Assembly (NCBI RefSeq): GCF_011682235.2
Contig: NZ_CP076718.1
Span: 4,433,095 to 4,497,094 of the forward strand
Direction: 5' to 3'
Source of the DNA: Rhodocaloribacter litoris
GTDB lineage: Bacteria > Bacteroidota > Rhodothermia > Rhodothermales > ISCAR-4553
DNA length: 64,000 nucleotides
Shown here: piece by piece, positions 1 to 64,000 of the stretch
How positions within the stretch are numbered: position 1 is the stretch's first letter
How the letters are laid out: each line of letters opens with the position of its first letter
Made by a program: the position numbers and the translations under genes
The notes under the pieces: model-generated
What the model was told of the DNA's origin: nothing
The model's input: only the letters and a program-made list of their open reading frames with translations
Database searches by the model: none

Positions 1-419
1 GCACCGGCCCGGTGCTTCACGAGGTACTGCCCGTTCTGGCGGACGAGGAAGTACAGGTAGTCCTGGCCGGGGCCGTTCAGGTCGCGGCCGCCCACGAAGA
101 GGCCGTAGGCTTCGGGATGGGCGGACGGCTTGTTCAGGACGAAGGTGGCACGTGCGGTGTAGCTGCCGGAGGCCGTGTCTTCCGGCCGGTAGAAGATGGC
201 GGCCGGCCCCAGGGTGATGTGGTAGCCGGCCTCCGTTTCGACGAAGCGGACCTGGTCGAGCGAGGCACGGGCGCGGTCCAGCCGGGCCTGCCAGCCTTCG
301 GGCAGGTGGCCGCCGCCCGTGACAGCTTCGTCCGGGTCGTGGTCATGTTGCCGGGCGGTGGCCGGGACGGTCACGAGCCATCCGATGAGGAACAGGAGGG
401 TCCAGCGTAACGTGCGCAT
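1..419 (-). CDS. Secreted protein of unknown function, 3' part outside window
   Basis: Reading leftward from an ATG at 419, the frame stays open to the window edge, so only the first ~139 residues are present. It begins with a clear signal peptide: positively charged start MRTLRW, a hydrophobic stretch to about residue 18, and a small-residue cleavage region (PATAR) near residue 23. The mature part has alternating hydrophobic residues and aromatic Gly-rich turns (YGLFVGGRD, DYLYFLVRQNG), which look like a beta-sandwich of the concanavalin/DUF1080 type. That fold assignment is an impression, not a recognised family. It is probably exported to the periplasm or cell surface. It lies downstream of murA on the same strand but is separated from it by a terminator-like hairpin. 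Confidence 0.6.
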   Translation of the reverse strand, partial: MRTLRWTLLFLIGWLVTVPATARQHDHDPDEAVTGGGHLPEGWQARLDRARASLDQVRFVETEAGYHITLGPAAIFYRPEDTASGSYTARATFVLNKPSAHPEAYGLFVGGRDLNGPGQDYLYFLVRQNGQYLVKHRAG

Positions 420-476
420 GGGGCGGGTACGGTCAGGTTGCGTGGTGCCGGCGTGGCGGGTGAAAGGGCCGCAACC

Positions 477-511
477 GTTTAAACCGGCAAACCGAAAGGA
501 GGTTTTGCCGG
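477..511 (-). terminator. Intrinsic terminator-like hairpin after murA
   Basis: On the minus strand, just after the murA stop, an approximately 10-bp stem (CCGGCAAAACC with GGTTTGCCGG, one bulged A) encloses a 7-base loop and is followed by TTTAAAC. It should end murA transcription before the next gene. The T-run is short, so confidence is moderate. Confidence 0.5.
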
Positions 512-533
512 CCGGGCGAAAAACCGGGCGCTC

Positions 534-1853
534 CTATGCTTCGTGGGGGTGTTCCAGGAGCGGATCGGCGAACTCGTCGTACGTGGTGCGCCGGATGACG
601 ATGCCGGCCCGGGAAAGCTTTTCTTCAAGTTTTTCGTAGCCCCGGTCGAGGTGGTAGACGCGCAGGACGTGGGTTTCGCCCTCGGCCACGAGGCCCGCGA
701 GCACCAGCGAGACGCTGCCCCGCAGGTCGGTGCTCATCACGGTGGTGCCCTGAAGGCGGCTCGTGCCTTCGACGACCACCTCGTTGCCCACGACGATGGC
801 GTTGGCTCCCATGCGGCGCAGTTCGGGGACGTGCTTGAAGCGGTCGAGGTAGATCCGGTCGACGATCTTGGCGTTGCCTTTCGCCTGGGTCATCAGGACG
901 GTCCACTGGGCCTGCAGGTCGGTGGGGAAGCCGGGATAGACGTCTGTTTCGATGGAGACGGCCCGGACCTCGTCCGGCACAGTGACGTGCACGCGGTCGG
1001 TTTCGGCGTGCAGTTCGGCGCCGGTAGCCCGGAAGGCGTCGAGGAAGGCCTGCCCCAGGTGGCCGGCGCCGGCCTGTTCGAGCGTGATCGTGTCTCCGGG
1101 GGTTCCGGCCAGCAGGGCGGCGATCATGAAGGTGCCCAGCTCGATCCGGTCGGCGCAGTTGGCGAAGGTGACGGGCCGGAGCGTCGTGACCCCTTCGATC
1201 TCCAGCGTGCGCGTCCCGATGCCCTCGATGCGGGCGCCCATGGCGTGCAGGGCTTCGCAGAAGACGACCACGTCGGGTTCGATGGCGGCGTTCTCGATAC
1301 GCGAGTGCCCCCGGGCCGTGGCCGCGGCCAGGACCAGGTTGACCGTAGCGCCCACGCTGGAGGGTTCCAGGCGGAAGGTGCCGCCTTCGAGCCGCCCGCC
1401 CCGGGCCCGGGCGACGACGTACCCCTTGTCGAGCTCCACCTCGGCCCCGAGGGCTTTCATGCCTTCGAGGTGCAGGTCTACCGGGCGCGGCCCCCAGGCA
1501 CATCCACCCGGGAGCGACACGCGCGCCCGGCCGCATCGCCCGAGCAGAGCGCCCAGCATGTAGAACGAGGCCCGCATGCGCTTGACCAGCTCGTACGGCG
1601 CCTCGGGGTGGGCCAGCGGGGTCGGGTCGATGCGGAGCGTGTGCCCTGCCGCGTCGAAGTCGACCCCGGCACCGGTGACACGGATCACCTTCGAAAAGGT
1701 GTCGATGTCCTTGAGGTCGGGAATGTTCGTGAAGGTCGAAGGGCCGTCGGGCAGCAGTGCCGCCGCCATCAGCGCCAGCGCCGTGTTCTTCGATCCGCTG
1801 ATCGGGAGGGATCCCCTCAACCGGTGGCCGCCTTCTATGACCAGTTTGTCCAT
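534..1853 (-). CDS. murA: UDP-N-acetylglucosamine 1-carboxyvinyltransferase
   Basis: MurA transfers enolpyruvate from PEP to UDP-GlcNAc, the first committed step of peptidoglycan synthesis, in the cytoplasm. The 439-residue product has the normal family length. It shows the N-terminal SKN motif (residues 21-23) that contacts substrate, and the mobile loop GGCAWGPRPVDLH with the PEP-reactive, fosfomycin-targeted Cys at residue 118. The repeated EPSP-synthase-like inside-out barrel pattern runs through the whole protein. It starts with ATG giving MDKLVIEGG, the usual family beginning. It is transcribed divergently from the cysteine desulfurase across a 271-base gap and ends at a terminator-like hairpin. 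The assignment is secure. Confidence 0.97.
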   Translation of the reverse strand: MDKLVIEGGHRLRGSLPISGSKNTALALMAAALLPDGPSTFTNIPDLKDIDTFSKVIRVTGAGVDFDAAGHTLRIDPTPLAHPEAPYELVKRMRASFYMLGALLGRCGRARVSLPGGCAWGPRPVDLHLEGMKALGAEVELDKGYVVARARGGRLEGGTFRLEPSSVGATVNLVLAAATARGHSRIENAAIEPDVVVFCEALHAMGARIEGIGTRTLEIEGVTTLRPVTFANCADRIELGTFMIAALLAGTPGDTITLEQAGAGHLGQAFLDAFRATGAELHAETDRVHVTVPDEVRAVSIETDVYPGFPTDLQAQWTVLMTQAKGNAKIVDRIYLDRFKHVPELRRMGANAIVVGNEVVVEGTSRLQGTTVMSTDLRGSVSLVLAGLVAEGETHVLRVYHLDRGYEKLEEKLSRAGIVIRRTTYDEFADPLLEHPHEA

Positions 1854-2124
1854 GCTTCAGACGAAGGATCCGTGTGTGGCCGGTACCGGCCGTGTGGTGC
1901 CCGTCCGACCCGTAGATCCTTTCAGCGTTCGGGATGACGGAGGCTTTTCGAACGATCCGGCATGGCGTTCAACGCGCAGCGCTTCTCCTGAACCGGCCGG
2001 AAAAGGACCAACGCCCGGGAGGCGGCGAAGGTTCGGCTTCGTGCATCTTTCAAGCATTACCGGCATTGGGGGAATCAGGGACGGGCTTTCTGCGTTTGTG
2101 TGGGGCACCAGACGAACGAGAGTC

Positions 2125-3280
2125 ATGCGTCGCATTTATCTGGATCATGCCGCCACCACCCCGCTCGACCCGGCGGTTTTCGAGGCGATGCTGCCGTATT
2201 TGCGGGAGCATTTCGGGAACGCTTCGTCGGTGCACGCGCTGGGGCGGAAGGCCCGCTTTGCCGTGGAGGAGAGCCGGGAGCGCGTGGCGGCCTGCCTGGA
2301 GGCCGAGCCGGCCGAGATCCTGTTCACGAGCGGGGGAACCGAGTCGGACAACGCGGCCCTGGCGGGGTTGCTCGGCGGCGAGCGCACGGGGCTGATCACC
2401 TCGGCGGCCGAGCACGAGGCGGTGCTGCAGCCGGCCGAGCGCCGCGCCCGGGAGGGATACCCGGTGACGCTGCTCCGGCCGCAGGCCTCCGGTGCCGTCG
2501 CACCGGAGCAGGTGGCGGCCGCGCTGACGCCGGAGACGGGGCTCGTCTCGCTCATGCACGCCAACAACGAGGTGGGCACGCTGACGGACGTGCGGGCCGT
2601 CGCCGCCCTTTGCCGGCGGCACGGGGTGCTCTTCCACACCGACGCGGTCCAGACGGCCGGTCTCTATGCGCTCTCGGTGAAGGACCTGGGGGTGGATGCG
2701 CTCTCTCTCTCGGCGCACAAGTTCTACGGTCCCAAGGGCGTCGGGGTGCTCTACCTCCGGGGCGGGGCGGACTTCCGGCCCTTCCTCGAAGGCGGGGCGC
2801 AGGAACGCCGCCGCCGGGCGGGGACGGAGAACGTGGCGGCCATCGTCGGCCTGGCCGCGGCGCTCGAACGGGCCGTCGCCGCCGGAGCGCCTGGCCCGGC
2901 TCGCCCGCCTGCGCCGGCGCCTCTACCGGGGCCTGCGCGAGGCGCTCGGCGACCTGTTCGTGTGCAACACCCCGATGGACGAGGGCGCCGCGGCCCCGCA
3001 CCTGCTCAACATCGCTTTCCCCCCTCACGACGGCCGGCCGTTCGACGGGGAGATGCTCATCCTGAACCTGGACATGGAGGGCATCGCCGTCTCCTCCGGC
3101 TCGGCCTGCACGAGCGGCGCGCTGACGCCCAGCCACGTGCTGCAGGCTCTCGGGCACGACGCGGCCACCGCCGCCGCGGCGATCCGGTTCTCGCTCGGCA
3201 AGGACACGACGGAGGAGGAGATCGACAGAACCGTCGATGCCGTGGCGCGGGTCGTCCGGCGGATGCTGGCGGTGATGTAG
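2125..3280 (+). pseudogene. Cysteine desulfurase (NifS/IscS type) with frame change near 2890
   Basis: This PLP enzyme would remove sulfur from L-cysteine for Fe-S cluster or tRNA thiolation pathways. The first frame starts MRRIYLDHAATTP and carries the substrate-binding and PLP regions, including His in SAAEHEAV and the Schiff-base Lys199 in LSAHKFYGPKG. It then drifts into low-complexity Pro/Ala after ERAVAA. The rest of the family sequence continues in the +1 frame from about 2882 (ERLARLARLRRRLYRGL) and includes the active-site loop SSGSACTSGA. One extra G in the CCGGAG run near 2885 would explain the break. All catalytic residues survive, so this is either a recent frameshift or a sequencing/assembly error. 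The next gene follows after 54 bases. Confidence 0.85.
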
Positions 3281-3334
3281 GAAAACGTTCCCGGCGCGTG
3301 CACCCCGCACGGCACCGGCAACCCTTCCCGTCTC

Positions 3335-4015
3335 ATGCGAAAAGAAGCGCTCATCGTGTTCGCCAAGGTTCCGGAGCCGGGGCAGGTCAAGACCCGGCTG
3401 ACGGCCGTGCTGACGCCCGCCGAGGCGGCCGGTCTCTATGCCGCCTTCCTCCGCGACGCGCTCGCACAGTACGCCGCGCTGGAAGTGGACCTGCGGCTCT
3501 ATCTGGATCCGCCGGGCGGTGCCGTGCCGGACGAGTGGCTCCCGCCCGGCACCCCGGTGCTGCCGCAGCGGGGGAGGGGACTCGGTGCGCGAATGCAGCG
3601 GGCTTTCCTGGAAACGTTCGTCGCCGGCTACGAGCGCATCGCCATCATCGGCACCGACCATCCCACCCTCCCTTCGGCCTTCATCGAAGCCGCCTTCGCG
3701 GCGCTGGCCGAACCCCGGACGGTCGTCATCGGGCCGAGCGAGGACGGCGGGTATTACCTGCTCGGGATGAACGTGTTTTACCCCGAGCCTTTCGAGGAGA
3801 TGACCTACAGCCATCCCGGGGTTTTTGCGCAGACGCTCGAGCGCATCGCCCGGACGCCCGCGACCCCCGTCATCCTGCCGGGCTGGTACGACGTGGACAC
3901 GCCGGAGGCCCTGCTCCGGCTGGCCGGAGAACTCGAGGTCGCGACGCCGGCCCTCCGGCATACCCGGCACATGCTGCGACGCCTTCAGAAAAAGCTTGAA
4001 GCCCGGACGGGCTGA
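3335..4015 (+). CDS. DUF2064 / TIGR04282-family glycosyltransferase-like protein
   Basis: A 226-residue protein of the DUF2064 family, related to GT-A nucleotidyl/glycosyl transferases. Members often sit beside radical-SAM or arsenosugar genes, and their substrate is generally unknown. Supporting motifs are the N-terminal FAKVPEPGQVKTRL, the metal/nucleotide-binding IIGTDHPTLP near the middle, and the GPSEDGGYYLLGM block, all typical of the family. It has no signal peptide, so it should be cytoplasmic. It lies 54 bases downstream of the cysteine desulfurase on the same strand and may be co-transcribed. Neither a TIGR04283 partner nor a radical-SAM gene is visible nearby, so the pathway cannot be inferred. 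Confidence 0.8.
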   Translation: MRKEALIVFAKVPEPGQVKTRLTAVLTPAEAAGLYAAFLRDALAQYAALEVDLRLYLDPPGGAVPDEWLPPGTPVLPQRGRGLGARMQRAFLETFVAGYERIAIIGTDHPTLPSAFIEAAFAALAEPRTVVIGPSEDGGYYLLGMNVFYPEPFEEMTYSHPGVFAQTLERIARTPATPVILPGWYDVDTPEALLRLAGELEVATPALRHTRHMLRRLQKKLEARTG

Positions 4016-4038
4016 GGCAGGGTTCAACGGTGGGCGTC

Positions 4039-5244
4039 TCACGCCGTCGGGCGGTCGCGGGCGGGGGCGAAGGCAAAGTGGTCCCGGTGGATCCGCACCA
4101 TGTATTCGTGCAGGAGGGTCTGGATACGGTCGAAGGAAGGGGCGCGAAAGATGAGGCCCACATGATGGGGCTTGTTCAACCGCCAGACGATCTCCGGGTC
4201 GGTATAGGCGGCGGTGTCGGGCTTTTCTTCGCGGGCCAGCGAGATGATGATGCCGGCGTAGTCGTTCCGGACGGGGGGAAGCGTGTAGGGGGTGTCCCGG
4301 GGGAGGGTTTCGATCCGGGCCCACTCCACCCACAGGTTGATGCCGCTGGAGGCTTCGAGCATCTCCGCGATGTGCGCGCCGCCGACGCGGGCCGAGGTCT
4401 CGAGGAAGAAGAAGCGCCCGGCGTCGTCCCGGATGAACTCCGTGTGGGAGACGCCGGCGCGCAGGCCCATGGCACGGATGACCCGTTCGTTCAAGGCCAG
4501 CAGGGCGTTCTCCTCGGGCGAGCCGTACGGGATGTTGTGCGAGGCGAAGAGGCCGCCTTCGTGGGCTACCTGCAGGGGCGGGTCGAGGTAGCGGTGGGCG
4601 CGGGCGAAGACCACCCGGCCGTCGAAGACGATGCTGTCGACGTGGTAGACGTCGCCGGGGATGAACTGCTCGATCAGGTAGAAGGACTGCTCGGCGTCCA
4701 GGGCCGCGATCGCTTCCCAGAGCGTCGCGGCATCGTGGAGCTTTTTGATCCCGGCGGCGCTGGCCGACGAACGGGGTTTGAGGACCCAGGGAGGCGGCAC
4801 CTGCTCCGTGTACGTCCGGATGTCGTCGTGGTAGAGCACGGGCACGAAAGGCGGGACGGGGATGCCCTGTTCCTGCGCCTGCATGCGCATGGCGAGCTTG
4901 TCCCGGAAATAGCGGGTGCGGGTGTCGCCCAGGCCGGGCACGCGCAGGTGTTCCCGGAGGTAGGCGGCCTTTTCCAGATCGAAGTCGTCCAGCGGCACGA
5001 TGCGGTCGAACCTGATGCGCCGGGCCAGGTAGCTGACGGCCTTGATCACGTCCTCGCGCTTCCAGTCCTGCTCCTCGCCCGGCAGGTAGAACAGGTCGTC
5101 GAGGGCTTCGCGGGGCCAGGGGGCCCCGGCCAGCTTCTCGGTCGTCAGCAGGTAGATCCGGCAGCCGAGCTGCCGGCACGTACGCAGGAACGTCTCACCT
5201 TTGAAATAGGTGGCGATGCAAAGCATGTTGAGGGGGCGCTGCAT
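4039..5244 (-). CDS. ATP-grasp family ligase/carboxylase-like protein
   Basis: A 401-residue cytoplasmic ATP-grasp protein. The N-terminal part (MQRPLNMLCIATYFKGE) is a pre-ATP-grasp Rossmann-like domain. The ATP-grasp core follows, with WVLKPRSSASAAGIKK (lysine near the nucleotide phosphates), YLIEQFIPGDVYHVDS, and the metal-binding block FFFLETSARVGGAHIAEMLE. Such proteins ligate a carboxylate to an amine or thiol, but the substrate cannot be read from sequence. An in-frame extension upstream to 5487 is possible. I chose the ATG at 5244 because homology-like sequence begins there and the extension is Pro/Arg-rich. It converges on the DUF2064 gene with a 23-base gap. Confidence 0.8.
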   Translation of the reverse strand: MQRPLNMLCIATYFKGETFLRTCRQLGCRIYLLTTEKLAGAPWPREALDDLFYLPGEEQDWKREDVIKAVSYLARRIRFDRIVPLDDFDLEKAAYLREHLRVPGLGDTRTRYFRDKLAMRMQAQEQGIPVPPFVPVLYHDDIRTYTEQVPPPWVLKPRSSASAAGIKKLHDAATLWEAIAALDAEQSFYLIEQFIPGDVYHVDSIVFDGRVVFARAHRYLDPPLQVAHEGGLFASHNIPYGSPEENALLALNERVIRAMGLRAGVSHTEFIRDDAGRFFFLETSARVGGAHIAEMLEASSGINLWVEWARIETLPRDTPYTLPPVRNDYAGIIISLAREEKPDTAAYTDPEIVWRLNKPHHVGLIFRAPSFDRIQTLLHEYMVRIHRDHFAFAPARDRPTA

Positions 5245-5495
5245 GGGAGGTTTCGGGTGGGTCAGGGAGAAAAAAGTGCCGTCGCCGGGCAGAAAGAGTA
5301 TACGGAAATACGGTGTGCGGACCCGCCGTGCGGGAAAATAATCCTGGAGGCGGTGCGTCGACCGGGATGCGCCGCGGGGTTCCCGTTTCGGTACGGGATT
5401 CGTAGCTTCGCACACCACCCGGTCGTCCGGCCGTCGGATCCTGCCGGCGCCGGGGCCCGGGATGAGCCCCAGAGCCGCTAACTCCACCTTTTATC

Positions 5496-6335
5496 GTGAA
5501 AGGACATCTCGAACGACACGAGCAGTTTGCGTCCGCGTGGGTGGAACCCCGTAACGTGGATGTCTGGTTGCCTCCGGGCTATGAGACCGACCGCCGGCGT
5601 TATCCCGTACTCTATCTGCACGACGGGCAGAACCTCTTCGACCCGGGCCTCTCGTTCAGCGGCGTGGACTGGGGTGTGCACGAACAGGTCGAGCACATGA
5701 TCCGCGACGGCGAGCTGGAGGGGCTCCTCCTCGTGGGCATCTGGAACACCCCGAAGCGCATCCGGGAGTACATGCCCGAGAAACCCCTGCGGGTTCCTCG
5801 TTTTGCCCACGTTCGGCGGCGCTTCGTCGAGACGTACGGAGGAGAGCCGTGCTCCGATGCCTACCTGCGCTTCATCGTGCGCGAGCTCAAACCCTTCATC
5901 GACGAGACGTACCGGACGCGCCCCGGGCAACGGGACACGTTCGTCATGGGATCGAGCATGGGCGGGCTCGTCTCCCTCTATGCGCTCTGCGAATACCCGG
6001 ACGTGTTCCACGGGGCGGCCTGCCTCTCGACAAGCTGGCCCATCGGCGGGCGGGTGATGCTGCCCTACCTGGAGGACCATCTGCCCGACCCGCGAAACCA
6101 CCGGGTGTATTTCGACTACGGGGTCGAAGCCCACATCGGCTCGTACGAACACCTGCAACGTCAGGTCGACGCCATCCTGCGCAAGGGCGGGTATGAGCGG
6201 GACGTCAACTGGCTGACCGAGCGGTTTCCCGGGGCACCGCATTCGGAGGCGGCCTGGCGGGAGCGCGTCGACGTGCCGCTGCGCTTCCTGCTGCGCACAC
6301 GTATTGCGAAGGGGGAGGTGGTGGCCGGCTCCTGA
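5496..6335 (+). CDS. Alpha/beta hydrolase, esterase D/IroE-like
   Basis: A 279-residue serine hydrolase of the putative-esterase family (Fes/IroE/esterase D). Key features are LYLHDGQNLFD near residue 38, typical of the family's oxyanion region, and the nucleophile elbow GSSMGG with Ser154. A late histidine lies in GAPHSEAAW. There is no signal peptide, so it is probably cytoplasmic. Substrates in the family range from carbohydrate acetates to siderophore esters, and none can be chosen here. The start is GTG at 5496, immediately after the ATP-grasp gene region on the opposite strand. No ATG is available before the conserved block. Confidence 0.85.
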   Translation: MKGHLERHEQFASAWVEPRNVDVWLPPGYETDRRRYPVLYLHDGQNLFDPGLSFSGVDWGVHEQVEHMIRDGELEGLLLVGIWNTPKRIREYMPEKPLRVPRFAHVRRRFVETYGGEPCSDAYLRFIVRELKPFIDETYRTRPGQRDTFVMGSSMGGLVSLYALCEYPDVFHGAACLSTSWPIGGRVMLPYLEDHLPDPRNHRVYFDYGVEAHIGSYEHLQRQVDAILRKGGYERDVNWLTERFPGAPHSEAAWRERVDVPLRFLLRTRIAKGEVVAGS

Positions 6336-6557
6336 GCGGGAAGGAGTGGCTGGAAGCGGTTCCGAGAATTGCCTATCTTGCTCTCATCGATTTGCCGGAG
6401 AGCACCCCGCACCGGGTAGGCCGCCAATCTTCCCATCCGTATCTTGAACCGGGTATCGTAGCCGTCCTCCGATCACGGCGCGCGGATTCGCGAGAAGGTT
6501 TAAGCAAAAGTGTCCGTCGCGAGGCCCCGGAACCCCTATCGACTTTCCAACCTTTCA

Positions 6558-7610
6558 ATGCGAAACATGAACCGGACGACCGCGACCCGCGAGCTGGGTC
6601 AGTTCAAGACGCTCGAACAGTTCATCATCGAGCGGCAGGAATCCTTCCCGCACTCGACGGGTGCCTTTTCCCGGCTGCTGCGCGACATCTCGGTGGCGGC
6701 CAAGATCGTCAACTACCACATGCGGCGGGCTGGCCTGGTGGATATCTATGGCGACACGGGCGAGCTGAACGTGCAGGGGGAGGTGCAGCAGAAGATGGAT
6801 GCGCTGGCGCACCGGGAGTTCGTCCGGGCGCTCCGGCGGGGCGGGGAGTGCTGCCTGATCGGCTCGGAGGAACACGCCGAGGCCATCCCCATCCGGGCCA
6901 ACGGCGGCAGCGACGGCAAATACATCGTCCTGCTCGATCCCCTCGACGGGTCGAGCAACATCGAGGTCAACGTTTCGGTGGGGACCATCTTCAGCATCTA
7001 CCGCATGCCGGAGGACCACGTCGGCGAGGTGACGCTGGAGGATGCGCTGCAACCGGGTTCGAAGCAGGTCGGGGCCGGGTACGTCGTCTACGGCTCCTCG
7101 ACCATGCTCGTCTACACCACCGGCAACGGGGTCAACGGCTTCACGCTCGACCCTTCCATCGGCGAGTTCCTGCTCTCGCACCCGAACATCCGCACGCCGA
7201 AGACGGGGACGATGTACGCCATCAACGAGGGCAACTACAACTCGTTCGAGGACGGGCTGAAGAAGTACATCAAGTGGTGCCAGCGGAAAGACAAGGCCAC
7301 GGGACGGCCCTACAAGACCCGCTACATCGGCTCGTTCGTCTCCGACTTCCACCGCAACCTGCTCAAAGGGGGGATCTACATCTACCCGGCCACGGCGAGC
7401 AGCCCGGAGGGCAAGCTCCGGCTCATGTACGAGGCCAACCCGATGGCCTTCATCGTGGAGCAGGCCGGCGGGCGGGCCTCCGACGGGCACACGCCGATCC
7501 TGCAGAAACAGCCGCGGGAGCTGCACCAGCGCACCCCGCTCTACATCGGCAGCGAGGAGATGGTGCGCACGGCCGAAGCCTTCCTCCAGGGAGAGATGGA
7601 CCTGGATTGA
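6558..7610 (+). CDS. fbp: Fructose-1,6-bisphosphatase class I
   Basis: FBPase hydrolyses fructose-1,6-bisphosphate to fructose-6-phosphate, the committed gluconeogenic step, in the cytoplasm. The 350-residue product carries the class I signature LLDPLDGSSN (metal and phosphate binding), GSEEH upstream, and YIGSFVSDFHRNL and EQAGGRASDG in the C-terminal half. ATG codons at 6558 and 6567 are both plausible starts. An in-frame frame extends to 6510 but precedes family homology. It is a single gene converging on metB with a 89-base gap. The assignment is secure. Confidence 0.95.
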   Translation: MRNMNRTTATRELGQFKTLEQFIIERQESFPHSTGAFSRLLRDISVAAKIVNYHMRRAGLVDIYGDTGELNVQGEVQQKMDALAHREFVRALRRGGECCLIGSEEHAEAIPIRANGGSDGKYIVLLDPLDGSSNIEVNVSVGTIFSIYRMPEDHVGEVTLEDALQPGSKQVGAGYVVYGSSTMLVYTTGNGVNGFTLDPSIGEFLLSHPNIRTPKTGTMYAINEGNYNSFEDGLKKYIKWCQRKDKATGRPYKTRYIGSFVSDFHRNLLKGGIYIYPATASSPEGKLRLMYEANPMAFIVEQAGGRASDGHTPILQKQPRELHQRTPLYIGSEEMVRTAEAFLQGEMDLD

Positions 7611-7699
7611 TCCGGCGTGCAGATCGAAGATTTTGACGTCTCCGTGGCCGGTGCGGATCGGGTGATGGCGAGGAAGCGACCGGCGCGGCGCATCGGTCC

Positions 7700-8869
7700 T
7701 CAGGACGGCGCCGGTACGGTGACGGGTTCGGAAACACGGAGGGCCTGTTCCAGGTCTTCGAGCAGGTCTTCGGTCGCTTCGATGCCCACGGAGAGACGGA
7801 TGATCTGGTCGGTGATGCCGGCGCGGCGGCGCTGGTCGGGGCGCATGGAGGCATGGCTCATCGTGGCGGGGTGTTCGATGAGCGACTCGACGCCGCCCAG
7901 GCTCTCGGCCAGGGCAAAGACGCGGGTGGCCCGCAGCACCCGGTGGACGTCGTCGAGCGTGCCGCGCAGGGCGAAGGACACCATGCCGCCGAAGCCCGTC
8001 TGCTGGCGCCGGGCCAGGTCATGCCCTTCGTGCCCGGGCAGGCCGGGGTAGAAGACCTTCTCGACGGCCGGGTGCGCGTCCAGGTATTGGGCGACGGCCA
8101 GGGCGTTCTCCTCGTGCTGCCGCAGCCGCACCGGCAGCGTCTTCAGCCCGCGCAGGACCAGCCAGCAGTCGAACGGCTGCGCCACGGTGCCCAGGGCGTT
8201 CGCGGTGAACTGCAGCGTCTCGTTGAGCGCCTCCGTGCGGGCGACGACCGCGCCCCCGACGACATCCGAGTGGCCGTTCAGGTATTTCGTCGTGGAGTAG
8301 ACGACCAGGTCGGCGCCGAACCGGAAGGGTTGCTGGAAGAGGGGGGAGAGGAAGGTGTTGTCGACGATGAGGAGGCAGTCGTGCGCACGCGCCACGCGGG
8401 CGACGGCCTCCAGGTCGGTGATGCGCAGAAGCGGGTTCGAGGGGGTCTCGACCCAGATGGCGCGGGTTTCGGGGCGGATGGCAGCGGCCAGGGCTTCCGG
8501 GTCGGTCAGGTCGGCGAAACTGACCGAGAGCTTTCCCTGCCGCTGCATCAGACAGAGCAGCCGCTCGGTGCCGCCGTAACAGTCGTGCGAGCAGATCAGG
8601 TGGGCCCCGGCCTCGAAGAGGGCCAGCACGGTGGTGATGGCGGCCATGCCGGTGGTGGTGGCGACGGCGCCGGCGCCCCCTTCGAGCGCGGCGAGCGTCT
8701 CTTCGAGGGCGAGCCGTGTGGGGTTGCCGCTGCGGGTGTAGTCGAACCCTTTCGTCGTGCCGATGTCCTCGAACCGGAACGTGGCGGTCTGGTAGATCGG
8801 CGGGGCGATGCTGTTGAAGGCGTTGTCGGTGCGCTGCCCGGCCAGGGCGAGACGGGTCTGAGGTTGCAT
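7700..8869 (-). CDS. metB: Cystathionine gamma-synthase family PLP enzyme
   Basis: A 389-residue Cys/Met-metabolism PLP enzyme, probably forming cystathionine or homocysteine from an activated homoserine. It shows the PLP-binding YTRSGNPTR block (residues 44-52), ETPSNPLL, the DNTF strand, and the Schiff-base lysine at about 195 in YSTTKYLNGHSD. The C-terminal SLGGVESLIEHPATMSH is typical of MetB/MetZ rather than of serine-linked enzymes. The start is ATG at 8869. It is the second gene behind the SAM-I riboswitch, 38 bases after the aspartokinase, which supports a methionine-biosynthetic role. Methionine gamma-lyase is a less likely alternative given the S-box control. Confidence 0.88.
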   Translation of the reverse strand: MQPQTRLALAGQRTDNAFNSIAPPIYQTATFRFEDIGTTKGFDYTRSGNPTRLALEETLAALEGGAGAVATTTGMAAITTVLALFEAGAHLICSHDCYGGTERLLCLMQRQGKLSVSFADLTDPEALAAAIRPETRAIWVETPSNPLLRITDLEAVARVARAHDCLLIVDNTFLSPLFQQPFRFGADLVVYSTTKYLNGHSDVVGGAVVARTEALNETLQFTANALGTVAQPFDCWLVLRGLKTLPVRLRQHEENALAVAQYLDAHPAVEKVFYPGLPGHEGHDLARRQQTGFGGMVSFALRGTLDDVHRVLRATRVFALAESLGGVESLIEHPATMSHASMRPDQRRRAGITDQIIRLSVGIEATEDLLEDLEQALRVSEPVTVPAPS

Positions 8870-8907
8870 GATGCGTCTGCGGTCAGGTTGAGGTTCGAGA
8901 GGTCGGT

Positions 8908-9924
8908 TTACAGGCGTTCGGCCGGCGTCAGGGGCTCGTCCGTCCATCGGGGTTCGGTGGCGCCCGTCTCCGCCCGGTCGGGGACGACCCGGGTGTGGCG
9001 GTCGGGGCGGGTGGTGCACCGGACGAGGAGCGGGATGCCGGCGGCGCGGAGCGGGGCGAAGACGCGGGGGTGCATGCCCAGGCCGCGGGTGCGGTGCAGG
9101 GCCTCGGCGGTGGACATGTCGAGCCGGGCCAGATGGCGGGCGCCGGGATGGCGGCGGGGGTCGTCGGTGTAGAGCCCGTCGATGTCGGTCCATCGTTCGA
9201 GGGCTGTGGCCCGGAGGGCCGCGGCCAGGCAGGCGGCGGCATAGTCGCTGCCGCCCCGGCCGAGCGTGGTCACGAGCCCCTCCCGCGTGGCGCCGATGAA
9301 CCCGGTCACGACCGGGACCGTGCCGGCCGGCAGGGTCCGGTACCAGGCGCGGACGCGGGTGGTCGTCTCGGCTTCGAGCACGGTGGCCTCGCCGAAGGCG
9401 TCGTTGGTGACGAGCAGCCCGGCGGCGTCTTCGGCGCGGGCCGGGAAGCCATGCGCTTCGAGGAGGGCGGCCACCAGCGGGGCCGCGAGCCGCTCGCCGG
9501 TTGCCAGCCAGGCATCCCGCAGGGCGGCCGGGGGGAGCCGGCAGGCGTGCTCGTCCAGGAAACGGTCGAGGGCGGCCAGGATCGCCTGCGCCCGGTGGGC
9601 ATACGGGGCCCGTGCCGCTTCGGGCAGGACGTCCCCGGCCAGCGTGAGGTGGCGGTGGAGCAGGTCCCGGAAGAGGGGCGGGCGGGCGCCGGGCTCCAGG
9701 GCCGCCTCCGGCCATCCCGCGACGAGGGCGTCCGTGACCCCGGAGAGGGCCGAGACGACGAGCACGGGACGGTAACCGTCCGAGCACGCCTGGGCGGTGA
9801 TGGACACGACGCGCCGGAGGGGTTCGGCGCTTCCTACCGAGGTGCCGCCGAACTTCAGCACCCGCAGCGGCCGGGCCGCCGTGCTCGGCTCAGGGATGGG
9901 GGGGAGGGTACGAGGGGAGGGCAT
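8908..9924 (-). CDS. lysC: Aspartate kinase, catalytic domain only (no ACT domains)
   Basis: This enzyme phosphorylates aspartate, the first step toward Lys, Met and Thr. The 338-residue product has KFGGTSVGS at residues 24-32, the ATP/aspartate block GRGGSD (222-227) and the TDIDGLYTDDPR motif (246-257). Typical aspartokinases run to about 400-470 residues with two C-terminal ACT domains for feedback control. Here the frame ends soon after the kinase fold, in a Pro/Arg-rich tail with no ACT pattern. It is therefore probably not allosterically inhibited by Lys or Thr, and control may come from the upstream SAM-I riboswitch instead. It is first in the operon with metB, and thrB/thrC lie divergently to the right. 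Confidence 0.87.
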   Translation of the reverse strand: MPSPRTLPPIPEPSTAARPLRVLKFGGTSVGSAEPLRRVVSITAQACSDGYRPVLVVSALSGVTDALVAGWPEAALEPGARPPLFRDLLHRHLTLAGDVLPEAARAPYAHRAQAILAALDRFLDEHACRLPPAALRDAWLATGERLAAPLVAALLEAHGFPARAEDAAGLLVTNDAFGEATVLEAETTTRVRAWYRTLPAGTVPVVTGFIGATREGLVTTLGRGGSDYAAACLAAALRATALERWTDIDGLYTDDPRRHPGARHLARLDMSTAEALHRTRGLGMHPRVFAPLRAAGIPLLVRCTTRPDRHTRVVPDRAETGATEPRWTDEPLTPAERL

Positions 9925-10043
9925 GCGTCATGGCGCGTTGGTTGAGCGTACCGGCGATCTGTCGGCTCAACCAGCGCCCGCTGCGTGCCCGGCGCGAGGG
10001 GACCGTCACCCGGAGGTGCGGCTACGTGGCAAGAGAGGCCATG

Positions 10044-10077
10044 AAAAAACCTCTCCCGCGCGACGTAGCGGAAGAGG
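10044..10077 (-). terminator. Riboswitch-controlled intrinsic terminator
   Basis: On the minus strand, CCTCTTCCGC pairs with GCGGGAGAGG and is followed by six T residues. It lies about 40 bases beyond the SAM aptamer and 120 bases before the aspartokinase start. This is the expected expression platform: SAM bound, terminator forms. The 5' arm would need to be sequestered by an anti-terminator when SAM is absent. Confidence 0.85.
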
Positions 10078-10117
10078 TCAGTAGCGGCCCCGCCCGGGGC
10101 AGACTGTGCATCTCCCG

Positions 10118-10250
10118 CTCATCTTTCCTCGCGCCGAAGTACGAGGCAGGACTTGGCACCTTCCTACACCCAGCCGGCATACCGGTGTGGGAGTAGTGTA
10201 GGGGTTGCCAGGGCTTCATCGGGCCTGCACCCTCCACCCTTCTGGATGAG
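10118..10250 (-). promoter_or_regulatory. SAM-I (S-box) riboswitch aptamer
   Basis: On the minus strand the P1 stem CTCATC...GATGAG closes a 133-base element. It contains the S-box core blocks GGTGGAGGG, GCCCGATGAAGCCC with TGGCAACC, and GGTGCCAAGTCC, and ends in GAAAGATGAG, all in the standard order and spacing. This class binds S-adenosylmethionine and turns genes off when it is plentiful. It precedes the aspartokinase-metB operon and is followed by an intrinsic terminator, so control is by transcription attenuation. The conserved core is complete, which makes the assignment strong. Confidence 0.95.
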
Positions 10251-10263
10251 CAAACAGACTTTT

Positions 10264-10294
10264 CAAACTTAGCCCCATCCTACACGACCGGCAA
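10264..10294 (-). promoter_or_regulatory. Bacteroidota-type promoter for the riboswitch operon
   Basis: On the minus strand TTG (10294-10292) is separated by 20 bases from TAAGTTTG (10271-10264). This matches the Bacteroidota pattern of a -33 TTTG/TTG element and a -7 TAnnTTTG element. Transcription would start about 6-8 bases further on, just ahead of the SAM-I aptamer at 10250. Confidence 0.7.
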
Positions 10295-10526
10295 GGGCAA
10301 GTTTCCGGTTTTGCGAAAAAAAATTTCGTTGTGAAGAATTGGCTTAGAATAGGGCTTTCTGAAGCGGGGTCGAGGATCGTGCCGGGCATCTCGTCGTACC
10401 TTACGCCCCTGATGCTTTTGCGGCCGGCCCGGTGTGTGGCTTGTTTCGCTGTGCGTATTTCGCGGGGCCTTTTCATGCTGCCTGCCACGGAGTACGGTGC
10501 ACGCCGAACGGCGATCGGGTGGCCGG

Positions 10527-11543
10527 ATGGGTAGGATAGAAGACCGGTATCGTACCGCCGTGCAGACCGAACGTTCAGTCATTGATGCCCTGCGGCCGGT
10601 TGGCGAGGCCATCGCGGTGCGGGGGCCGGCCTCGCTTTCCAACCTGGGACCCGGCTTCGACGCGGTGGGCCTCTGTCTGGACGGCTGGGGGGATGTGATC
10701 GAGGCACGCGTGGTGGAGGAGCCCGGGGTGCACCTGTTGCCGGGGGAGGGGGCCGTGGCGTGGACGCCCCCGCCGTCGGTTGCGGAGAACACGGCGGGGA
10801 TGGCGGCGCACCTGGTGATGCAGCGGCTCGGTGTGGAAGGGGGGCTTGCGCTCCGGATTCACAAGGGCATCCCGCCGGGCTCCGGGCTGGGCAGCTCGGC
10901 GGCGAGTGCCGTGGCGGGGGCCTGGGCAGCGAACGTCGCCTTCGGCGGCGGGCTGGAGAAGACCGATGGGGACCTCATCGAGGCGGTGCTCGAGGGAGAG
11001 ACCGTAGCCTCCGGGAGCCGGCACGGGGACAACGTCCTGCCCGCCCTGCTGGGCGGGCTGGTGCTGGTGGACCCGGACGACCCCGCCCGCCATCGCCGCG
11101 TCGGTGTGCCCCCCGGCCTGTCGATCGCCGTCATCCTGCCGCAGGTGCAGGTGCTGACGAAGGCGGCCCGGGCCATCCTCCCGCAGGAGGTACCGTTGCG
11201 CGATGCCGTCCGCAACGCCGCGGCTTTCGCCTTCCTGGTGGATGCCTTCCGGGCCGGGGACTGGGAGACCGTAGGCCGGTGCATCATGGCGGACCGCCTG
11301 GTGGAGCCGGTGCGGGCGCCGCTGGTGCCGTGCTATGAAGCCGTGCGCCGCGCTGCCCTGGATGCCGGCGCGTGCGGCTGCGCGCTGAGCGGCTCCGGCC
11401 CCGCCCTCTTCGCCCTCACCGGCGAGGCCGGCCGCGTCGAGGCGATCCTGCAGGCCATGCTGGAAGCCAGCCGGAACGCCGGTATCCCCGCCCGCGGCTT
11501 CGTCTCGGGCATCGACGACCAGGGCGCCCGGGCGGTGCGGTGA
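10527..11543 (+). CDS. thrB: Homoserine kinase
   Basis: A GHMP-family kinase that phosphorylates homoserine for threonine synthesis, 338 residues from the ATG at 10527. The start could be a GTG about 33 bases later. The N-terminal GPASLSNLGPGFDAVGLCLD is typical of ThrB. The ATP-binding GHMP loop IPPGSGLGSSAASAVAG follows, and the C-terminal GCALSGSGPALFAL block completes the fold. The soluble enzyme is cytoplasmic. thrC begins 161 bases downstream on the same strand, giving the final two threonine steps. The divergent aspartokinase/metB operon lies to the left with the riboswitch between. Confidence 0.92.
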   Translation: MGRIEDRYRTAVQTERSVIDALRPVGEAIAVRGPASLSNLGPGFDAVGLCLDGWGDVIEARVVEEPGVHLLPGEGAVAWTPPPSVAENTAGMAAHLVMQRLGVEGGLALRIHKGIPPGSGLGSSAASAVAGAWAANVAFGGGLEKTDGDLIEAVLEGETVASGSRHGDNVLPALLGGLVLVDPDDPARHRRVGVPPGLSIAVILPQVQVLTKAARAILPQEVPLRDAVRNAAAFAFLVDAFRAGDWETVGRCIMADRLVEPVRAPLVPCYEAVRRAALDAGACGCALSGSGPALFALTGEAGRVEAILQAMLEASRNAGIPARGFVSGIDDQGARAVR

Positions 11544-11704
11544 TCGTCCCGTGTCATCCACAGGTCGTGCATCGTCCCCGCCTGCCCGTTCATGGCACGC
11601 GGATGGGCACGGGTCGATGACGGGTTCGTACGGATTTTTGTCGCGAGGCACAACGGGTCTCCCCGGTGTTCAATCTTCCATTTGCCATCTTCCGACCGTT
11701 AACG

Positions 11705-13021
11705 ATGAACCTGCATCCTGCGTATCGCAGCACCCGGGGTGGGGCCGCGTCGGTGTCGTTCGAGGACGCGCTGCTCGAAGGGCTGGCGCCCGACGGCGGG
11801 CTGTTCGTTCCGGAAGCAATCCCGGCGTTGCCTTCGTCCTGGCGCTCGGCCGGGTCGTTCCCGGAGATGGCCCTCGCGGTGCTCGACCGGTGGATCGGGC
11901 ACGAGGTTCCGCGTGACGTCCTGGCGCCGCTGCTGGCGGACGCCCTGTCGTTTCCGGTGCCGCTCGTCCCGCTCCGGGGCGGGGGCTGGGACGGCGTCTA
12001 CGTCCTGGAGCTTTTCCATGGCCCGACGCTTTCGTTCAAGGATTTCGGAGCGCGGACGATGGCGCGCCTGATGGGGCACTTCCTGGCCGGGCGGCAGGAG
12101 ACGGTCACGATCCTCGTCGCCACGTCCGGGGACACGGGCAGCGCCGTCGCCGACGGGTTCGCCGGGCAGGGTAACATCCGGGTGGTGCTGCTGTATCCGG
12201 CCGGGCAGGTCAGCCCCACGCAGGAGCTCCAGCTCATCGTGGCGCGTCCCGGTGTGCAGGCCCTTGCCGTCCGGGGCACGTTCGACGACTGCCAGCGGAT
12301 GGTCAAGGAGGCGTTCGTGCACGAGGCGGCTGCGCGGCTGCGCCTCTCGTCGGCCAACTCGATCAACGTCGGGCGGCTCCTGCCGCAGATGCTGTACTAC
12401 GTCTGGGCCGTACACCAGGGCGGGTTCGAGCGGGTCCACTTCTGCGTTCCCAGCGGCAACCTGGGGAACCTGACCGGCGGCGTGCTGGCGGCGCTCGGCG
12501 GGCTGCCCGTCGGGCGCTTCATCGCCGCGCACAACGCGAACGATTTCTTCCCGCGCGTGCTGGCGGGGGGAGCGGAGACGTACCGGGCCTCGGTGCGGAC
12601 GCTCTCGAACGCAATGGACGTGGGTGTGCCGAGCAACTACGAGCGGCTCCGGGCACTGCTGCCGGTGGAGGAACTCCGGCGGCGCATCTGGGGCACCAGC
12701 GTCCGCGACGAGGAGACGCTGGCTGCCATCCGGCGGGTGCGCGCCGAGACAGGCTACCTGGCCGATCCGCACACGGCCGTCGGGCTCGAAGCCGCGCGGC
12801 GCTATCGCGAGGCCACCGGCGACGTCACGCCCGTCGTGGTGCTGTCCACGGCCCATCCGGCCAAATTCCCCGAGGTCCTCCGCGAGGCGCTGGGCGTCGA
12901 GCCGGAGGTGCCGGAGCAACTGGCCCGGTTGCGGGGGGCGGCCACGTCGGTCCGGTCCATCGAGGCCGGGACGGAACACCTGCTGGAGCACCTGCCGGCC
13001 GATGCAGCCGCCCGGGCGTGA
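11705..13021 (+). CDS. thrC: Threonine synthase
   Basis: This PLP enzyme converts O-phosphohomoserine to threonine. The 438-residue product has the PLP-lysine block ELFHGPTLSFKDFGAR, the SGDTGSAVADGF phosphate-binding loop, SSANSINVGRLLPQ and VPSGNLGNLTGG. Together these mark the long-form threonine synthase. It starts at the ATG at 11705, giving MNLHPAYRS. The next gene overlaps its 3' end by 20 bases, indicating translational coupling. With thrB upstream it forms the threonine branch. Confidence 0.94.
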   Translation: MNLHPAYRSTRGGAASVSFEDALLEGLAPDGGLFVPEAIPALPSSWRSAGSFPEMALAVLDRWIGHEVPRDVLAPLLADALSFPVPLVPLRGGGWDGVYVLELFHGPTLSFKDFGARTMARLMGHFLAGRQETVTILVATSGDTGSAVADGFAGQGNIRVVLLYPAGQVSPTQELQLIVARPGVQALAVRGTFDDCQRMVKEAFVHEAAARLRLSSANSINVGRLLPQMLYYVWAVHQGGFERVHFCVPSGNLGNLTGGVLAALGGLPVGRFIAAHNANDFFPRVLAGGAETYRASVRTLSNAMDVGVPSNYERLRALLPVEELRRRIWGTSVRDEETLAAIRRVRAETGYLADPHTAVGLEAARRYREATGDVTPVVVLSTAHPAKFPEVLREALGVEPEVPEQLARLRGAATSVRSIEAGTEHLLEHLPADAAARA

Positions 13022-13667
13022 TCCTGCCGAGGTGCCGGCCGGGGCGCTGGTCGACGTGCCGCCGGCGGACCCGCTGTTCGAGGGATTCGGGCCGGCGGCG
13101 TTCGCGGCGCTGGCGCGGCTGAAGGCCGAGCCGCACATCGAACGGTACCGCGTCGAGAAGGAGGCGTTGCGGCGGTACGTGCAGGCGCCGTTTCGCCGGC
13201 TGCGGGACGACCTGGCGGTACGGTGGGTGCTGCCGAACGCCCTGGCGCTGGAGACGGAGCGCAACGTGTTCAGCCGCTTTCTGAAGAACGACTTTGGGGC
13301 GGGCGGCTGCCACGCGCACTACTGGATGGCGTTTTACCGGGTGGGCCGGCGGCGGCTGGCGGACGTGCAGTTGATCGTGAGCCTGCACGCGGACGGCCTG
13401 AAGGTCGGCGTCTATGCCGGGGAGCCGGCGCGGGCGGTGTGGAAGGCGGTGCGGGCGCACCTGCCCGGGACGGAGGGGGCGTCCTGGCGGGCGGGTGTGC
13501 CGTTATTGCAAACCCAAAAAAGCGTATGGGCCGGCGAGCGCCTGCCCCGCGAGGCGGTGCTGGCCCTGGGGCCCCGGCTCACGGGCGAGGTGGTGCGTGT
13601 CTGGCACCGCTGCTGGCCATTCTATCGCTTCTGCTGCACGGTGACGCGTGCGGCGGGGGCCGGGTGA
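13002..13667 (+). CDS. Conserved protein of unknown function, possibly DUF2461-like
   Basis: A 221-residue soluble protein starting at an ATG that overlaps thrC by 20 bases (GTG at 13032 is an alternative). No confident family is recognised. The central part, with RNVFSRFLKNDFGAGGCHAHYWMAFYR and DVQLIVSLHADGLKVGVYAGE read as separate blocks, is reminiscent of DUF2461 proteins of unknown role. It has no signal peptide or membrane segment. Residues ~167-171 (PLLQT) are encoded by copy 1 of the CCGTTATTGCAA word and its A-tract, so the repeat is translated here. It converges on the transporter gene with an 8-base gap. Confidence 0.65.
   Translation: MQPPGRDPAEVPAGALVDVPPADPLFEGFGPAAFAALARLKAEPHIERYRVEKEALRRYVQAPFRRLRDDLAVRWVLPNALALETERNVFSRFLKNDFGAGGCHAHYWMAFYRVGRRRLADVQLIVSLHADGLKVGVYAGEPARAVWKAVRAHLPGTEGASWRAGVPLLQTQKSVWAGERLPREAVLALGPRLTGEVVRVWHRCWPFYRFCCTVTRAAGAG
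13500..13511 (+). repeat. 12-mer repeat copy 1 (inside unknown gene)
   Basis: CCGTTATTGCAA followed by accc and six A residues. It lies inside the reading frame of the gene at 13002-13667. Confidence 0.85.
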
Positions 13668-13675
13668 ACGGAGGG

Positions 13676-15928
13676 TCAGCGGATCTCGATCTCGTGCGGA
13701 GCGTGGACGAACAGCACGTCGCGCAGGTAGGGGTGGTTCGTGAAGACGGCCTCGCGGCGTTCGGAGAGACCCTGCAGGTCGAACCCCACCACGGTCAGGT
13801 CGGCGTCGGACGAATACTCGGCCACGAGGCTGCGGAAGGAGGCCACGTCGTCGGTGGGGAGGAAGCGGATGTTCTTTCGTGAGATGGGGAGGCGTCCTTC
13901 TTCGATGAGCTGCTCGAACCGGGTTTTCTGCTCGGCAATCTGGTGGCGGGGCAGGGCGGCGAACACGCTGATCTCGGCGTTTTTCCACTCCGGGTGACCC
14001 AGCAGGATATAGCTGAGCAGGATCATCACGTTGGCGTTGTCGCCGTCGTTCCAGGTGAGCCAGATGTGCAGGTTGCGGCGTTCGCCGAAGTGGTGATCCC
14101 CGTGCCGGAGCACCAGCAGGGCCATCCGGGTACTGGCGGCGAACGTGCAGCTTTTCAGCACTTCGGAGACGACCTCCGGCGGGTCGTGCACCGAGAACTC
14201 GAACATGGCGGTGTTGTTGTTCAGCCCCGAGACGCCCGGCACCTGCAGGCTCTGGGCCAGCGCCGAGATGATCGACGGGCTGACGATGGTGTCCATGTAG
14301 ACGGGGCTGTTCTGCACGCGCGCCATCTGGATGAGCTTTTCCTTCACGCGGCGGCTTTCCGCATAGGAAGCGTCGTTCAGGTGTCCCTGGATGAAGTGGA
14401 GGTAGGTGCCGAAGCCGTAACGGTGACAGAGCCAGCGCAACAGGGCCAGCGGCGCACGGCGGTCGAAGGTGCGGTTGTTGACCATGATCACGCTGGGACG
14501 CCATTCTTGCGGGCGGGACGTCTCCGAGCGGGTCTGCAGTTTGATGTGCAGGTAGCGGGTCAGCTGGGTCATTACCCCTTCAAACATCTCGGCCAGGTCG
14601 TCCTGTTCGTTGCCGCGGGTGCGCAGGATCAGCCGGTAGAGCCCGACCATGATCACCAGCGCCAGGATTGCGTAGAGCGGGTCCATCTGGAACATCAGGA
14701 ACAGGCACATCACGGCGCCGAAGAGGCTGATGTACCAGCGCGACCGGAAGCTCGGGCGGTAGCTGGGCCGTGCGGCAAAGTGCTCGAGGAAGCTGATGGC
14801 GCACAGCGAGCCGTAGGTGACCATGAAGAACATGGAGATGAGCCGCGCCACGAAGTCGACGTTGCCCAGAGCCACGATGACGAGCGCCACTCCGGCGGTG
14901 ACGAGCGTGGCATTCCGTGGCTCGTTGACCTGCCCTACGCCCCGGGCCAGCCAGGGGTTCAGCTTGCCCCAGGGCAGGCTGGCGTCCGAGCCGAGTGCCT
15001 GCAAGGTCCGCGGTGCCACCAGGATGGAGCCGATGGCCGAGCTCAGCGTGGCACAGGCCAGGCCGATCGGGATGATCGGGCCCCACAGGGCAATCTCGGC
15101 CATGATGAGCTGGTTCCCGGCGAGGGCCTCGGGAGGGGCCGAGAAAGCCAGCTTGATCACGATGAAAACGTAGACGACCATCCCGGTGAGCGTGGCGGCC
15201 AGCGTGCCGGCGGGGATCGAGCGGCGGGGGTTGGCCAGGTCGCCCGAGAGCCCGACGCCGGCCGTCATGCCCGTGAAGGCGGGGAAACAGATGGCGAAGA
15301 CGATCATGAACGGGTCGGCGTCGGCAATGCGATCGGTGAGGGTGACCTGCTCCGGGGCGTAGCCCGGCAGCGGGTTGCCCAGGAAGAAGAGGAGCAGGGC
15401 CACCGCCAGCGTGCCCACGACGACGTAGAGGGCCCGCACCCCCAGGTCGGCGCCCTTCGTGAGCATGAGCAGGATCAGGGCGACGGTGGCCGGCAGGGAG
15501 ACGAAGCGAGGGTCGAAGCCGATGCCGAAGGTTCGTTCAAAGCTCCCCGCCAGCGGGGTGAAGGCCTCGGCAAAGGCGATCATGTAGAAGGCGACCGAGA
15601 TGGCCTGCGAGAGGTAGAGCGAGATGCCGATGACACTCCCGATGGTGGTGCCGAAGGAGCGGGAGATGATGAAATATTCTCCGCCGCCCTCTACCTTCCG
15701 GTTCGTGGCGATCTCGGCCAGGGCCATGGCCGTGGGGACGGTGACCAGGTGCCCGAGCAGGATGATGGCCAGGGCCCCCAGGAGCCCGACGTGTCCCACC
15801 GCGTATCCGAAGCGGAGGAACATGATGGCGCCGAGGATGGTGCTGATGCCGGCCAGGAAGACCGGCGCCGTGCCGAAGCCATGTCCCCGCCGGGGGGTGT
15901 CGGAAGAAGAAGTGGCCTGTGTTTCCAC
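13676..15928 (-). CDS. SLC12-type cation-chloride cotransporter / amino-acid permease homologue
   Basis: A 750-residue membrane transporter of the APC superfamily, closest in layout to cation-chloride cotransporters (SLC12). About 12 hydrophobic segments fill residues 22-430. They begin with GISTILGAIMFLRFGYAVG, whose unwound TM1 IxGxxxFLR pattern is the SLC12 hallmark, and include the FPAFTGMTAGVGLSGDLANP block. Residues ~450-750 form a soluble C-terminal domain with a universal-stress-like alternation. It includes WLTWNDGDNANVMILLSYIL and resembles the SLC12 regulatory C-terminus. The transported solute is uncertain: it could be ion-coupled chloride or an amino acid. It is a single gene divergent from the enoyl-CoA hydratase. 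Confidence 0.82.
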   Translation of the reverse strand: METQATSSSDTPRRGHGFGTAPVFLAGISTILGAIMFLRFGYAVGHVGLLGALAIILLGHLVTVPTAMALAEIATNRKVEGGGEYFIISRSFGTTIGSVIGISLYLSQAISVAFYMIAFAEAFTPLAGSFERTFGIGFDPRFVSLPATVALILLMLTKGADLGVRALYVVVGTLAVALLLFFLGNPLPGYAPEQVTLTDRIADADPFMIVFAICFPAFTGMTAGVGLSGDLANPRRSIPAGTLAATLTGMVVYVFIVIKLAFSAPPEALAGNQLIMAEIALWGPIIPIGLACATLSSAIGSILVAPRTLQALGSDASLPWGKLNPWLARGVGQVNEPRNATLVTAGVALVIVALGNVDFVARLISMFFMVTYGSLCAISFLEHFAARPSYRPSFRSRWYISLFGAVMCLFLMFQMDPLYAILALVIMVGLYRLILRTRGNEQDDLAEMFEGVMTQLTRYLHIKLQTRSETSRPQEWRPSVIMVNNRTFDRRAPLALLRWLCHRYGFGTYLHFIQGHLNDASYAESRRVKEKLIQMARVQNSPVYMDTIVSPSIISALAQSLQVPGVSGLNNNTAMFEFSVHDPPEVVSEVLKSCTFAASTRMALLVLRHGDHHFGERRNLHIWLTWNDGDNANVMILLSYILLGHPEWKNAEISVFAALPRHQIAEQKTRFEQLIEEGRLPISRKNIRFLPTDDVASFRSLVAEYSSDADLTVVGFDLQGLSERREAVFTNHPYLRDVLFVHAPHEIEIR

Positions 15929-16025
15929 GAAAAAAAGGGGCTTATCCGTAAAGGACGACGGAAGCTACGCCGCCACAGGCGGTTTCGCAACGTGGTGTCC
16001 AGACCGGGTACAGCCGGGAGGCGGC

Positions 16026-16811
16026 ATGTCTGAGGAGCTTGTCAGGGTAGAAAAGGACGGTCCGGTGACGGTGGTGGAGATGCACCGGCCGGAGAAGCGG
16101 AACGCGCTCAACGGGGCGATGGTGGCGGCGCTGAGGGCGGCGCTGGCGGACGCCGCGTCGGACCCGGGGTGCCGGGTGGTGGTGTTGACCGGAGCCGGGC
16201 GGGTGTTCTCGGCGGGAGCCGACCTGGCGGCGCTCGAGGCGTTGCAGTCGGCCACGGCCGAGGAGAACCTGGCCGATTCGGAACACCTGGCCGGTCTGTT
16301 CGAGGCGATCTACCTGCACCCGAAGCCCGTTATTGCAAAAATAAACGGCCATGCCATCGCCGGGGGGTGCGGCCTGGCGGCCGTGTGCGACTTCTCAATC
16401 GCCACGGAGGAAGCCCGCCTGGGCTTCACGGAGGTCCGCATCGGGTTCGTGCCGGCCATCGTGATGGTCTTCGTCCTGCGCAAGCTCGGCGAGGCGTCCG
16501 CCCGCGACCTGCTGTTGCGGGGCCACCTCGTCACCGCCGCCGAGGCGGCCCGGATCGGGCTCATCACCCGGGCCGTATCGCCGGAGGCGCTCGAGGCCGA
16601 GGCGACGACCCTGGCCCGTGAACTGGCCCGAGAAACCAGTGCCTCGGCCCTGGCCCTGACGAAACGGATGCTCGCGCAGGTGCCGGGCATGGGCCTGAAG
16701 GAGGCCCTCGACTACGCCGCCCGGGTGAACGCCCTCGCCCGGGGCACCGCCGACTGCCGGGCCGGCATCCGTGCGTTTCTGGACAAATCGGACCCGCCAT
16801 GGCGGACGTGA
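16026..16811 (+). CDS. Enoyl-CoA hydratase/isomerase family protein
   Basis: A 261-residue crotonase-fold protein. It has the CoA-binding FSAGADLAAL block, the oxyanion-hole GHAIAGGCGLAAVCD, and FTEVRIGFVPAI, where the second catalytic glutamate region is expected. Members hydrate enoyl-CoA in fatty-acid or amino-acid breakdown, often as methylglutaconyl-CoA hydratase-like enzymes. The exact substrate is not decided. Copy 2 of the 12-mer word encodes PVIAK directly before the oxyanion loop. Because many homologues have KPVIAAVNG here, the repeat fits the protein without damage. Confidence 0.85.
   Translation: MSEELVRVEKDGPVTVVEMHRPEKRNALNGAMVAALRAALADAASDPGCRVVVLTGAGRVFSAGADLAALEALQSATAEENLADSEHLAGLFEAIYLHPKPVIAKINGHAIAGGCGLAAVCDFSIATEEARLGFTEVRIGFVPAIVMVFVLRKLGEASARDLLLRGHLVTAAEAARIGLITRAVSPEALEAEATTLARELARETSASALALTKRMLAQVPGMGLKEALDYAARVNALARGTADCRAGIRAFLDKSDPPWRT
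16327..16338 (+). repeat. 12-mer repeat copy 2 (inside enoyl-CoA hydratase)
   Basis: CCGTTATTGCAA followed by AAATAAA. It is translated as part of KPVIAKING in the hydratase. Confidence 0.85.
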
Positions 16812-16838
16812 ACCCTCTTTCTTGCGAACCATCCTGTG

Positions 16839-17672
16839 ATGACGACCGTGTCGGGAGCGCATAGCCTGCCGTTGCCGTTCTATGACGATCCGTGGACCGG
16901 CCAGGCGCGGGAAGCTGCCCGGGCCCTCTGGCGCTGGCACCTTTCGCTGTGGGCGGCCGCCCACGCCGCCGCCGCTCACCCGCATGCAGCCGGGGACTGG
17001 ACGGAGGCCGCGGAACGGGTGGCAGCCGGAGAGCCGGACGGGGTGGTGCCGCTGGAGGTGTACGGGGCGGCCCGTGCCGTGTGCGAGCAGAGAAACATGC
17101 CCGTGGCATTGCTGGCCGGGCAGGTCCGGGCGGCTGCCGGGCTGACCGGGCCGGTGCGCTTCGAGACCGCCGCCGCGCTGCGCGACTTTGCCGCCGCTTT
17201 TGCCGGGGCACACGGGCGGCTCCTGGGCCGCCTGGCCGGTGCCGCCGGTGCCTGGCAGCAGCCCTGGATCGAAGAACTGGCGACCGGTTTTTTCCTGGTC
17301 GGGCGCCTGCTGCACCTGCCGTCCGAGCTGGAGCGGGACTGGCTCTTCATCCCCCTGGAAGACCTGGACAGGGCCGGCGTCTCGCTGGAGGCCCTGCGCA
17401 CCGGCGCCCACTCGGAAGCCGTGCGGCGGCTGCTCTGGAAGCAGGTCGTGCGGGCCCGCGATGCCTTTGCCCAGGGCCGTCCCCTTCTGGACGAGCTGGA
17501 GCCCCGCTATGCCCGCACCCTGAAGCGTTACTGGCTCGGTGCCCTGGAGGTGCTGAGCGAGGTCGAGCGGCGCGGGTATGACCTGTGGCAGGCACCGCCC
17601 ACCCTCTCGCGTTTCCGGCGGCTTCAGGTGCTGATGCAGGCCCGCTTCGGCCGGTCGATCTTCTCGCGTTAA
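16839..17672 (+). CDS. Squalene/phytoene synthase-like protein lacking the Asp-rich motifs
   Basis: A 277-residue, mostly helical, cytoplasmic protein. The C-terminal half resembles squalene/phytoene synthases (trans-isoprenyl diphosphate synthases), notably [19 protein letters not shown] and the late RRGYDLW block. The first Asp-rich site (DDxxD-type) expected in the N-terminal third is not visible. The second (DVxxD) region reads [10 protein letters not shown], with too few acidic residues. It may therefore be a non-catalytic member of the family, comparable in principle to NDUFAF6-type proteins, or a very divergent enzyme. It follows the hydratase by 27 bases on the same strand. GTG at 16836 is an alternative start. 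Confidence 0.6.
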
Positions 17673-17787
17673 TGCGTATCTTGTCGGGTCACCGGGGGCG
17701 TGTGGGCCTGCGCGGGCCTTTTTCCGGTGCCGCGCGGCTTCGTTCTCCCCTGTGCCCGTTTCACCATACTCCCATCCTGCTTTTTTT

Positions 17788-18816
17788 ATGACAACCTATC
17801 GTGAGGCCGGCGTCGACATCGATGCCGGCGAGGAGACGGTCCGCCGGATCAAACCCCTCGTGCGCGAGACGTTCACGCCCGGGGTGCTGGCGGATATCGG
17901 CGCGTTCGGGGCTTTTTTCGAACCTGACTTTCGGCGGTACCGGCATCCCGTGCTCGTTTCCTCCGTCGACGGCGTGGGGACCAAGCTGAAGGTGGCGTTC
18001 CGGATGAACCGGCACGACACCGTGGGACAGGACCTGGTCAACCATTGCGTGAACGACATCGCCGTCTGCGGGGCCGTGCCGCTGTTCTTCCTGGACTATT
18101 TCTCGACCGGAAAGCTGGACCCGGAGGTGGCCGAGGCGGTGGTGCGGGGGTTTGCCACGGCCTGCCGCGAGAACGGGTGCGCGCTCATCGGCGGTGAGAC
18201 GGCCGAGATGCCCGACCTGTACGAGACCGGCGAGTACGACCTGGCCGGCACCATCGTCGGGGTCGTCGAGAAGGAGCAGATCCTCGACGGGAGTCGCGTG
18301 CAGGAAGGCGATGTGCTCATCGGGTTGCCGTCGACCGGGCTGCACACCAACGGGTATTCGCTGGCCCGCAAGGTGCTCTTTGCCCATTACGGGGTGGCCG
18401 ACCGACCCGCCGGGCTGGGAGGGCAGACGGTCGGCGAGGCACTGCTGGCGGTGCACCGCTCGTATCTGCAGGCCATCCGTGCCCTCATCGAGCAGGACCT
18501 GGCGCATGCCTTCGTGCACGTGACCGGTGGCGGCATCCCGGGCAACACGGCGCGGGTGATGCCCGAAGGGCTCACGTTCGAGGTGGACTACGCGGCCTGG
18601 GAGCGGCCCGCCCTCTTCCGGCTCATCCAGTCGCTCGGAAACGTTCCCGAGGAGGACATGCGGCGCACCTTCAACCTGGGCATCGGGCTGATCGCCGTGG
18701 TGCCGGCCGGGCAGGTGGAAGCCGCCGAGGCCGTGTTGCGCGCGCGGGGCGAGGCACCGGTGCAGATCGGTCGGGTAGGCCGTGTGGCGCGGCCGGAGGC
18801 GGTGCAGCGTTCGTAG
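17788..18816 (+). CDS. purM: Phosphoribosylformylglycinamidine cyclo-ligase (AIR synthetase)
   Basis: PurM makes aminoimidazole ribonucleotide from FGAM with ATP, the fifth purine-synthesis step. The 342-residue product has the expected length. It shows [14 protein letters not shown] near residue 55, [11 protein letters not shown] in the middle, the [16 protein letters not shown] block and the [14 protein letters not shown] motif, all standard for PurM. It starts at the ATG at 17788 after a T-rich leader. It is not next to other pur genes here. Confidence 0.96.
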
Positions 18817-18920
18817 CCGCAGCGCCGGCGGGCGCGGAAAACAAAACGCCCCGATTCGCCGTTCTAGTCCAGTCCTCCCGGCATGGAGGGAGGCCCGTTT
18901 CATCTTGTTTGTGACCGTCT

Positions 18921-19604
18921 ATGCTCTCGATTGCCGTCATCGTCGTTCTCAGCTATCTTGCCGGGTCCATTCCCGGGAGCGTCTGGGTAGGTAAATGGCT
19001 CTACGGGATAGACATCCGCCACTATGGGAGCGGCAACGCCGGGGCCACGAACGTCTTCCGGGTGCTCGGGTGGAAAGCCGGGGTGCTGGCGACCGTCGTC
19101 GACCTGGGGAAGGGCCTGCTGGCCGCGGGGGTGATCGCCACGATCCGGCTGGATGATCTGCCCTCCGGGCTGGCTTTCTGGCACGTCGAGACCTTCGTGC
19201 GCATGCTGGCCGGGCTGGCCGCGATCGTCGGGCACATGTTCCCGGTCTGGGCCGGCTTCAAGGGCGGCAAGGGGGTCAATACCGCGGCCGGGGTGTTGTT
19301 TGCGCTTTCCCCCGTGACGATGCTGATCACCCTGGGCGTCTTTGCCCTGGTGCTCTTGACCTCGCGCTACGTGTCGCTGGCTTCCCTGACGGCGACCATT
19401 GCGTTCCCCTCGGCCGTGGCCATCCGGAAGTACCTGTTTCACGTCGATTCGCTCGACGGCAGCCTGCTCATCATCAGCATTCTGATGGCCCTGGGCATCA
19501 TCTACGCGCACCGTGCGAACATCCGGCGGTTGCTCAACGGGACGGAGAACCGGGTCCGGACGTTCCGGCCGGCCCGGGGGATGCGGGGACGCGGAGAACT
19601 TTGA
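18921..19604 (+). CDS. plsY: Glycerol-3-phosphate acyltransferase PlsY
   Basis: PlsY is an inner-membrane enzyme that moves acyl groups from acyl-phosphate to glycerol-3-phosphate, making lysophosphatidate. The 227-residue protein has about five membrane segments. It also has the three family motifs: SIPGSVWVGK at the N-terminus, GSGNAGATNVFR, and FKGGKGVNTAAG. It precedes gpsA, the source of glycerol-3-phosphate, by 43 bases, so the pair forms a phospholipid-initiation unit. The Arg-rich tail beyond the last segment is not conserved in the family. Confidence 0.95.
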   Translation: MLSIAVIVVLSYLAGSIPGSVWVGKWLYGIDIRHYGSGNAGATNVFRVLGWKAGVLATVVDLGKGLLAAGVIATIRLDDLPSGLAFWHVETFVRMLAGLAAIVGHMFPVWAGFKGGKGVNTAAGVLFALSPVTMLITLGVFALVLLTSRYVSLASLTATIAFPSAVAIRKYLFHVDSLDGSLLIISILMALGIIYAHRANIRRLLNGTENRVRTFRPARGMRGRGEL

Positions 19605-19647
19605 TCCCCGGGCAGGTAGACGCTCTTTTCACGGCTCCATCAGGCAG

Positions 19648-20706
19648 GTGGCTAAAAAAATCGCAGTCATCGGGGCGGGCAGCTGGGGCACGGCCCTGAC
19701 GATCAGCCTGGCCTCGGCCGGACACCAGGTGTCGCTGTGGGCGCGACGCCCCGCCGCGGCGGCCTTCATGGATCAGGAACGCTACAACCCGACCTACCTG
19801 CCGCAGGCCCACCTGCCGGACTCCGTACACATTACCTCGAACCTGGCGGCGGCCGCGACGGACCAGGACCTGTGGGTCTTTGCCACACCCTCCCAGAGCG
19901 TCCGGGAGGTCGCCGCGCGGCTCAGGCCCTATGCCCGTCCGGACCTGATCGTCGTCTCCGTGGCCAAGGGCATCGAGAACGGCACGCTGCTGACGACCAC
20001 GCAGGTGCTCGCCGAGGTGCTGGAGAACGTCCCCCGGGCACGCATCGGGGTACTCTACGGGCCGAGCCACGCCGAGGAGGTGGTGACCGGCTGCCCGACG
20101 GCCGTCGTGGCGGCGGCTCCCGACCTTGCCGTGGCCGAGGAGATCCAGGACACGTTCATGACCCCGCGCCTGCGCGTCTATGCCAACACGGACGTCATCG
20201 GGGTGGAGATCGCGGGCTCGGTCAAGAACGTGATGGCGATCGCGGCCGGCATCAGCGACGGCGTCGGCTACGGCGACAACGCGAAGGCCGCCCTCATCAC
20301 CCGCGGCCTGGCCGAGATCCAGCGGCTGGGGCTTGCCCTGGGGGCCGAGGCCGGAACGTTTGTCGGCCTGGCCGGCATCGGGGACCTGGTCGTCACGTGC
20401 ATGAGCCGGCACAGCCGCAACCGCTACCTCGGCGAGCAGATCGGCCGGGGCAAGACGCTCGAGGCGGTCGAGCGCGAGATGACCATGGTGGCCGAAGGGG
20501 TGCGGACGACCCGCTCCGTGCGCGACCTGGCCCGCCGCCTCGAGATCGAAATGCCCATCACGGAAGCGGTCTACGCCATCCTTTTCGAGGGGAAAAAGCC
20601 GCAGGAGGCCGTCAACGAGTTGATGACGCGGTCGGCCAAGCAGGAGGACTGGCTTCCGGACTGCCTTCAGGAGCGCGTCCGGCATGCGGGCGCCGGGCGG
20701 CAATGA
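19648..20706 (+). CDS. gpsA: Glycerol-3-phosphate dehydrogenase (NAD(P)+)
   Basis: GpsA reduces dihydroxyacetone phosphate to glycerol-3-phosphate for phospholipid synthesis. The 352-residue product starts at GTG (19648) and immediately shows the Rossmann fingerprint IAVIGAGSWGTAL. YGPSHAEEV, GSVKNVMAIAAGI (catalytic lysine) and GLAGIGDLVVTC follow. Its TGA overlaps the ATG of the next gene (ATGA), so the AlbA_2 protein is probably translated by coupling. Together with plsY it supplies precursor for membrane lipid. Confidence 0.95.
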   Translation: MAKKIAVIGAGSWGTALTISLASAGHQVSLWARRPAAAAFMDQERYNPTYLPQAHLPDSVHITSNLAAAATDQDLWVFATPSQSVREVAARLRPYARPDLIVVSVAKGIENGTLLTTTQVLAEVLENVPRARIGVLYGPSHAEEVVTGCPTAVVAAAPDLAVAEEIQDTFMTPRLRVYANTDVIGVEIAGSVKNVMAIAAGISDGVGYGDNAKAALITRGLAEIQRLGLALGAEAGTFVGLAGIGDLVVTCMSRHSRNRYLGEQIGRGKTLEAVEREMTMVAEGVRTTRSVRDLARRLEIEMPITEAVYAILFEGKKPQEAVNELMTRSAKQEDWLPDCLQERVRHAGAGRQ

Positions 20707-21380
20707 CCACGCAACCGCCGACGATCATGACGCTTCGCGAACTGACCCGGCTGGTCGCTCTCGGTGAGGGACCGCGTCTCGAATTCAAGCGCCGCGTGCC
20801 GCACCCGGCCCGCATGGCCAAAGAGATCGTCGCCTTTGCCAATACGAACGGCGGGCATCTGCTGCTGGGGGTGGCCGACGACGGCACCATCCTGGGCGTG
20901 CGCGATGCGGGCGAGGAGGAGTTCTCGCTCCGGCAGGCGCTGGAGCGGCATTGCACCCCGGCCGTCTCGATCCAGGTCGAGCGCATCGAGGTCACCCGGC
21001 GGCGAGATGTGATCGTGGTGCACGTGCCGGAGAGTGCCGCCAAGCCGCATTTCGTGGTGAACAACGGCCAGGCTTCCGCCACGGCCTACGTGCGGGTGGC
21101 CGACATGAGCGTGGAGGCGAGCGCGGAGAAGGTGCAGCTGATGCGGGCCGAGCGGAGCCCGGCCGGGGTGCAGTTCACGTTCGGGGAGAAGGAGCTGTTG
21201 CTGATGCGGTACCTGGAGCAGTACGGCCGGATCACCGTGGCGCAATTCGCGCAGCTGGCGCACCTGACCCCGCACCGGGCTTCCCAGACGCTCGTGCTGA
21301 TGACCCGGGCCGGTGTGTTGCTCCTGCACACGAATCCCGGGGAGGACTATTTCACGCTGGCGTACGAGGAAGAGGGTTGA
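20703..21380 (+). CDS. Schlafen/AlbA_2-domain ATP-binding protein with C-terminal winged helix
   Basis: A 225-residue protein with an AlbA_2 (Schlafen core-like) domain at residues ~10-115. It is marked by EGPRLEFKRR near the start, FANTNGGHLLLGVADDG, and a late ATAYVRV strand. The C-terminal ~80 residues look like a winged helix: ITVAQFAQLAHLTPHRASQTLVLMTRAG is best read as a recognition helix region. Family members bind nucleic acid or ATP and are often regulators, but no target is known. It overlaps gpsA by four bases (ATGA), so the two are translationally coupled. Confidence 0.75.
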   Translation: MTTQPPTIMTLRELTRLVALGEGPRLEFKRRVPHPARMAKEIVAFANTNGGHLLLGVADDGTILGVRDAGEEEFSLRQALERHCTPAVSIQVERIEVTRRRDVIVVHVPESAAKPHFVVNNGQASATAYVRVADMSVEASAEKVQLMRAERSPAGVQFTFGEKELLLMRYLEQYGRITVAQFAQLAHLTPHRASQTLVLMTRAGVLLLHTNPGEDYFTLAYEEEG

Positions 21381-21522
21381 GGCGCCGGCCCCGTCGCCGC
21401 CCGGCGGCGGGAGGTGCGCCCGGAGCGGTGGCCGGTCGTGGCGCGCGAGCGTGCCCGGCGTGGTATGTCGTACCATTGTCACCGTCGTTTTCGTACATTG
21501 TGCCGTACCGGCCGTGATGAAA

Positions 21523-21534
21523 CCGTTATTGTAA
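21523..21534 (+). repeat. 12-mer repeat copy 3 (just before parC start)
   Basis: CCGTTATTGTAA variant followed by ag and seven A residues, which run straight into the parC ATG at 21543. The word takes the place of a ribosome-binding region; no purine-rich Shine-Dalgarno other than this A/G tract is visible. Confidence 0.85.
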
Positions 21535-21542
21535 AGAAAAAA

Positions 21543-23894
21543 ATGCCCGTAGTCGACGTCATTCCCCTGCACCAGACGACGCGTACGCGGTATCTGAACT
21601 ACGCGTTGTCCGTTATTACCAGCCGTGCCTTGCCGGACATCCGCGACGGGCTCAAGCCGGTGCAACGGCGTATCCTCTACGCCATGTACACAAACCTGCG
21701 GCTCTACCCCGACGCCCGCTACCGCAAGAGCGCCACGGTGGTGGGGGAGGTGATCGGCAAGTACCACCCGCACGGCGATGCCGCCATCTATGAGGCCATG
21801 GTCCGCATGGCGCAGGACTTCTCGCTGCGTGCGCCCCTGGTCGACGGGCACGGCAACTTCGGCTCGCTCGACGGCGACAACCCGGCTGCCATGCGCTACA
21901 CGGAGGCCCGCCTCCGGCCCCTGGCCATGGAACTGCTCGACGAGATCCGGAAACAGACCGTCGATTTCCGGCCGAACTTCGACGGGACGCTCTTCGAACC
22001 CGTGGTGCTCCCGGCCCGGGTGCCGAACCTGCTCGTCAACGGCGCCAGCGGGATCGCCGTCGGCATGGCGACGAACATTCCCCCGCATAACCTGGGCGAG
22101 GTCGTCGATGCACTCATCTACCTGATCAGCTCCCCGAATGCCCGTGTCGCCACGCTCGTGTCGAACTTCATCAAAGGACCCGACTTTCCCACGGGCGGGC
22201 GGGTCCTCAACGATGCGGACTCCCTCGTGCAGATCTACGAGCAGGGCGAAGGGGCCGTCGAACTGCGCGGCGAGTACCGGGTCGAGGGCAAGAAACAGAT
22301 CGTCCTCTATTCGATCCCGTACGGCGTGACGAAGGCCGCGCTCATCGAGCAGATCGCCGACCACATCGCCCACGAGCGGGTGCCGCAGCTCGTCGACATC
22401 CGGGACGAATCCACGGACGAGGTGCGCATCGTCCTGGAGCTCCGGCGCGGGGCGGACCCCGAAGCTGCCATGGCGTACCTTTTCAAGCATACGTCGCTGC
22501 AAACCCGCTTTCACGTCAACCTGACCTGCCTGGTGCCGACGGCCAACCCGGAGGTGGCCGTTCCCGCCCGGGTGGACCTGGTGACCATCCTCCGGCACTT
22601 CCTCGACTTCCGGATGGAGGTCGTCGTGCGCCGGCTGCAATACGAGCTCGAACAACTCGAGAAGCGGATCCACATCCTGCGCGGCTTCGAAAAGATCTTC
22701 GACGCGCTCGACGAGGCCATCAAGATCATCCGTGCCTCCGAGGACAAGCAGGATGCGGCGCAGCGCCTCATGCACCGCTTCCGCCTCGACGACGTGCAGG
22801 CGGAGGCCGTCCTCGAAACCAGGCTCTACAAGCTGTCCCGGCTGGAGATCGAGGCCATCCGGAAGGAGCTCGAGGAGAAGGAGCGCCAGGCGGCGGAACT
22901 CCGGGCGTTGCTCGGCGACGAGGCGGCCCGCTGGAAGCTGATCCGGGAGGAGTTGCGCGAGATCAAGAAGAAATACGCCGACGCGCGCCGCACGACCATC
23001 GCCGGCCCGGACGAGCACCTGGAGTATTCCGAAGAGGACTACATCGTGGCGGAGGACGTCTACGTGATCGTCTCGCGGGACGGATGGGTGAAGCGGCAGC
23101 GTTCCTACACGGAGGTGCAGAGCATCCGCGTGCGCGACGGCGACGAGGTTGGATGGGTGCTGCCGGGCTCGACCCGGGCCACGGTGGCGTTCCTGACGAA
23201 CTTCGGCCGGGCCTACACGGCCCGCATCGACGAGTTGCCGAACACGACCGGCCACGGCAATCCGATCCAGAAGATGTTCGACTTTTCGGACAGGGAGCAG
23301 ATCGTCGGGGTGATCAGCTTCGATCCCCGCGTGCTGCCGAAGGTGGAAGAGGAGCCGGCCGGGCGGGATGCGCCGGAGCTTTTCGAGGGGGCGTCGAACG
23401 GCGAGGCGGCCGGTGAGGGAGAGACAGGGCCGTTTCTGGTGGCGGTGACGGAGCAGGGGCAGGCCGTGCGCCTGCCCGTGGCGGGCTTCACCGAACCCTC
23501 CACGAAGAACGGGCGGATGTTCATGCGCCTGGCCGACGGGGACCGGGTGGTCATGGCCGAGCCGGCCGGGGGAGGCGAGAACGTGTGCCTGGCTTCTGCG
23601 GAAGGATACGTGCTGATCTTTCCCGTTCGCCAGCTCCCGGTGTTCAAGAGTGCGGCGAAGGGCGTCATTGCGATGCGGCTGGGGAAGGGCGATCGGGTTC
23701 TCGGGGCGACGCTCTCGTCGGCGGCCCGGCAGGGGCTGGAGGTGGAGACGACGCGGGGCCGGCGGGAGGTGGTGCGGACGACCAAGTTCGAGGTGACGCG
23801 GCGGGGCAACAAGGGGCGCCAGATCATCCGGCGCGGGGGGCTTCGCCGGGTGATCCGGGAGCCGGTTGAGCTGCCGTTGAACGGCAGGGGCTGA
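21543..23894 (+). CDS. parC: DNA topoisomerase IV subunit A (ParC/GyrA family)
   Basis: The 783-residue A subunit of a type IIA topoisomerase, which breaks and reseals DNA to decatenate or relax chromosomes. The breakage-reunion domain includes [18 protein letters not shown], the [15 protein letters not shown] region and the catalytic Tyr119 in [11 protein letters not shown] coiled tower follows around residues 400-500, then a C-terminal beta-pinwheel. A perfect GyrA box (QRRGGRG) is not evident, only degenerate Gly/Arg/Lys blocks near the end. I therefore prefer ParC to GyrA. parE follows 37 bases downstream. The ATG at 21543 matches the family start ([12 protein letters not shown]). Confidence 0.88.
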
Positions 23895-23920
23895 GGACGA
23901 CCGGACCGGGGACATTAAGA

Positions 23921-23932
23921 CCGTTATTGCAA
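23921..23932 (+). repeat. 12-mer repeat copy 4 (overlaps parE start codon)
   Basis: CCGTTATTGCAA whose last A is the first base of the parE ATG. This is the only copy without a clear following A-tract. Together with copy 3, both topoisomerase genes begin at this word. Confidence 0.85.
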
Positions 23933-25860
23933 TGCAAGCCTACACCGGAAAAGACATCCAAGTCCTGGAGGGACTCGAACCCGTCCGCAAGCGTCCCGGC
24001 ATGTACATCGGGGGGACGGGCAAGCCGGGGCTCCATCACCTGCTCTGGGAGATCGTGGACAACGCCGTCGACGAGGCAACGAACGGCTATGCCTCGCTCA
24101 TCGAGGTGACGCTGCACCGGGACGGGCGAAGCGTCACCGTCAGCGACAACGGGCGGGGCATCCCCGTCGACAAACACCCCACGAAGAAGGTACCGGCGCT
24201 CGAACTCATCCTGACCACGCTGCACGCGGGCGGTAAGTTCGACAACCGCAACTACATCACCTCGGGCGGGTTGCACGGCGTCGGCGCCTCGGTCGTCAAT
24301 GCCCTTTCCGAAGAACTGGTCGCCACCGTGAAACGCGACGGCAACGTCTACCAGCAGCGTTTTCGCCGCGGCAAGCCGGTCACGAAGCTCAAGTGCATCC
24401 AGAAAAACGCCCGGGGAACCGGCACGACGATCTTCTTCCGGCCCGATCCGGAGATCTTCGAAAGCACCACGTTCGACGAGGCCTGGATCCGGGAACAGCT
24501 CGAGGTCAAAACGTTCCTGAACGGAAATCTCAAGATCCTCTTCAGGGACGAAGCAAACGACCGGCGGTACGAGTTTTTCCACGAAGGGGGGATCGTCGAG
24601 TACCTGGCGCATCTGCTCCGGGAGCAGTCGGCCCGTCCGGTGCATCCGGATCCGTTCGTCGTGAAGCAGGAGGCGATGGAAGCCGGCAGCCGGGTGGAGG
24701 TGGCCCTCCAGTGGACCGAACTGCCCCGGGAGTACGTCTGCTCCTTCGTCAACGGGATTCCGACGCGCGACGGGGGCACCCACGAGCAGGGGCTCAAGGA
24801 CGCCGTTCGCAGTGCCGTCCGCGCTTACATGGAGACGCACGATCTGCTGCCGCGCAACCTGGATATCTCTGCCGACGACATCCGGGAGGGACTGATCGCG
24901 GTCGTTAACCTGTTCATGGTCGACCCGCAGTTCCAGGGGCAGACGAAAGAGAAGCTCAACAACCCGGAAGCCCGCTCGTTGATCGTCACGGCCGTCCGGC
25001 TGGAGCTCGAGCAGTTTCTGAACGCCCACCCGACGACGGGCGAGGCCATCGCCACCCGGGTGATCCAGGCGGCCCGGGCCCGGCATGCCAGCCGCGCCGC
25101 CGCCCGGCAGGTACGGCGCAAGACCAGCGTCAGCCACCGCCTCAACCTCCCGGGCAAGCTGGCCGACTGCACCTCGACGAACCCGGCCGAAAGTGAGATC
25201 TTCATCGTGGAAGGCGACTCGGCCGGCGGCTCGGCCAAGCAGGGCCGCGACCGGCGCTTCCAGGCCGTCTTGCCGCTGCGGGGCAAGGTGCTCAACGCCG
25301 AACAGGCCACCCTCAAAAAGGTCCTGGACAACAAAGAACTCTCCAACATCGTCCAGGCCCTCGGGTGCGGCATGGGTGACCACCTGCAGCTCGAAAACCT
25401 GCGCTACCACAAGGTGATCCTGCTCATGGACGCCGACGCCGACGGGCATCACATCGCCACGCTTCTCCTGACGTTCTTCTATCGTTACATGCGCCCGCTC
25501 ATCGACGAGGGCTATGTCTACCTGGCCCAGCCGCCGCTGTACCGGCTCGACATCGGGAAGGAAACCTACTGGGCCCTGGACGAGGCGGACAAGGATCGGA
25601 TCATCCGCAGGGTGAAGAAGCAGAAACCGAACGCCCGCGTCGAGATCCAGCGCTTCAAGGGCCTCGGCGAGATGATGCCGGAGACGCTGAAGGAAACCAC
25701 GCTCGACCCGGCACGGCGGCGGCTGCTTCAGGTGACGATCCCGGAGACGGAACGGCTGCTCACCGAACAGACCGTCACCGAGCTCATGGGCCGGGACACT
25801 TCGGCACGCTACGGCTTCATCATGAAGCACGCCGCCGAAGTTGAAGAATTGGACGTGTGA
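23932..25860 (+). CDS. parE: DNA topoisomerase IV subunit B (ParE/GyrB family)
   Basis: The 642-residue ATPase subunit partnering the upstream ParC. The GHKL ATPase domain has NAVDEATNGY, DNGRGIPVDKHP and GGLHGVGASVVNALS. The TOPRIM domain has EGDSAGGSAKQGRDRRFQA and DADADGHHIATLLL, which coordinate Mg and DNA. The C-terminal FKGLGEMMPETL block is standard. The length fits ParE or short GyrB. It starts at ATG 23932, whose A belongs to a 12-mer repeat, and lies 37 bases after parC in an A-then-B order. A tRNA-Lys gene follows. Confidence 0.9.
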   Translation: MQAYTGKDIQVLEGLEPVRKRPGMYIGGTGKPGLHHLLWEIVDNAVDEATNGYASLIEVTLHRDGRSVTVSDNGRGIPVDKHPTKKVPALELILTTLHAGGKFDNRNYITSGGLHGVGASVVNALSEELVATVKRDGNVYQQRFRRGKPVTKLKCIQKNARGTGTTIFFRPDPEIFESTTFDEAWIREQLEVKTFLNGNLKILFRDEANDRRYEFFHEGGIVEYLAHLLREQSARPVHPDPFVVKQEAMEAGSRVEVALQWTELPREYVCSFVNGIPTRDGGTHEQGLKDAVRSAVRAYMETHDLLPRNLDISADDIREGLIAVVNLFMVDPQFQGQTKEKLNNPEARSLIVTAVRLELEQFLNAHPTTGEAIATRVIQAARARHASRAAARQVRRKTSVSHRLNLPGKLADCTSTNPAESEIFIVEGDSAGGSAKQGRDRRFQAVLPLRGKVLNAEQATLKKVLDNKELSNIVQALGCGMGDHLQLENLRYHKVILLMDADADGHHIATLLLTFFYRYMRPLIDEGYVYLAQPPLYRLDIGKETYWALDEADKDRIIRRVKKQKPNARVEIQRFKGLGEMMPETLKETTLDPARRRLLQVTIPETERLLTEQTVTELMGRDTSARYGFIMKHAAEVEELDV

Positions 25861-25911
25861 CCGGCCGGGAAGAACAAATCCCGCCCCGCACGGGTATATT
25901 CCCGCCGCCAC

Positions 25912-25987
25912 AGGCCCGTAGCTCAACTGGCAGAGCAGCGGACTCTTAATCCGCGGGTTGAGGGTTCGAGTCCCTCCGGGCCTACCA
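25912..25987 (+). tRNA. tRNA-Lys (anticodon CTT)
   Basis: A full cloverleaf: acceptor AGGCCCG pairs with CGGGCCT, D-arm GCTC/GAGC, and anticodon stem GCGGA/TCCGC with loop CTCTTAA. The T-arm is GAGGG TTCGAGT CCCTC. The 3' CCA is encoded at 25985-25987. The anticodon is the centre of the loop, CTT, which reads AAG lysine codons. Confidence 0.95.
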
Positions 25988-26189
25988 TTTCTCTTTTTCA
26001 TTTCCGATCATTTTAGTGGGGGCGCCCCGGCGCCTCGCTCGTGCCCGCCGTACACGACCGATCGCTTTTTCCTTCTCCCGCGACCCGCTCCCGTACTGGC
26101 CGGGCTTCGACGCGCCGGCAGGCCGGCACGCATTAATTCGCCGCCGTTTTTGCCGATACCCGGCGGGGGATGCTTGTCCGGAGGAAACG

Positions 26190-26780
26190 ATGGCAGATGC
26201 AACGCTCGGACTGCTGCTTTTGCTGGCCTGGCAGGGCGCGGTAGGTGAGCTCGACGACGTGGAGCTGGCCCGCCGCATCCACCGCGGCGACCGGCAGGGC
26301 TTCCGGCTCTTTTTCGAACGCTATCATGCCTTCCTGCTGCACTACCTGGAACGCATGGGGGTCCCACCGGACGTGGCGGAGGACCTGGTGCAGCAGGCGT
26401 TTCTGGCCGTCTGGGAACGCCGGGCGCAGATCGATCCGAGCCGATCGCTCCGGGCGTTCCTGTTCCGGATCGGGCACAACCGGGCCCTGAACCACTTCCG
26501 GGACTCGCGCCGCCTCAGCTACGAGGCCGAGCTTCCCGAGTTGCCGGACCCCGCGCCGGGCGCGGATCGCCGGACCGACGCCACCTTCTTGCGGGCGCGG
26601 TTGCATGAAGCCGTTGGACGACTCCCCGAGCGCCGCCGGGCCGTCTTCGAGCTGTGCTTCTTGCAAGGACTCACGTACCGGGAGGCAGCCGAAGTGCTGG
26701 ACATCAGCCCGAAAACCGTGGAAAACCAGATGGCCCAGGCGCTACGCCACCTCCGGTCCGCGCTGGCCGGCTTCCGCTGA
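26190..26780 (+). CDS. ECF RNA polymerase sigma factor (FecI-like)
   Basis: A 196-residue extracytoplasmic-function sigma factor. Region 2 spans residues ~20-95, with YLERMGVPPDVAEDLVQQAF and FRIGHNRALNHFRD for -10 recognition. Region 4 (~130-190) has LPERRRAVFELCFLQGLTY and the helix-turn-helix AAEVLDISPKTVENQ. GGAGG lies six bases before the ATG at 26190 and fixes the start. A lipoprotein, a FecR-type anti-sigma and a TonB-dependent receptor follow on the same strand, the classic surface-signalling arrangement. It should redirect RNA polymerase to this operon when the receptor is occupied. Confidence 0.9.
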   Translation: MADATLGLLLLLAWQGAVGELDDVELARRIHRGDRQGFRLFFERYHAFLLHYLERMGVPPDVAEDLVQQAFLAVWERRAQIDPSRSLRAFLFRIGHNRALNHFRDSRRLSYEAELPELPDPAPGADRRTDATFLRARLHEAVGRLPERRRAVFELCFLQGLTYREAAEVLDISPKTVENQMAQALRHLRSALAGFR

Positions 26781-26896
26781 GCCGGAAAAAATTCGAGATT
26801 CGGATAGGGGTACCGGCCGGCTGGTGTGTTCAGAAGGTAGCCGGCCCGCATCAGGCCGGCCTGACGTACCATCCGAACAAACGCAGGAGGAATGAA

Positions 26897-27820
26897 ATGA
26901 AGACGCTGTATCGCGGCGGACTGACGCTGCTGCTGGCGCTGTCGCTGGCAGCCTGCGACACGCTACAGGACGATAACGTGGCGGCGCTCAGCGAGGAAGA
27001 CGCACAGGCCGTGGCCGAAATCATGGCCCAGTCGCTGGCCGACCGGAGCGATGGTCTCATGGCCGATCTGTACGATGCGACCGCCACGTTCGACGAAAAC
27101 GGCATGTACTTCCTGGCAGGCGATGTCGCCTCGAAAAACGACGACGCAGGCCTGAACTCGCGCTACTGGCGGGGCATGCGCCACGGGTACGAGGTGGACT
27201 ATGATTCCTCCACAGGCACCCACACGCTTCATTTCCTGCACGAGGTGAAGCGGCCCGGCTTCCAGAAGTCCATCGAGACGCTCCTGGCGTACATTTTCAA
27301 GGACACCGAGGGGCAGTTCATTGCCCGGCCGCGCGCCGAAAAGGACCGCATCGCTTCCATCGACTTTGAAGGCTTCCGCAAGGGATCGATCGCCCATCGG
27401 ACACCCTCGGGCGGTGAGCGGAGCTCTTCCTTCGAGCGCCGCGCAACCTGGCACGTTGAAGGCCTGGAGGCGGCGAGCGATACGATCGCCTTTGCGGGCG
27501 AGCAGGAGATGGAAGGCACCCGCCAGTACGTCGACCGCAGCGACCAGAAGGTCGAGCAGGAGTTCCAGGCACAGCTGGTCACCGACGGGCGGGTTCTCAT
27601 TCTCAAGCCGTCGGCAACCGATTCGCTGGAACACCTGACCTTCGGTACGTTGATCTACCACGTGCGGATGGTCAGGCGCACCGGCGACCAGGAGGTGGTG
27701 CGCGAGGCGGAGGGAACCATCGAACTGAATGGTGACGGTTCGGCCCTGATGCGCTTCTTTGGCGTACCGCAAACGTACCGTATTTTCCTGAGCACCGGCG
27801 ACGTGGAGCGGGGCTCGTGA
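26897..27820 (+). CDS. Lipoprotein of unknown function
   Basis: A 307-residue predicted lipoprotein: MKTLYRGG, a hydrophobic core, then lipobox LAAC with the lipidated cysteine near residue 20. The mature part is acidic at first and then beta-rich, with no recognised domain. AGGAGG six bases upstream supports the ATG at 26897. It lies between the ECF sigma factor and the FecR gene, which is unusual for a FecI-FecR-TonB operon. It may be a ligand-binding or sensory partner of the receptor, but that is inference from position only. Confidence 0.8.
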   Translation: MKTLYRGGLTLLLALSLAACDTLQDDNVAALSEEDAQAVAEIMAQSLADRSDGLMADLYDATATFDENGMYFLAGDVASKNDDAGLNSRYWRGMRHGYEVDYDSSTGTHTLHFLHEVKRPGFQKSIETLLAYIFKDTEGQFIARPRAEKDRIASIDFEGFRKGSIAHRTPSGGERSSSFERRATWHVEGLEAASDTIAFAGEQEMEGTRQYVDRSDQKVEQEFQAQLVTDGRVLILKPSATDSLEHLTFGTLIYHVRMVRRTGDQEVVREAEGTIELNGDGSALMRFFGVPQTYRIFLSTGDVERGS

Positions 27821-27823
27821 ATG

Positions 27824-27840
27824 CAACCCGAAGCGGGTTG
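27824..27840 (+). terminator. Small hairpin between lipoprotein and FecR genes
   Basis: CAACCCG and CGGGTTG form a perfect 7-bp stem with a 3-base loop directly after the lipoprotein stop. No T-run follows, so it is more likely an mRNA stabiliser or attenuator than a strong terminator. Confidence 0.35.
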
Positions 27841-27880
27841 GGGAGCCGCGGGGCGCTCCAACCCGCTTCCCCGTACTCCC

Positions 27881-28867
27881 ATGAACGGGCAGTCTCACAA
27901 CGACAACGACCGTGACGAAGTCCTGGCCCGGCGGATCGGCCGGCTCCGGGAAGAAGGGCGTCCGCTGGCGTCCGATCCGGAGCTGGCCGATGATCCGCTG
28001 GTGCAGGCCTTGCTGGCGTTCGAGGCCGGGACGGCGCCGGACGTCGTCCCGGAACGGCAGGAGCGTCTCTGGCAGGCCATCCAGGCGCGGATGCGGGAAC
28101 CGTCGGCCGATCGCCGGCCCCTCCGGCGGCTTCCCGTGGGCCGTTCGATCTGGTACCGGGCGGCGGCCGTGGTGCTCGTGCTGGTTGCAGCCGGGCTGGG
28201 CTGGTGGCTGTACCTGGGTCGTGAGACGCCGCACCATCTGGTCGCTTCGGCCGGGGCAACGCAACAGGTGTACACGGCGCCGGACACGTCGCGGATCACG
28301 CTCCGCCCGCATTCCCGGCTCTACCTGGTCGCTGCCTCGGAAACCTCTCTGCAATACCGGCTGGAGGGGGAGGCGTACTTCGACGTGACGTACCGGCCGG
28401 AGCGGCGTTTTCAGGTGCTGTCCGGGCCGGTGCGCGTCACGGTGCTGGGGACCCGGTTTGACGTGCGCACCTGGAGCGGGGTCGAGGTTTTCCTCGAGGA
28501 AGGACAGGTGCAACTGGAAGGTCCACACGGACAGCAACAGGTGCTCGCCGCCGGCCAGCGCAGCCGCCTGACGGCCGACGGCCGGCTGACGGCACCGGAG
28601 CCCGCTCCCGCCGAGACGTATCTGGACTGGATGCGGGGCCGGTTGACCTTTACGCGGGAGCCGGCGGCCCGGGTGACGGCGGAGCTGGCTCACCATTTCG
28701 GCGTGCGGATCGAACTGCCCGAACCCCACGCGTCCCAGCAACTAAGCGGAACGCTGTTGCTGGACAGCCTGGCGCCGGCCCTGCAGGATCTGGGGCGGGT
28801 GCTGGAAGGCCGCTTCGTCGAGGTCGCTCCGGGACATTACCGATTCGAGGATGATGCGGTGCGGTAG
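27881..28867 (+). CDS. FecR-family anti-sigma factor
   Basis: A 328-residue single-pass membrane protein. The N-terminal ~80 residues are cytoplasmic and would bind the ECF sigma. One membrane helix lies at ~92-112 (WYRAAAVVLVLVAAGLGWWL). The periplasmic FecR domain follows, with VYTAPDTSRITLRPHSRLYL, GEAYFDVT and VTVLGTRFDVR typical of the family. A C-terminal DUF4974-like STN-contact domain (LDWMRGRLTFTREPAARV) completes it. It would receive the signal from the TonB receptor and release the sigma. Its 3' end overlaps the receptor gene by 17 bases. A longer in-frame start at 27821 is less likely than the ATG at 27881. Confidence 0.9.
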   Translation: MNGQSHNDNDRDEVLARRIGRLREEGRPLASDPELADDPLVQALLAFEAGTAPDVVPERQERLWQAIQARMREPSADRRPLRRLPVGRSIWYRAAAVVLVLVAAGLGWWLYLGRETPHHLVASAGATQQVYTAPDTSRITLRPHSRLYLVAASETSLQYRLEGEAYFDVTYRPERRFQVLSGPVRVTVLGTRFDVRTWSGVEVFLEEGQVQLEGPHGQQQVLAAGQRSRLTADGRLTAPEPAPAETYLDWMRGRLTFTREPAARVTAELAHHFGVRIELPEPHASQQLSGTLLLDSLAPALQDLGRVLEGRFVEVAPGHYRFEDDAVR

Positions 28868-31481
28868 GATTGCGTGCCTGCTGGTCTGGTTCGGGCTCAT
28901 GAGCCTGGCGGCAACCACCCGGGCACAGCCGGTGGTCTATCAGGAGGTGCCGCTGCGCCAGGTACTCGACGACGTGGCCCGGCGCAGCGGCTACCGGGTG
29001 CTCTACCGCGACGCGCTGGCGCAGGGCCGTACGGTCACGCTGCAGGCACCGGCCTCCGTGTTGATCGAAGCCCTCTCGCGCGAGCTGGCCCGCCAGGGGT
29101 TGGTGCTGGAAGCCGACACGGCGCGGCGCCTGCTCTTCCTCCTGGAGCCACCCCCGCGAGAAGTGTCGATCGAAGGGCGGGTATGGGATGCGGACACCGG
29201 CCGGCCGCTCCCGTACGCGACGGTTTCCTGGGAGGCGGAAACCCGGCTCCAGGGCACCATGGCCGGTGCCGACGGGCGGTTCCGTGTGGTGACGGCGCCG
29301 GCGACCGGCCGCGATACACTGGAGCTGACCGCTTCGTATGTGGGCTACGGGCCGCAGACCGTCCGGCTGCCGCTGCACGATGCCGCGCACACGGTCGACC
29401 TGTTTCTGCAACCGCAGGTCGAAGCGCTGCCGGCCGTGGTCATCGAAGGCAGTGCCGTCTGGCTGGACGGTGTGGACACGACCTGGCACCGGCTGGTACG
29501 GCCCGAGCGGTTTGCACCCTTCGGCGAGCGTGGTGTGCTGCAGGCCCTGCAGGCCCTGCCGTCCGTCGGCCTGGCGGTCGGGCTCGACGGGTTCACCGTG
29601 CGCGGTAGCCGGACCGACGGCTTGCAGGTGTTGCTCGACGGCGTGCCCGTCTATCACCCGTCACATCTCTTTGGCCTGTTCGATGCCTTCAACCCGGACG
29701 CCCTGCAGGCTGTCGGTTTCTTTTACGACGTGGCCCCGGCCACCTATGCAGCACCACCGGGCGGTACGCTGGCGTTCGTGACGCGAAACGACCATCCGGC
29801 CCACCTGCAAGGTGTGGCCGGGCTCAGCAACGTGGCCGGGCGCCTGCTGCTGCAGGGGCCGCTGGGACGCCCGGGAAGCTGGCTGCTGGCCGCCCGTCGT
29901 TCGTGGCTGGATGCGTTCGCCTGGCCCGGAAACGACCGGCTGATTTCCTATGGCCTGGATGTGGGGCGCCCCACAGGACCGTTGCCTCCGAACGTGGCCG
30001 ACCTGGGGGCACGCCTGCTGGAAGTGGGACCGTCGACCGCTTCGTTTTATGACCTGCACGGCAAGCTGAGGCTGGAAGGGCGGCGCGTGCACCTGACCGC
30101 CAGCGGCTACCTGGGGGGCGACGATGCCCGCCAGCAGGCACGGCGCCTGATGCCCCGGTGGGCGGGAAGAGAACCCACCGTGCTCGAGTGGACCGAGGTG
30201 GTAACCCGCCAGCGATGGAGCAACCGTATGCTGAGCCTGCAGCCCACGCACCGGCTCGCCCAGCGCGTGCGCCTGCGGACCCTGCTGGCCACCACGGCTT
30301 ACGAAAGCGAGTACACGAAGGACGATTTTCTGTATGCTTTTTCCGGAGGAGGCTTGCAGAACCTGTTCCGGCGTCTGGATCCTTTCGCCTATACCAACAC
30401 GCTGGCCGGGTGGTACTGGGAACAGGCAGTAGACGCCGGAACCGACCGGGGCTACTGGACGCTGGGGTATGCCCTGCAGCAGCTGGCACTTTCCTACCAG
30501 GAGCAGTCCGCCCTGCGGTCGCGGCCGTTTGCGGAGCACCAGCGGGCCGTGCAGGCCGATGCCTTCGTGCAGCACGAGGGCCGGCCGCATCCGCAGTTGA
30601 GGTTCCTGGCAGGTGCCCGGCTCCATGCCTTCTCGACGGGCCCGTACGTGCGGCTTTCGCCCCGCCTGCAGCTTACGGTGCATCCGCAGGGACGCTGGTC
30701 TGCGGGTCTCGGCTTCAGCCGGAACTACCAGTTCCTGCACCATCTGGCCTTCGAGAACATGAACAGCACGGGCGTATGGCTGCTGACCGGACGCAACCAG
30801 CCGCCCACCGTGGTCGACCACCTGAGCGTGGGGGTGCAACTGAGGCCGGGACGCTCGCGCCTGCAGGTGGATGCCTACACCCGGCGTTTTGCGAACGTGT
30901 GGCAACACGAGGTGGTGGCGCCGTTCTTTCTGATCACCCGCGACCGGGAGACCTCGACGCCCTGGCTCACCGGCGCCCGGAGCCGGGCCTACGGGCTTGA
31001 GGTGCTCCTGGATCAGCCGCTCGGCCCGCTGCGGACCACGCTGGCCTATGCACTGGCCCGGGTCGATCTGGCGCATGAGGCCCTGGCGGGGGGGGCCTGG
31101 TATCCGGCGCCCTGGGACCGGCGGCACCAGGTTCGGGTCTATCTGGACGTACCGCTCGGGCGAGCGGCCACGCTGTCGGTAGCCTGGTTTTCGGCCACCG
31201 GTCCACCCAACACCGAGCGTTTCACGGATCAGAGACAGCCGGCACGGCTGGGCTCGAACCACCGCATGGATCTGGCACTGGCCGGTCGCCACCGCCTGCA
31301 CTTCGCGACGGCCGAGTTGCGCCTGGGGCTTTTCAACCTGTTCGACCGTGCCAATCCCTGGTACCGGACTCCCGTGCTGGCCCTCGTGGGCGAACGCCTT
31401 CCCGGCCGACTGGCGTTCGTCCCCGTCGACGTGTATGACCTGGGACGCCAGGCTTCCTTCGAACTGGTGCTGCACTTCTGA
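28851..31481 (+). CDS. TonB-dependent receptor with N-terminal signalling (STN) domain
   Basis: An 876-residue outer-membrane receptor. After a signal peptide cleaved near TTRAQP, an STN domain (residues ~27-100) matches the secretin/TonB short domain that contacts FecR. A carboxypeptidase-regulatory-like beta sandwich (~105-195) follows, with EGRVWDADTGRPLPYATV. The plug (~210-320) has LLDGVPVYHPSHLFGLF, and the rest is a 22-strand-type barrel ending in FELVLHF with the terminal Phe. The solute is not deducible. It overlaps FecR by 17 bases, so the two should be translated together and function as a FecA-like signalling receptor. Confidence 0.9.
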   Translation: MMRCGRIACLLVWFGLMSLAATTRAQPVVYQEVPLRQVLDDVARRSGYRVLYRDALAQGRTVTLQAPASVLIEALSRELARQGLVLEADTARRLLFLLEPPPREVSIEGRVWDADTGRPLPYATVSWEAETRLQGTMAGADGRFRVVTAPATGRDTLELTASYVGYGPQTVRLPLHDAAHTVDLFLQPQVEALPAVVIEGSAVWLDGVDTTWHRLVRPERFAPFGERGVLQALQALPSVGLAVGLDGFTVRGSRTDGLQVLLDGVPVYHPSHLFGLFDAFNPDALQAVGFFYDVAPATYAAPPGGTLAFVTRNDHPAHLQGVAGLSNVAGRLLLQGPLGRPGSWLLAARRSWLDAFAWPGNDRLISYGLDVGRPTGPLPPNVADLGARLLEVGPSTASFYDLHGKLRLEGRRVHLTASGYLGGDDARQQARRLMPRWAGREPTVLEWTEVVTRQRWSNRMLSLQPTHRLAQRVRLRTLLATTAYESEYTKDDFLYAFSGGGLQNLFRRLDPFAYTNTLAGWYWEQAVDAGTDRGYWTLGYALQQLALSYQEQSALRSRPFAEHQRAVQADAFVQHEGRPHPQLRFLAGARLHAFSTGPYVRLSPRLQLTVHPQGRWSAGLGFSRNYQFLHHLAFENMNSTGVWLLTGRNQPPTVVDHLSVGVQLRPGRSRLQVDAYTRRFANVWQHEVVAPFFLITRDRETSTPWLTGARSRAYGLEVLLDQPLGPLRTTLAYALARVDLAHEALAGGAWYPAPWDRRHQVRVYLDVPLGRAATLSVAWFSATGPPNTERFTDQRQPARLGSNHRMDLALAGRHRLHFATAELRLGLFNLFDRANPWYRTPVLALVGERLPGRLAFVPVDVYDLGRQASFELVLHF

Positions 31482-31490
31482 AAAGACCTT

Positions 31491-31519
31491 GCCGGGATGA
31501 AACACGGATGCGTCCCGGC
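31491..31519 (+). terminator. Hairpin after the TonB-receptor gene
   Basis: GCCGGGA and TCCCGGC form a 7-bp stem around a 15-base loop 10 bases after the receptor stop. There is no T-run, so termination strength is uncertain. Confidence 0.35.
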
Positions 31520-31570
31520 TATACTAAGGGACTCTATCTCCGTTTGAACGAGTAAAACGTGACGCAGTCT

Positions 31571-32182
31571 ATGCAGGACGAACTGACGGTTCATGACATC
31601 GTCGGACGCGGGGTTTCACTGGACGTATACCGCGCCCGGTGGCAGCAGGACCTGGCACGCCCGCTGCGGGGACTCGACCGTACCGCACGGCGCTACCTGC
31701 ACTATGCCCGCTACAACTGGGAACGCTATCACCGGGTCTTCGAGCAATATGAGCCGTCACAGGCGTTCAGGGCCGTGCTGGAGCGTATCACGTCGCCGCA
31801 GGACTGGCTGGTGATCACCGAGGACTGGTGCGCCGACGCAGCGTACAGCCTGCCGGTGTTCGCACGGGCCGCCGAAACGAACCGGCAGGTCTGGTTGCGC
31901 CTTGTCCGCCGCGACGAGCATCCAGAGGTGATGGACCGCTATCTGACGAACGGCGCCCGGGCGATTCCGAAGCTGGTGGTGTTCGGCGCCCGCGGTGACG
32001 AGTTGTTCCGCTGGGGTGCGAAGCCGGCGGCGCTGTACCGGCTCCGGGAAGACTGGAAAGCCCGCGGCATTGAGGGACATGAGCTCTCGAAGGCGACGAT
32101 CGCCTGGTACGAGTCCGGCGGCTGGCTCGAGGTGGAACGCGAGCTGGCGGCCTTGCTGGAGACTACGGCGGTGCGGGGTTGA
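31571..32182 (+). CDS. Thioredoxin-fold protein with a single active-site Cys
   Basis: A 203-residue cytoplasmic protein with thioredoxin-like elements: DWLVITEDWCADAAYSLPVF as the strand-active site-helix, and the cis-proline motif ARAIPKLVVFG. The usual CxxC is WCADA, so only the first cysteine remains. This is also common in the 'EDWCGDA' family of bacilli and Bacteroidota, so it may not be a dithiol oxidoreductase. The N-terminal ~60 residues are helical and Arg/Tyr-rich. GTG at 31559 is an alternative start. It is a lone gene between the receptor operon and the dif-like site. Confidence 0.75.
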   Translation: MQDELTVHDIVGRGVSLDVYRARWQQDLARPLRGLDRTARRYLHYARYNWERYHRVFEQYEPSQAFRAVLERITSPQDWLVITEDWCADAAYSLPVFARAAETNRQVWLRLVRRDEHPEVMDRYLTNGARAIPKLVVFGARGDELFRWGAKPAALYRLREDWKARGIEGHELSKATIAWYESGGWLEVERELAALLETTAVRG

Positions 32183-32209
32183 CAGGCTGCGGAAAAGATC
32201 GTATCCTGT

Positions 32210-32237
32210 ACCTGTGATAAGGATAGTTATCAAGGGT
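32210..32237 (+). other. Candidate dif-like Xer recombination site
   Basis: A 28-base block fits the dif plan: left arm ACCTGTGATAA, 6-base centre GGATAG, right arm TTATCAAGGGT. The inner arms GATAA and TTATC are inverted repeats, matching the ATAA...TTAT core of E. coli dif. The outer parts match dif poorly. It lies in the short AT-rich gap before the HNH/tyrosine recombinase genes. The adjoining TATCAA-ggg-TTGATA palindrome means an operator for those genes is an alternative reading. Confidence 0.35.
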
Positions 32238-32263
32238 TGATATCTACTAACTCAAAAAAGCCC

Positions 32264-32872
32264 ATGCATCTCGGCGAGATCGAAGCCCTCCTTGAAGACG
32301 ACCGTTGCCGTGCCCAGCTGGCCCGCCTGACACCGCCGGAGACAGCCCCCGCGCAGCCCGACCCCGCCGCGTGCGACTGGCGGTTCGTTGAGACCCCGGA
32401 CGGGCTGCTCCGGGATTACGTGGTCTCCACCGGCGGGCACGTGCTTTCTCTGCCGCGCTACCGTCGTTACCGCCCGGCCTCCGGCTCGTCCCGTGTCGCA
32501 CACCGCAAGTTCCAGCCCGGGCGGTTTCTGCGTCCCGGTCGCCATCCCGAAGGGTTCCGTACCGTGGTGTTGTACCGGGACGGCCGGAAGGAGCCGTTTT
32601 ACGTGCACCAGCTCGTGGCCTGGACATTTCTCGGCCCGCAGCCACCCGGTCACGTCATCCGCCATCGGGACGGCAACCCCGGCAACAACACGGCGGACAA
32701 CCTCGAATATGGCCCGGCATCGCCCCGCCTGCACGCCGGTGTGGCCGGGAGCGTGTGCGACCGGGAAAGGCAGTTGCGACAGGCCGTCCGGGAAGCGCTC
32801 GACGGCCGGCGCGATGTCCACCGGGTACTCGGCGAAGTGCTTGACTATCTCACGGAAAAATGTGAAGCATGA
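32264..32872 (+). CDS. HNH endonuclease (NUMOD4/HNH_3 type)
   Basis: A 202-residue protein with a NUMOD4-like segment (YVVSTGGHVLSLPR, residues ~52-65). An HNH_3 nuclease motif follows: VHQLVAWTFLGP with His115, then VIRHRDGNPGNNTADNLEYG with His134 and the NN pair at 141-142. Such proteins are usually free-standing homing or phage-type nicking endonucleases. The last residues overlap the start of the tyrosine recombinase by four bases (ATGA), so the pair is translationally coupled. ATG 32264 is chosen over an upstream TTG because of the family start. It is probably mobile-element derived, but no element ends are visible. Confidence 0.8.
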   Translation: MHLGEIEALLEDDRCRAQLARLTPPETAPAQPDPAACDWRFVETPDGLLRDYVVSTGGHVLSLPRYRRYRPASGSSRVAHRKFQPGRFLRPGRHPEGFRTVVLYRDGRKEPFYVHQLVAWTFLGPQPPGHVIRHRDGNPGNNTADNLEYGPASPRLHAGVAGSVCDRERQLRQAVREALDGRRDVHRVLGEVLDYLTEKCEA

Positions 32873-33822
32873 TGAAAGACGATGCTCTTGTTCCGCGCGG
32901 TTCGCCTGCATCACTTTTGACCCCGGCCTATGGCGATCAGAACCTCTTGGAACTTTACCTCCTGAAGTTCGATAGGGCCAGAACGAAAGAAGCTTACCGG
33001 CGTGATTTGAAGGATTTTTTTGGCACTGAATTTGTCGATTTAAATATTACAATGTCTGTTGATTTCGTCCGGGTCAACGAATATGTCGGCGCTCTTGAAA
33101 GGAGCGGATATAAAGCCTCCACGATAAAACGAAAACTTGCAGCCATACGTGGTTTCTTTGACTGGCTGATTGCGCTTGGCGTACTACAGCAAAACCCGGC
33201 GCACCGGCAACTCGTCCGCAAGGTTCGCCAGGTGGACCGGAAGAACCGGCGCATTCTTTTCCTCTCTGCCGAGGAGGCCCGCCGCCTGGTCGAGGCCACG
33301 GCGGCCAGCGGGGCGGCCCACCTGCGCGATAGGGCCCTGATCCTGACGCTGCTGCACTGTGTGTTGCGTCGCTCGGAGGCCGCCGCGATGGACGTGGAAC
33401 ATCTGCGCCCGCTCGGGCGGTACTGGGTGCTCGACATCCCGCACGCGAAAGGTGGAGCCGACCAGTACGTCAAGGTCCCGGATCACGTTGTGGAGGAGAT
33501 CGAGCGCATGAAACGGCATTACGGGATCACGACGGGCCCTCTCTGGCGTTCCCTGAGCCCGAACAACCGCGACGGCCGGCTTTCCCCGCATTCCATCTAC
33601 ACCATCGTTCGCACCGCGGCCGGGCGGGCCGGGTTGCCCCGCATCGGAGCACACACGCTCCGGCACACCGGCTGCACACTGGCCATCGAGGCGGGGGCCT
33701 CCATCCAGCAGGTCCAGAACCATGCCCGCCATAAGAGCATTGAAACGACGATGGTCTACGTCCATCAGCGGGATCGGCTGCGGGACAGCGCCGCCGACTT
33801 CATCCACATCGACGACGTGTAG
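32869..33822 (+). CDS. Tyrosine recombinase (XerC/D-like integrase)
   Basis: A 317-residue tyrosine recombinase with all catalytic positions: Arg167 in VLRRSEAAAM, Lys194 in HAKGGADQY, His262-x-x-Arg265 in AHTLRHTG, His288 in ARHKS and the nucleophile Tyr297 in MVYVHQ. Residues ~25-115 form the SAM-like core-binding domain. The DNA for residues ~40-105 is clearly AT-richer than the catalytic half, suggesting a mosaic history. It is coupled to the HNH gene and lies ~0.6 kb from a dif-like palindrome. It could be a chromosomal Xer protein or an integrase left by an element; only one such gene is present here. Confidence 0.88.
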   Translation: MMKDDALVPRGSPASLLTPAYGDQNLLELYLLKFDRARTKEAYRRDLKDFFGTEFVDLNITMSVDFVRVNEYVGALERSGYKASTIKRKLAAIRGFFDWLIALGVLQQNPAHRQLVRKVRQVDRKNRRILFLSAEEARRLVEATAASGAAHLRDRALILTLLHCVLRRSEAAAMDVEHLRPLGRYWVLDIPHAKGGADQYVKVPDHVVEEIERMKRHYGITTGPLWRSLSPNNRDGRLSPHSIYTIVRTAAGRAGLPRIGAHTLRHTGCTLAIEAGASIQQVQNHARHKSIETTMVYVHQRDRLRDSAADFIHIDDV

Positions 33823-33824
33823 CC

Positions 33825-34172
33825 ATGGCACTCAACTTCTTCCGCACACCGGTTCCCGGTATCCCGGTAGAACGACTCAAAAGCATGCTCGATCATGGCG
33901 AAGAATTTGTTCTTATTGATGTGCGAGAACCGAACGAGAGGAACATCGCCAGCATTGGCGGAACGAACGTGCCGCTTCAGAAACTTCCGGACACGATAGA
34001 AGACGTAGTTGAAGACAAAGAAACCAGGATCGTTGTCTACTGCCGCTCGGGTTCGCGTTCGGCCCGCGCTGTCGAGTACATGCGGGCAATGGGCTACAGG
34101 AACGTGGTAAATCTGGAAGGAGGTATTCTGGCCTGGATAGAACGCATCGATCCCACGCTCACGCCTTATTGA
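33825..34172 (+). CDS. Rhodanese-like sulfurtransferase
   Basis: A 115-residue single rhodanese domain. LIDVREPNERNIASIGG and the active loop CRSGSRSA, with the persulfide cysteine, match single-domain GlpE/PspE-like enzymes that move sulfur to thiol acceptors. There is no signal peptide, so it is cytoplasmic. It starts two bases after the recombinase stop. GC content is visibly below the window average. miaA begins 13 bases downstream, so the genes 32264-35079 may form one transcript, but sulfur transfer to tRNA by this protein is not shown. Confidence 0.9.
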   Translation: MALNFFRTPVPGIPVERLKSMLDHGEEFVLIDVREPNERNIASIGGTNVPLQKLPDTIEDVVEDKETRIVVYCRSGSRSARAVEYMRAMGYRNVVNLEGGILAWIERIDPTLTPY

Positions 34173-34185
34173 TCGTACCGGTTTG

Positions 34186-35079
34186 ATGGGTGATATATCG
34201 GTAGATCTGGAAATACCCGTGATTGCAGGGCCGACGGCCACTGGCAAGACCTGGCTGAGCATCGAGCTCGCAGAGCGTGTCGGCGCAGAGATTGTCTCGG
34301 CGGACAGCCGCCAGGTGTACCGTGGTCTGGACATCGGAACGGCCAAACCGACCGTCGAGGAACGCCGGGGCATTCCCCACCACTTCATCGACGAGTTGGA
34401 GCTGGAGGTCCCCTTCTCAGCCGGCCGGTTCGCGGCGGCGGCCCGTGAACGTATCCGCTCGATCCTGGAGCGTGGCCGTCTTCCGGTTGTCGTCGGCGGA
34501 TCGACCCTCTACCTGCATGCCCTGATCCATGGCCTGCCCGACCTTCCGGAGGCCGATCCCGACCTCCGGCACGCGTTGAACCAGCGGCTGGCACGCGAGG
34601 GCGGCGAGGCGCTGTATCGGGAACTGCAGCGGGTCGATCCCGGGTTTGCCGCCACGCTCGATCCCACGAAGACGCAGCGGCTCGTGCGCGGGCTCGAGGT
34701 GTACTACGCCACCGGCCGGCCGCTGTCCAGTTTCCCCACGACGCCTCCGGAACCCGGGTTTCGGTATCGGGTCGTCGTTCTGTGCCGCGATCGGAAAGAA
34801 CTGTATGCCCGCATCAACGCGCGCGTCGATGCCATGATCGAGGCCGGTCTCGTCGACGAGGTGCGCGCCCTGGCCGCACAGGGATACGACGAGCGGATCA
34901 ATGCCCTGAACACCATCGGTTACAGGGAGGTTTTTGCACACCTGCGTGGGGAGATCCCCTTCGGGGAGATGGTCCGGCTCATCAAGCGGAACACCCGCCG
35001 GTATGCGAAGCGGCAGATGACTTGGTTTCGCCGGTATGGTTTTGTTTCTTACAATAACGGCTATGACCTGCTTTTGTAG
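34186..35079 (+). CDS. miaA: tRNA dimethylallyltransferase
   Basis: MiaA adds the isopentenyl group to A37 of tRNAs reading UNN codons. The 297-residue product has the P-loop AGPTATGKT near residue 16, SADSRQVYRGLDIGTAKP, the DPTKTQRLVRGLEVY block and the C-terminal KRNTRRYAKRQMTWFR. It starts at ATG 34186. The last residues YNNGYDLLL are encoded over copy 5 of the 12-mer repeat, and the final 19 bases overlap the end of folB on the other strand. The assignment is secure. Confidence 0.95.
   Translation: MGDISVDLEIPVIAGPTATGKTWLSIELAERVGAEIVSADSRQVYRGLDIGTAKPTVEERRGIPHHFIDELELEVPFSAGRFAAAARERIRSILERGRLPVVVGGSTLYLHALIHGLPDLPEADPDLRHALNQRLAREGGEALYRELQRVDPGFAATLDPTKTQRLVRGLEVYYATGRPLSSFPTTPPEPGFRYRVVVLCRDRKELYARINARVDAMIEAGLVDEVRALAAQGYDERINALNTIGYREVFAHLRGEIPFGEMVRLIKRNTRRYAKRQMTWFRRYGFVSYNNGYDLLL
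35049..35060 (-). repeat. 12-mer repeat copy 5 (3' end of miaA)
   Basis: Reads CCGTTATTGTAA on the minus strand followed by gAAACAAAA. It lies inside the last codons of miaA and is opposite in direction to copies 1-4. Confidence 0.85.
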
Positions 35080-35435
35080 AACACCGCCTCAGCCCGGTCA
35101 CACGGTCCCCCCACCGGCGGGTTGGGTTTCCTGACCGTCACCTCCACCGCCTCAACTACAGGAAAATTGCTGAGTATATTGTTGGCTATGAGATAGGCAA
35201 GCCTTTCGATGAGATAAAACCGGTTCTGTGTTACGAGCTCTCTGACGACGTGATATATCTTCTCGTAATCGACCGTCTTGGATAGATCATCTTCAGCAGC
35301 CGCTTTTTCGAAGTTTACCTCCATGCAAACGTCTACCTCGTAACGCCCTCCTATCCGGTGCTCTTCCTGCATCACACCGTGGTGCGCGTAAAAAACGGCA
35401 TTGATGAGATTGACCTTGTTTTTTGCCATAGTCAT
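35061..35435 (-). CDS. folB: Dihydroneopterin aldolase
   Basis: FolB cleaves dihydroneopterin to hydroxymethyl-dihydropterin in folate synthesis. The 124-residue protein matches the family. It has FYAHHGVMQEEHRIGGRYEVD near the start, VDYEKIYHVV in the middle (substrate Glu/Tyr region) and the VTVRKPNPPVGG end block. Its ATG overlaps the stop of the preceding lipoprotein (ATGA), so it is translationally coupled. A second ATG lies two codons in. Base composition is unusually AT-rich for the window. Its 3' end overlaps miaA by 19 bases, converging. Confidence 0.93.
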   Translation of the reverse strand: MTMAKNKVNLINAVFYAHHGVMQEEHRIGGRYEVDVCMEVNFEKAAAEDDLSKTVDYEKIYHVVRELVTQNRFYLIERLAYLIANNILSNFPVVEAVEVTVRKPNPPVGGPCDRAEAVFYKSRS

Positions 35436-36433
35436 TCTACCCCGATCCTGGCCAGCACGGACCGGTCCTCGGGGGCGACGAAGCGCCCGGACCGGGACCG
35501 CTGGAGCAGATCGGCAACATACAGGGTGGCATAGATGCCCAGCACGGCGTCTCCCCGGCGACGATGCTCGTTGAAGAAAGCGACGACCTCGCCGTTACGG
35601 AGTGCCTCATCGACATAGAGGTGTCGCTTCCCCTCCGGACCCGGCGGGGCCATGCCGGGGAAACTCTTCTCCGGCTCGAAAAGCCGGGAGCCGGTATGAC
35701 AGCCGACGCACTGGACCGGCACCTTCAGCCGCCGGGGCGCGGTGCGGGTGGTATGGCTCAACGCACCGTCCGGACCATACACAAAGAACTCCCAGTATGT
35801 ATCCGATGTTTTCCGCATTACCGTCGTCTCGACGAGTTGCCCGTCCTGGTGATGCTCACCGATGAGGATCGTTCCGACCGGATAGACAATCCGGCTATCA
35901 TATTTCGCATAGTTTGACAGCGCATCCCGGAGTGCAGTTCGAGGAACGTAGACGTGCCGCCGGGCCGTGGTCATCACCCCGTCTATCTCCACCCAGAACC
36001 ATGCATCGGTGGAATCGAGATAGCCATGGGTCTGGCGTAACAGGTCCAGGTTTTCGGGTGGCGAGACGGCCGCGTAATAGGCACGTTCCAGCAGGTGCTC
36101 CAGGGTTTCCTCCCCTATGCTGCCCGCCTCCGCAGCCTGTTTCAGGAGGCCGAGGGCATCCGGGAATGCGGCGAGCGAATCCAGGTTGAGGAAGTACCTT
36201 CCCCCCTGTTCCACCAGCAGGCCCGCCCGGAAGGGGTCCTCCCCGCGTGGCCTGGTGAAAGGGCCGAAGTAGTAGCGAAGGAAGGTCTGGGGATCGGATT
36301 TGTCAATTTCGAGGGAGAGCAGGTTGTCTGGGGGAGGGTTGTTTTTCTGGGGAGTTTTGCATTGCAATAACGGCAATAGCGCCAGGCACCCGGCCACCCC
36401 CAGCCTGACCCGCCAACGCCCTGAACGCCTCAT
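35432..36433 (-). CDS. Lipoprotein with one CxxCH haem-binding motif
   Basis: A 333-residue lipoprotein. The signal has a basic start and a hydrophobic core ending in lipobox LLQC, lipidated Cys25. The lipobox is encoded by copy 6 of the 12-mer repeat. A CVGCHTG motif at residues 242-246 suggests a covalently bound c-type haem, near a beta-rich region (TYWEFFVYGPDG), so a cytochrome P460-like or electron-transfer role is possible. No full known family is recognised. It overlaps PfkB upstream and folB downstream by four bases each (ATGA). Why a haem lipoprotein sits between a sugar kinase and a folate enzyme is unclear. Confidence 0.7.
   Translation of the reverse strand: MRRSGRWRVRLGVAGCLALLPLLQCKTPQKNNPPPDNLLSLEIDKSDPQTFLRYYFGPFTRPRGEDPFRAGLLVEQGGRYFLNLDSLAAFPDALGLLKQAAEAGSIGEETLEHLLERAYYAAVSPPENLDLLRQTHGYLDSTDAWFWVEIDGVMTTARRHVYVPRTALRDALSNYAKYDSRIVYPVGTILIGEHHQDGQLVETTVMRKTSDTYWEFFVYGPDGALSHTTRTAPRRLKVPVQCVGCHTGSRLFEPEKSFPGMAPPGPEGKRHLYVDEALRNGEVVAFFNEHRRRGDAVLGIYATLYVADLLQRSRSGRFVAPEDRSVLARIGVE
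36362..36373 (-). repeat. 12-mer repeat copy 6 (lipobox of the CxxCH lipoprotein)
   Basis: Reads CCGTTATTGCAA on the minus strand followed by tgcAAAAct. In frame it encodes Pro-Leu-Leu-Gln, the residues just before the lipidated cysteine. Confidence 0.85.
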
Positions 36434-37362
36434 GGCACCACCTGCGCCGGGTCGAACGGAATGTGCGCCAGCGTCCGAAACGCCTCCAGTCGCCGGGCAA
36501 TCGCCTCACCGCTCAACCCCAGCAACCCTGCCGGCCCGAACCGCTCCACCGTGAAGGACGCCATCGCACTGCCAAAGACGACCGCACGCCGCAACGTGTC
36601 CTCATCGACCCGCCCGCAGCGTGCCACATAGCCCGCAAAACCGCCCATGAACGCATCCCCGGCCCCCGTCGGATCCTGTATGTCCTCCAGCGGATAAGCC
36701 GGTGCACTGAAGACCACCTCGTCGTAGAACAGCAACGCCCCGTGCTCCCCTTTCTTGATGACCAGGATACGCGGCCCCATGTCCCGGATGACCCGCGCCG
36801 CCTTCACCAGGTTCGGCTCCCCCGCCAGCTCCCGCGCCTCCGCGTCATTCACGATCAGCACATCGATCCGCCGGAGCAATGCCCGCAGTGCCTCCGGCGT
36901 GTGCTCGATCCAGAAGTTCATCGTGTCACAGAGCACCAGCGCCGGCGACCGTACCTGCTCCAGCACCTGCGCCTGGATACCCGGATCGAGGTTCCCCAGA
37001 CAAACGACCCCGCCTTCCCGAAATGCGACGGGAACCACCGGCTCGAAGCGCTCCAGCACATTCAGGTGGGTAAAGCACGTCTCCCGGTCGTTGAGGTCGT
37101 AGTGATAACGACCGCCCCAGGCAAACGTCTTGCCCGCCGGCTCGACCGTGACACCCTCCAGGTCCAGGTCACAGGCACGAAGCGTCTCCAGGTACGCCGC
37201 CGGGAAATCCCCTCCGACCACCGCCACGACCCCCACGGGCCGGCTGACGTACCGCGCCGCCATGGCAATATACGTGGCACTCCCCCCCAGCGCCCGATCC
37301 ACGGCCCCGAAAGGCGTCTCGATCGAGTCCAGGGCGACCGTACCCACAACGAGAACGTGCAC
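36430..37362 (-). CDS. PfkB-family carbohydrate kinase
   Basis: A 310-residue ribokinase/PfkB sugar kinase. It has an N-terminal VVGTVALDSIETPFG strand, ALGGSATYIAMAA as the sugar-binding glycine pair, and the C-terminal anion-hole and catalytic-Asp motif DPTGAGDAFMGGF. The substrate cannot be chosen; adenosine, fructose and ribose kinases all share these motifs. It is the first gene of a three-gene chain with ATGA overlaps (kinase, CxxCH lipoprotein, folB). Confidence 0.88.
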   Translation of the reverse strand: MHVLVVGTVALDSIETPFGAVDRALGGSATYIAMAARYVSRPVGVVAVVGGDFPAAYLETLRACDLDLEGVTVEPAGKTFAWGGRYHYDLNDRETCFTHLNVLERFEPVVPVAFREGGVVCLGNLDPGIQAQVLEQVRSPALVLCDTMNFWIEHTPEALRALLRRIDVLIVNDAEARELAGEPNLVKAARVIRDMGPRILVIKKGEHGALLFYDEVVFSAPAYPLEDIQDPTGAGDAFMGGFAGYVARCGRVDEDTLRRAVVFGSAMASFTVERFGPAGLLGLSGEAIARRLEAFRTLAHIPFDPAQVVP

Positions 37363-37477
37363 GAAGCAAAAGGCGCTTGATCGACAAAAAACCCGGCGAA
37401 GATACGAACGGTCCTTCCCCGTCCCGGTATTCCACCCGTGAGACTTCGGTGAAATACCCGGCCTGATCGATCCGTCG

Positions 37478-38116
37478 TTACCGGACCGCCTGCCGGAACC
37501 AGTCGGCTATACGCTTCACGAAGACGACCAGCACGGCCGTTCGTATGGTATTCAGGACGGATTCGAAGAACCCGTACGTGCGATGGGCCCCGCTTCGCAA
37601 CGCCTCCATCAACTCCGACACCTGTTCCTCCACGGCGTGCTCGGCCCGGTGGAACACCTCGCTGCCCGTATCGCCGGCACGGTCCGCCAGGCGCTGGCCG
37701 GCCTCGGCAGCCTGAGCCGCCAGATGGACCCCCGCGGTACGCACCCGCCGGCCCGCCTGCCGTGCCAGCCGCTCCGCCTTGCGCCGCGCCCGCACCGGGA
37801 ACGGAACCGGACGGGGCGTCAACAGGCGCCCCACCAGACCGCCGACGAGCACGCCGGCTCCCAGGGCCAGCCCCATCGCAAGCCCCGGATGCTCCCGGAC
37901 CCAGGCACGGGTCCGCTCCGTCGTCTCCGCTACGTCGAACTGTGCCAGGCCGTCACGCAACTGCCGGATCGAATGGCCGATCTCCTCGCGGATCTGGTTC
38001 ACCCGCGCGGAGAAATCGGCCTGCGCCTCGACCTCCGCAGCCGCGCCGGCCGCCTCCTCCGTCTCCCCCGTCTCCCGGGGCGGCATCGTCTTCTGATCCG
38101 TTTCCTGGTTAGCCAT
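37478..38116 (-). CDS. ElaB/YqjD-like (DUF883) membrane-anchored protein
   Basis: A 212-residue protein. Residues ~1-70 are charged and helical. A hydrophobic glycine-rich segment at ~78-96 (GLAMGLALGAGVLVGGLVG) follows the typical VREHPG lead of DUF883/ElaB/YqjD proteins. A second possible membrane segment lies near the C-terminus (RTAVLVVFVKRIADWF). Family members attach ribosomes or stress functions to the inner membrane. The similarity is short, so the assignment is tentative. The gene is transcribed divergently from the TPR gene. Confidence 0.6.
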   Translation of the reverse strand: MANQETDQKTMPPRETGETEEAAGAAAEVEAQADFSARVNQIREEIGHSIRQLRDGLAQFDVAETTERTRAWVREHPGLAMGLALGAGVLVGGLVGRLLTPRPVPFPVRARRKAERLARQAGRRVRTAGVHLAAQAAEAGQRLADRAGDTGSEVFHRAEHAVEEQVSELMEALRSGAHRTYGFFESVLNTIRTAVLVVFVKRIADWFRQAVR

Positions 38117-38367
38117 AGGATTGATTCCTCAAAAATGGTAAAAAAATTGCCTGTTGTCCGGTCGATGCACGCCACGGCCTCCGGCCCGGCGTACATCCTC
38201 ACCCAAAATCTAAGCGATCAACCGCCAGAACGTTCCTCAAAATGGAGTAACTTGAGCGCGATCCGTGATCGCCGACGAAACCTCCCATGCTGAAGACGAT
38301 TCATAGAGGCGGGCCGGCGGTCGTACCGGCCCGGCCTTCCCGTTTCCACCCCGACGATCCTGCGCGT

Positions 38368-41300
38368 ATGCCGACCGCACACAGCCCGCTCCGGCTTTTC
38401 CTGTCGCTTCTCTTGCTCCTGCTTTCCGCCACGGCGGTGCGGGCCCAGCGCGAGCCGGCCCGTCCCGAGACGGCCTTCAACGAAGCGTTCAGGCTCTACA
38501 ACGAGCAGCTCTACGAGCAGGCCGCGCGGGCGTTCGCCGGCTTCCGGCACGACTACCCCGAACACGTCAGCACGCCGGAGGCACTTTACTACCAGGCGGA
38601 GGCCACCCTGGCCGCCGGGCGCGAAGACGAGGCCGTCGAACTCTTCGCCGCCTTCCAGCGGTCCTACCCGGCCCACCCGCTGGCCTACCAGGCCAGCCTG
38701 GCGCTCGGGAAATACTTCTTCTCGTCGGGGGACTACGAGCGGGCCCTGCGCACGCTGGGCGAGGTCGTGGCCGAGAACCCGTCCGGAGAGCAGGGCGCCC
38801 AGGCCCTCTACTGGATGGGCGAATCCGCCCTGCGGCTGGACCGGCACGACGAAGCCATCCGCCACTTCCAGCGGGCCGCCGACGACTATCCGAACACCGC
38901 CACGGCTCCCGTGGCCCTGTATGCCATCGCCGTGGCCGAGGTGCGCCGCGCACGCTACGACGCCGCCGCACGGGCGTTCGAGGTGCTGGCTGCCCGCTAC
39001 CCCCAGTCGCCCTATGCCCTCAACATCGGGCTGGCGCTGGCCGAAGTGTATTACGAACTGGGCGACTACGACCGGGCCGTCCGCGAGATTCACCGGCGCC
39101 TGCCCAACCTCTCCGGCGAGGCCGAAGAGCGTGCGATCTTCCTCCTTGCCGAATCCTACAACCAGCTTCGCGACAGCGAGAACGCCATCGTCTACTACCG
39201 GCGCTTCTCGGAGGGTAACCCCGAAAGCCCCTATTACCGGCAGGCCCTTTACGGGCTCGCCTGGAACTACCATTTCGAGAGCGCCTACCAGTGGGCCGCC
39301 GACACCTTCGACCGCGTTCGGGAAGGACACGATGACGCCCTCGCCGAGAAGGCCACCTACTATGCCGCCGTCAACCGCTACCTCTCCGCCCAGCCGCGCC
39401 AGGCCCTCGCCCTCTTCCGGGAAGTCGCCGACCGGTGGCCGCAGGGCGCCCTGGCCGACCGCGCCCTCTACGAGCTCGGCCTGATCTACTACGAGATGCG
39501 GGAGTGGGAAGCCGCCAACCGCACCTTCAGCGAGTTGCTGCGGGCCTATCCGGACTCCGAGGTGCTCGGCGAAGCCCACTACCAGCTCGGCAACACCGCC
39601 ATCGCCCTGGGCCGCTTCGACGAGGCCCTCCGGAACTTCGACCGGGCCGTGGCCCTCGAAGCCGCCCCGCCCGCCCTCAAGGACGAGGTCGTCTTCCAGA
39701 AAGCCTGGCTGCTCTACCGCAGCGGTCGCTACGACGACGCCGCTCCGGCCTTCCTGACCCTGCACGAAACCAACCCCCGGGGCCCCAAAGCCGGCGAGGC
39801 CCTCTTCTGGGCCGCCGAAAGTTTCTACCAGACCGGCCAGCTCGACCGCGCCGTGCGGCTCTTCCGCCAGTACCTGCAGCAGTATCCCACCGGCAAACAG
39901 GTCGACGCCGCCCACTATGCGCTCGGCTGGGCCTACTTCAAACAAAGCCGGTACGAGGAGGCCATCCAGGCTTTCGAGCGCTTCCTGAACACCTACCGCG
40001 AGGAGTCCGGCACCGTCCCCTACCGCACGGACGCCCGCCTGCGCCTGGCCGACAGCTACTACGCCCTGAAGCGGTATCCGGAGGCCATCCGCCTCTACAC
40101 CCTCGTGGCAGAAGATGGAGAGGATTATGCCCTCTACCAGATCGGCCAGGCCCATTCCAACGCCGGCAACGCCTTCGAGGCCATCACCACCTTCCGCCGG
40201 CTGCTCGTCGAATACCCGCAGAGCGAATACCGCGAGGAGGCCCAGTATTCCCTCGGCTACCTCTACTTCCTGAACCAGGACTACGACCGGGCCGTCCAGG
40301 AATACCGTTCCCTGATCGAGGCCTACCCCCGTGATCCCCTGGCCGCCAAGGCCCAGTATGGCATCGGCGATGCCCTCTTCAATGCCGGGCGCCTCGAAGA
40401 AGCCATCGAAGCCTATCAGGAAGTACTCACCCGTTACCCCTCCTCCCCCTTTGTCGCCGACGCCGCCGCCGGGATCCAGTACGCCCTGGTCGCCCTCGGC
40501 GACGAGGCCCGGGCCGAGCGGATCATCCAGGATTTCATCGAGCGGAATCCCGGCCTTCCGGTCGTGGACGAACTGCGGTTCCGCCTGGCCGAAGCAAAGT
40601 TCCAGAGCGGTCGCCTCGATGCCGCCCTGGCCGACTTTCAGTCCTTCGTCCAGTCGACCCAGAACGAGCGGCTGCTGCCGGAAGCCTATTTCTACCTCGG
40701 CACCATCTACCTGCAACGCCAGCGAGAGCAGGAAGCCGAGCGCTACCTCCGGCAACTGCTGGCGCGCTATCCCCGGCACGCACGCAGCGCCGACGCGGCC
40801 CGGCAGCTCGGCGAGCGTTACCTGGAACAGGAGCGTTACCGGGAAGCCCTGGAAGCCTTCAACACCCTCGAGACCGTGGCCCGGCAGCTCGGCGATGCCT
40901 ATCTGGTGGCCCAGGCCCAGTACGGGCAGAGCCAGGCTCTGCTCAACCTGGGCCGGGAAGCCGAAGCCGAACGGCTCCTCCGGGAAGCCGTGGAGGCCGC
41001 CCCGGACGCCCCGCAGGTGATCCCGGCCCGCCTCGGCCTGGCCCGCCTCTACGAACGCACCGGGCGCACGGCCGAAGCACTCCGGCTCTACCGCCAGGTC
41101 GTCGACCAGAGCAAGGACGAAACGGGCGCCGAGGCGCTCGTCCGGCTGGGCACCCTGCTTCTCGAACAGGGCAATGCCCGCGCCGCCGCCGAAGAGCTGG
41201 GCCGCCTGCCCGTGCTCTATCCGGCCTACACGGACTGGATTGCCCGGGGATACCTCGTCCAGGCCCGCGCCTTCACCCGGATGAACCAGAAAGGCGAAGC

Positions 41301-41385
41301 CGCCCGCATCTACGACCTCGTCATCAGCCAGTATGCGGGTACGCCCTATGCCGACATCGCCGCCCGGGAAAAGGCGGCCCTGTAA
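38368..41385 (+). CDS. Large exported tetratricopeptide (TPR) repeat protein
   Basis: A 1005-residue protein. A signal peptide (hydrophobic LFLSLLLLLLSATAVRAQ, cleaved after RAQ) is followed almost entirely by TPR repeats of ~34-37 residues. They have the usual Ala/Gly/Tyr helix pairs, such as YERALRTLGEVVAENPSGEQG. No enzymatic domain was seen. It is probably periplasmic and acts as a scaffold, in the manner of BamD/CpoB-like proteins but far larger. The start is ATG 38368, placed directly before the signal peptide; an upstream in-frame ATG at 38287 lacks one. An outer-membrane barrel follows in the same direction. Confidence 0.88.
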   Translation: MPTAHSPLRLFLSLLLLLLSATAVRAQREPARPETAFNEAFRLYNEQLYEQAARAFAGFRHDYPEHVSTPEALYYQAEATLAAGREDEAVELFAAFQRSYPAHPLAYQASLALGKYFFSSGDYERALRTLGEVVAENPSGEQGAQALYWMGESALRLDRHDEAIRHFQRAADDYPNTATAPVALYAIAVAEVRRARYDAAARAFEVLAARYPQSPYALNIGLALAEVYYELGDYDRAVREIHRRLPNLSGEAEERAIFLLAESYNQLRDSENAIVYYRRFSEGNPESPYYRQALYGLAWNYHFESAYQWAADTFDRVREGHDDALAEKATYYAAVNRYLSAQPRQALALFREVADRWPQGALADRALYELGLIYYEMREWEAANRTFSELLRAYPDSEVLGEAHYQLGNTAIALGRFDEALRNFDRAVALEAAPPALKDEVVFQKAWLLYRSGRYDDAAPAFLTLHETNPRGPKAGEALFWAAESFYQTGQLDRAVRLFRQYLQQYPTGKQVDAAHYALGWAYFKQSRYEEAIQAFERFLNTYREESGTVPYRTDARLRLADSYYALKRYPEAIRLYTLVAEDGEDYALYQIGQAHSNAGNAFEAITTFRRLLVEYPQSEYREEAQYSLGYLYFLNQDYDRAVQEYRSLIEAYPRDPLAAKAQYGIGDALFNAGRLEEAIEAYQEVLTRYPSSPFVADAAAGIQYALVALGDEARAERIIQDFIERNPGLPVVDELRFRLAEAKFQSGRLDAALADFQSFVQSTQNERLLPEAYFYLGTIYLQRQREQEAERYLRQLLARYPRHARSADAARQLGERYLEQERYREALEAFNTLETVARQLGDAYLVAQAQYGQSQALLNLGREAEAERLLREAVEAAPDAPQVIPARLGLARLYERTGRTAEALRLYRQVVDQSKDETGAEALVRLGTLLLEQGNARAAAEELGRLPVLYPAYTDWIARGYLVQARAFTRMNQKGEAARIYDLVISQYAGTPYADIAAREKAAL

Positions 41386-41487
41386 CCCCCGGAGCTATCC
41401 CGGCCCTCTGCCCATAACCCGGACGCATGCCGCGTCCGATTGCGACATCCCATGACGATGGCCCTTTTGCCCACAGCAGCGTACGGA

Positions 41488-43350
41488 ATGAAACGGACGC
41501 CCGGCCGCGACGCACGGCCCAACGCGTCCGAAAAAGCCCGGTGCCGGCCCACCGGAACCGGCAGGACATCGAAGCCACGTTACGCCGCCCACCGCGGTCT
41601 ACCGACCCTTGTGGGCCTGCTCCTCCTCTTCACCGCCGTCCCGGCGCAGGCACAGCAGCACCAGGACGACCCGGCCCTGCCGGACCTCGCCCCGCGCGAG
41701 GTAGAGATCCGCGGGCAACTGGAGATCGTCTTTCCCTCGCTCCAGCGCCAGCCGCTGATCGGCTTCAACCCGCCGCCACGCGTGCCCGACCTGCCGGCAG
41801 GCCGCCGTCCCTACATCGAACCATACAAACAGGACAGCGCCGACCTGCCCCCCGGCCCGCTGCAACGCCCCGATCCCCCCCGGGCCGACCTGCTGGCCGG
41901 AAAGCCCCCCTTGCGCGGCGTCTTCGAGGCCGGTGCCGGCCGCTACCTCAGCCGGTCCTTCCGGGGACGCCTCGGCCTGCCCGTCTCCGAAACCGCCCTG
42001 TTCACCGGCCGGCTGGACTACGAGGGCGCCGACGGCTTCGAACCGTTCGACACCCGCCCCGGCCTGAAAACTCCGTTCGACGCCCTCGAAGCCGAACTGG
42101 ACCTGCACACCGCCTCGGCGGTGCTGGCAACCGGCCTCACCTTCGATGCCTTCTTCGACCGGTACACCCTCTACGGAACGGAACGGCCCGTGCGCTCCGT
42201 CTACGCCGAGAATCCCGAGCGCGAAGGCCGGGGCGGCGGGCTCGGCGTCTGGCTCCAGACCCGGGCCGCCGCCGACATCGCCCTCGACGCCCGCCTCCGC
42301 TACGGCAGCACCCGCTTCGAAACCAGTGTCCTGACCGACCAGGCTACCGACACCGGCCTCTTCAGCCGGCGCGAGCGGCGGCTCGACCTCGACGCCACCG
42401 GAACCGTCCCCTTCCCGACCGGCGACCTCGACCTGACCGCCCGCCTTTCCACCGCCGGGCTCGACACCGACGCCCTCCCCGGAAACACCGTGCAAACCTA
42501 CGAGGCCGGCGCCGCCTTCCGCTTCCTCTACGGAAACGCCTACCACGTCCGCCTCGGCCTGACCGTCCTCGGCTTCCGGGCCCTGGGCCAGACCCCCGGC
42601 GGCGGCAACCGCACGGCCGGCTACCTCTCCCCGGACGTCCGCATCGACCTGTATCCCGGACCGGGCCTCAATGTCTACCTGCAGCACCGGCCCACAATGC
42701 AGGTCCACACGCTCGCCGAACTCTACCGCCTCAGCCCCTACCTGGTCGACGAACCCCGCCTGCAACCCACCCTGCGCACCGTCAACGCGGAAGCCGGCGT
42801 GCACTACTTCGTCGGCCGGCTCCACCTGACCGGCCGCGCCGGCTACGTCCAGGCTCCCAACTTCCTCTACTTCCGGAACGCAGGCGGCACCGGCACCGCC
42901 ATCTACGACCGGGGCCTCACCACGGCCGAGTACGGCGACGCCCGCATCCTGCACCTGGGCGGCGAGGCCGCGTTCTCCCTCACGGGAGGACTGCACGCCT
43001 CGGCCGGGGTCACCCTGCAAGACGGTCACCTCCCGGACGAAGAGGCCGACATCCCCTACTTTCCCGCCCTCACCGCCCACACCATGCTCTCGCTGGCCTT
43101 CGCCAGCGGCAAAGGACTCCTGCAACTGCGCGGCACCCTCGAAAGCCCCCGCTACCGCGACTTCGACCGGACCCCCGAGAACCGGGTCGACACCTTCTTC
43201 GACCTCGATGCCGGCGCCAGCTACCGTTTCTCCCCCTGGGTCGGCGCCGGTCTTCAGGTGGACAACCTGCTCGGAGGACGGCGCGAGCGCTGGGACAACT
43301 ACCCCCAGATGCCCGGTGTCGTGCGCGGCACGCTGTTCATTCTTTTTTGA
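41488..43350 (+). CDS. Outer-membrane beta-barrel protein
   Basis: A ~620-residue exported protein. The signal peptide is hydrophobic LVGLLLLFTAVPAQAQ, preceded by a long Arg-rich start, so an earlier ATG at 41440 is possible. Residues ~60-140 are Pro-rich. The rest alternates polar and hydrophobic residues as beta strands, with turns rich in Gly/Asp, and it ends in TLFILF with a terminal Phe, as needed for barrel insertion. It looks like a TonB-receptor-type barrel but has no recognisable plug or CarboxypepD domain. Its function is unknown. Copy 7 of the 12-mer repeat follows the stop by one base. Confidence 0.75.
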   Translation: MKRTPGRDARPNASEKARCRPTGTGRTSKPRYAAHRGLPTLVGLLLLFTAVPAQAQQHQDDPALPDLAPREVEIRGQLEIVFPSLQRQPLIGFNPPPRVPDLPAGRRPYIEPYKQDSADLPPGPLQRPDPPRADLLAGKPPLRGVFEAGAGRYLSRSFRGRLGLPVSETALFTGRLDYEGADGFEPFDTRPGLKTPFDALEAELDLHTASAVLATGLTFDAFFDRYTLYGTERPVRSVYAENPEREGRGGGLGVWLQTRAAADIALDARLRYGSTRFETSVLTDQATDTGLFSRRERRLDLDATGTVPFPTGDLDLTARLSTAGLDTDALPGNTVQTYEAGAAFRFLYGNAYHVRLGLTVLGFRALGQTPGGGNRTAGYLSPDVRIDLYPGPGLNVYLQHRPTMQVHTLAELYRLSPYLVDEPRLQPTLRTVNAEAGVHYFVGRLHLTGRAGYVQAPNFLYFRNAGGTGTAIYDRGLTTAEYGDARILHLGGEAAFSLTGGLHASAGVTLQDGHLPDEEADIPYFPALTAHTMLSLAFASGKGLLQLRGTLESPRYRDFDRTPENRVDTFFDLDAGASYRFSPWVGAGLQVDNLLGGRRERWDNYPQMPGVVRGTLFILF

Positions 43351-43351
43351 T

Positions 43352-43363
43352 TTGCAATAACGG
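43352..43363 (-). repeat. 12-mer repeat copy 7 (after barrel gene stop)
   Basis: Reads CCGTTATTGCAA on the minus strand followed by atc and six A residues. It starts one base after the stop codon of the beta-barrel gene. Confidence 0.85.
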
Positions 43364-43465
43364 AATAAGCGCCCCCGAACCGCCGTTTTCCATCCGCCCC
43401 GACTTAACGTATCTTTAAGCAACCCGGCGGCACCCCGCCGCCCCGAAGCCCATCCTCCGCCCGCT

Positions 43466-43666
43466 ATGCCCGAAACACCGATGGAACCCGTCGCCCGGGC
43501 TCTGGCCGACATCCTCCGCGAAGCCCTCGTGCGCGGCGAATCCGTGCATGTCCCCGGCCTGGGAACCTTCGAAGTCCGGCACCAGCCCAGCCAGGTGATG
43601 GAAGAAGGCGGCCTCTCGGTCGTCCTCCCGCCCCGCGACGTCGTCGTCTTCAAGCCCGAACCCTGA
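43466..43666 (+). CDS. Short HU-like DNA-binding protein
   Basis: A 66-residue protein resembling the HU/IHF fold in its N-terminal part: helices with ARALADILREAL, then the HU-type turn VPGLGTFEV. It ends where the DNA-contacting beta arm of HU would continue; normal HU is ~90 residues. The family assignment rests on the PGLGTFEV turn and helix pattern. It lies 16 bases before a larger HU-like/SPOR protein, and both may bind DNA or act as structural modules. It is small but has a good position in an otherwise same-strand operon. Confidence 0.6.
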   Translation: MPETPMEPVARALADILREALVRGESVHVPGLGTFEVRHQPSQVMEEGGLSVVLPPRDVVVFKPEP

Positions 43667-43682
43667 ACGCCGCCGCAGCCCT

Positions 43683-44903
43683 ATGCCTGCCCGCTTGATC
43701 GAACAGCTCGCCGACCGCCTTTCCCTGACCCCCCCGGAGGCCGAACAGACCCTCCGGGCCTTCGTCGAAAGGCTTCGCGAACGGCTCCACAACGGAGAGA
43801 CGGTCGTCCTCCCGACGCTCGGCACATTCCGGCTTCAGGACCGGGAGATCACCTTCGAGCCGGCGCCGGCCCTGGACCTGGCCACGAACCACCGGTATGC
43901 CGGGCTCGAACCGCTCCCGGCCGCGCCACCCCCGGATGAACCCGCCGAAGCCCCCGTCGCCGGGGACGAACCGGACGTCGCACCGGAAGCCTCCCGGGAG
44001 ACCGACGATCTCGAAGACGGCACCTGGGCACCCCCACGCCAGGAAACCGATGACCACCCGCTCGGGCCGCCCCCGCCCGAGCCGTTCGAAGAGGCCGACT
44101 ATGCCGTCGTCGACGAGGAGGGCACGGCCGGGACCCCGGCGCCGGAGACCGAGGATCCGTTCAGCCTGCTCAAGTACGGTGAGCAAGCGCACGAAGAGGA
44201 AGAACAAGAGGCCGTAACGGAGCCGGCAGCCGGGGCGGACGAACCCGGCATAGAGGAAGAGGCGGAACAGGAGGAGGAAGAACGGGAAGCGATCGCGCCG
44301 GTCCTGACCGGCCCCGAACCGCCCCTGCAACCGGCCGGAGACCGGGACGAGCCGGCAGCCCCCCCTTCGCAGGCGCCCCGGGCGGCCCGCCGCCGGCCTT
44401 TCCCGGCGGGACTCCTGGCACTGGCACTGCTGGGGATCGCCGGAGGAGCCGTGGTCGCCTACCTCCTGCTCCGCTCGCCGGCCCCGTCTCCCTCCCCGCC
44501 CCCCCTCACCGAAGCACCCGCCCCTGCCGACACCACAACCGCCGCGCAGCCCGAGCGACCCGCGCCGGAGGCCGACACCACCCGCCGCCTCCCCGAAACG
44601 CCCCCGCCATCCCCACCGGCGGAACCGGCCCCCGGCCGCGAAGGCCTCGACCTCGACGCCGGCGGCTGGACCGTGGTCGTTGCCTCCCTCACCGCACGCC
44701 GCGACGCCGAGGCCATCGCCGAACGCTATCTGGACCTGAATTTGCCTGTAGACATCCTGACGGCAACAACCAACAACGTCACACGTTATCGTGTCGCCGT
44801 CGGCCAGTATCCGACACAGGAGGCGGCCCAGGAAGCCATCACCCGGATGGGTGACCGCCTGCCGGAAGGAAGCTGGCCGCTCCGTATCCGCCCCGAAAGG
44901 TAA
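43683..44903 (+). CDS. Membrane protein with N-terminal HU-like and C-terminal SPOR domains
   Basis: A 406-residue fusion. Residues ~1-60 are HU-like, with IEQLADRLSL, a helix, and LPTLGTFRL as the HU turn. A long acidic, Pro/Glu-rich linker (~75-235) follows. One membrane segment lies at ~239-262 (LLALALLGIAGGAVVAYLL). A second Pro/Thr linker leads to a SPOR domain at ~328-406 (GGWTVVVASLTARRDAEAIA, then YRVAVGQYPTQEAA). SPOR domains bind denuded peptidoglycan at division sites. The topology places HU-like DNA binding in the cytoplasm and SPOR in the periplasm, so it could link the nucleoid to the septum. That role is inferred. Confidence 0.8.
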   Translation: MPARLIEQLADRLSLTPPEAEQTLRAFVERLRERLHNGETVVLPTLGTFRLQDREITFEPAPALDLATNHRYAGLEPLPAAPPPDEPAEAPVAGDEPDVAPEASRETDDLEDGTWAPPRQETDDHPLGPPPPEPFEEADYAVVDEEGTAGTPAPETEDPFSLLKYGEQAHEEEEQEAVTEPAAGADEPGIEEEAEQEEEEREAIAPVLTGPEPPLQPAGDRDEPAAPPSQAPRAARRRPFPAGLLALALLGIAGGAVVAYLLLRSPAPSPSPPPLTEAPAPADTTTAAQPERPAPEADTTRRLPETPPPSPPAEPAPGREGLDLDAGGWTVVVASLTARRDAEAIAERYLDLNLPVDILTATTNNVTRYRVAVGQYPTQEAAQEAITRMGDRLPEGSWPLRIRPER

Positions 44904-44956
44904 CACTCCTTCAACCGCTCGGACGCCGACCGCGTCCCTATCCGTTCCCAACCGAT

Positions 44957-45691
44957 ATGATCACACGTATTCAGGAAGCCGGTGCCCTCGCGGCGGACAC
45001 GGCCCGGGCCGCCGGCCTGCAGGAAACCACCTCCCTTCTCGACACCGTGATGCTGGGTGGATGGATTCTCATCCCCATCTTCCTGCTCTCGATTCTGACG
45101 ATCTACCTCTTCGTCGAACGCATGCTGACCCTGCGCCGGGCGGCCAGCGATCCCAATGCCATCATGCAGCGGATCCGGGAATACGTGCAGGCCGGCAACA
45201 TCCACGGAGCCCAGGCCTACTGCGACGCGCAGGACAAGCCCATCACCCGTATCCTCAAACACGGCCTGGAACGCCTCGGGCGCCCGATCTCCGAGATCCA
45301 GGATGCCGTGAACGCCGCCGGCAAGCACGAGGCGTTCGAGCTGGAGCGACGCACCGACCTGCTGGCCAGCATCGCCGGCATCGCCCCCATGCTCGGCTTC
45401 CTCGGCACCGTCACGGGCATGATCAAGGCCTTCCAGCAGATCCAGAATCTCCAGGGTAACGTCAACCCGAGTGTGCTGGCCGGCGGCATCTGGGAAGCCC
45501 TCATCAGCACCGCCGCCGGGCTCATCGTGGGCATCCTCGCCTTCTTCTTCTACAACTTCCTGCTGAACCGCATCAACCGCCTCGTCAACGACCTGGAACG
45601 GACGGCGACCGACTTCATCGACCTGTTGCAGGCACCGGCGCCGGTCTCCCGCCAGCCCCGGTACGCCACGCGCGGAGAAGACACCTTCTGA
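44957..45691 (+). CDS. exbB: MotA/TolQ/ExbB proton-channel family protein
   Basis: A 244-residue inner-membrane proton-channel subunit. Three membrane segments are expected: the first at ~30-52 (LGGWILIPIFLLSILTIYLF), then two at ~140-205. The family signature is in LLASIAGIAPMLGFLGTVTGMIKAF, read as two adjacent blocks, with the conserved Thr. ExbB/TolQ proteins use the proton gradient to drive TonB or Tol complexes. ExbD follows 12 bases later. No tonB or tolA is visible, so whether it serves transport or envelope stability is open. Confidence 0.92.
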   Translation: MITRIQEAGALAADTARAAGLQETTSLLDTVMLGGWILIPIFLLSILTIYLFVERMLTLRRAASDPNAIMQRIREYVQAGNIHGAQAYCDAQDKPITRILKHGLERLGRPISEIQDAVNAAGKHEAFELERRTDLLASIAGIAPMLGFLGTVTGMIKAFQQIQNLQGNVNPSVLAGGIWEALISTAAGLIVGILAFFFYNFLLNRINRLVNDLERTATDFIDLLQAPAPVSRQPRYATRGEDTF

Positions 45692-45703
45692 CGAACCGCT
45701 GCC

Positions 45704-46114
45704 ATGTCCTCGATCAACTTCTCCACCTCCAAGAAGCCGCTGACGGCCTACAGCCTGGCCGGCCTGGCCGACATCGTGCTGCTGCTGCTGATCTTCTTCC
45801 TGCTCACCTCCAGCTTCATCCCGCAGTTCGGCATCCAGGTGAACCTGCCGCAGGCCAGCGCCTCGGCGCCGATGGAGGAGCAGTACGTCACCGTGAGCAT
45901 CACGGACGACGGGCGCTTCTACGTGGACCAGCGCCAGGTGCCCCGTGAAGGACTCCTGGACGCCATCCGGGAGGCCCGGGGCACCCGCGCCGCCCTGGTC
46001 CTCCGTGCCGACCGGGAAGCCACCGTGGGCGACTTTGCCCGGGTTGCCGCCATCGCCAAGGCCCTCAACCTCCGCGTCCTCATGGCGACCGAGCGGGGGC
46101 TGGAGCTGCCATGA
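45704..46114 (+). CDS. exbD: ExbD/TolR family protein
   Basis: A 136-residue partner of the upstream ExbB. It has one membrane helix at ~17-38 containing the proton-carrying Asp in the GLADIVLLLLIFFLL stretch. A periplasmic domain follows, with VSITDDGRFYVDQ. The four-base ATGA overlap with the next esterase gene suggests coupling. It is the expected motor partner of ExbB. Confidence 0.92.
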   Translation: MSSINFSTSKKPLTAYSLAGLADIVLLLLIFFLLTSSFIPQFGIQVNLPQASASAPMEEQYVTVSITDDGRFYVDQRQVPREGLLDAIREARGTRAALVLRADREATVGDFARVAAIAKALNLRVLMATERGLELP

Positions 46115-47703
46115 AAGCGCCGGTCCGCACAGCCTGCCTCGGGCTGCTGCTCGCCTTCGGGCTTTGCGGGCCCGTCGCGATGGCCCAGCCTGCGGCGCCG
46201 CTCCGCACCGAGAGCGGGCTGGTGACGGGTACCCCCGGCGCCGACCCGGCCGTCCACGTCTACAGGGGCATCCCGTACGCCGCGCCGCCCGTGGGTCCCC
46301 TGCGCTGGCAGCCGCCCGAACCCCCGGTCGCCTGGACGGGCGTGCGGGCGGCCGACCGGTTCGCTCCCGGCTGTCCCCAGCCGCTGCCCCGCTCCCGGCT
46401 GCCGTGGACGGAACCCTTCATGCACCAGGGCCCCGTGGACGAGGACTGCCTCTACCTCAACGTCTGGACCGCCGCCGCGGACAGCAGCGAGCGCCGGCCG
46501 GTCCTCGTCTACATCCACGGGGGCGGCTTCACCGAAGGTTCCGGCTCGGTCCCCCTCTACGACGGCGAGGCCCTGGCCCGCAAGGGGCTGGTGGTCGTCA
46601 CGTTCAACTATCGCCTGGGGGTGCTCGGCTTCCTGGCCCACCCGGCGCTCACGGCCGCCTCCAAGCACCGGGCCTCGGGCAACTACGGGCTGCTCGACCA
46701 GGTCGCCGCCCTGCGCTGGGTGCAGCGAAACATCGCCGCCTTCGGTGGTGATCCCGGAAACGTCACCATTGCCGGGCAGTCGGCCGGGGCGATGTCCGTC
46801 TACCTCCTGACGGCCTCGCCGCTGGCCGGGGGGCTGTTTCACCGGGCGATCGTACAGAGCGGCCCGGGGGCGCTTGCCGCCTTCGGTATTGCCACCACGC
46901 GGGAGCTGGCCCGCCCGCTGGCCGAGGCGGAGCGGCAGGGCGAGCTGTTCGCCGGCGCACGCGGCGCCGAAACCCTTCAGGCGCTCCGGGAAATGCCCGT
47001 CGAAACCCTGCTGGCCCCGACCGAGGGAGACCCGCCGGGCCGCTTCGGCCCCGTCGTCGACGGGTGGTTCCTGCCCGAGAACCCCGCCGACCTCTACGCG
47101 CGCGGGCAGCAGCACGACGTGCCACTCCTCATGGGCATGAACGCCGATGAGCCGAGCGCCTTCCCCGGCTACGGCCGGATGACCGCCGGGGCCTTTCGGG
47201 AGCAGGCCCGCACACGCTACGGCGACCGGGCCGAAGACTTCCTGGCGCTCTACCCGGCTGCCACGGACGAAGAAGCCGGGCTGGCACAGAAACACAGCAC
47301 GCGGGACATGGCCCTGGCGGCCATGCGTCGGGTGGCCGACGAGCGGGCTGCCACGAGCCGGACCCCTGCCTATCTCTACCTCTTCGAGCGGGCGATCCCG
47401 TGGCCAGAGCACCCGGAATACGGGGCATTCCACAGCGCCGAACTGCCCTACGTGTTCGACAACCTCCGGCTGCTCGGTCGTCCCTGGGAGCCGCTGGACC
47501 GGCACCTGGCCGGGTTGATGTCGTCCTACTGGGCCCGTTTCGCCGCCACCGGCGACCCCGCCGCCCCGGTGCGCGGCGCCGAGGATCTGCCGGCCTGGCC
47601 GGCTTACGACCCGTCCGCGGGGGTCCTCATGGTGTTTGGCGAGGCCACCGGCCCCCGTGTGCTGCCCGGGGAGGCCGCCCGGCGGTTTTTTGGGTTGCAA
47701 TAA
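46111..47703 (+). CDS. Type B carboxylesterase
   Basis: A 530-residue exported alpha/beta hydrolase with a signal peptide ending MAQ. It shows VYRGIPYAAPPVGPLRW, EDCLYLNVWT and the nucleophile elbow GQSAGAMS. The acid region is present, and the catalytic His lies in FHSAELPYVF, all typical of the carboxylesterase/cholinesterase family. Substrates are probably short-chain esters. It follows ExbD with an ATGA overlap. The stop TAA is the TAA of copy 8 of the 12-mer repeat (TTGCAATAACGG), so the repeat supplies the last codons and the stop. Confidence 0.92.
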   Translation: MKAPVRTACLGLLLAFGLCGPVAMAQPAAPLRTESGLVTGTPGADPAVHVYRGIPYAAPPVGPLRWQPPEPPVAWTGVRAADRFAPGCPQPLPRSRLPWTEPFMHQGPVDEDCLYLNVWTAAADSSERRPVLVYIHGGGFTEGSGSVPLYDGEALARKGLVVVTFNYRLGVLGFLAHPALTAASKHRASGNYGLLDQVAALRWVQRNIAAFGGDPGNVTIAGQSAGAMSVYLLTASPLAGGLFHRAIVQSGPGALAAFGIATTRELARPLAEAERQGELFAGARGAETLQALREMPVETLLAPTEGDPPGRFGPVVDGWFLPENPADLYARGQQHDVPLLMGMNADEPSAFPGYGRMTAGAFREQARTRYGDRAEDFLALYPAATDEEAGLAQKHSTRDMALAAMRRVADERAATSRTPAYLYLFERAIPWPEHPEYGAFHSAELPYVFDNLRLLGRPWEPLDRHLAGLMSSYWARFAATGDPAAPVRGAEDLPAWPAYDPSAGVLMVFGEATGPRVLPGEAARRFFGLQ

Positions 47704-47706
47704 CGG
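47695..47706 (-). repeat. 12-mer repeat copy 8 (stop codon of the esterase)
   Basis: Reads CCGTTATTGCAA on the minus strand followed by ccc and six A residues. On the + strand it encodes Leu-Gln-stop, the end of the carboxylesterase. Confidence 0.85.
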
Positions 47707-47720
47707 AAACGGACCCCGCC

Positions 47721-49265
47721 TCACCCGTGCCACCAGCCCCGGTCGAGTGAGCGGTACTGGATGGCTTCCGAGAGGTGTTCCGGGCCGATGTCCTCGGCCC
47801 CGGCCAGGTCGGCGATCGTACGGGCCACCTTCAGGATGCGGTCGTAGGCCCGGGCGCTGAGTCCCAGCCGCTCGATGGCCAGCCGGAGGAGTTGCTGCCC
47901 TTCTTTTTTTGTTTTGCAATAACGGCGCACCAGCCGTGAACCCATCTGCGCGTTACAGTACACCCCCGGCTCCCCGGCAAAACGCGCCGCCTGCCGCTCC
48001 CGCGCCGCCACCACACGCGCCCGCACCGCCGCCGACGGCTCCCCCTCCCCCCGCCGGCTCAGCTCCTCGAACGGCACCGGCGTCACTTCGATGTGCAGGT
48101 CGATCCGGTCCATCAGCGGCCCCGAAATCTTCGCCAGGTAGCGCTGTACCTGCGGTGGCGCGCACACGCAGGCCCGGTGCGGGTCGTTCAGATGCCCGCA
48201 CGGGCAGGGGTTCATGCTCGCCACCAGCATGAACCGCGCCGGGTACTCGACCGAAAGCTGCGCCCGGCTGATGGTGATACACCCATCTTCCAGCGGCTGC
48301 CTCAACACCTCCAGCACCTGCCGCTTGAACTCCGGCAACTCGTCCAGGAAAAGCACGCCGTTGTGTGCCAGCGAGATCTCGCCGGGACGCGGATGCGCCC
48401 CGCCTCCACAGAGTCCCGCGTCCGAGATCGTGTGGTGCGGCGCCCGGAACGGCCGCGTGGCGATCAACCCGTGTCCGCCCCGCAGCTTTCCCCCGACCGA
48501 GTGGATCTTCGTCGTCTCCAGGGCCTCGTCCGGCGAGAGCGGCGGCAGGATCGTCGGCAGGCGGCGGGCCAGCATCGTCTTACCGGCCCCCGGCGGGCCG
48601 ATCATGATGACGTTGTGCCCGCCGGCGGCCGCCACCTCCAGCGCCCGCTTGACGTTCTCCTGCCCCCGCACGTCGGCAAAGTCCACCGTCTCGCGCCGCG
48701 CCTCCTCGAAGAGCCGCCGGAGATCGCGCCGGAAGGGTTTCGGCGCCGTGTCGTACCCGGCCAGCAGCCGGAACGCCTCGACGATGTTCGCGATGGGATA
48801 GACCTCCATCCCCTCGACGACGGCGGCCTCCGGCGCGTTCTCGGCCGGCACGAGCACCCCCCGCTTCCCCTCCTGACGCGCCCGCAGGGTCATCGGCAGC
48901 ACCCCGCTGACCGGCCGCACCGTGCCGTCGAGCGCCAGCTCGCCCGTGATGAAGTAGCGGTCCAGCCGCGCGGGGTCGAAATGGTCGCCGCCGGCCGCCA
49001 GAAGCCCCAGGGCGATCGGCAGGTCGAGCGAGGCCCCCTCCTTGCGCACGTCGGCCGGCGCCAGGTTGATCGTGATGGCCCCGCGCGGCACCGGCAGCGC
49101 GGTGTTCTTCAGCGCCGCCCAGATCCGGTCGCGGCACTCCCGCACCGCTCCGGCCGGCAACCCTACCACCGTGTAGGACGGCAACCCCTGATCAATGTGC
49201 GTCTCGATCTCGATGGGCAACGCATCCACCCCGAGGGTGGTGCTGCTCCAGACGTGCGACAACAT
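47721..49265 (-). CDS. comM: YifB/ComM family Mg-chelatase-like AAA ATPase
   Basis: ComM is a ring helicase that promotes branch migration during natural transformation. The 514-residue protein starts at ATG 49265 and has the family's N-terminal Lon-protease-like fold (VVGLPAGAVRECRDRI, NLAPADVRKEGASLDLP). Walker A GPPGAGKT lies at residues 223-230, FLDELPEF is Walker B, and the C-terminal MNPCPCG cysteine block follows. Copy 9 of the 12-mer repeat lies within its C-terminal lid, giving RRYCKTKKEG where relatives have unrelated residues at that position, so it is tolerated. Copy 8 lies just outside its 3' end. Confidence 0.92.
   Translation of the reverse strand: MLSHVWSSTTLGVDALPIEIETHIDQGLPSYTVVGLPAGAVRECRDRIWAALKNTALPVPRGAITINLAPADVRKEGASLDLPIALGLLAAGGDHFDPARLDRYFITGELALDGTVRPVSGVLPMTLRARQEGKRGVLVPAENAPEAAVVEGMEVYPIANIVEAFRLLAGYDTAPKPFRRDLRRLFEEARRETVDFADVRGQENVKRALEVAAAGGHNVIMIGPPGAGKTMLARRLPTILPPLSPDEALETTKIHSVGGKLRGGHGLIATRPFRAPHHTISDAGLCGGGAHPRPGEISLAHNGVLFLDELPEFKRQVLEVLRQPLEDGCITISRAQLSVEYPARFMLVASMNPCPCGHLNDPHRACVCAPPQVQRYLAKISGPLMDRIDLHIEVTPVPFEELSRRGEGEPSAAVRARVVAARERQAARFAGEPGVYCNAQMGSRLVRRYCKTKKEGQQLLRLAIERLGLSARAYDRILKVARTIADLAGAEDIGPEHLSEAIQYRSLDRGWWHG
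47914..47925 (-). repeat. 12-mer repeat copy 9 (inside comM)
   Basis: Reads CCGTTATTGCAA on the minus strand followed by aac and seven A residues. It is in the comM coding direction and is translated as Arg-Tyr-Cys-Lys. Confidence 0.85.
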
Positions 49266-49374
49266 AGCCCATGCGTCCGATGTCTCAGGCTCCACCTTTA
49301 AGACACCGAACGGCCCGGAATCTAACCCCCGCCCGAAATTTTTTCGGGAACCCACCGCCCGGCCTCCTCTCACC

Positions 49375-50967
49375 CTACCCGGCGACGTCCTCCTCGGAGA
49401 GCAGTGTCAGGGCGTCGCGCTCGACGAGCACCGGCCCGTTGTAGCGCCCCCGGCGCGGGCCGTTTTCGAGGTTCAGCACGCCGCGCGGACAGACCGCCGA
49501 ACAGATGCCGCACCCGACGCATGAAGCCCGGATGACGTTCTGCCCGCGCTGGGCGTACCATCGCACGTCGATCCCCATCTCGCAGTACGCCGAGCAGTTG
49601 CCGCACGAGATGCACTGCCCGCCGTTGGTGGTGATCCGGAAGCGGGAAAAGTATTTCTGAAAGAGCCCCAGGATCGCGGCCATCGGGCAGCCGAAGCGGC
49701 ACCAGACGCGCGAGCCCATGACCGGGTAAAAGCCCACCCCGATGACCCCGGCAAAAACGGCACCGATCAGGAAACCATAGGCCCGCGCGTAGGCCTGCGA
49801 CAGCCCCCCGAAGATCGCCCCTTCCGTGGCCGAGTTGATCCACAGCAGCGCCGTCGTCACCACCACGAAGACCAGGACGCCATGGACCATCCACCGCTCG
49901 ATCTGCCAGGCCTTGAGCGATTTGTCCGAGAGGTGCCGCCAGGGATCGCCGAACGTCTCGGCCAGCCCGCCGCAACCGCACACCCACGAGCAGTACCACC
50001 GTTTCCCGAAGAAATACGTCAGGATCGGGGTGGCAACGAACGAGAGCACTACCCCCCAGAACACCATAAAGACCCCCAGACCACCCGGGTGTGCCATCAA
50101 CCACCCCACATCCGAGGGCCAGAGGTACGAGTACTTGAGCGGCCAGAAATAGCTGAAATAGAACTCGGGCTGGTTGAGCACGACCAGGATCGCCGGGATC
50201 AGGTAGGCAAAGACGAGCTGGAAGAACATCACCGAGAGGGTGCGCAGGACCTGATACCGGCTGTGACGGTACCGGTAGAGAGCCCGCACGCCCATGACGA
50301 GCACGGCCAGCGTGTAGAAAGTGCCGTAGAGGAACCACTGGTCCGCCGGACCGCCGCGCAGCAGGTGGCTCAGCGGATCCACGGTGCGGATGAGTCCTTC
50401 GAGGGCGCCGGGAAACCAGTAGAGCAGCACGTAGAAACCGGTAAAGACGATCCCCAGCAGCCACCCGACGGCGCCGCGGGCCGTCGTCGCCGAGTGCATC
50501 AGCCCGTCGTTGCGGATGCCGGCCGGGTGCCCCGCGTACCGTGCCCGGAAGTAGAGCAACCCGCCCAGGCAGGTAAGCCCGATGCCCCAGGCAAAGAAGA
50601 AAACCGGCGCCAGACTGCCCGCCCCCGTTGCCGCCGCGAGCAACCCCAGCAACCCCGCACCGAAGAGCACCAGCCCGGTGCGCGCGCCCTTCGAGAGACG
50701 GGTCGTCGGGGCGGCCAGGCTCCGGGTATAGTACAACACCAGCCCGAAGACCAGCACCAGCAGCCCGGCGACGAACGCCTTCACGGGCGAGATGGGACCG
50801 GCTCCGAACGCCGCCACGACGAAAAGCAGCAGCCCGAAACCGGCCAGCGCCATGCCCACCTTCTGCCCGCTGGTGAGCAACGCGCCCCCCTCGCCCAGCG
50901 CAAGGCTGCGGTCATACCGGTCCGAATAGACCGGCACCTCCGGTTCTACGTGGTTAACGAGGCCCAT
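49375..50967 (-). CDS. Membrane iron-sulfur protein, NosR/NapH/CcoG-like
   Basis: A 530-residue inner-membrane protein with about nine hydrophobic segments between residues ~35 and 420. Two CxxxC/CxxxCP-type motifs lie in the membrane part (YCSWVCGCGG and WCRFGCPMAA), as in NosR/NapH. Two ferredoxin-like 4Fe-4S motifs follow in the C-terminal soluble part (CISCGNCSAYC and CVGCGICSAVCPRG). It should pass electrons across or along the membrane, but the donor and acceptor are not known. The ATG at 50967 overlaps the preceding FAD oxidoreductase gene by 22 bases, so the two probably work together as a reductase module. Confidence 0.85.
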   Translation of the reverse strand: MGLVNHVEPEVPVYSDRYDRSLALGEGGALLTSGQKVGMALAGFGLLLFVVAAFGAGPISPVKAFVAGLLVLVFGLVLYYTRSLAAPTTRLSKGARTGLVLFGAGLLGLLAAATGAGSLAPVFFFAWGIGLTCLGGLLYFRARYAGHPAGIRNDGLMHSATTARGAVGWLLGIVFTGFYVLLYWFPGALEGLIRTVDPLSHLLRGGPADQWFLYGTFYTLAVLVMGVRALYRYRHSRYQVLRTLSVMFFQLVFAYLIPAILVVLNQPEFYFSYFWPLKYSYLWPSDVGWLMAHPGGLGVFMVFWGVVLSFVATPILTYFFGKRWYCSWVCGCGGLAETFGDPWRHLSDKSLKAWQIERWMVHGVLVFVVVTTALLWINSATEGAIFGGLSQAYARAYGFLIGAVFAGVIGVGFYPVMGSRVWCRFGCPMAAILGLFQKYFSRFRITTNGGQCISCGNCSAYCEMGIDVRWYAQRGQNVIRASCVGCGICSAVCPRGVLNLENGPRRGRYNGPVLVERDALTLLSEEDVAG

Positions 50968-52286
50968 AGCCCTTTCTTTTTCTTCAACCTGACGGCCCGG
51001 TCCGGATACCGGGCATTGTATTGCGCGACGAGTTCCCGCTCGTACCGTGCGAAGAATTCGGGGTCGAAGTTGGCCGCCCCGAGGTGCGCGAGCACGTACG
51101 GCATCGGGCGCCGCTGCCGGATCCACCCGGCACAGACCTCGTGCCGGTAGCGCACGCCCATCAGGTTGAACCCGAGGACCCGGTGGTCGTCACGCCGGAA
51201 GTTGATCCGGATGCTTTTGTCTCCCGAAGGATGCTGCCAGAAGAGCGTCTCCTCGCCCTCGCGGGGTACCGGTGCCACGTCGCCGTAGGTCTGGTATTCG
51301 ATGTCGAAGAACTTGGCACTGTTGAAGAAGACGCCGGGACGGTACGGGGTGCGCTCGCCGCAGAGCGTCCGGGCCAGCGTGTAGCCGTGCATCCGGCCCG
51401 TGTACCAGAGCTGTTCGATCCGCTTGCGTCCCGGCGGTGGCTCCCGAAACTCGGCGCAATCGCCGGCCGCGTAGACGCCGGGGACATTCGTCTCGAAGTA
51501 CGTGTTGACCAGGATGCCCCGGTTCGTCTCGATGCCGGAACCCTCGGTCACATCCACGTTCGGGTGAACACCGACGGCGAGCCCGACGAAGCGACAGGGG
51601 ATCTCCTCACCGCCCGTGGTGACGACGGCCCGTACGCGTCCCGCCTCGTCCGGAAGGATCTCCCGGAGTTCGGTCGAGAGCCGCAGGTCGATCCCGTGCC
51701 GGCACAGGTGCCGGTTCACCATCTCGGACTCCTCGGGCGGCAGGAGGTAATCCATATAACTGCGCTCCCGTACCAGGAACGTTACCTGGATGCCCCGGCT
51801 GTGGAGCATCTCCGCCATTTCGACCCCGATCAGCCCGCCGCCCACGACCACGGCCCGCTCGATCCCGCGGGTGTTCCGCTCCATCCGCTCCAGGTCCTGC
51901 AGGCCGTAGAGCCCCTGTACCCCGTCGAGGTCCTCCCCCGGCCATCCGAACCGGTTCGACTTCGAGCCGGTGGCCAGCACCAGCCTGTCGTAGTGCAGGG
52001 TGTTGCCCGAACTCAGGTGAAGCCGCCGGGCCTCCGTGTCGATCGACCGGACGTAATCCCGCAGCAGCTCGATGTCGTTCCGCTCCCAGAATCCGTCATC
52101 ATACGGCTTCGTCTGGGCGTACGTCAGATGGCCCATGTAGAGGTACATGAGCGCCGGGCGGGAGTAGAAATGGTCGGATTCGGCCGAGATCACCGTGATG
52201 CGGTGGTTGCTCCATTTTCGCACGAAGCGCGCCGTGGTAATACCGGTGATGCCGTTGCCGACGATGACGATGTGGGTTCGCTGCAT
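50946..52286 (-). CDS. FAD-dependent pyridine nucleotide-disulfide oxidoreductase
   Basis: A 446-residue flavoprotein. It has an N-terminal FAD-binding VIVGNGITGITTA, the LATGS strand, the second Rossmann AVVVGGGLIGVEMAE for NAD(P)H, and the C-terminal FAD contact GVYAAGDCAEF. It lacks a redox-active CxxxxC pair, so it is more like a ferredoxin or nitrite-type NADH reductase than a disulfide reductase. It precedes and overlaps the membrane Fe-S protein by 22 bases, suggesting it feeds electrons to it from NAD(P)H. No terminal reductase gene is visible. Confidence 0.9.
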   Translation of the reverse strand: MQRTHIVIVGNGITGITTARFVRKWSNHRITVISAESDHFYSRPALMYLYMGHLTYAQTKPYDDGFWERNDIELLRDYVRSIDTEARRLHLSSGNTLHYDRLVLATGSKSNRFGWPGEDLDGVQGLYGLQDLERMERNTRGIERAVVVGGGLIGVEMAEMLHSRGIQVTFLVRERSYMDYLLPPEESEMVNRHLCRHGIDLRLSTELREILPDEAGRVRAVVTTGGEEIPCRFVGLAVGVHPNVDVTEGSGIETNRGILVNTYFETNVPGVYAAGDCAEFREPPPGRKRIEQLWYTGRMHGYTLARTLCGERTPYRPGVFFNSAKFFDIEYQTYGDVAPVPREGEETLFWQHPSGDKSIRINFRRDDHRVLGFNLMGVRYRHEVCAGWIRQRRPMPYVLAHLGAANFDPEFFARYERELVAQYNARYPDRAVRLKKKKGLWASLTT

Positions 52287-52442
52287 GGCACGTTGTGCGC
52301 GGGTTCAAGCGTCCGTCTCCAAAGCCTGCAAGACGTTACAGCGGGACAGGGCGGGGACGGCTTGCTTTTCGCATGGTCCCCCGGTAGTTTCGGCTGGATC
52401 TTCGTTTTCCTCCTTCACCTGGCGTGCAGGCGCTTCCCGGCC

Positions 52443-53321
52443 ATGATTTTCGGTATCACCGGCAATACCCGCAAGGAGCAGCTGTGGCGTCCCGTTGCCG
52501 GGCTGCTTGCGTGGATGCAGGCCCGGCAGCTCCGCTTTTGCCTGCACCCGGCCGTGGCCGAAGGGTTGCAGGCACGGGGACTGCTGGAGGCCGGCGTGTG
52601 CAAGGCCCACACCTCCGCCGACCTGGCCGGTGATGCCGACGTGGTGCTGTCCTTCGGTGGAGACGGCACGCTGCTCAATACGGCGCACGAGGTGGGGCGC
52701 CACGGCACCCCGATCCTGGGCGTCAACATCGGGCGGCTGGGTTTTCTGGCGGACGTCGAGGTAGGGCACGTCCGGGAAACCGTCGAACGCCTGCTCCGGG
52801 GAGAATACCGCCTCGAAGCGAGAATGGTCCTCGAAGCCGAGGCGGACAACGGGACGGCACTCGAAGGCCGGTGGGCACTCAACGAGTTCGTGCTCCTGCG
52901 CCGGGGCGAGACCGGCATGGTCTCCATCGAGGTGAAGGTGGACGGCGTGCCGCTCAACACGTACTGGGCCGACGGCCTCATCATCGCCACCCCCACCGGC
53001 TCGACGGCCTATTCACTCTCGGTGGGTGGGCCGATCCTGGTGCCCGGATGCGGGTCGGTGGTCCTCACGCCCATTGCCCCGCACGCGCTCACGGCCCGCC
53101 CCATCGTCCTGCCGGACACGGTGCGCATCGAGGCCCGCGTCCTGAACGAGGACCAGCCCTACGTTTTCACGGCCGACGGCACGAGCACCGTCCTGTCCGG
53201 CCCCTCGATCCGGCTCACCATCCGCCGGGCCGCCCACACGGTCAACCTGATCAAACTCCCCGAACAGCATTTCTTCCAGAACCTGCGGAGCAAGCTCATG
53301 TGGGGCGCCCGGAAAGAGTAG
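52443..53321 (+). CDS. nadK: NAD kinase
   Basis: NadK phosphorylates NAD to NADP in the cytoplasm. The 292-residue product has the LSFGGDGTLLNTA motif (GGDGT, substrate and metal), NIGRLGFLAD, and DGLIIATPTGSTAYSLSVGGP containing the catalytic and NAD-binding residues. PIAPHALTARP follows. It starts at ATG 52443 (MIFGITGN). It is a single gene on the + strand followed by two tRNA genes, next to an NAD(P)H-dependent reductase pair on the other strand. Confidence 0.95.
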   Translation: MIFGITGNTRKEQLWRPVAGLLAWMQARQLRFCLHPAVAEGLQARGLLEAGVCKAHTSADLAGDADVVLSFGGDGTLLNTAHEVGRHGTPILGVNIGRLGFLADVEVGHVRETVERLLRGEYRLEARMVLEAEADNGTALEGRWALNEFVLLRRGETGMVSIEVKVDGVPLNTYWADGLIIATPTGSTAYSLSVGGPILVPGCGSVVLTPIAPHALTARPIVLPDTVRIEARVLNEDQPYVFTADGTSTVLSGPSIRLTIRRAAHTVNLIKLPEQHFFQNLRSKLMWGARKE

Positions 53322-53464
53322 GCGGGTTCGGCCCGCCCGCACCTGAACGGGAAGGGCTTTGCGGCGCTCGCCCGCCCTTTCATAAACTCGTCGTGAAACC
53401 GGCGAAGCCATAGAACGTTTGTTGACAGAGCAACAGGTCCCACAGTATATTGGCCGCCCTTCCG

Positions 53465-53537
53465 GGTCAGGTAGCTCAGTTGGTAGAGCACAGGACTGAA
53501 AATCCTGGTGTCGGGGGTTCGATTCCCTCCCTGACCA
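53465..53537 (+). tRNA. tRNA-Phe (anticodon GAA)
   Basis: Acceptor GGTCAGG pairs with CCTGACC, D-arm GCTC/GAGC, and anticodon stem CAGGA/TCCTG with loop CTGAAAA. The T-arm has GTTCGATTC. The centre of the loop, GAA, reads UUC/UUU. CCA is not encoded. Confidence 0.95.
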
Positions 53538-53610
53538 CACCAAAATCTCAAAATTCGTTCATTGCATCCGCTTCAGGGCCTGCGTATCTTGCGGGCCTGT
53601 TCAAAAGCAC

Positions 53611-53685
53611 GGTCCGGTAGTTCAGTTTGGTTAGAACGCCGGCCTGTCACGCCGGAGGTCGCGGGTTCGAGTCCCGTCCGGACCG
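53611..53685 (+). tRNA. tRNA-Asp (anticodon GTC)
   Basis: Acceptor GGTCCGG pairs with CCGGACC, and the anticodon stem CCGGC/GCCGG has loop CTGTCAC. The T-arm is GCGGG TTCGAGT CCCGT. The anticodon GTC reads GAC/GAU aspartate codons. It lies 73 bases after tRNA-Phe. Confidence 0.95.
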
Positions 53686-53780
53686 CTCCGTGCTCCTCGT
53701 AAGCGCTGCAAAACGCGTACGTTACGAGAACGACAAAGACGCCGGTCGTGCACGTTGTGTGCACCGACCCGCACTTTTCA

Positions 53781-53815
53781 AGGCCGTCCCGGCAAAAGCC
53801 AGGGCGGCCTTTTTT
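53781..53815 (+). terminator. Intrinsic terminator after tRNA-Asp
   Basis: A long GC stem (GGCCGTCCCGGC with GCCAGGGCGGCC) around an AAAA loop is followed by six T residues. It should end the nadK/tRNA transcription region. Confidence 0.8.
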
Positions 53816-54362
53816 GCGCGGGTCGGGCGGCCTCCCCCCTGGATGTGCATGCGCGCGCATAAGTGCCGCGGTTGTGCAGCCGCACGCCACAGCGCCGGCG
53901 GTGCGGGTGCGGAGGTGAGCCCGGTCATTCAGGCAAAGACCGGCGCCTCCCATTAACGAGGCCCCCCCCCATCAGCCTGATCACAAGCCGCCTCCCGCTG
54001 AGCTATCCGCTCACCCGGGCTGCGGGCGAGGCGTTGCCGCCGGTTCAAGGCGACCACGGACTCGAAGCAACAGCAGCCAGCACGCCCCGGGATCGGCCGC
54101 GGCAGGCCGGATGCACGTGCACGACGAACCGTCGGGGCGACTTAACCTCTAGCGGGTGCAACCACATTCTTCCTGGCAATGGACGAACCCCGGCACCCGA
54201 TCGACCCGGCGGGGAGCACCTGAGCGTGCCGGAAAACAGGCTTGGAGAACAGCGGACGAAAAGCTATCATGAGAGCAGTAAATTCGGGAGGTTTGACCGG
54301 CACCCCATCATCACTCTGGCGAGCGAGGATCAGCCGACCACGACTTTCCGGTTTGCGTTCAA
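53816..54362. other. Gene-poor interval before lacI
   Basis: About 550 bases with no convincing gene on either strand. A 17-base block on the minus strand at 53992-54008 is identical in style to the 5' half of a tRNA (GGATAGCTCAGCGGGAG) but has no complete T-arm after it. No promoter or operator for lacI was recognised with confidence. Confidence 0.5.
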
Positions 54363-55391
54363 ATGGACAAAGTCGAGAGGCTATTGGCCATGCCCGTTAC
54401 GATTCGCGACGTGGCACGTGCCGCCGGAGTCTCACCGAGCACGGTGTCACGCGCCTTCAATAACAGTCCCCTCGTCAAACCCGAGACGCGGGAGCACGTC
54501 CTCCGCATCGCCGCCAAGATGCGGTACGTCCCGAACGCCACCGCCCGGAACCTGACACTCCAGAAAACGGAGGTGCTGGGTCTCATCCTGCCCAAGCCGC
54601 GCGAGGAATTCTATCTGGAACTCATCCGCGGCACCGACGAGGCCGCCTCGCAGGCCGGGTACAAGCTGCTCATCTCAAGCACGAACAACCGGCTCGAGGA
54701 CGTCGTGGGCGCGCTCCAGACCATGCACGGCATGGTCGACGGGCTGTTGATCAACTCCCCGCATCACGACGTGGCGACGCTGTCGCACCTGCTGCCGGAA
54801 GATCTTCCGGTGGTGTTCCTGCAGTCCGCCATAGACGACGAACCGTTCGATTGCTTCCGGATCGCCAACCGCCGGGGCGCCTACCTTGCTGTCAAACACC
54901 TGATCGACCTGGGTCACCGGCAGATCGCTCTGATCAAGAGTGAAGAACAGAACTTCGAGACCCGTGAACGCCTGCAGGGATGCTACGACGCGTTTCGCGA
55001 AGCCGGCATCACACCCGAGCCCACGTTCGAATTCACCGGCACCTTTACCCAGGAGAGCGGCTACAGGGCCGGCGTGGAATTCCTGAAGCTCGACCGTCGC
55101 CCCACCGCCATCTTTGCGTTCGACGACCACATGGCCATCGGCGCCCTCCGGGCGATACGGGAGGCGGGCCTCTCGGTGCCGGACGACGTGGCAATCATCG
55201 GGTTCGACGACGTGATGAGCGCCCGCCTGGCCATCCCCCCCCTTTCTTCCGTCCGCGTGCCCGTACGCGACATGGGAGCGCAGGCAGTCTATCGCCTGAT
55301 CGAACTCCTCGACACCTGGGACCACCGGACGCCCGAGACGATCGAGCTACCGGCCGAACTGGTGATCCGAGCCAGCACCGCAGGAAACTGA
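54363..55391 (+). CDS. LacI-family transcription regulator
   Basis: A 342-residue repressor or activator. The helix-turn-helix at residues ~12-34 (VTIRDVARAAGVSPSTVSRA) is followed by the hinge helix. A periplasmic-binding-protein-like sugar domain (LGLILP, then GFDDVMSARLAIPPLSSVRV) completes the LacI plan. It is expected to bind palindromes with a central CG, exactly the type found four times at 58735-58871, so those are its likely targets. The start could be ATG 54363 or the ATG at 54390. It converges on the ROK kinase gene. Confidence 0.92.
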   Translation: MDKVERLLAMPVTIRDVARAAGVSPSTVSRAFNNSPLVKPETREHVLRIAAKMRYVPNATARNLTLQKTEVLGLILPKPREEFYLELIRGTDEAASQAGYKLLISSTNNRLEDVVGALQTMHGMVDGLLINSPHHDVATLSHLLPEDLPVVFLQSAIDDEPFDCFRIANRRGAYLAVKHLIDLGHRQIALIKSEEQNFETRERLQGCYDAFREAGITPEPTFEFTGTFTQESGYRAGVEFLKLDRRPTAIFAFDDHMAIGALRAIREAGLSVPDDVAIIGFDDVMSARLAIPPLSSVRVPVRDMGAQAVYRLIELLDTWDHRTPETIELPAELVIRASTAGN

Positions 55392-55452
55392 CCCGAACCC
55401 TCCACGCGCCCAAAGCACGCACTCCCCCGGCACGTGACACCCCCGGACACAA

Positions 55453-56352
55453 CTATCGCCACGTCTCGACATGGGAAGCTCGCTCCGCGTCGAGTCCCAG
55501 CGCGGCGGCGCCGAGAATGGCGATGTGATCATTGGCCGAAACCTCGATCCTGATCTGCTGCAGCGAGCTCTGGTAGGCGAACGACGCCAGCGCGGAGCGC
55601 ATGTCTGCTTCGAAAAACGAGAAGGCTTTCCGGATGGAACCGCCCAAGACGATCACCTCCGGACTATAGGCGAAGAGGACCGTCTTGATGGCCTGCCCCA
55701 GGTGGTTGCCGAACTCCGAGAAGGCTGCAAGCGCCTGCCGGTCGCCCGCCAGGGCGTCTTCGTACATCTGTGCACCACTTCGCCCGTAGCGCTTCAGAAA
55801 GAACTGCCCGCTGCAGTAATCCTCGTAAATGCCGTCGAGGTACGGAATCATCCCGAATTCCCCGGCCCCACAGTTCACGCCTTCGTAGAGTTTTCCATCG
55901 ATTACGATGCCGCCGGCGAAGCCCGTGCCCAGGATGAGCCCGATCACACTGCTACAACCACGTCCCTTTCCGAAACGCTGCTCGCCGAGTGCGAAGCAGT
56001 TTGCGTCGTTGTTGACGAACACCGGGAGATCGTAACGCGCCTCCATGATGGCCTTGAGCGGGACCTCTTTCCATGAGGGGATGTTCTGCACCTCATAGAC
56101 GATGCCCTTCTTCGTGTCTACAACGCTCGGCACGCCGATGCCGAAGCTCGTCACGTCCGTCAGATCGAGCCGGTCGACGATGCCGAAGATCTGATCCAAT
56201 ACCTGCGAAACGGACCCGCCGGCGACGATCGTCGTCGCGGCATGCTCGACGACGCGCCCATCCGCTACCAGACCGGCGCGTACGTTCGTCGCCCCCAGGT
56301 CGATGCCGACGAGCCGGGGGGGCGTATTGCGACTACTATTTCTAGCTCCCAT
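55453..56352 (-). CDS. ROK-family sugar kinase
   Basis: A 299-residue ROK protein, probably a glucokinase- or N-acylhexosamine-type kinase. The ATP/sugar block GIDLGATNVRAGLV starts the protein, FVNNDANCFALGE carries the catalytic Asp, and GTGFAGGIVIDG follows. The zinc-binding CxCGxxGCxE cluster of most ROK kinases is not present. The equivalent region is GEFGMIPYLDGIYEDYCSG, as in a subset of Bacteroidota members. It begins four bases after the MFS transporter stop, so they form an operon: uptake, then phosphorylation. Confidence 0.88.
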   Translation of the reverse strand: MGARNSSRNTPPRLVGIDLGATNVRAGLVADGRVVEHAATTIVAGGSVSQVLDQIFGIVDRLDLTDVTSFGIGVPSVVDTKKGIVYEVQNIPSWKEVPLKAIMEARYDLPVFVNNDANCFALGEQRFGKGRGCSSVIGLILGTGFAGGIVIDGKLYEGVNCGAGEFGMIPYLDGIYEDYCSGQFFLKRYGRSGAQMYEDALAGDRQALAAFSEFGNHLGQAIKTVLFAYSPEVIVLGGSIRKAFSFFEADMRSALASFAYQSSLQQIRIEVSANDHIAILGAAALGLDAERASHVETWR

Positions 56353-56356
56353 GTAC

Positions 56357-57628
56357 TCAGAGATTGGCTTTTCTGGTGATCTTCTTCCTGGAAAGGTCGA
56401 TCGTCTTATTCGTCACGAGCGGCTTCGCCCAGAACCCGACGCTCAGGATGTACCCGAGCGTGGCGTACAGAAAGATCATGCCGTAGCGAAGACCGGCAAG
56501 ATCGCCCAGCCATCCAACGATGAGCGGCACGACGGCACCCCCGACGATGCCCGTAACGAGAATGCCCGAAAAGGACCCGTGATGCTGATCCATGGAGTTG
56601 AGTGCCAGCGAGAAGACGATCGACCACATGACCGAGGCGAAGAACCCGACCGCCGGGAAGGCCACGAGCGCCATGGCCCCCGAGCCGAAGAGTCCGGCCG
56701 TCAGGGCAACAATGGCCCCGAGCGTGAACCAGATCAGTACCCGGCGACTGTCGATGAACTTCAGCATGAGCAGTCCGAGCAGGGTGCCGGCCGTCATGGC
56801 ACCCCAGAAGAACGACACGGTACGGGCACCAACCGTCTGTGGGTCGTAGCCGTGGTAGGATGACAGGAATTCGGAGATCCAGTTGGCGACACCCTGTTCG
56901 GTGCCTACATAGGCAAAGATCGCCAGGAAGTAGAGCACCACGATCGGATTCTTGAGCAGCTTGAGGTGCGTGGCCAGGGCACCGACCTGCTCGTCGACCT
57001 TGCGCTCTACCGCCGGGAAGCGTGAGCCGGCGATGATGACCACCATCACTGCCGACACCAGCGCAAAGATCCAGTAGAGTGAGATCCAGGGAAGCTCCGA
57101 CGGCACGATGTCCGAGAGGAACCCCAGAATGCCACCGGAGGACGCCACCGGATCGGCCAGGTTGAGCACGAGATACGAGTAGACGAGCGGGCTCAGGAAA
57201 GAGGCCAGACCAAAAAAGAGCTGACCGAGCACGGAATTGAAGGCAAAGTGCTCCTCTCCTCCCGCCGCCCGCAACAGCGGATTGATGGCCACCTGGAGCG
57301 CCGCCATACCCGAGCCAATCAGAAAGAGCGAGACGACGGCGACAAGGTAGTTGGGAAAGAGGGCAAACACGAGGGCACCGACGAAGGCCACGCCGAAAGC
57401 ACCGACCATCGTCTTTTTCTCACCGATCCGCTCCACGAGCAGGCCGGAGGGAATGGACATCACCCCGTAGGCGATGAAAAAAGCGAAGGGCAAGACGGCC
57501 ACCAGTGTCAGGCTGAGATCGAAGTCTTCGATGATCTCCGGGACGAGCGGCCCGATGATGTTCGTCAGAAACGAAATCACGAAGAAGATCAGCAGGATGA
57601 GACCGACGATAAACAGGTTACGCTGCAT
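56357..57628 (-). CDS. MFS sugar transporter, FucP/glucose-galactose porter type
   Basis: A 423-residue 12-segment major facilitator transporter. Helix pairs fill the length, and the FFxxYGxxxxPxGxLxxRxGxK-type loop (FAYGVMSIPSGLLVERIGEKK, read as adjacent blocks) is typical of the FucP/sugar-proton symporter family. AGGAGG is nine bases before the ATG at 57628, fixing the start. It is the first gene of the transporter-ROK kinase operon, and the two together suggest uptake and phosphorylation of a hexose or amino sugar. The long divergent region to the right likely holds its promoter. Confidence 0.87.
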   Translation of the reverse strand: MQRNLFIVGLILLIFFVISFLTNIIGPLVPEIIEDFDLSLTLVAVLPFAFFIAYGVMSIPSGLLVERIGEKKTMVGAFGVAFVGALVFALFPNYLVAVVSLFLIGSGMAALQVAINPLLRAAGGEEHFAFNSVLGQLFFGLASFLSPLVYSYLVLNLADPVASSGGILGFLSDIVPSELPWISLYWIFALVSAVMVVIIAGSRFPAVERKVDEQVGALATHLKLLKNPIVVLYFLAIFAYVGTEQGVANWISEFLSSYHGYDPQTVGARTVSFFWGAMTAGTLLGLLMLKFIDSRRVLIWFTLGAIVALTAGLFGSGAMALVAFPAVGFFASVMWSIVFSLALNSMDQHHGSFSGILVTGIVGGAVVPLIVGWLGDLAGLRYGMIFLYATLGYILSVGFWAKPLVTNKTIDLSRKKITRKANL

Positions 57629-58654
57629 AATACCTCCTGGGAAGGGAAAACAGGGGAAAAGGGGATAGCCGCTGCAAAGGCACGTAAACCAACTTCCCGG
57701 GACCTGTTGTAGGAACCTGGCCGCCCGTCTCGCGCCGCGGCGTTCGATACACCGGCGCACGGCGGGACAGAGGCCTACGTACACAACCACACCGACAATG
57801 GCTGCGCCTAGGGCGGCAGCGCGGGATGCCGCCTCCCGGTCCATGCCAAATGGTTCGGGTCACCGGTCAGCGCGCCGGGCCCGGCAAGTGTTCCGGCTTC
57901 ACCCGATCGTCCGCCGGCTCCACAGCGGATGCCCTGGCCATAGCACACTCTCGCGATTGACCGAAGAACGGAGAAGAGGTGTGACGGGTACGGAGGGGCA
58001 TGCGCATGCCCGTAAGCAAAGCACCCGGCTATGCGGGGCAGCAAAGCTGCGCGGCTGGGATATCCGGTACTGGCAGCCCGGGCGTTCGGATACGACCGGA
58101 TAGGCAGATCCCTATGGCTGCAACGAGCAACGGCACGATGCAGCCGCCAGGTTGCCCTGGACAACAGGAGGGGCAGTTTCGTGAGCATCTCTGGTTCGGT
58201 TAGTGTACACGAATGGTTTCCGGTACCGTGTGCAGGCACCGAAAACCACCCGGGCCGCGACGTAGGGTCGCGCTCGACCAGAGAAAGATGGAGAGGAGAG
58301 GCTGCTCGGGGAGGCAGCCCGCTATGTGGAGGGCAATCCCTGATAACCTAGGATAAAGACTTTTGAAAGTCAACGTATAGCGGAGGTCCTTGCTATTGAG
58401 GGCATGGCTGCCCCTGACTAACCGAACCAACCGTGTAGGACGCGTTTGGCCGCACAGGTCGTGTTACACGTGTCCCGTCAACCCGGGCTCTCCGGCGGGC
58501 CATGGGGCGTACCCGTGAAGGATGCAGCCCATTGCTCCCGGCAACGACGCCTTCCACGGTGTCGACCCATTCTATATCCTTTGATTACAACGCTGTGTCT
58601 CGGTGTTTTCCAGCCTCTTCCGCCCCCTCCTTTTCCCCTAAGATTCGTTACGAC
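57629..58654. other. Long divergent intergenic region without a recognised gene
   Basis: About 1 kb between the MFS operon and the susC promoter. Open frames here are Arg/Pro-rich with no family features, so none is called. Visible structure includes the hairpin GGCTGC...GCAGCC near 58300 and a GACTTT-tg-AAAGTC inverted repeat near 58350. Promoters for the MFS operon should lie near the left end but were not identified. Confidence 0.4.
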
Positions 58655-58685
58655 TTGACTATTTTTTAAAGCCTCGCTATGTTGG
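58655..58685 (+). promoter_or_regulatory. Candidate Bacteroidota promoter for susC
   Basis: TTG (58655-58657), 20 bases, then TATGTTGG (58678-58685), one mismatch from TAnnTTTG. The four operators lie downstream of it, so transcription would have to pass them to reach susC at 59075. Confidence 0.5.
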
Positions 58686-58734
58686 CGGCGCCTCTCGTGG
58701 GTGTTGCCGCGGGAGGTGTTGGTCATGGCCCGGA

Positions 58735-58750
58735 ATGCAACCGGTTTCAT
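58735..58750 (+). promoter_or_regulatory. LacI-type operator 1
   Basis: ATGCAACCGGTTTCAT, the reverse orientation of the other three. It has the imperfect palindrome and central CG typical of LacI-family operators. Confidence 0.8.
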
Positions 58751-58773
58751 TTGCCGATACGACGTCGTTGTCA

Positions 58774-58789
58774 ATGAAACCGGTTGCAT
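58774..58789 (+). promoter_or_regulatory. LacI-type operator 2
   Basis: ATGAAACCGGTTGCAT. The start lies 39 bases after operator 1. Confidence 0.8.
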
Positions 58790-58815
58790 CAGGGAAAATA
58801 CTGGCTGCTGTCGCG

Positions 58816-58831
58816 ATGAAACCGGTTGCAA
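58816..58831 (+). promoter_or_regulatory. LacI-type operator 3
   Basis: ATGAAACCGGTTGCAA. The start lies 42 bases after operator 2. Confidence 0.8.
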
Positions 58832-58855
58832 AGCGAAGATCTCGTTCCGTTCGCA

Positions 58856-58871
58856 ATGAAACCGGTTGCAT
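58856..58871 (+). promoter_or_regulatory. LacI-type operator 4
   Basis: ATGAAACCGGTTGCAT. The start lies 40 bases after operator 3 and 219 bases before the susC start. Confidence 0.8.
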
Positions 58872-59074
58872 ACGCGCTCTGCCGAGAAAGACGGACCTTT
58901 TTGCCGGCATAGCGGCACCGTCCACGGGGAAAGGCGCTCCGCGCCGGGCAATCGGACGATCGCCGCTGGAAACACCCCAGACCGGGTATCCTTCCGTGCG
59001 AGAAGGTCGAGGAGAGACGAACGCCGTGGCCCCGAGCCACACACCACACGCCCTATCAACAACACCTCAGAACC

Positions 59075-62000
59075 ATGTTTAGAGCTGCTACGGTCTCCGG
59101 CCTGCTTCTCGCACTGGCCCTCCTGCTGGCACCGTCGAATGCACGGGCCCAGGATACGCGGCAGATCACCGGTACGGTGATCGAAAGTGAGACGAACCAG
59201 CCGCTGGTCGGCGTGAACGTCTTCGTGCAGAATACGACCATCGGCACGGCAACTGACCTCGATGGACGCTACGCGCTCATCGTCCCCGCCAACGCTGACA
59301 CGCTCGTCTTCTCCTTCATTGGCTTCCGTACCCTGAAGGTAGCAATCGACGGCCGCTCCGTTATCGACGTCGCCCTGGACCCCGATGTGGCGGCACTCGG
59401 CGAGGTGGTCGTCGTCGGCTACGGCACCCAGCAGCGGAGCAAGGTGACCGGTGCCATCACCTCGATCCGCGCTGCCGAGGTGCAGGATCTGCCGGTGGCC
59501 AGCTTTGAGAATGCGGTCCAGGGCCGTCTTGCCGGCGTGGTCGTGCAGGAACCGACGGGTGAGCCCGGCGCCGCCCCCAACGTGCGGGTTCGCGGCACGG
59601 GCACCATCACGGCCGGCAGCGACCCGCTGTACGTGATCGACGGCGTACCCATCTCGAACGACCTGAATGTGCAGGGAACCGTGTCCCGCCGGCGAGCCTC
59701 GTTCCGGCCGCCGCCGGGGAACCCCCTCGCCATGCTGAACCCGGGCGACATCGAGTCGATCGAGGTGCTCAAAGACGCTTCGGCGGCCGCCATCTACGGC
59801 TCGCGCGGCTCCAACGGCGTCGTGCTCATCACCACGCGCTCCGGGCGACGCGACGGCCAGCCGGTCGTCCGCTTCAACAGCTACGTCGGCATTCAGGAAG
59901 TCTCGAACAAACCGGATCTGATGAATGCCGAGGAGCTCATCGAATTCACCCTGGACGCGCGCAACAACAACTACATCCAGAAGTACGGCGCACCACCGCC
60001 CAATCCGCGAACCAACGAAGGGCGCCCCGAAGACGACGACTTTGTGCTCATCCCCGAGCAATACGTCAACTGGGATGGTACGGATACGGACTGGCTCGAC
60101 CTGGTCTTCTCGCGTGCGCCGATTGCAAGCACGAGCCTCTCGATCACCGGCGGCACCTCCAACATGGGCTACTACCTCTCCGGGGGCTATCTCACGCAGG
60201 AGGGCATCATCGAAGGCTCTGGCTTCAACCGCTACACGTTGCGTGGAAACCTGGTGGCGAACGTCACCAGCCGGCTCGAGGTGGGCGCCCGGCTGAATGC
60301 GGCCTTCAGCAAGCAGGATCGCCTTCCGGCCTCGGCACCGTACTTTGCCCGGCCGCCGGGTATCGTCTACTCGGCCCTGGTCCACTCGCCCGTCATCAAG
60401 CCCTACAACGCCGACGGCACACCGAACCAGCTCGACGGGCAATCCTACCTGGGCGGCGGTACCACCTCGGCAAGCAACCCGCTCGCCATTATGGAGGCCG
60501 TCGAAGAAGAACTGGGCATGCACCGCACGATCGGGAGCCTCTACGGCCAGTACGAACTCATCGACGGGCTGCGCTTCAAGACGATGTTCGGCGCCGACCT
60601 GATCGACTACAGCCGCTCCTTCTACCGCGGCTTCGCCTTGCTGTACCGGACCGACCCCGAGCCGGAGCCCTATGGCCAGTCCTCTTCGTCCAACAGCGTC
60701 AACTGGATCGTCGAAAACACGCTCTCGTTCGACCGCAGCTTCGGCAATCATCACAACGTCTCGGCCGTCGTCGGCTATACCGCCCAGAAAGAGACGATCG
60801 AGATGAACGAGGTCATCGCCCAGAACTACTCGGACGATGAAATCAAGACGGTCAACGGCGGCCAGGTCACCGGCGGCTTCAGCCTCCGCGAGGCGTGGTC
60901 ACTCCAGTCGTGGCTGGCCCGCGTCAACTATGACTACCTCGAGCGCTACCTGCTCACCGCGACCGTCCGTGCCGACCGTTCCTCCCGCTTCGGACCGGGC
61001 AACCAGACGGGCATCTTCCCCTCCGTCTCGGTCGGATGGCGGCTCTCGGAGGAACCGTTCATGGACCGGTTCGACTACATCAACAACCTGAAGCTGCGCG
61101 TGAGCTACGGCAGCACGGGCAACTTCCTCATCCCGAACTACGGCTCGGTCAGCCTGCTCGAGCAGAACGGGTACGTTTTCAACGACAACCTCGTCAACGG
61201 TGTGGCTCCGCTCACGCTCGGCAACGAAGACCTGAGCTGGGAGCGGACAAACATGCTCAACGCCGGCCTGGACGCAGCCTTCCTGCAGGACCGCATCTAC
61301 TTCACGCTCGACTGGTACCGGAGCATCACGAAGGACCTGCTCCTCAATGTGAACGTGCCGTCGGCGCTCGGTTTCACCGCGGCGCTCACCAACATCGGAG
61401 AAGTACTCAACCGGGGCTTCGAATTCTCGCTGACCTCGCGCAACCTGGTGGGTGACTTCTCGTGGTCGACCGACCTGAATTTCTCGACGAACTACAACGA
61501 GGTGCTCAAGCTGGGCCCCAGCGGCGATCCGATCCTGAGCGTAGGCGCAGCCGGCCTGCGGCACATCACGCGCGTCGGCGACCCGATCGGCAGCTACTAC
61601 GGTTACGTGGTGGAGGGCATCTACCAGTCGGAAGCGGAGATCGCCGCCGCACCGGAGGACAAGCTGGCGCCGGATCCCGCACCGGGCGACTTCCGCTTCA
61701 AGGACATCAACGGCGACGGCGTGATCGACGCTGACGACCGGACGGTGATCGGCAACTACATGCCGGACTATACCTTCGGCATCACGAACACGTTCAGTTA
61801 CAAGGGGCTGGAGCTGAGCATCTTCCTGCACGGCGTGCAGGGCAACGAGGTCCTGAACCTGACCGCACGCCACCTGAAGAACGGCGAGGCCAACTTCAAC
61901 AGCTACGCCATCTTCAACGAGCGCTGGCGCTCACCCGAGGAGCCCGGCAACGGCAAGGTCCCCCGAGCCGACCGGCAGTCCGGTCTGCACGGCAATAACA

Positions 62001-62269
62001 ACCGTCCCTCCTCTTTCCAGGTAGAGGACGGCTCCTACATCCGCCTGCGCACGGTGCGCCTGGCCTACTCCCTCCCGCCCTCCCTGCTCGGCAGGCACGT
62101 GCAGAACGCCACGATCTACGTCTCCGGCAACAACCTGAAGACGTGGACCGACTACCTCGGCTTCAACCCGGAGGTGAGCCTGCAGCGCAACAACACGACG
62201 CCGGGCGAGGACTACGGTGCCTACCCGCTGGCACGGACCTTCACCGTCGGCCTCAACATGACGTTCTGA
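59075..62269 (+). CDS. susC: SusC/RagA-family TonB-linked outer-membrane protein
   Basis: A 1064-residue SusC-type transporter: signal peptide cleaved after ARAQ, then a CarboxypepD-regulatory-like domain (~28-112, with GVNVFVQNTTIGTATDLDGRY as two blocks). The SusC signature VVVVGYGTQQRSKVTGAI follows, then a plug (VIDGVPISND and SIEVLKDASAAAIYGSRGSNG as blocks). A large barrel ends in TVGLNMTF. It imports an oligosaccharide bound with SusD. Four LacI-type operators and a promoter lie upstream, and susD is 56 bases downstream. Confidence 0.95.
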   Translation: MFRAATVSGLLLALALLLAPSNARAQDTRQITGTVIESETNQPLVGVNVFVQNTTIGTATDLDGRYALIVPANADTLVFSFIGFRTLKVAIDGRSVIDVALDPDVAALGEVVVVGYGTQQRSKVTGAITSIRAAEVQDLPVASFENAVQGRLAGVVVQEPTGEPGAAPNVRVRGTGTITAGSDPLYVIDGVPISNDLNVQGTVSRRRASFRPPPGNPLAMLNPGDIESIEVLKDASAAAIYGSRGSNGVVLITTRSGRRDGQPVVRFNSYVGIQEVSNKPDLMNAEELIEFTLDARNNNYIQKYGAPPPNPRTNEGRPEDDDFVLIPEQYVNWDGTDTDWLDLVFSRAPIASTSLSITGGTSNMGYYLSGGYLTQEGIIEGSGFNRYTLRGNLVANVTSRLEVGARLNAAFSKQDRLPASAPYFARPPGIVYSALVHSPVIKPYNADGTPNQLDGQSYLGGGTTSASNPLAIMEAVEEELGMHRTIGSLYGQYELIDGLRFKTMFGADLIDYSRSFYRGFALLYRTDPEPEPYGQSSSSNSVNWIVENTLSFDRSFGNHHNVSAVVGYTAQKETIEMNEVIAQNYSDDEIKTVNGGQVTGGFSLREAWSLQSWLARVNYDYLERYLLTATVRADRSSRFGPGNQTGIFPSVSVGWRLSEEPFMDRFDYINNLKLRVSYGSTGNFLIPNYGSVSLLEQNGYVFNDNLVNGVAPLTLGNEDLSWERTNMLNAGLDAAFLQDRIYFTLDWYRSITKDLLLNVNVPSALGFTAALTNIGEVLNRGFEFSLTSRNLVGDFSWSTDLNFSTNYNEVLKLGPSGDPILSVGAAGLRHITRVGDPIGSYYGYVVEGIYQSEAEIAAAPEDKLAPDPAPGDFRFKDINGDGVIDADDRTVIGNYMPDYTFGITNTFSYKGLELSIFLHGVQGNEVLNLTARHLKNGEANFNSYAIFNERWRSPEEPGNGKVPRADRQSGLHGNNNRPSSFQVEDGSYIRLRTVRLAYSLPPSLLGRHVQNATIYVSGNNLKTWTDYLGFNPEVSLQRNNTTPGEDYGAYPLARTFTVGLNMTF

Positions 62270-62325
62270 GTGGGGGTGCGTTTCGAGCACCATCACCGTC
62301 TCCATCGGACAGACCACGCGATATC

Positions 62326-63648
62326 ATGCGAACGACCTATCTTTGCCTGATCTGCTTACTCGGGCTCACCGCATGCGGCGATGACTTTACGCTGCTCGCC
62401 CCCGAGTCCCAGCGCAACGCGCAGACCTATTACGACCAGCCCACCGACATGGAAGTCGCCCTCAACGGCGTCTACGACGCGCTCCAGCTCGCGGGCACCT
62501 ACAGCCAGAGCTACTGGATCATGCTCGAGATGCGCAGCGACAACACCGACCAGGGCGCCGACGTCACGGGGCTGGCCCGCGAACTGGCCGTAATCAACGA
62601 CTTCCAGGAGATCCCTACCAGCGAATTCGTCGGCAATGCCTGGACGGACTCCTACAAGGGAATCAACCGGGCCAATACCCTGCTGGCCCGCCTCGACGAC
62701 GTCGAGATGGACGCCGCCAGAAAGGAGCGCATCCGCGGTGAGGCCCTTTTCCTCCGCTCCCTCTTCTACTACAACCTGGCCGTCCTCTTCGGCAACATTC
62801 CGCTCGTGCTCGAGGAGACACGCTCGCCCAACCAGCCCTTCGAGCAGGTGCCGGCAAGCCGGATCTACCAGCAGATCATCGCCGACCTCCAGGCTGCCGC
62901 CGAGCGCCTGCCTGCCTCGTACTCGGGTGCCGACATAGGCCGCGCCACGAAGGGAGCCGCTCTCACCCTGCTCGGCAAGGTGTACCTGACGACCGGCGAC
63001 AAGGGAACCGCCGCTCAGGTGCTGCGGCGCGTCGTCGACGAGTTCGACTACCAGCTCGTAGAAAACTACGCCGACCTCTGGGGACCGCAGAACGAGAACA
63101 ACGTCGAATCCATCTTCGAGGTCCAATACAAGGCCGGCGGCATCGGCGAAGGGAGCCCGTTCACGGATACGTTCGACGCGCAGAACCGCCCCACCCCGGA
63201 CCTGATCGCCGCCTACGAAGCAGGCGATCTCCGCAAGGCCGCCTCGATCACAGAGGAAGGTTTCTGCGCCAAGTTCCCGAGCGACCCCTTCAGCCAGTTC
63301 GACGCGGACAACAACTTCCCCGTGCTGCGCTACGCGGACGTGCTGCTCATGCTGGCGGAGGCCCTGGGCGAGAGCCCCGAAGCCTACGCCCTGATCAACC
63401 AGGTACGGGCCCGGGCGGGTCTCGCCCCGATCGACGACTCCACCCCGGGCACGTTCACAGAGAAGCTGTTGCACGAGCGGCAGGTCGAACTCGCCTTCGA
63501 AAACCATCGCTGGCCCGACCTGCTCCGCTTCGGCGTCGCAGAATCCCGAATGGCCGCTCAGGGCCTGCAGGCCCGGCCCCTCTTTCCGATCCCGCAACGC
63601 GAGATCGACGTCGCACCGGACGTCATGACCCAGAATCCCGGTTTCTGA
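62326..63648 (+). CDS. susD: SusD/RagB-family surface glycan-binding lipoprotein
   Basis: A 440-residue SusD homologue. The lipoprotein signal ends LTAC (lipidated Cys17). It has the N-terminal SYKGINRANTLLARL, the EALFLRSLFYYNLAVLFG helix pair, TPR-like helices, and the C-terminal VLRYADVLLMLAEAL, with HERQVELAFENHRWPDLLRFG. It covers SusC at the cell surface and captures the ligand. It follows susC with the expected short gap, and an apparent deacetylase gene follows. Confidence 0.95.
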   Translation: MRTTYLCLICLLGLTACGDDFTLLAPESQRNAQTYYDQPTDMEVALNGVYDALQLAGTYSQSYWIMLEMRSDNTDQGADVTGLARELAVINDFQEIPTSEFVGNAWTDSYKGINRANTLLARLDDVEMDAARKERIRGEALFLRSLFYYNLAVLFGNIPLVLEETRSPNQPFEQVPASRIYQQIIADLQAAAERLPASYSGADIGRATKGAALTLLGKVYLTTGDKGTAAQVLRRVVDEFDYQLVENYADLWGPQNENNVESIFEVQYKAGGIGEGSPFTDTFDAQNRPTPDLIAAYEAGDLRKAASITEEGFCAKFPSDPFSQFDADNNFPVLRYADVLLMLAEALGESPEAYALINQVRARAGLAPIDDSTPGTFTEKLLHERQVELAFENHRWPDLLRFGVAESRMAAQGLQARPLFPIPQREIDVAPDVMTQNPGF

Positions 63649-63732
63649 CGCATGCGCCGGGGGTGGCGGGGAGGCAATCCCTCTCCGCCACCATTTCCTT
63701 GCCCTCCCCGATAACCCACTTCGGAGACCACC

Positions 63733-64000
63733 ATGTACCGGAAATCCTCCCTCCTCCTCGGCTTGCTGATGCTGCCCGTACTCGTTGTGTCTGCCCAGCC
63801 GGAACAACCGGTCGAAGAATGGACCGGCAAGACCATCCTGCTCATCGGCGCCCACCCGGACGACGACTCGCAGGCGCACGGCACGCTCGCCCGCCTCGTC
63901 GCTAACGGCAACGACGTCCACGTGATGCTGCTCACGCTCGGCAACGTCGGCACCAAAGATCCCAACCTCTCGCGCATCGAACTGGCCAAGATCCGGCGTC
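63733..64000 (+). CDS. PIG-L/LmbE-family deacetylase, 3' part outside window
   Basis: The first ~89 residues of an exported PIG-L protein: signal peptide MYRKSSLLLGLLMLPVLVV (cleaved near SAQP), then the zinc motif LIGAHPDDDSQAHGTLARL and VHVMLLTLGN typical of the family. Members de-N-acetylate GlcNAc-type substrates. The frame is open to the window end. Placed after susC/susD, it suggests that the ligand may carry N-acetyl groups, although substrates of exported relatives are varied. Confidence 0.85.
   Translation, partial: MYRKSSLLLGLLMLPVLVVSAQPEQPVEEWTGKTILLIGAHPDDDSQAHGTLARLVANGNDVHVMLLTLGNVGTKDPNLSRIELAKIRR

Follow-up and report, generated by a model that had tools for sequence, protein, structure and literature searches.

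The window analysed here (the whole stretch of 64,000 nucleotides, G000:C1:4433095-4497094) contains a 28-bp inverted repeat followed by an HNH_3 endonuclease-like gene, a tyrosine recombinase gene, a rhodanese-domain gene and a miaA-like gene, which lie on the same strand with short gaps and form one apparent operon (Table 1). The sigma-70-like promoter ends 2 bp 5′ of the 28-mer, and the recombinase gene overlaps the HNH_3 gene by 4 bp and starts 631 bp downstream of the 28-mer, in agreement with the roughly 0.6 kb given in the initial annotation. Genes related to the HNH_3 gene occur in G034, G093, G025 and G095, weakly in G085, and are missing from most other genomes. Only here and in part of the relatives does it stand between the site and the recombinase, which suggests that it is a homing-type gene inserted into the putative dif module.

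Table 1. Coordinates of the features at the locus (positions within the window).
Feature	Position	Strand	Basis
Sigma-70-like promoter, TTGACA-17-TATCCT, abutting the dif site	32179..32207	+	Sequence
Probable dif site, 11-6-11, ACCTGTGATAA GGATAG TTATCAAGGGT	32210..32237	+	Conserved; skew maximum; TGATAAN6TTATCA unique
6-bp central region between presumed recombinase-binding arms	32221..32226	+	Low information content; 35 distinct sites
HNH_3 endonuclease-like gene, separating the site from the recombinase gene	32264..32872	+	Family match
Tyrosine recombinase, 317 aa, presumed cognate Xer	32869..33822	+	Full catalytic residues
Rhodanese-domain gene, next in apparent operon	33825..34172	+	Domain
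miaA-like gene, next in apparent operon	34183..35079	+	Named from reading the translation

The 28-mer has two inverted 11-bp arms (32210-32220 and 32227-32237) around a 6-bp centre, and the 11-6-11 block with GATAA and TTATC flanking GGATAG lies exactly where it had been placed. Its outer arms had been described as weak; they are better than that, with pairing at 4 of 6 outer positions and at 9 of 11 positions overall. The window holds three blocks with 9/11 pairing and a perfect inner 5/5, and the one at 32210-32237 is the only one with an AT-rich core, the remaining two being GC-rich; local shuffles of the window sequence predict 0.1 AT-cored blocks of this kind. The half-site of E. coli dif is TTATG, compared with TTATC in the right arm here. 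Across the whole genome (one contig, 4,502,320 bp), TGATAAN6TTATCA occurs once and GATAAN6TTATC twice. The second GATAAN6TTATC match, at 1823535, was rejected; its outer arms are poor and no recombinase was found adjoining it. The E. coli-like pattern RATAAN6TTATNNNAA has a single AT-rich match, at 686111, which is not a candidate. Genome-wide pattern searches, which bear on the concern that a better dif might lie elsewhere, thus found no better candidate. A second palindrome that had been proposed, TATCAA-ggg-TTGATA, does exist and overlaps the 28-mer (32228-32242), but it is not conserved, even in the nearest relative, G018.

The 28-mer lies at the switch of GC skew. In 469 contiguous kb, with the contig taken as circular, the cumulative G-C maximum falls 2.8 kb from the 28-mer, and the cumulative value 0.2 kb before the 28-mer is at most 6 counts below that maximum. 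In sampled stretches, the skew is positive over the arc that runs from ~2.7 Mb up to the window; from there round to ~2.5 Mb it is mostly negative, apart from two samples at 1.1-1.4 Mb with weakly positive values. The motif GGGNAGGG flips its polarity at the same place: counts to the left and right of the 28-mer are 73 and 23 in the forward orientation and 23 and 53 in the reverse. These values bear out the earlier placement of the block between the skew and repeat flips. Both GGGNAGGG and GGGGAGG point mostly toward the 28-mer from either side, with cumulative maxima no more than ~4 kb away, and as sequences they resemble the guide motifs of FtsK (KOPS-like); the genome also encodes an FtsK gamma domain. 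The single site at the terminus has counterparts elsewhere in the order, in that the recombinase locus is at the +/- skew switch also in Roseithermus (G034), G113 and G066, and in G037 (Rhodothermus) the skew switch lies within ~0.1 Mb of the recombinase locus.

The 317-aa protein has the complete catalytic set of a tyrosine recombinase (R167, K194, H262, R265, H288 and Y297) and is presumably the cognate enzyme of the site. It falls below the equivalog cut-offs of all the Xer models compared: XerC (114 bits against 335), XerD (112 against 330), XerA (112 against 220) and XerS (48 against 267). By sequence, its nearest solved structures are XerA and XerD; the top-scoring solved chain carries the unrelated name RaiA and was disregarded. 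Besides this protein, the genome's tyrosine recombinases comprise an integron-type enzyme and an apparent fragment of one, several mobile-type integrases and an Xer-like paralogue without catalytic arginines, so no genomic rival makes a better canonical Xer. As read from the sequence, the integron-type integrase lies at G000:C1:3197392 (L002) and the apparent fragment of another at 2842564 (L009).

To see how far this arrangement extends, we can turn to the 114 genomes of the Rhodothermales, in which a profile search found the recombinase family, here called type A, in 63 genomes and 27 of 49 genera; at the threshold used it is missing from 51 genomes, some of which have a type-B recombinase (below) instead. 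A block resembling GATAA-N6-TTATC lies upstream of six of six good recombinase relatives from named records. Upstream regions were read for 51 type-A members, of which 48 were of usable length; 40 of these 48 contain an 11-6-11 site, and 35 contain the exact GATAA-N6-TTATC core within 1.5 kb, compared with 0.04 expected. In the 35 distinct sites, the GATAA/TTATC core is invariant or nearly so and the 6-bp centre, like that of Xer sites, is poorly conserved. Because site detection was conditioned on a TAA-N6-TTA core, only the outer arms and the position provide independent tests. The outer arms match each other at 3.83 of 6 positions within a site, compared with 2.41 (sd 0.19) between shuffled sites; the arms change together, the pattern that one protein binding both arms would give. 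The recombinase upstream regions of the Rhodothermus group (G036, which we take to be Rhodothermus marinus, G037 and G041), of G051 and of second paralogues yielded no such site, and neither did the stretches read around the G037 terminus. Over the order as a whole, the block is kept next to the orthologous recombinase, the conservation on which the initial annotation had staked its proposal. The presence of two further, GC-rich 9/11 palindromes in the window might have hinted at a chance palindrome by a coincidental skew flip, but with the exact core in this many upstream regions such a coincidence is refuted and scarcely merits credence.

The position of the site relative to its neighbours bears on whether the palindrome is only an operator, through which either the recombinase or some dimeric repressor controls the HNH-xer-rhodanese-miaA operon. 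The promoter that ends just 5′ of the 28-mer is what such an operator would lead one to expect, and in several relatives the site likewise abuts or overlaps promoter-like sequence; a similar promoter, TTGACA-TATACT, lies just 5′ of the site in G108 and G110-G113. Most genomes have 4 to ~280 bp between site and recombinase. The distance rises to 600-1300 bp in several genomes with an intervening gene and to ~4 kb in G022, where a large gene on the opposite strand separates the two. The site is thus adjacent to a promoter here and yet kept 600-4000 bp from the recombinase gene in G034, G025, G093, G060 and G022, which weakens the simple form of the operator reading that had been left open. The fixed 11-6-11 spacing with a variable 6-bp centre, the position at the skew maximum and a half-site sequence that tracks the recombinase type (below) also argue against it, and we consider a purely regulatory palindrome improbable. 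Since the site abuts the operon promoter, binding of the recombinase there may additionally autoregulate its own operon.

A palindrome beside a tyrosine recombinase, with an HNH gene between them, could also be used by a mobile element or DNA-inversion system bearing the recombinase, as its attachment or crossover site. However, TGATAAN6TTATCA is present in a single copy in the genome, so there is no flanking repeat of an element, and across most of the order a genome carries one copy or a few copies of the core. The recombinase gene, moreover, is widespread in the order and sits in an apparent housekeeping operon at the terminus. This origin is very unlikely, even more so than a purely regulatory role.

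The order also differs from a sample of its phylum in its Xer complement. Canonical XerD scores over the cut-off in 0 of 114 genomes, compared with 131 of 148 in a phylum sample, where the XerD model mostly matches two copies per genome. Part of the order carries the type-B recombinase (L151-L157), a second single-recombinase lineage, with upstream sites of the form CATAA-N6-TTATG (for example, ATGTAACATAA CAATAA TTATGTTACAT) at 7 of 10 inspected loci. The half-site tracks the recombinase: GATAA/TTATC accompanies type A and CATAA/TTATG accompanies type B. In the tree the types form one group each, with support of 100/99 for B and only 81/28 for A. Type-A and type-B genes adjoin in G101 and G043. 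In Salinibacter-like genomes, the type-A protein is without its tyrosine and the histidine of HxxR (read in G066, presumably Salinibacter ruber, and G062), the site remains, and a further recombinase gene directly follows the Tyr-less one (L145, L146 and L147; G066:C1:1873799-1876260); that of G066 looks type-B-like and has intact catalytic residues. Taken together, the A/B pairs and the Tyr-less type A look like recombinase turnover at the dif locus. Two palindromes, spaced by 34 bp, stand upstream of the type-A gene in G066 and G065.

The Xer-like paralogue mentioned above (G000:C1:3014663-3015586; L005, L225) has orthologues in 106 of the 114 genomes. Every orthologue read is missing both catalytic arginines (GLSE.E, HSLTH) and keeps the histidine and tyrosine. 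In G035, G037, G112 and G113, this paralogue and the dif-linked enzyme are the only tyrosine recombinases. A combined scenario can be proposed in which XerC/XerD were lost, a lineage-specific dif-linked recombinase took their place with at least one later replacement accompanied by a change from GATAA to CATAA, and the arginine-less paralogue acts as a non-catalytic partner in the synaptic complex; as a joint claim this is doubtful, and we offer it only tentatively.

These results support the earlier proposal of a dif site at the terminus, as the site is conserved beside an orthologous recombinase and the skew switch coincides with the locus here and in three further genomes. We conclude, with a probability of about 0.9, that a single-recombinase Xer system resolves chromosome dimers at the terminus and that the 28-mer is its dif site on the chromosome; in an order without XerC/XerD, this task appears to fall to one dif-adjacent recombinase. 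Mechanistically, two pairs of the recombinase encoded at 32869-33822 would bind the 11-bp arms of dif on the sister chromosomes, the two dif sites would synapse and strands would be exchanged over the 6-bp centre. This exchange would resolve chromosome dimers at the terminus ahead of division, with the FtsK translocase probably bringing the sites together along the polarised GGG(N)AGGG motifs.

Several known Xer systems share parts of this arrangement. The present one is like XerS/difSL of streptococci and lactococci and XerH/difH of Campylobacter and Helicobacter in having one recombinase and a gene-linked site (PMC5357621). However, difSL spans 31 bp around an 11-bp centre and XerS has 356 aa (PMC5357621), as against 28 bp, a 6-bp centre and 317 aa here, and XerH, at 354-362 aa (PMC5357621), differs in length. 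Archaeal XerA/dif likewise has a single recombinase, a 28-bp 11-6-11 site and polarised motifs toward dif (PMC5357621); in contrast to it, the present system is bacterial, is accompanied by an FtsK gamma domain and reaches 112 bits against the 220-bit XerA cut-off. XerL/dif of the Legionellales, compared here by its published description, is also a one-recombinase system in one order without XerC/XerD and has long symmetric arms, but in L. pneumophila dif and xerL lie >400 kb apart (PMC9765430), whereas here they are adjacent. With XerC/XerD-dif of E. coli and other Bacteroidota, the system shares an 11-6-11 site at the terminus, the fold family and FtsK gamma, but that system has two catalytic recombinases, and the XerC and XerD cut-offs are missed here by ~220 bits. 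On these comparisons, the best reading is a single-recombinase Xer/dif module that would be analogous to XerS/difSL and XerH/difH and would lie outside those families.

Almost every sequenced eubacterium is described as having XerC/XerD and FtsK (PMC5357621), and dif was predicted in 19 of 19 Bacteroidetes (Kono 2011; PMC3025954). Among openly licensed papers, with Kono 2011 covered at the level of that count, we found no report on a dif/Xer system in this order. Single-recombinase systems are known from few groups, and an order-wide replacement in the Bacteroidota would be a further case. The terminus of these genomes gains a firm dif coordinate, and because each of the two site types goes with its own recombinase type, comparative work can address arm specificity as well as how a basic recombination system turns over.
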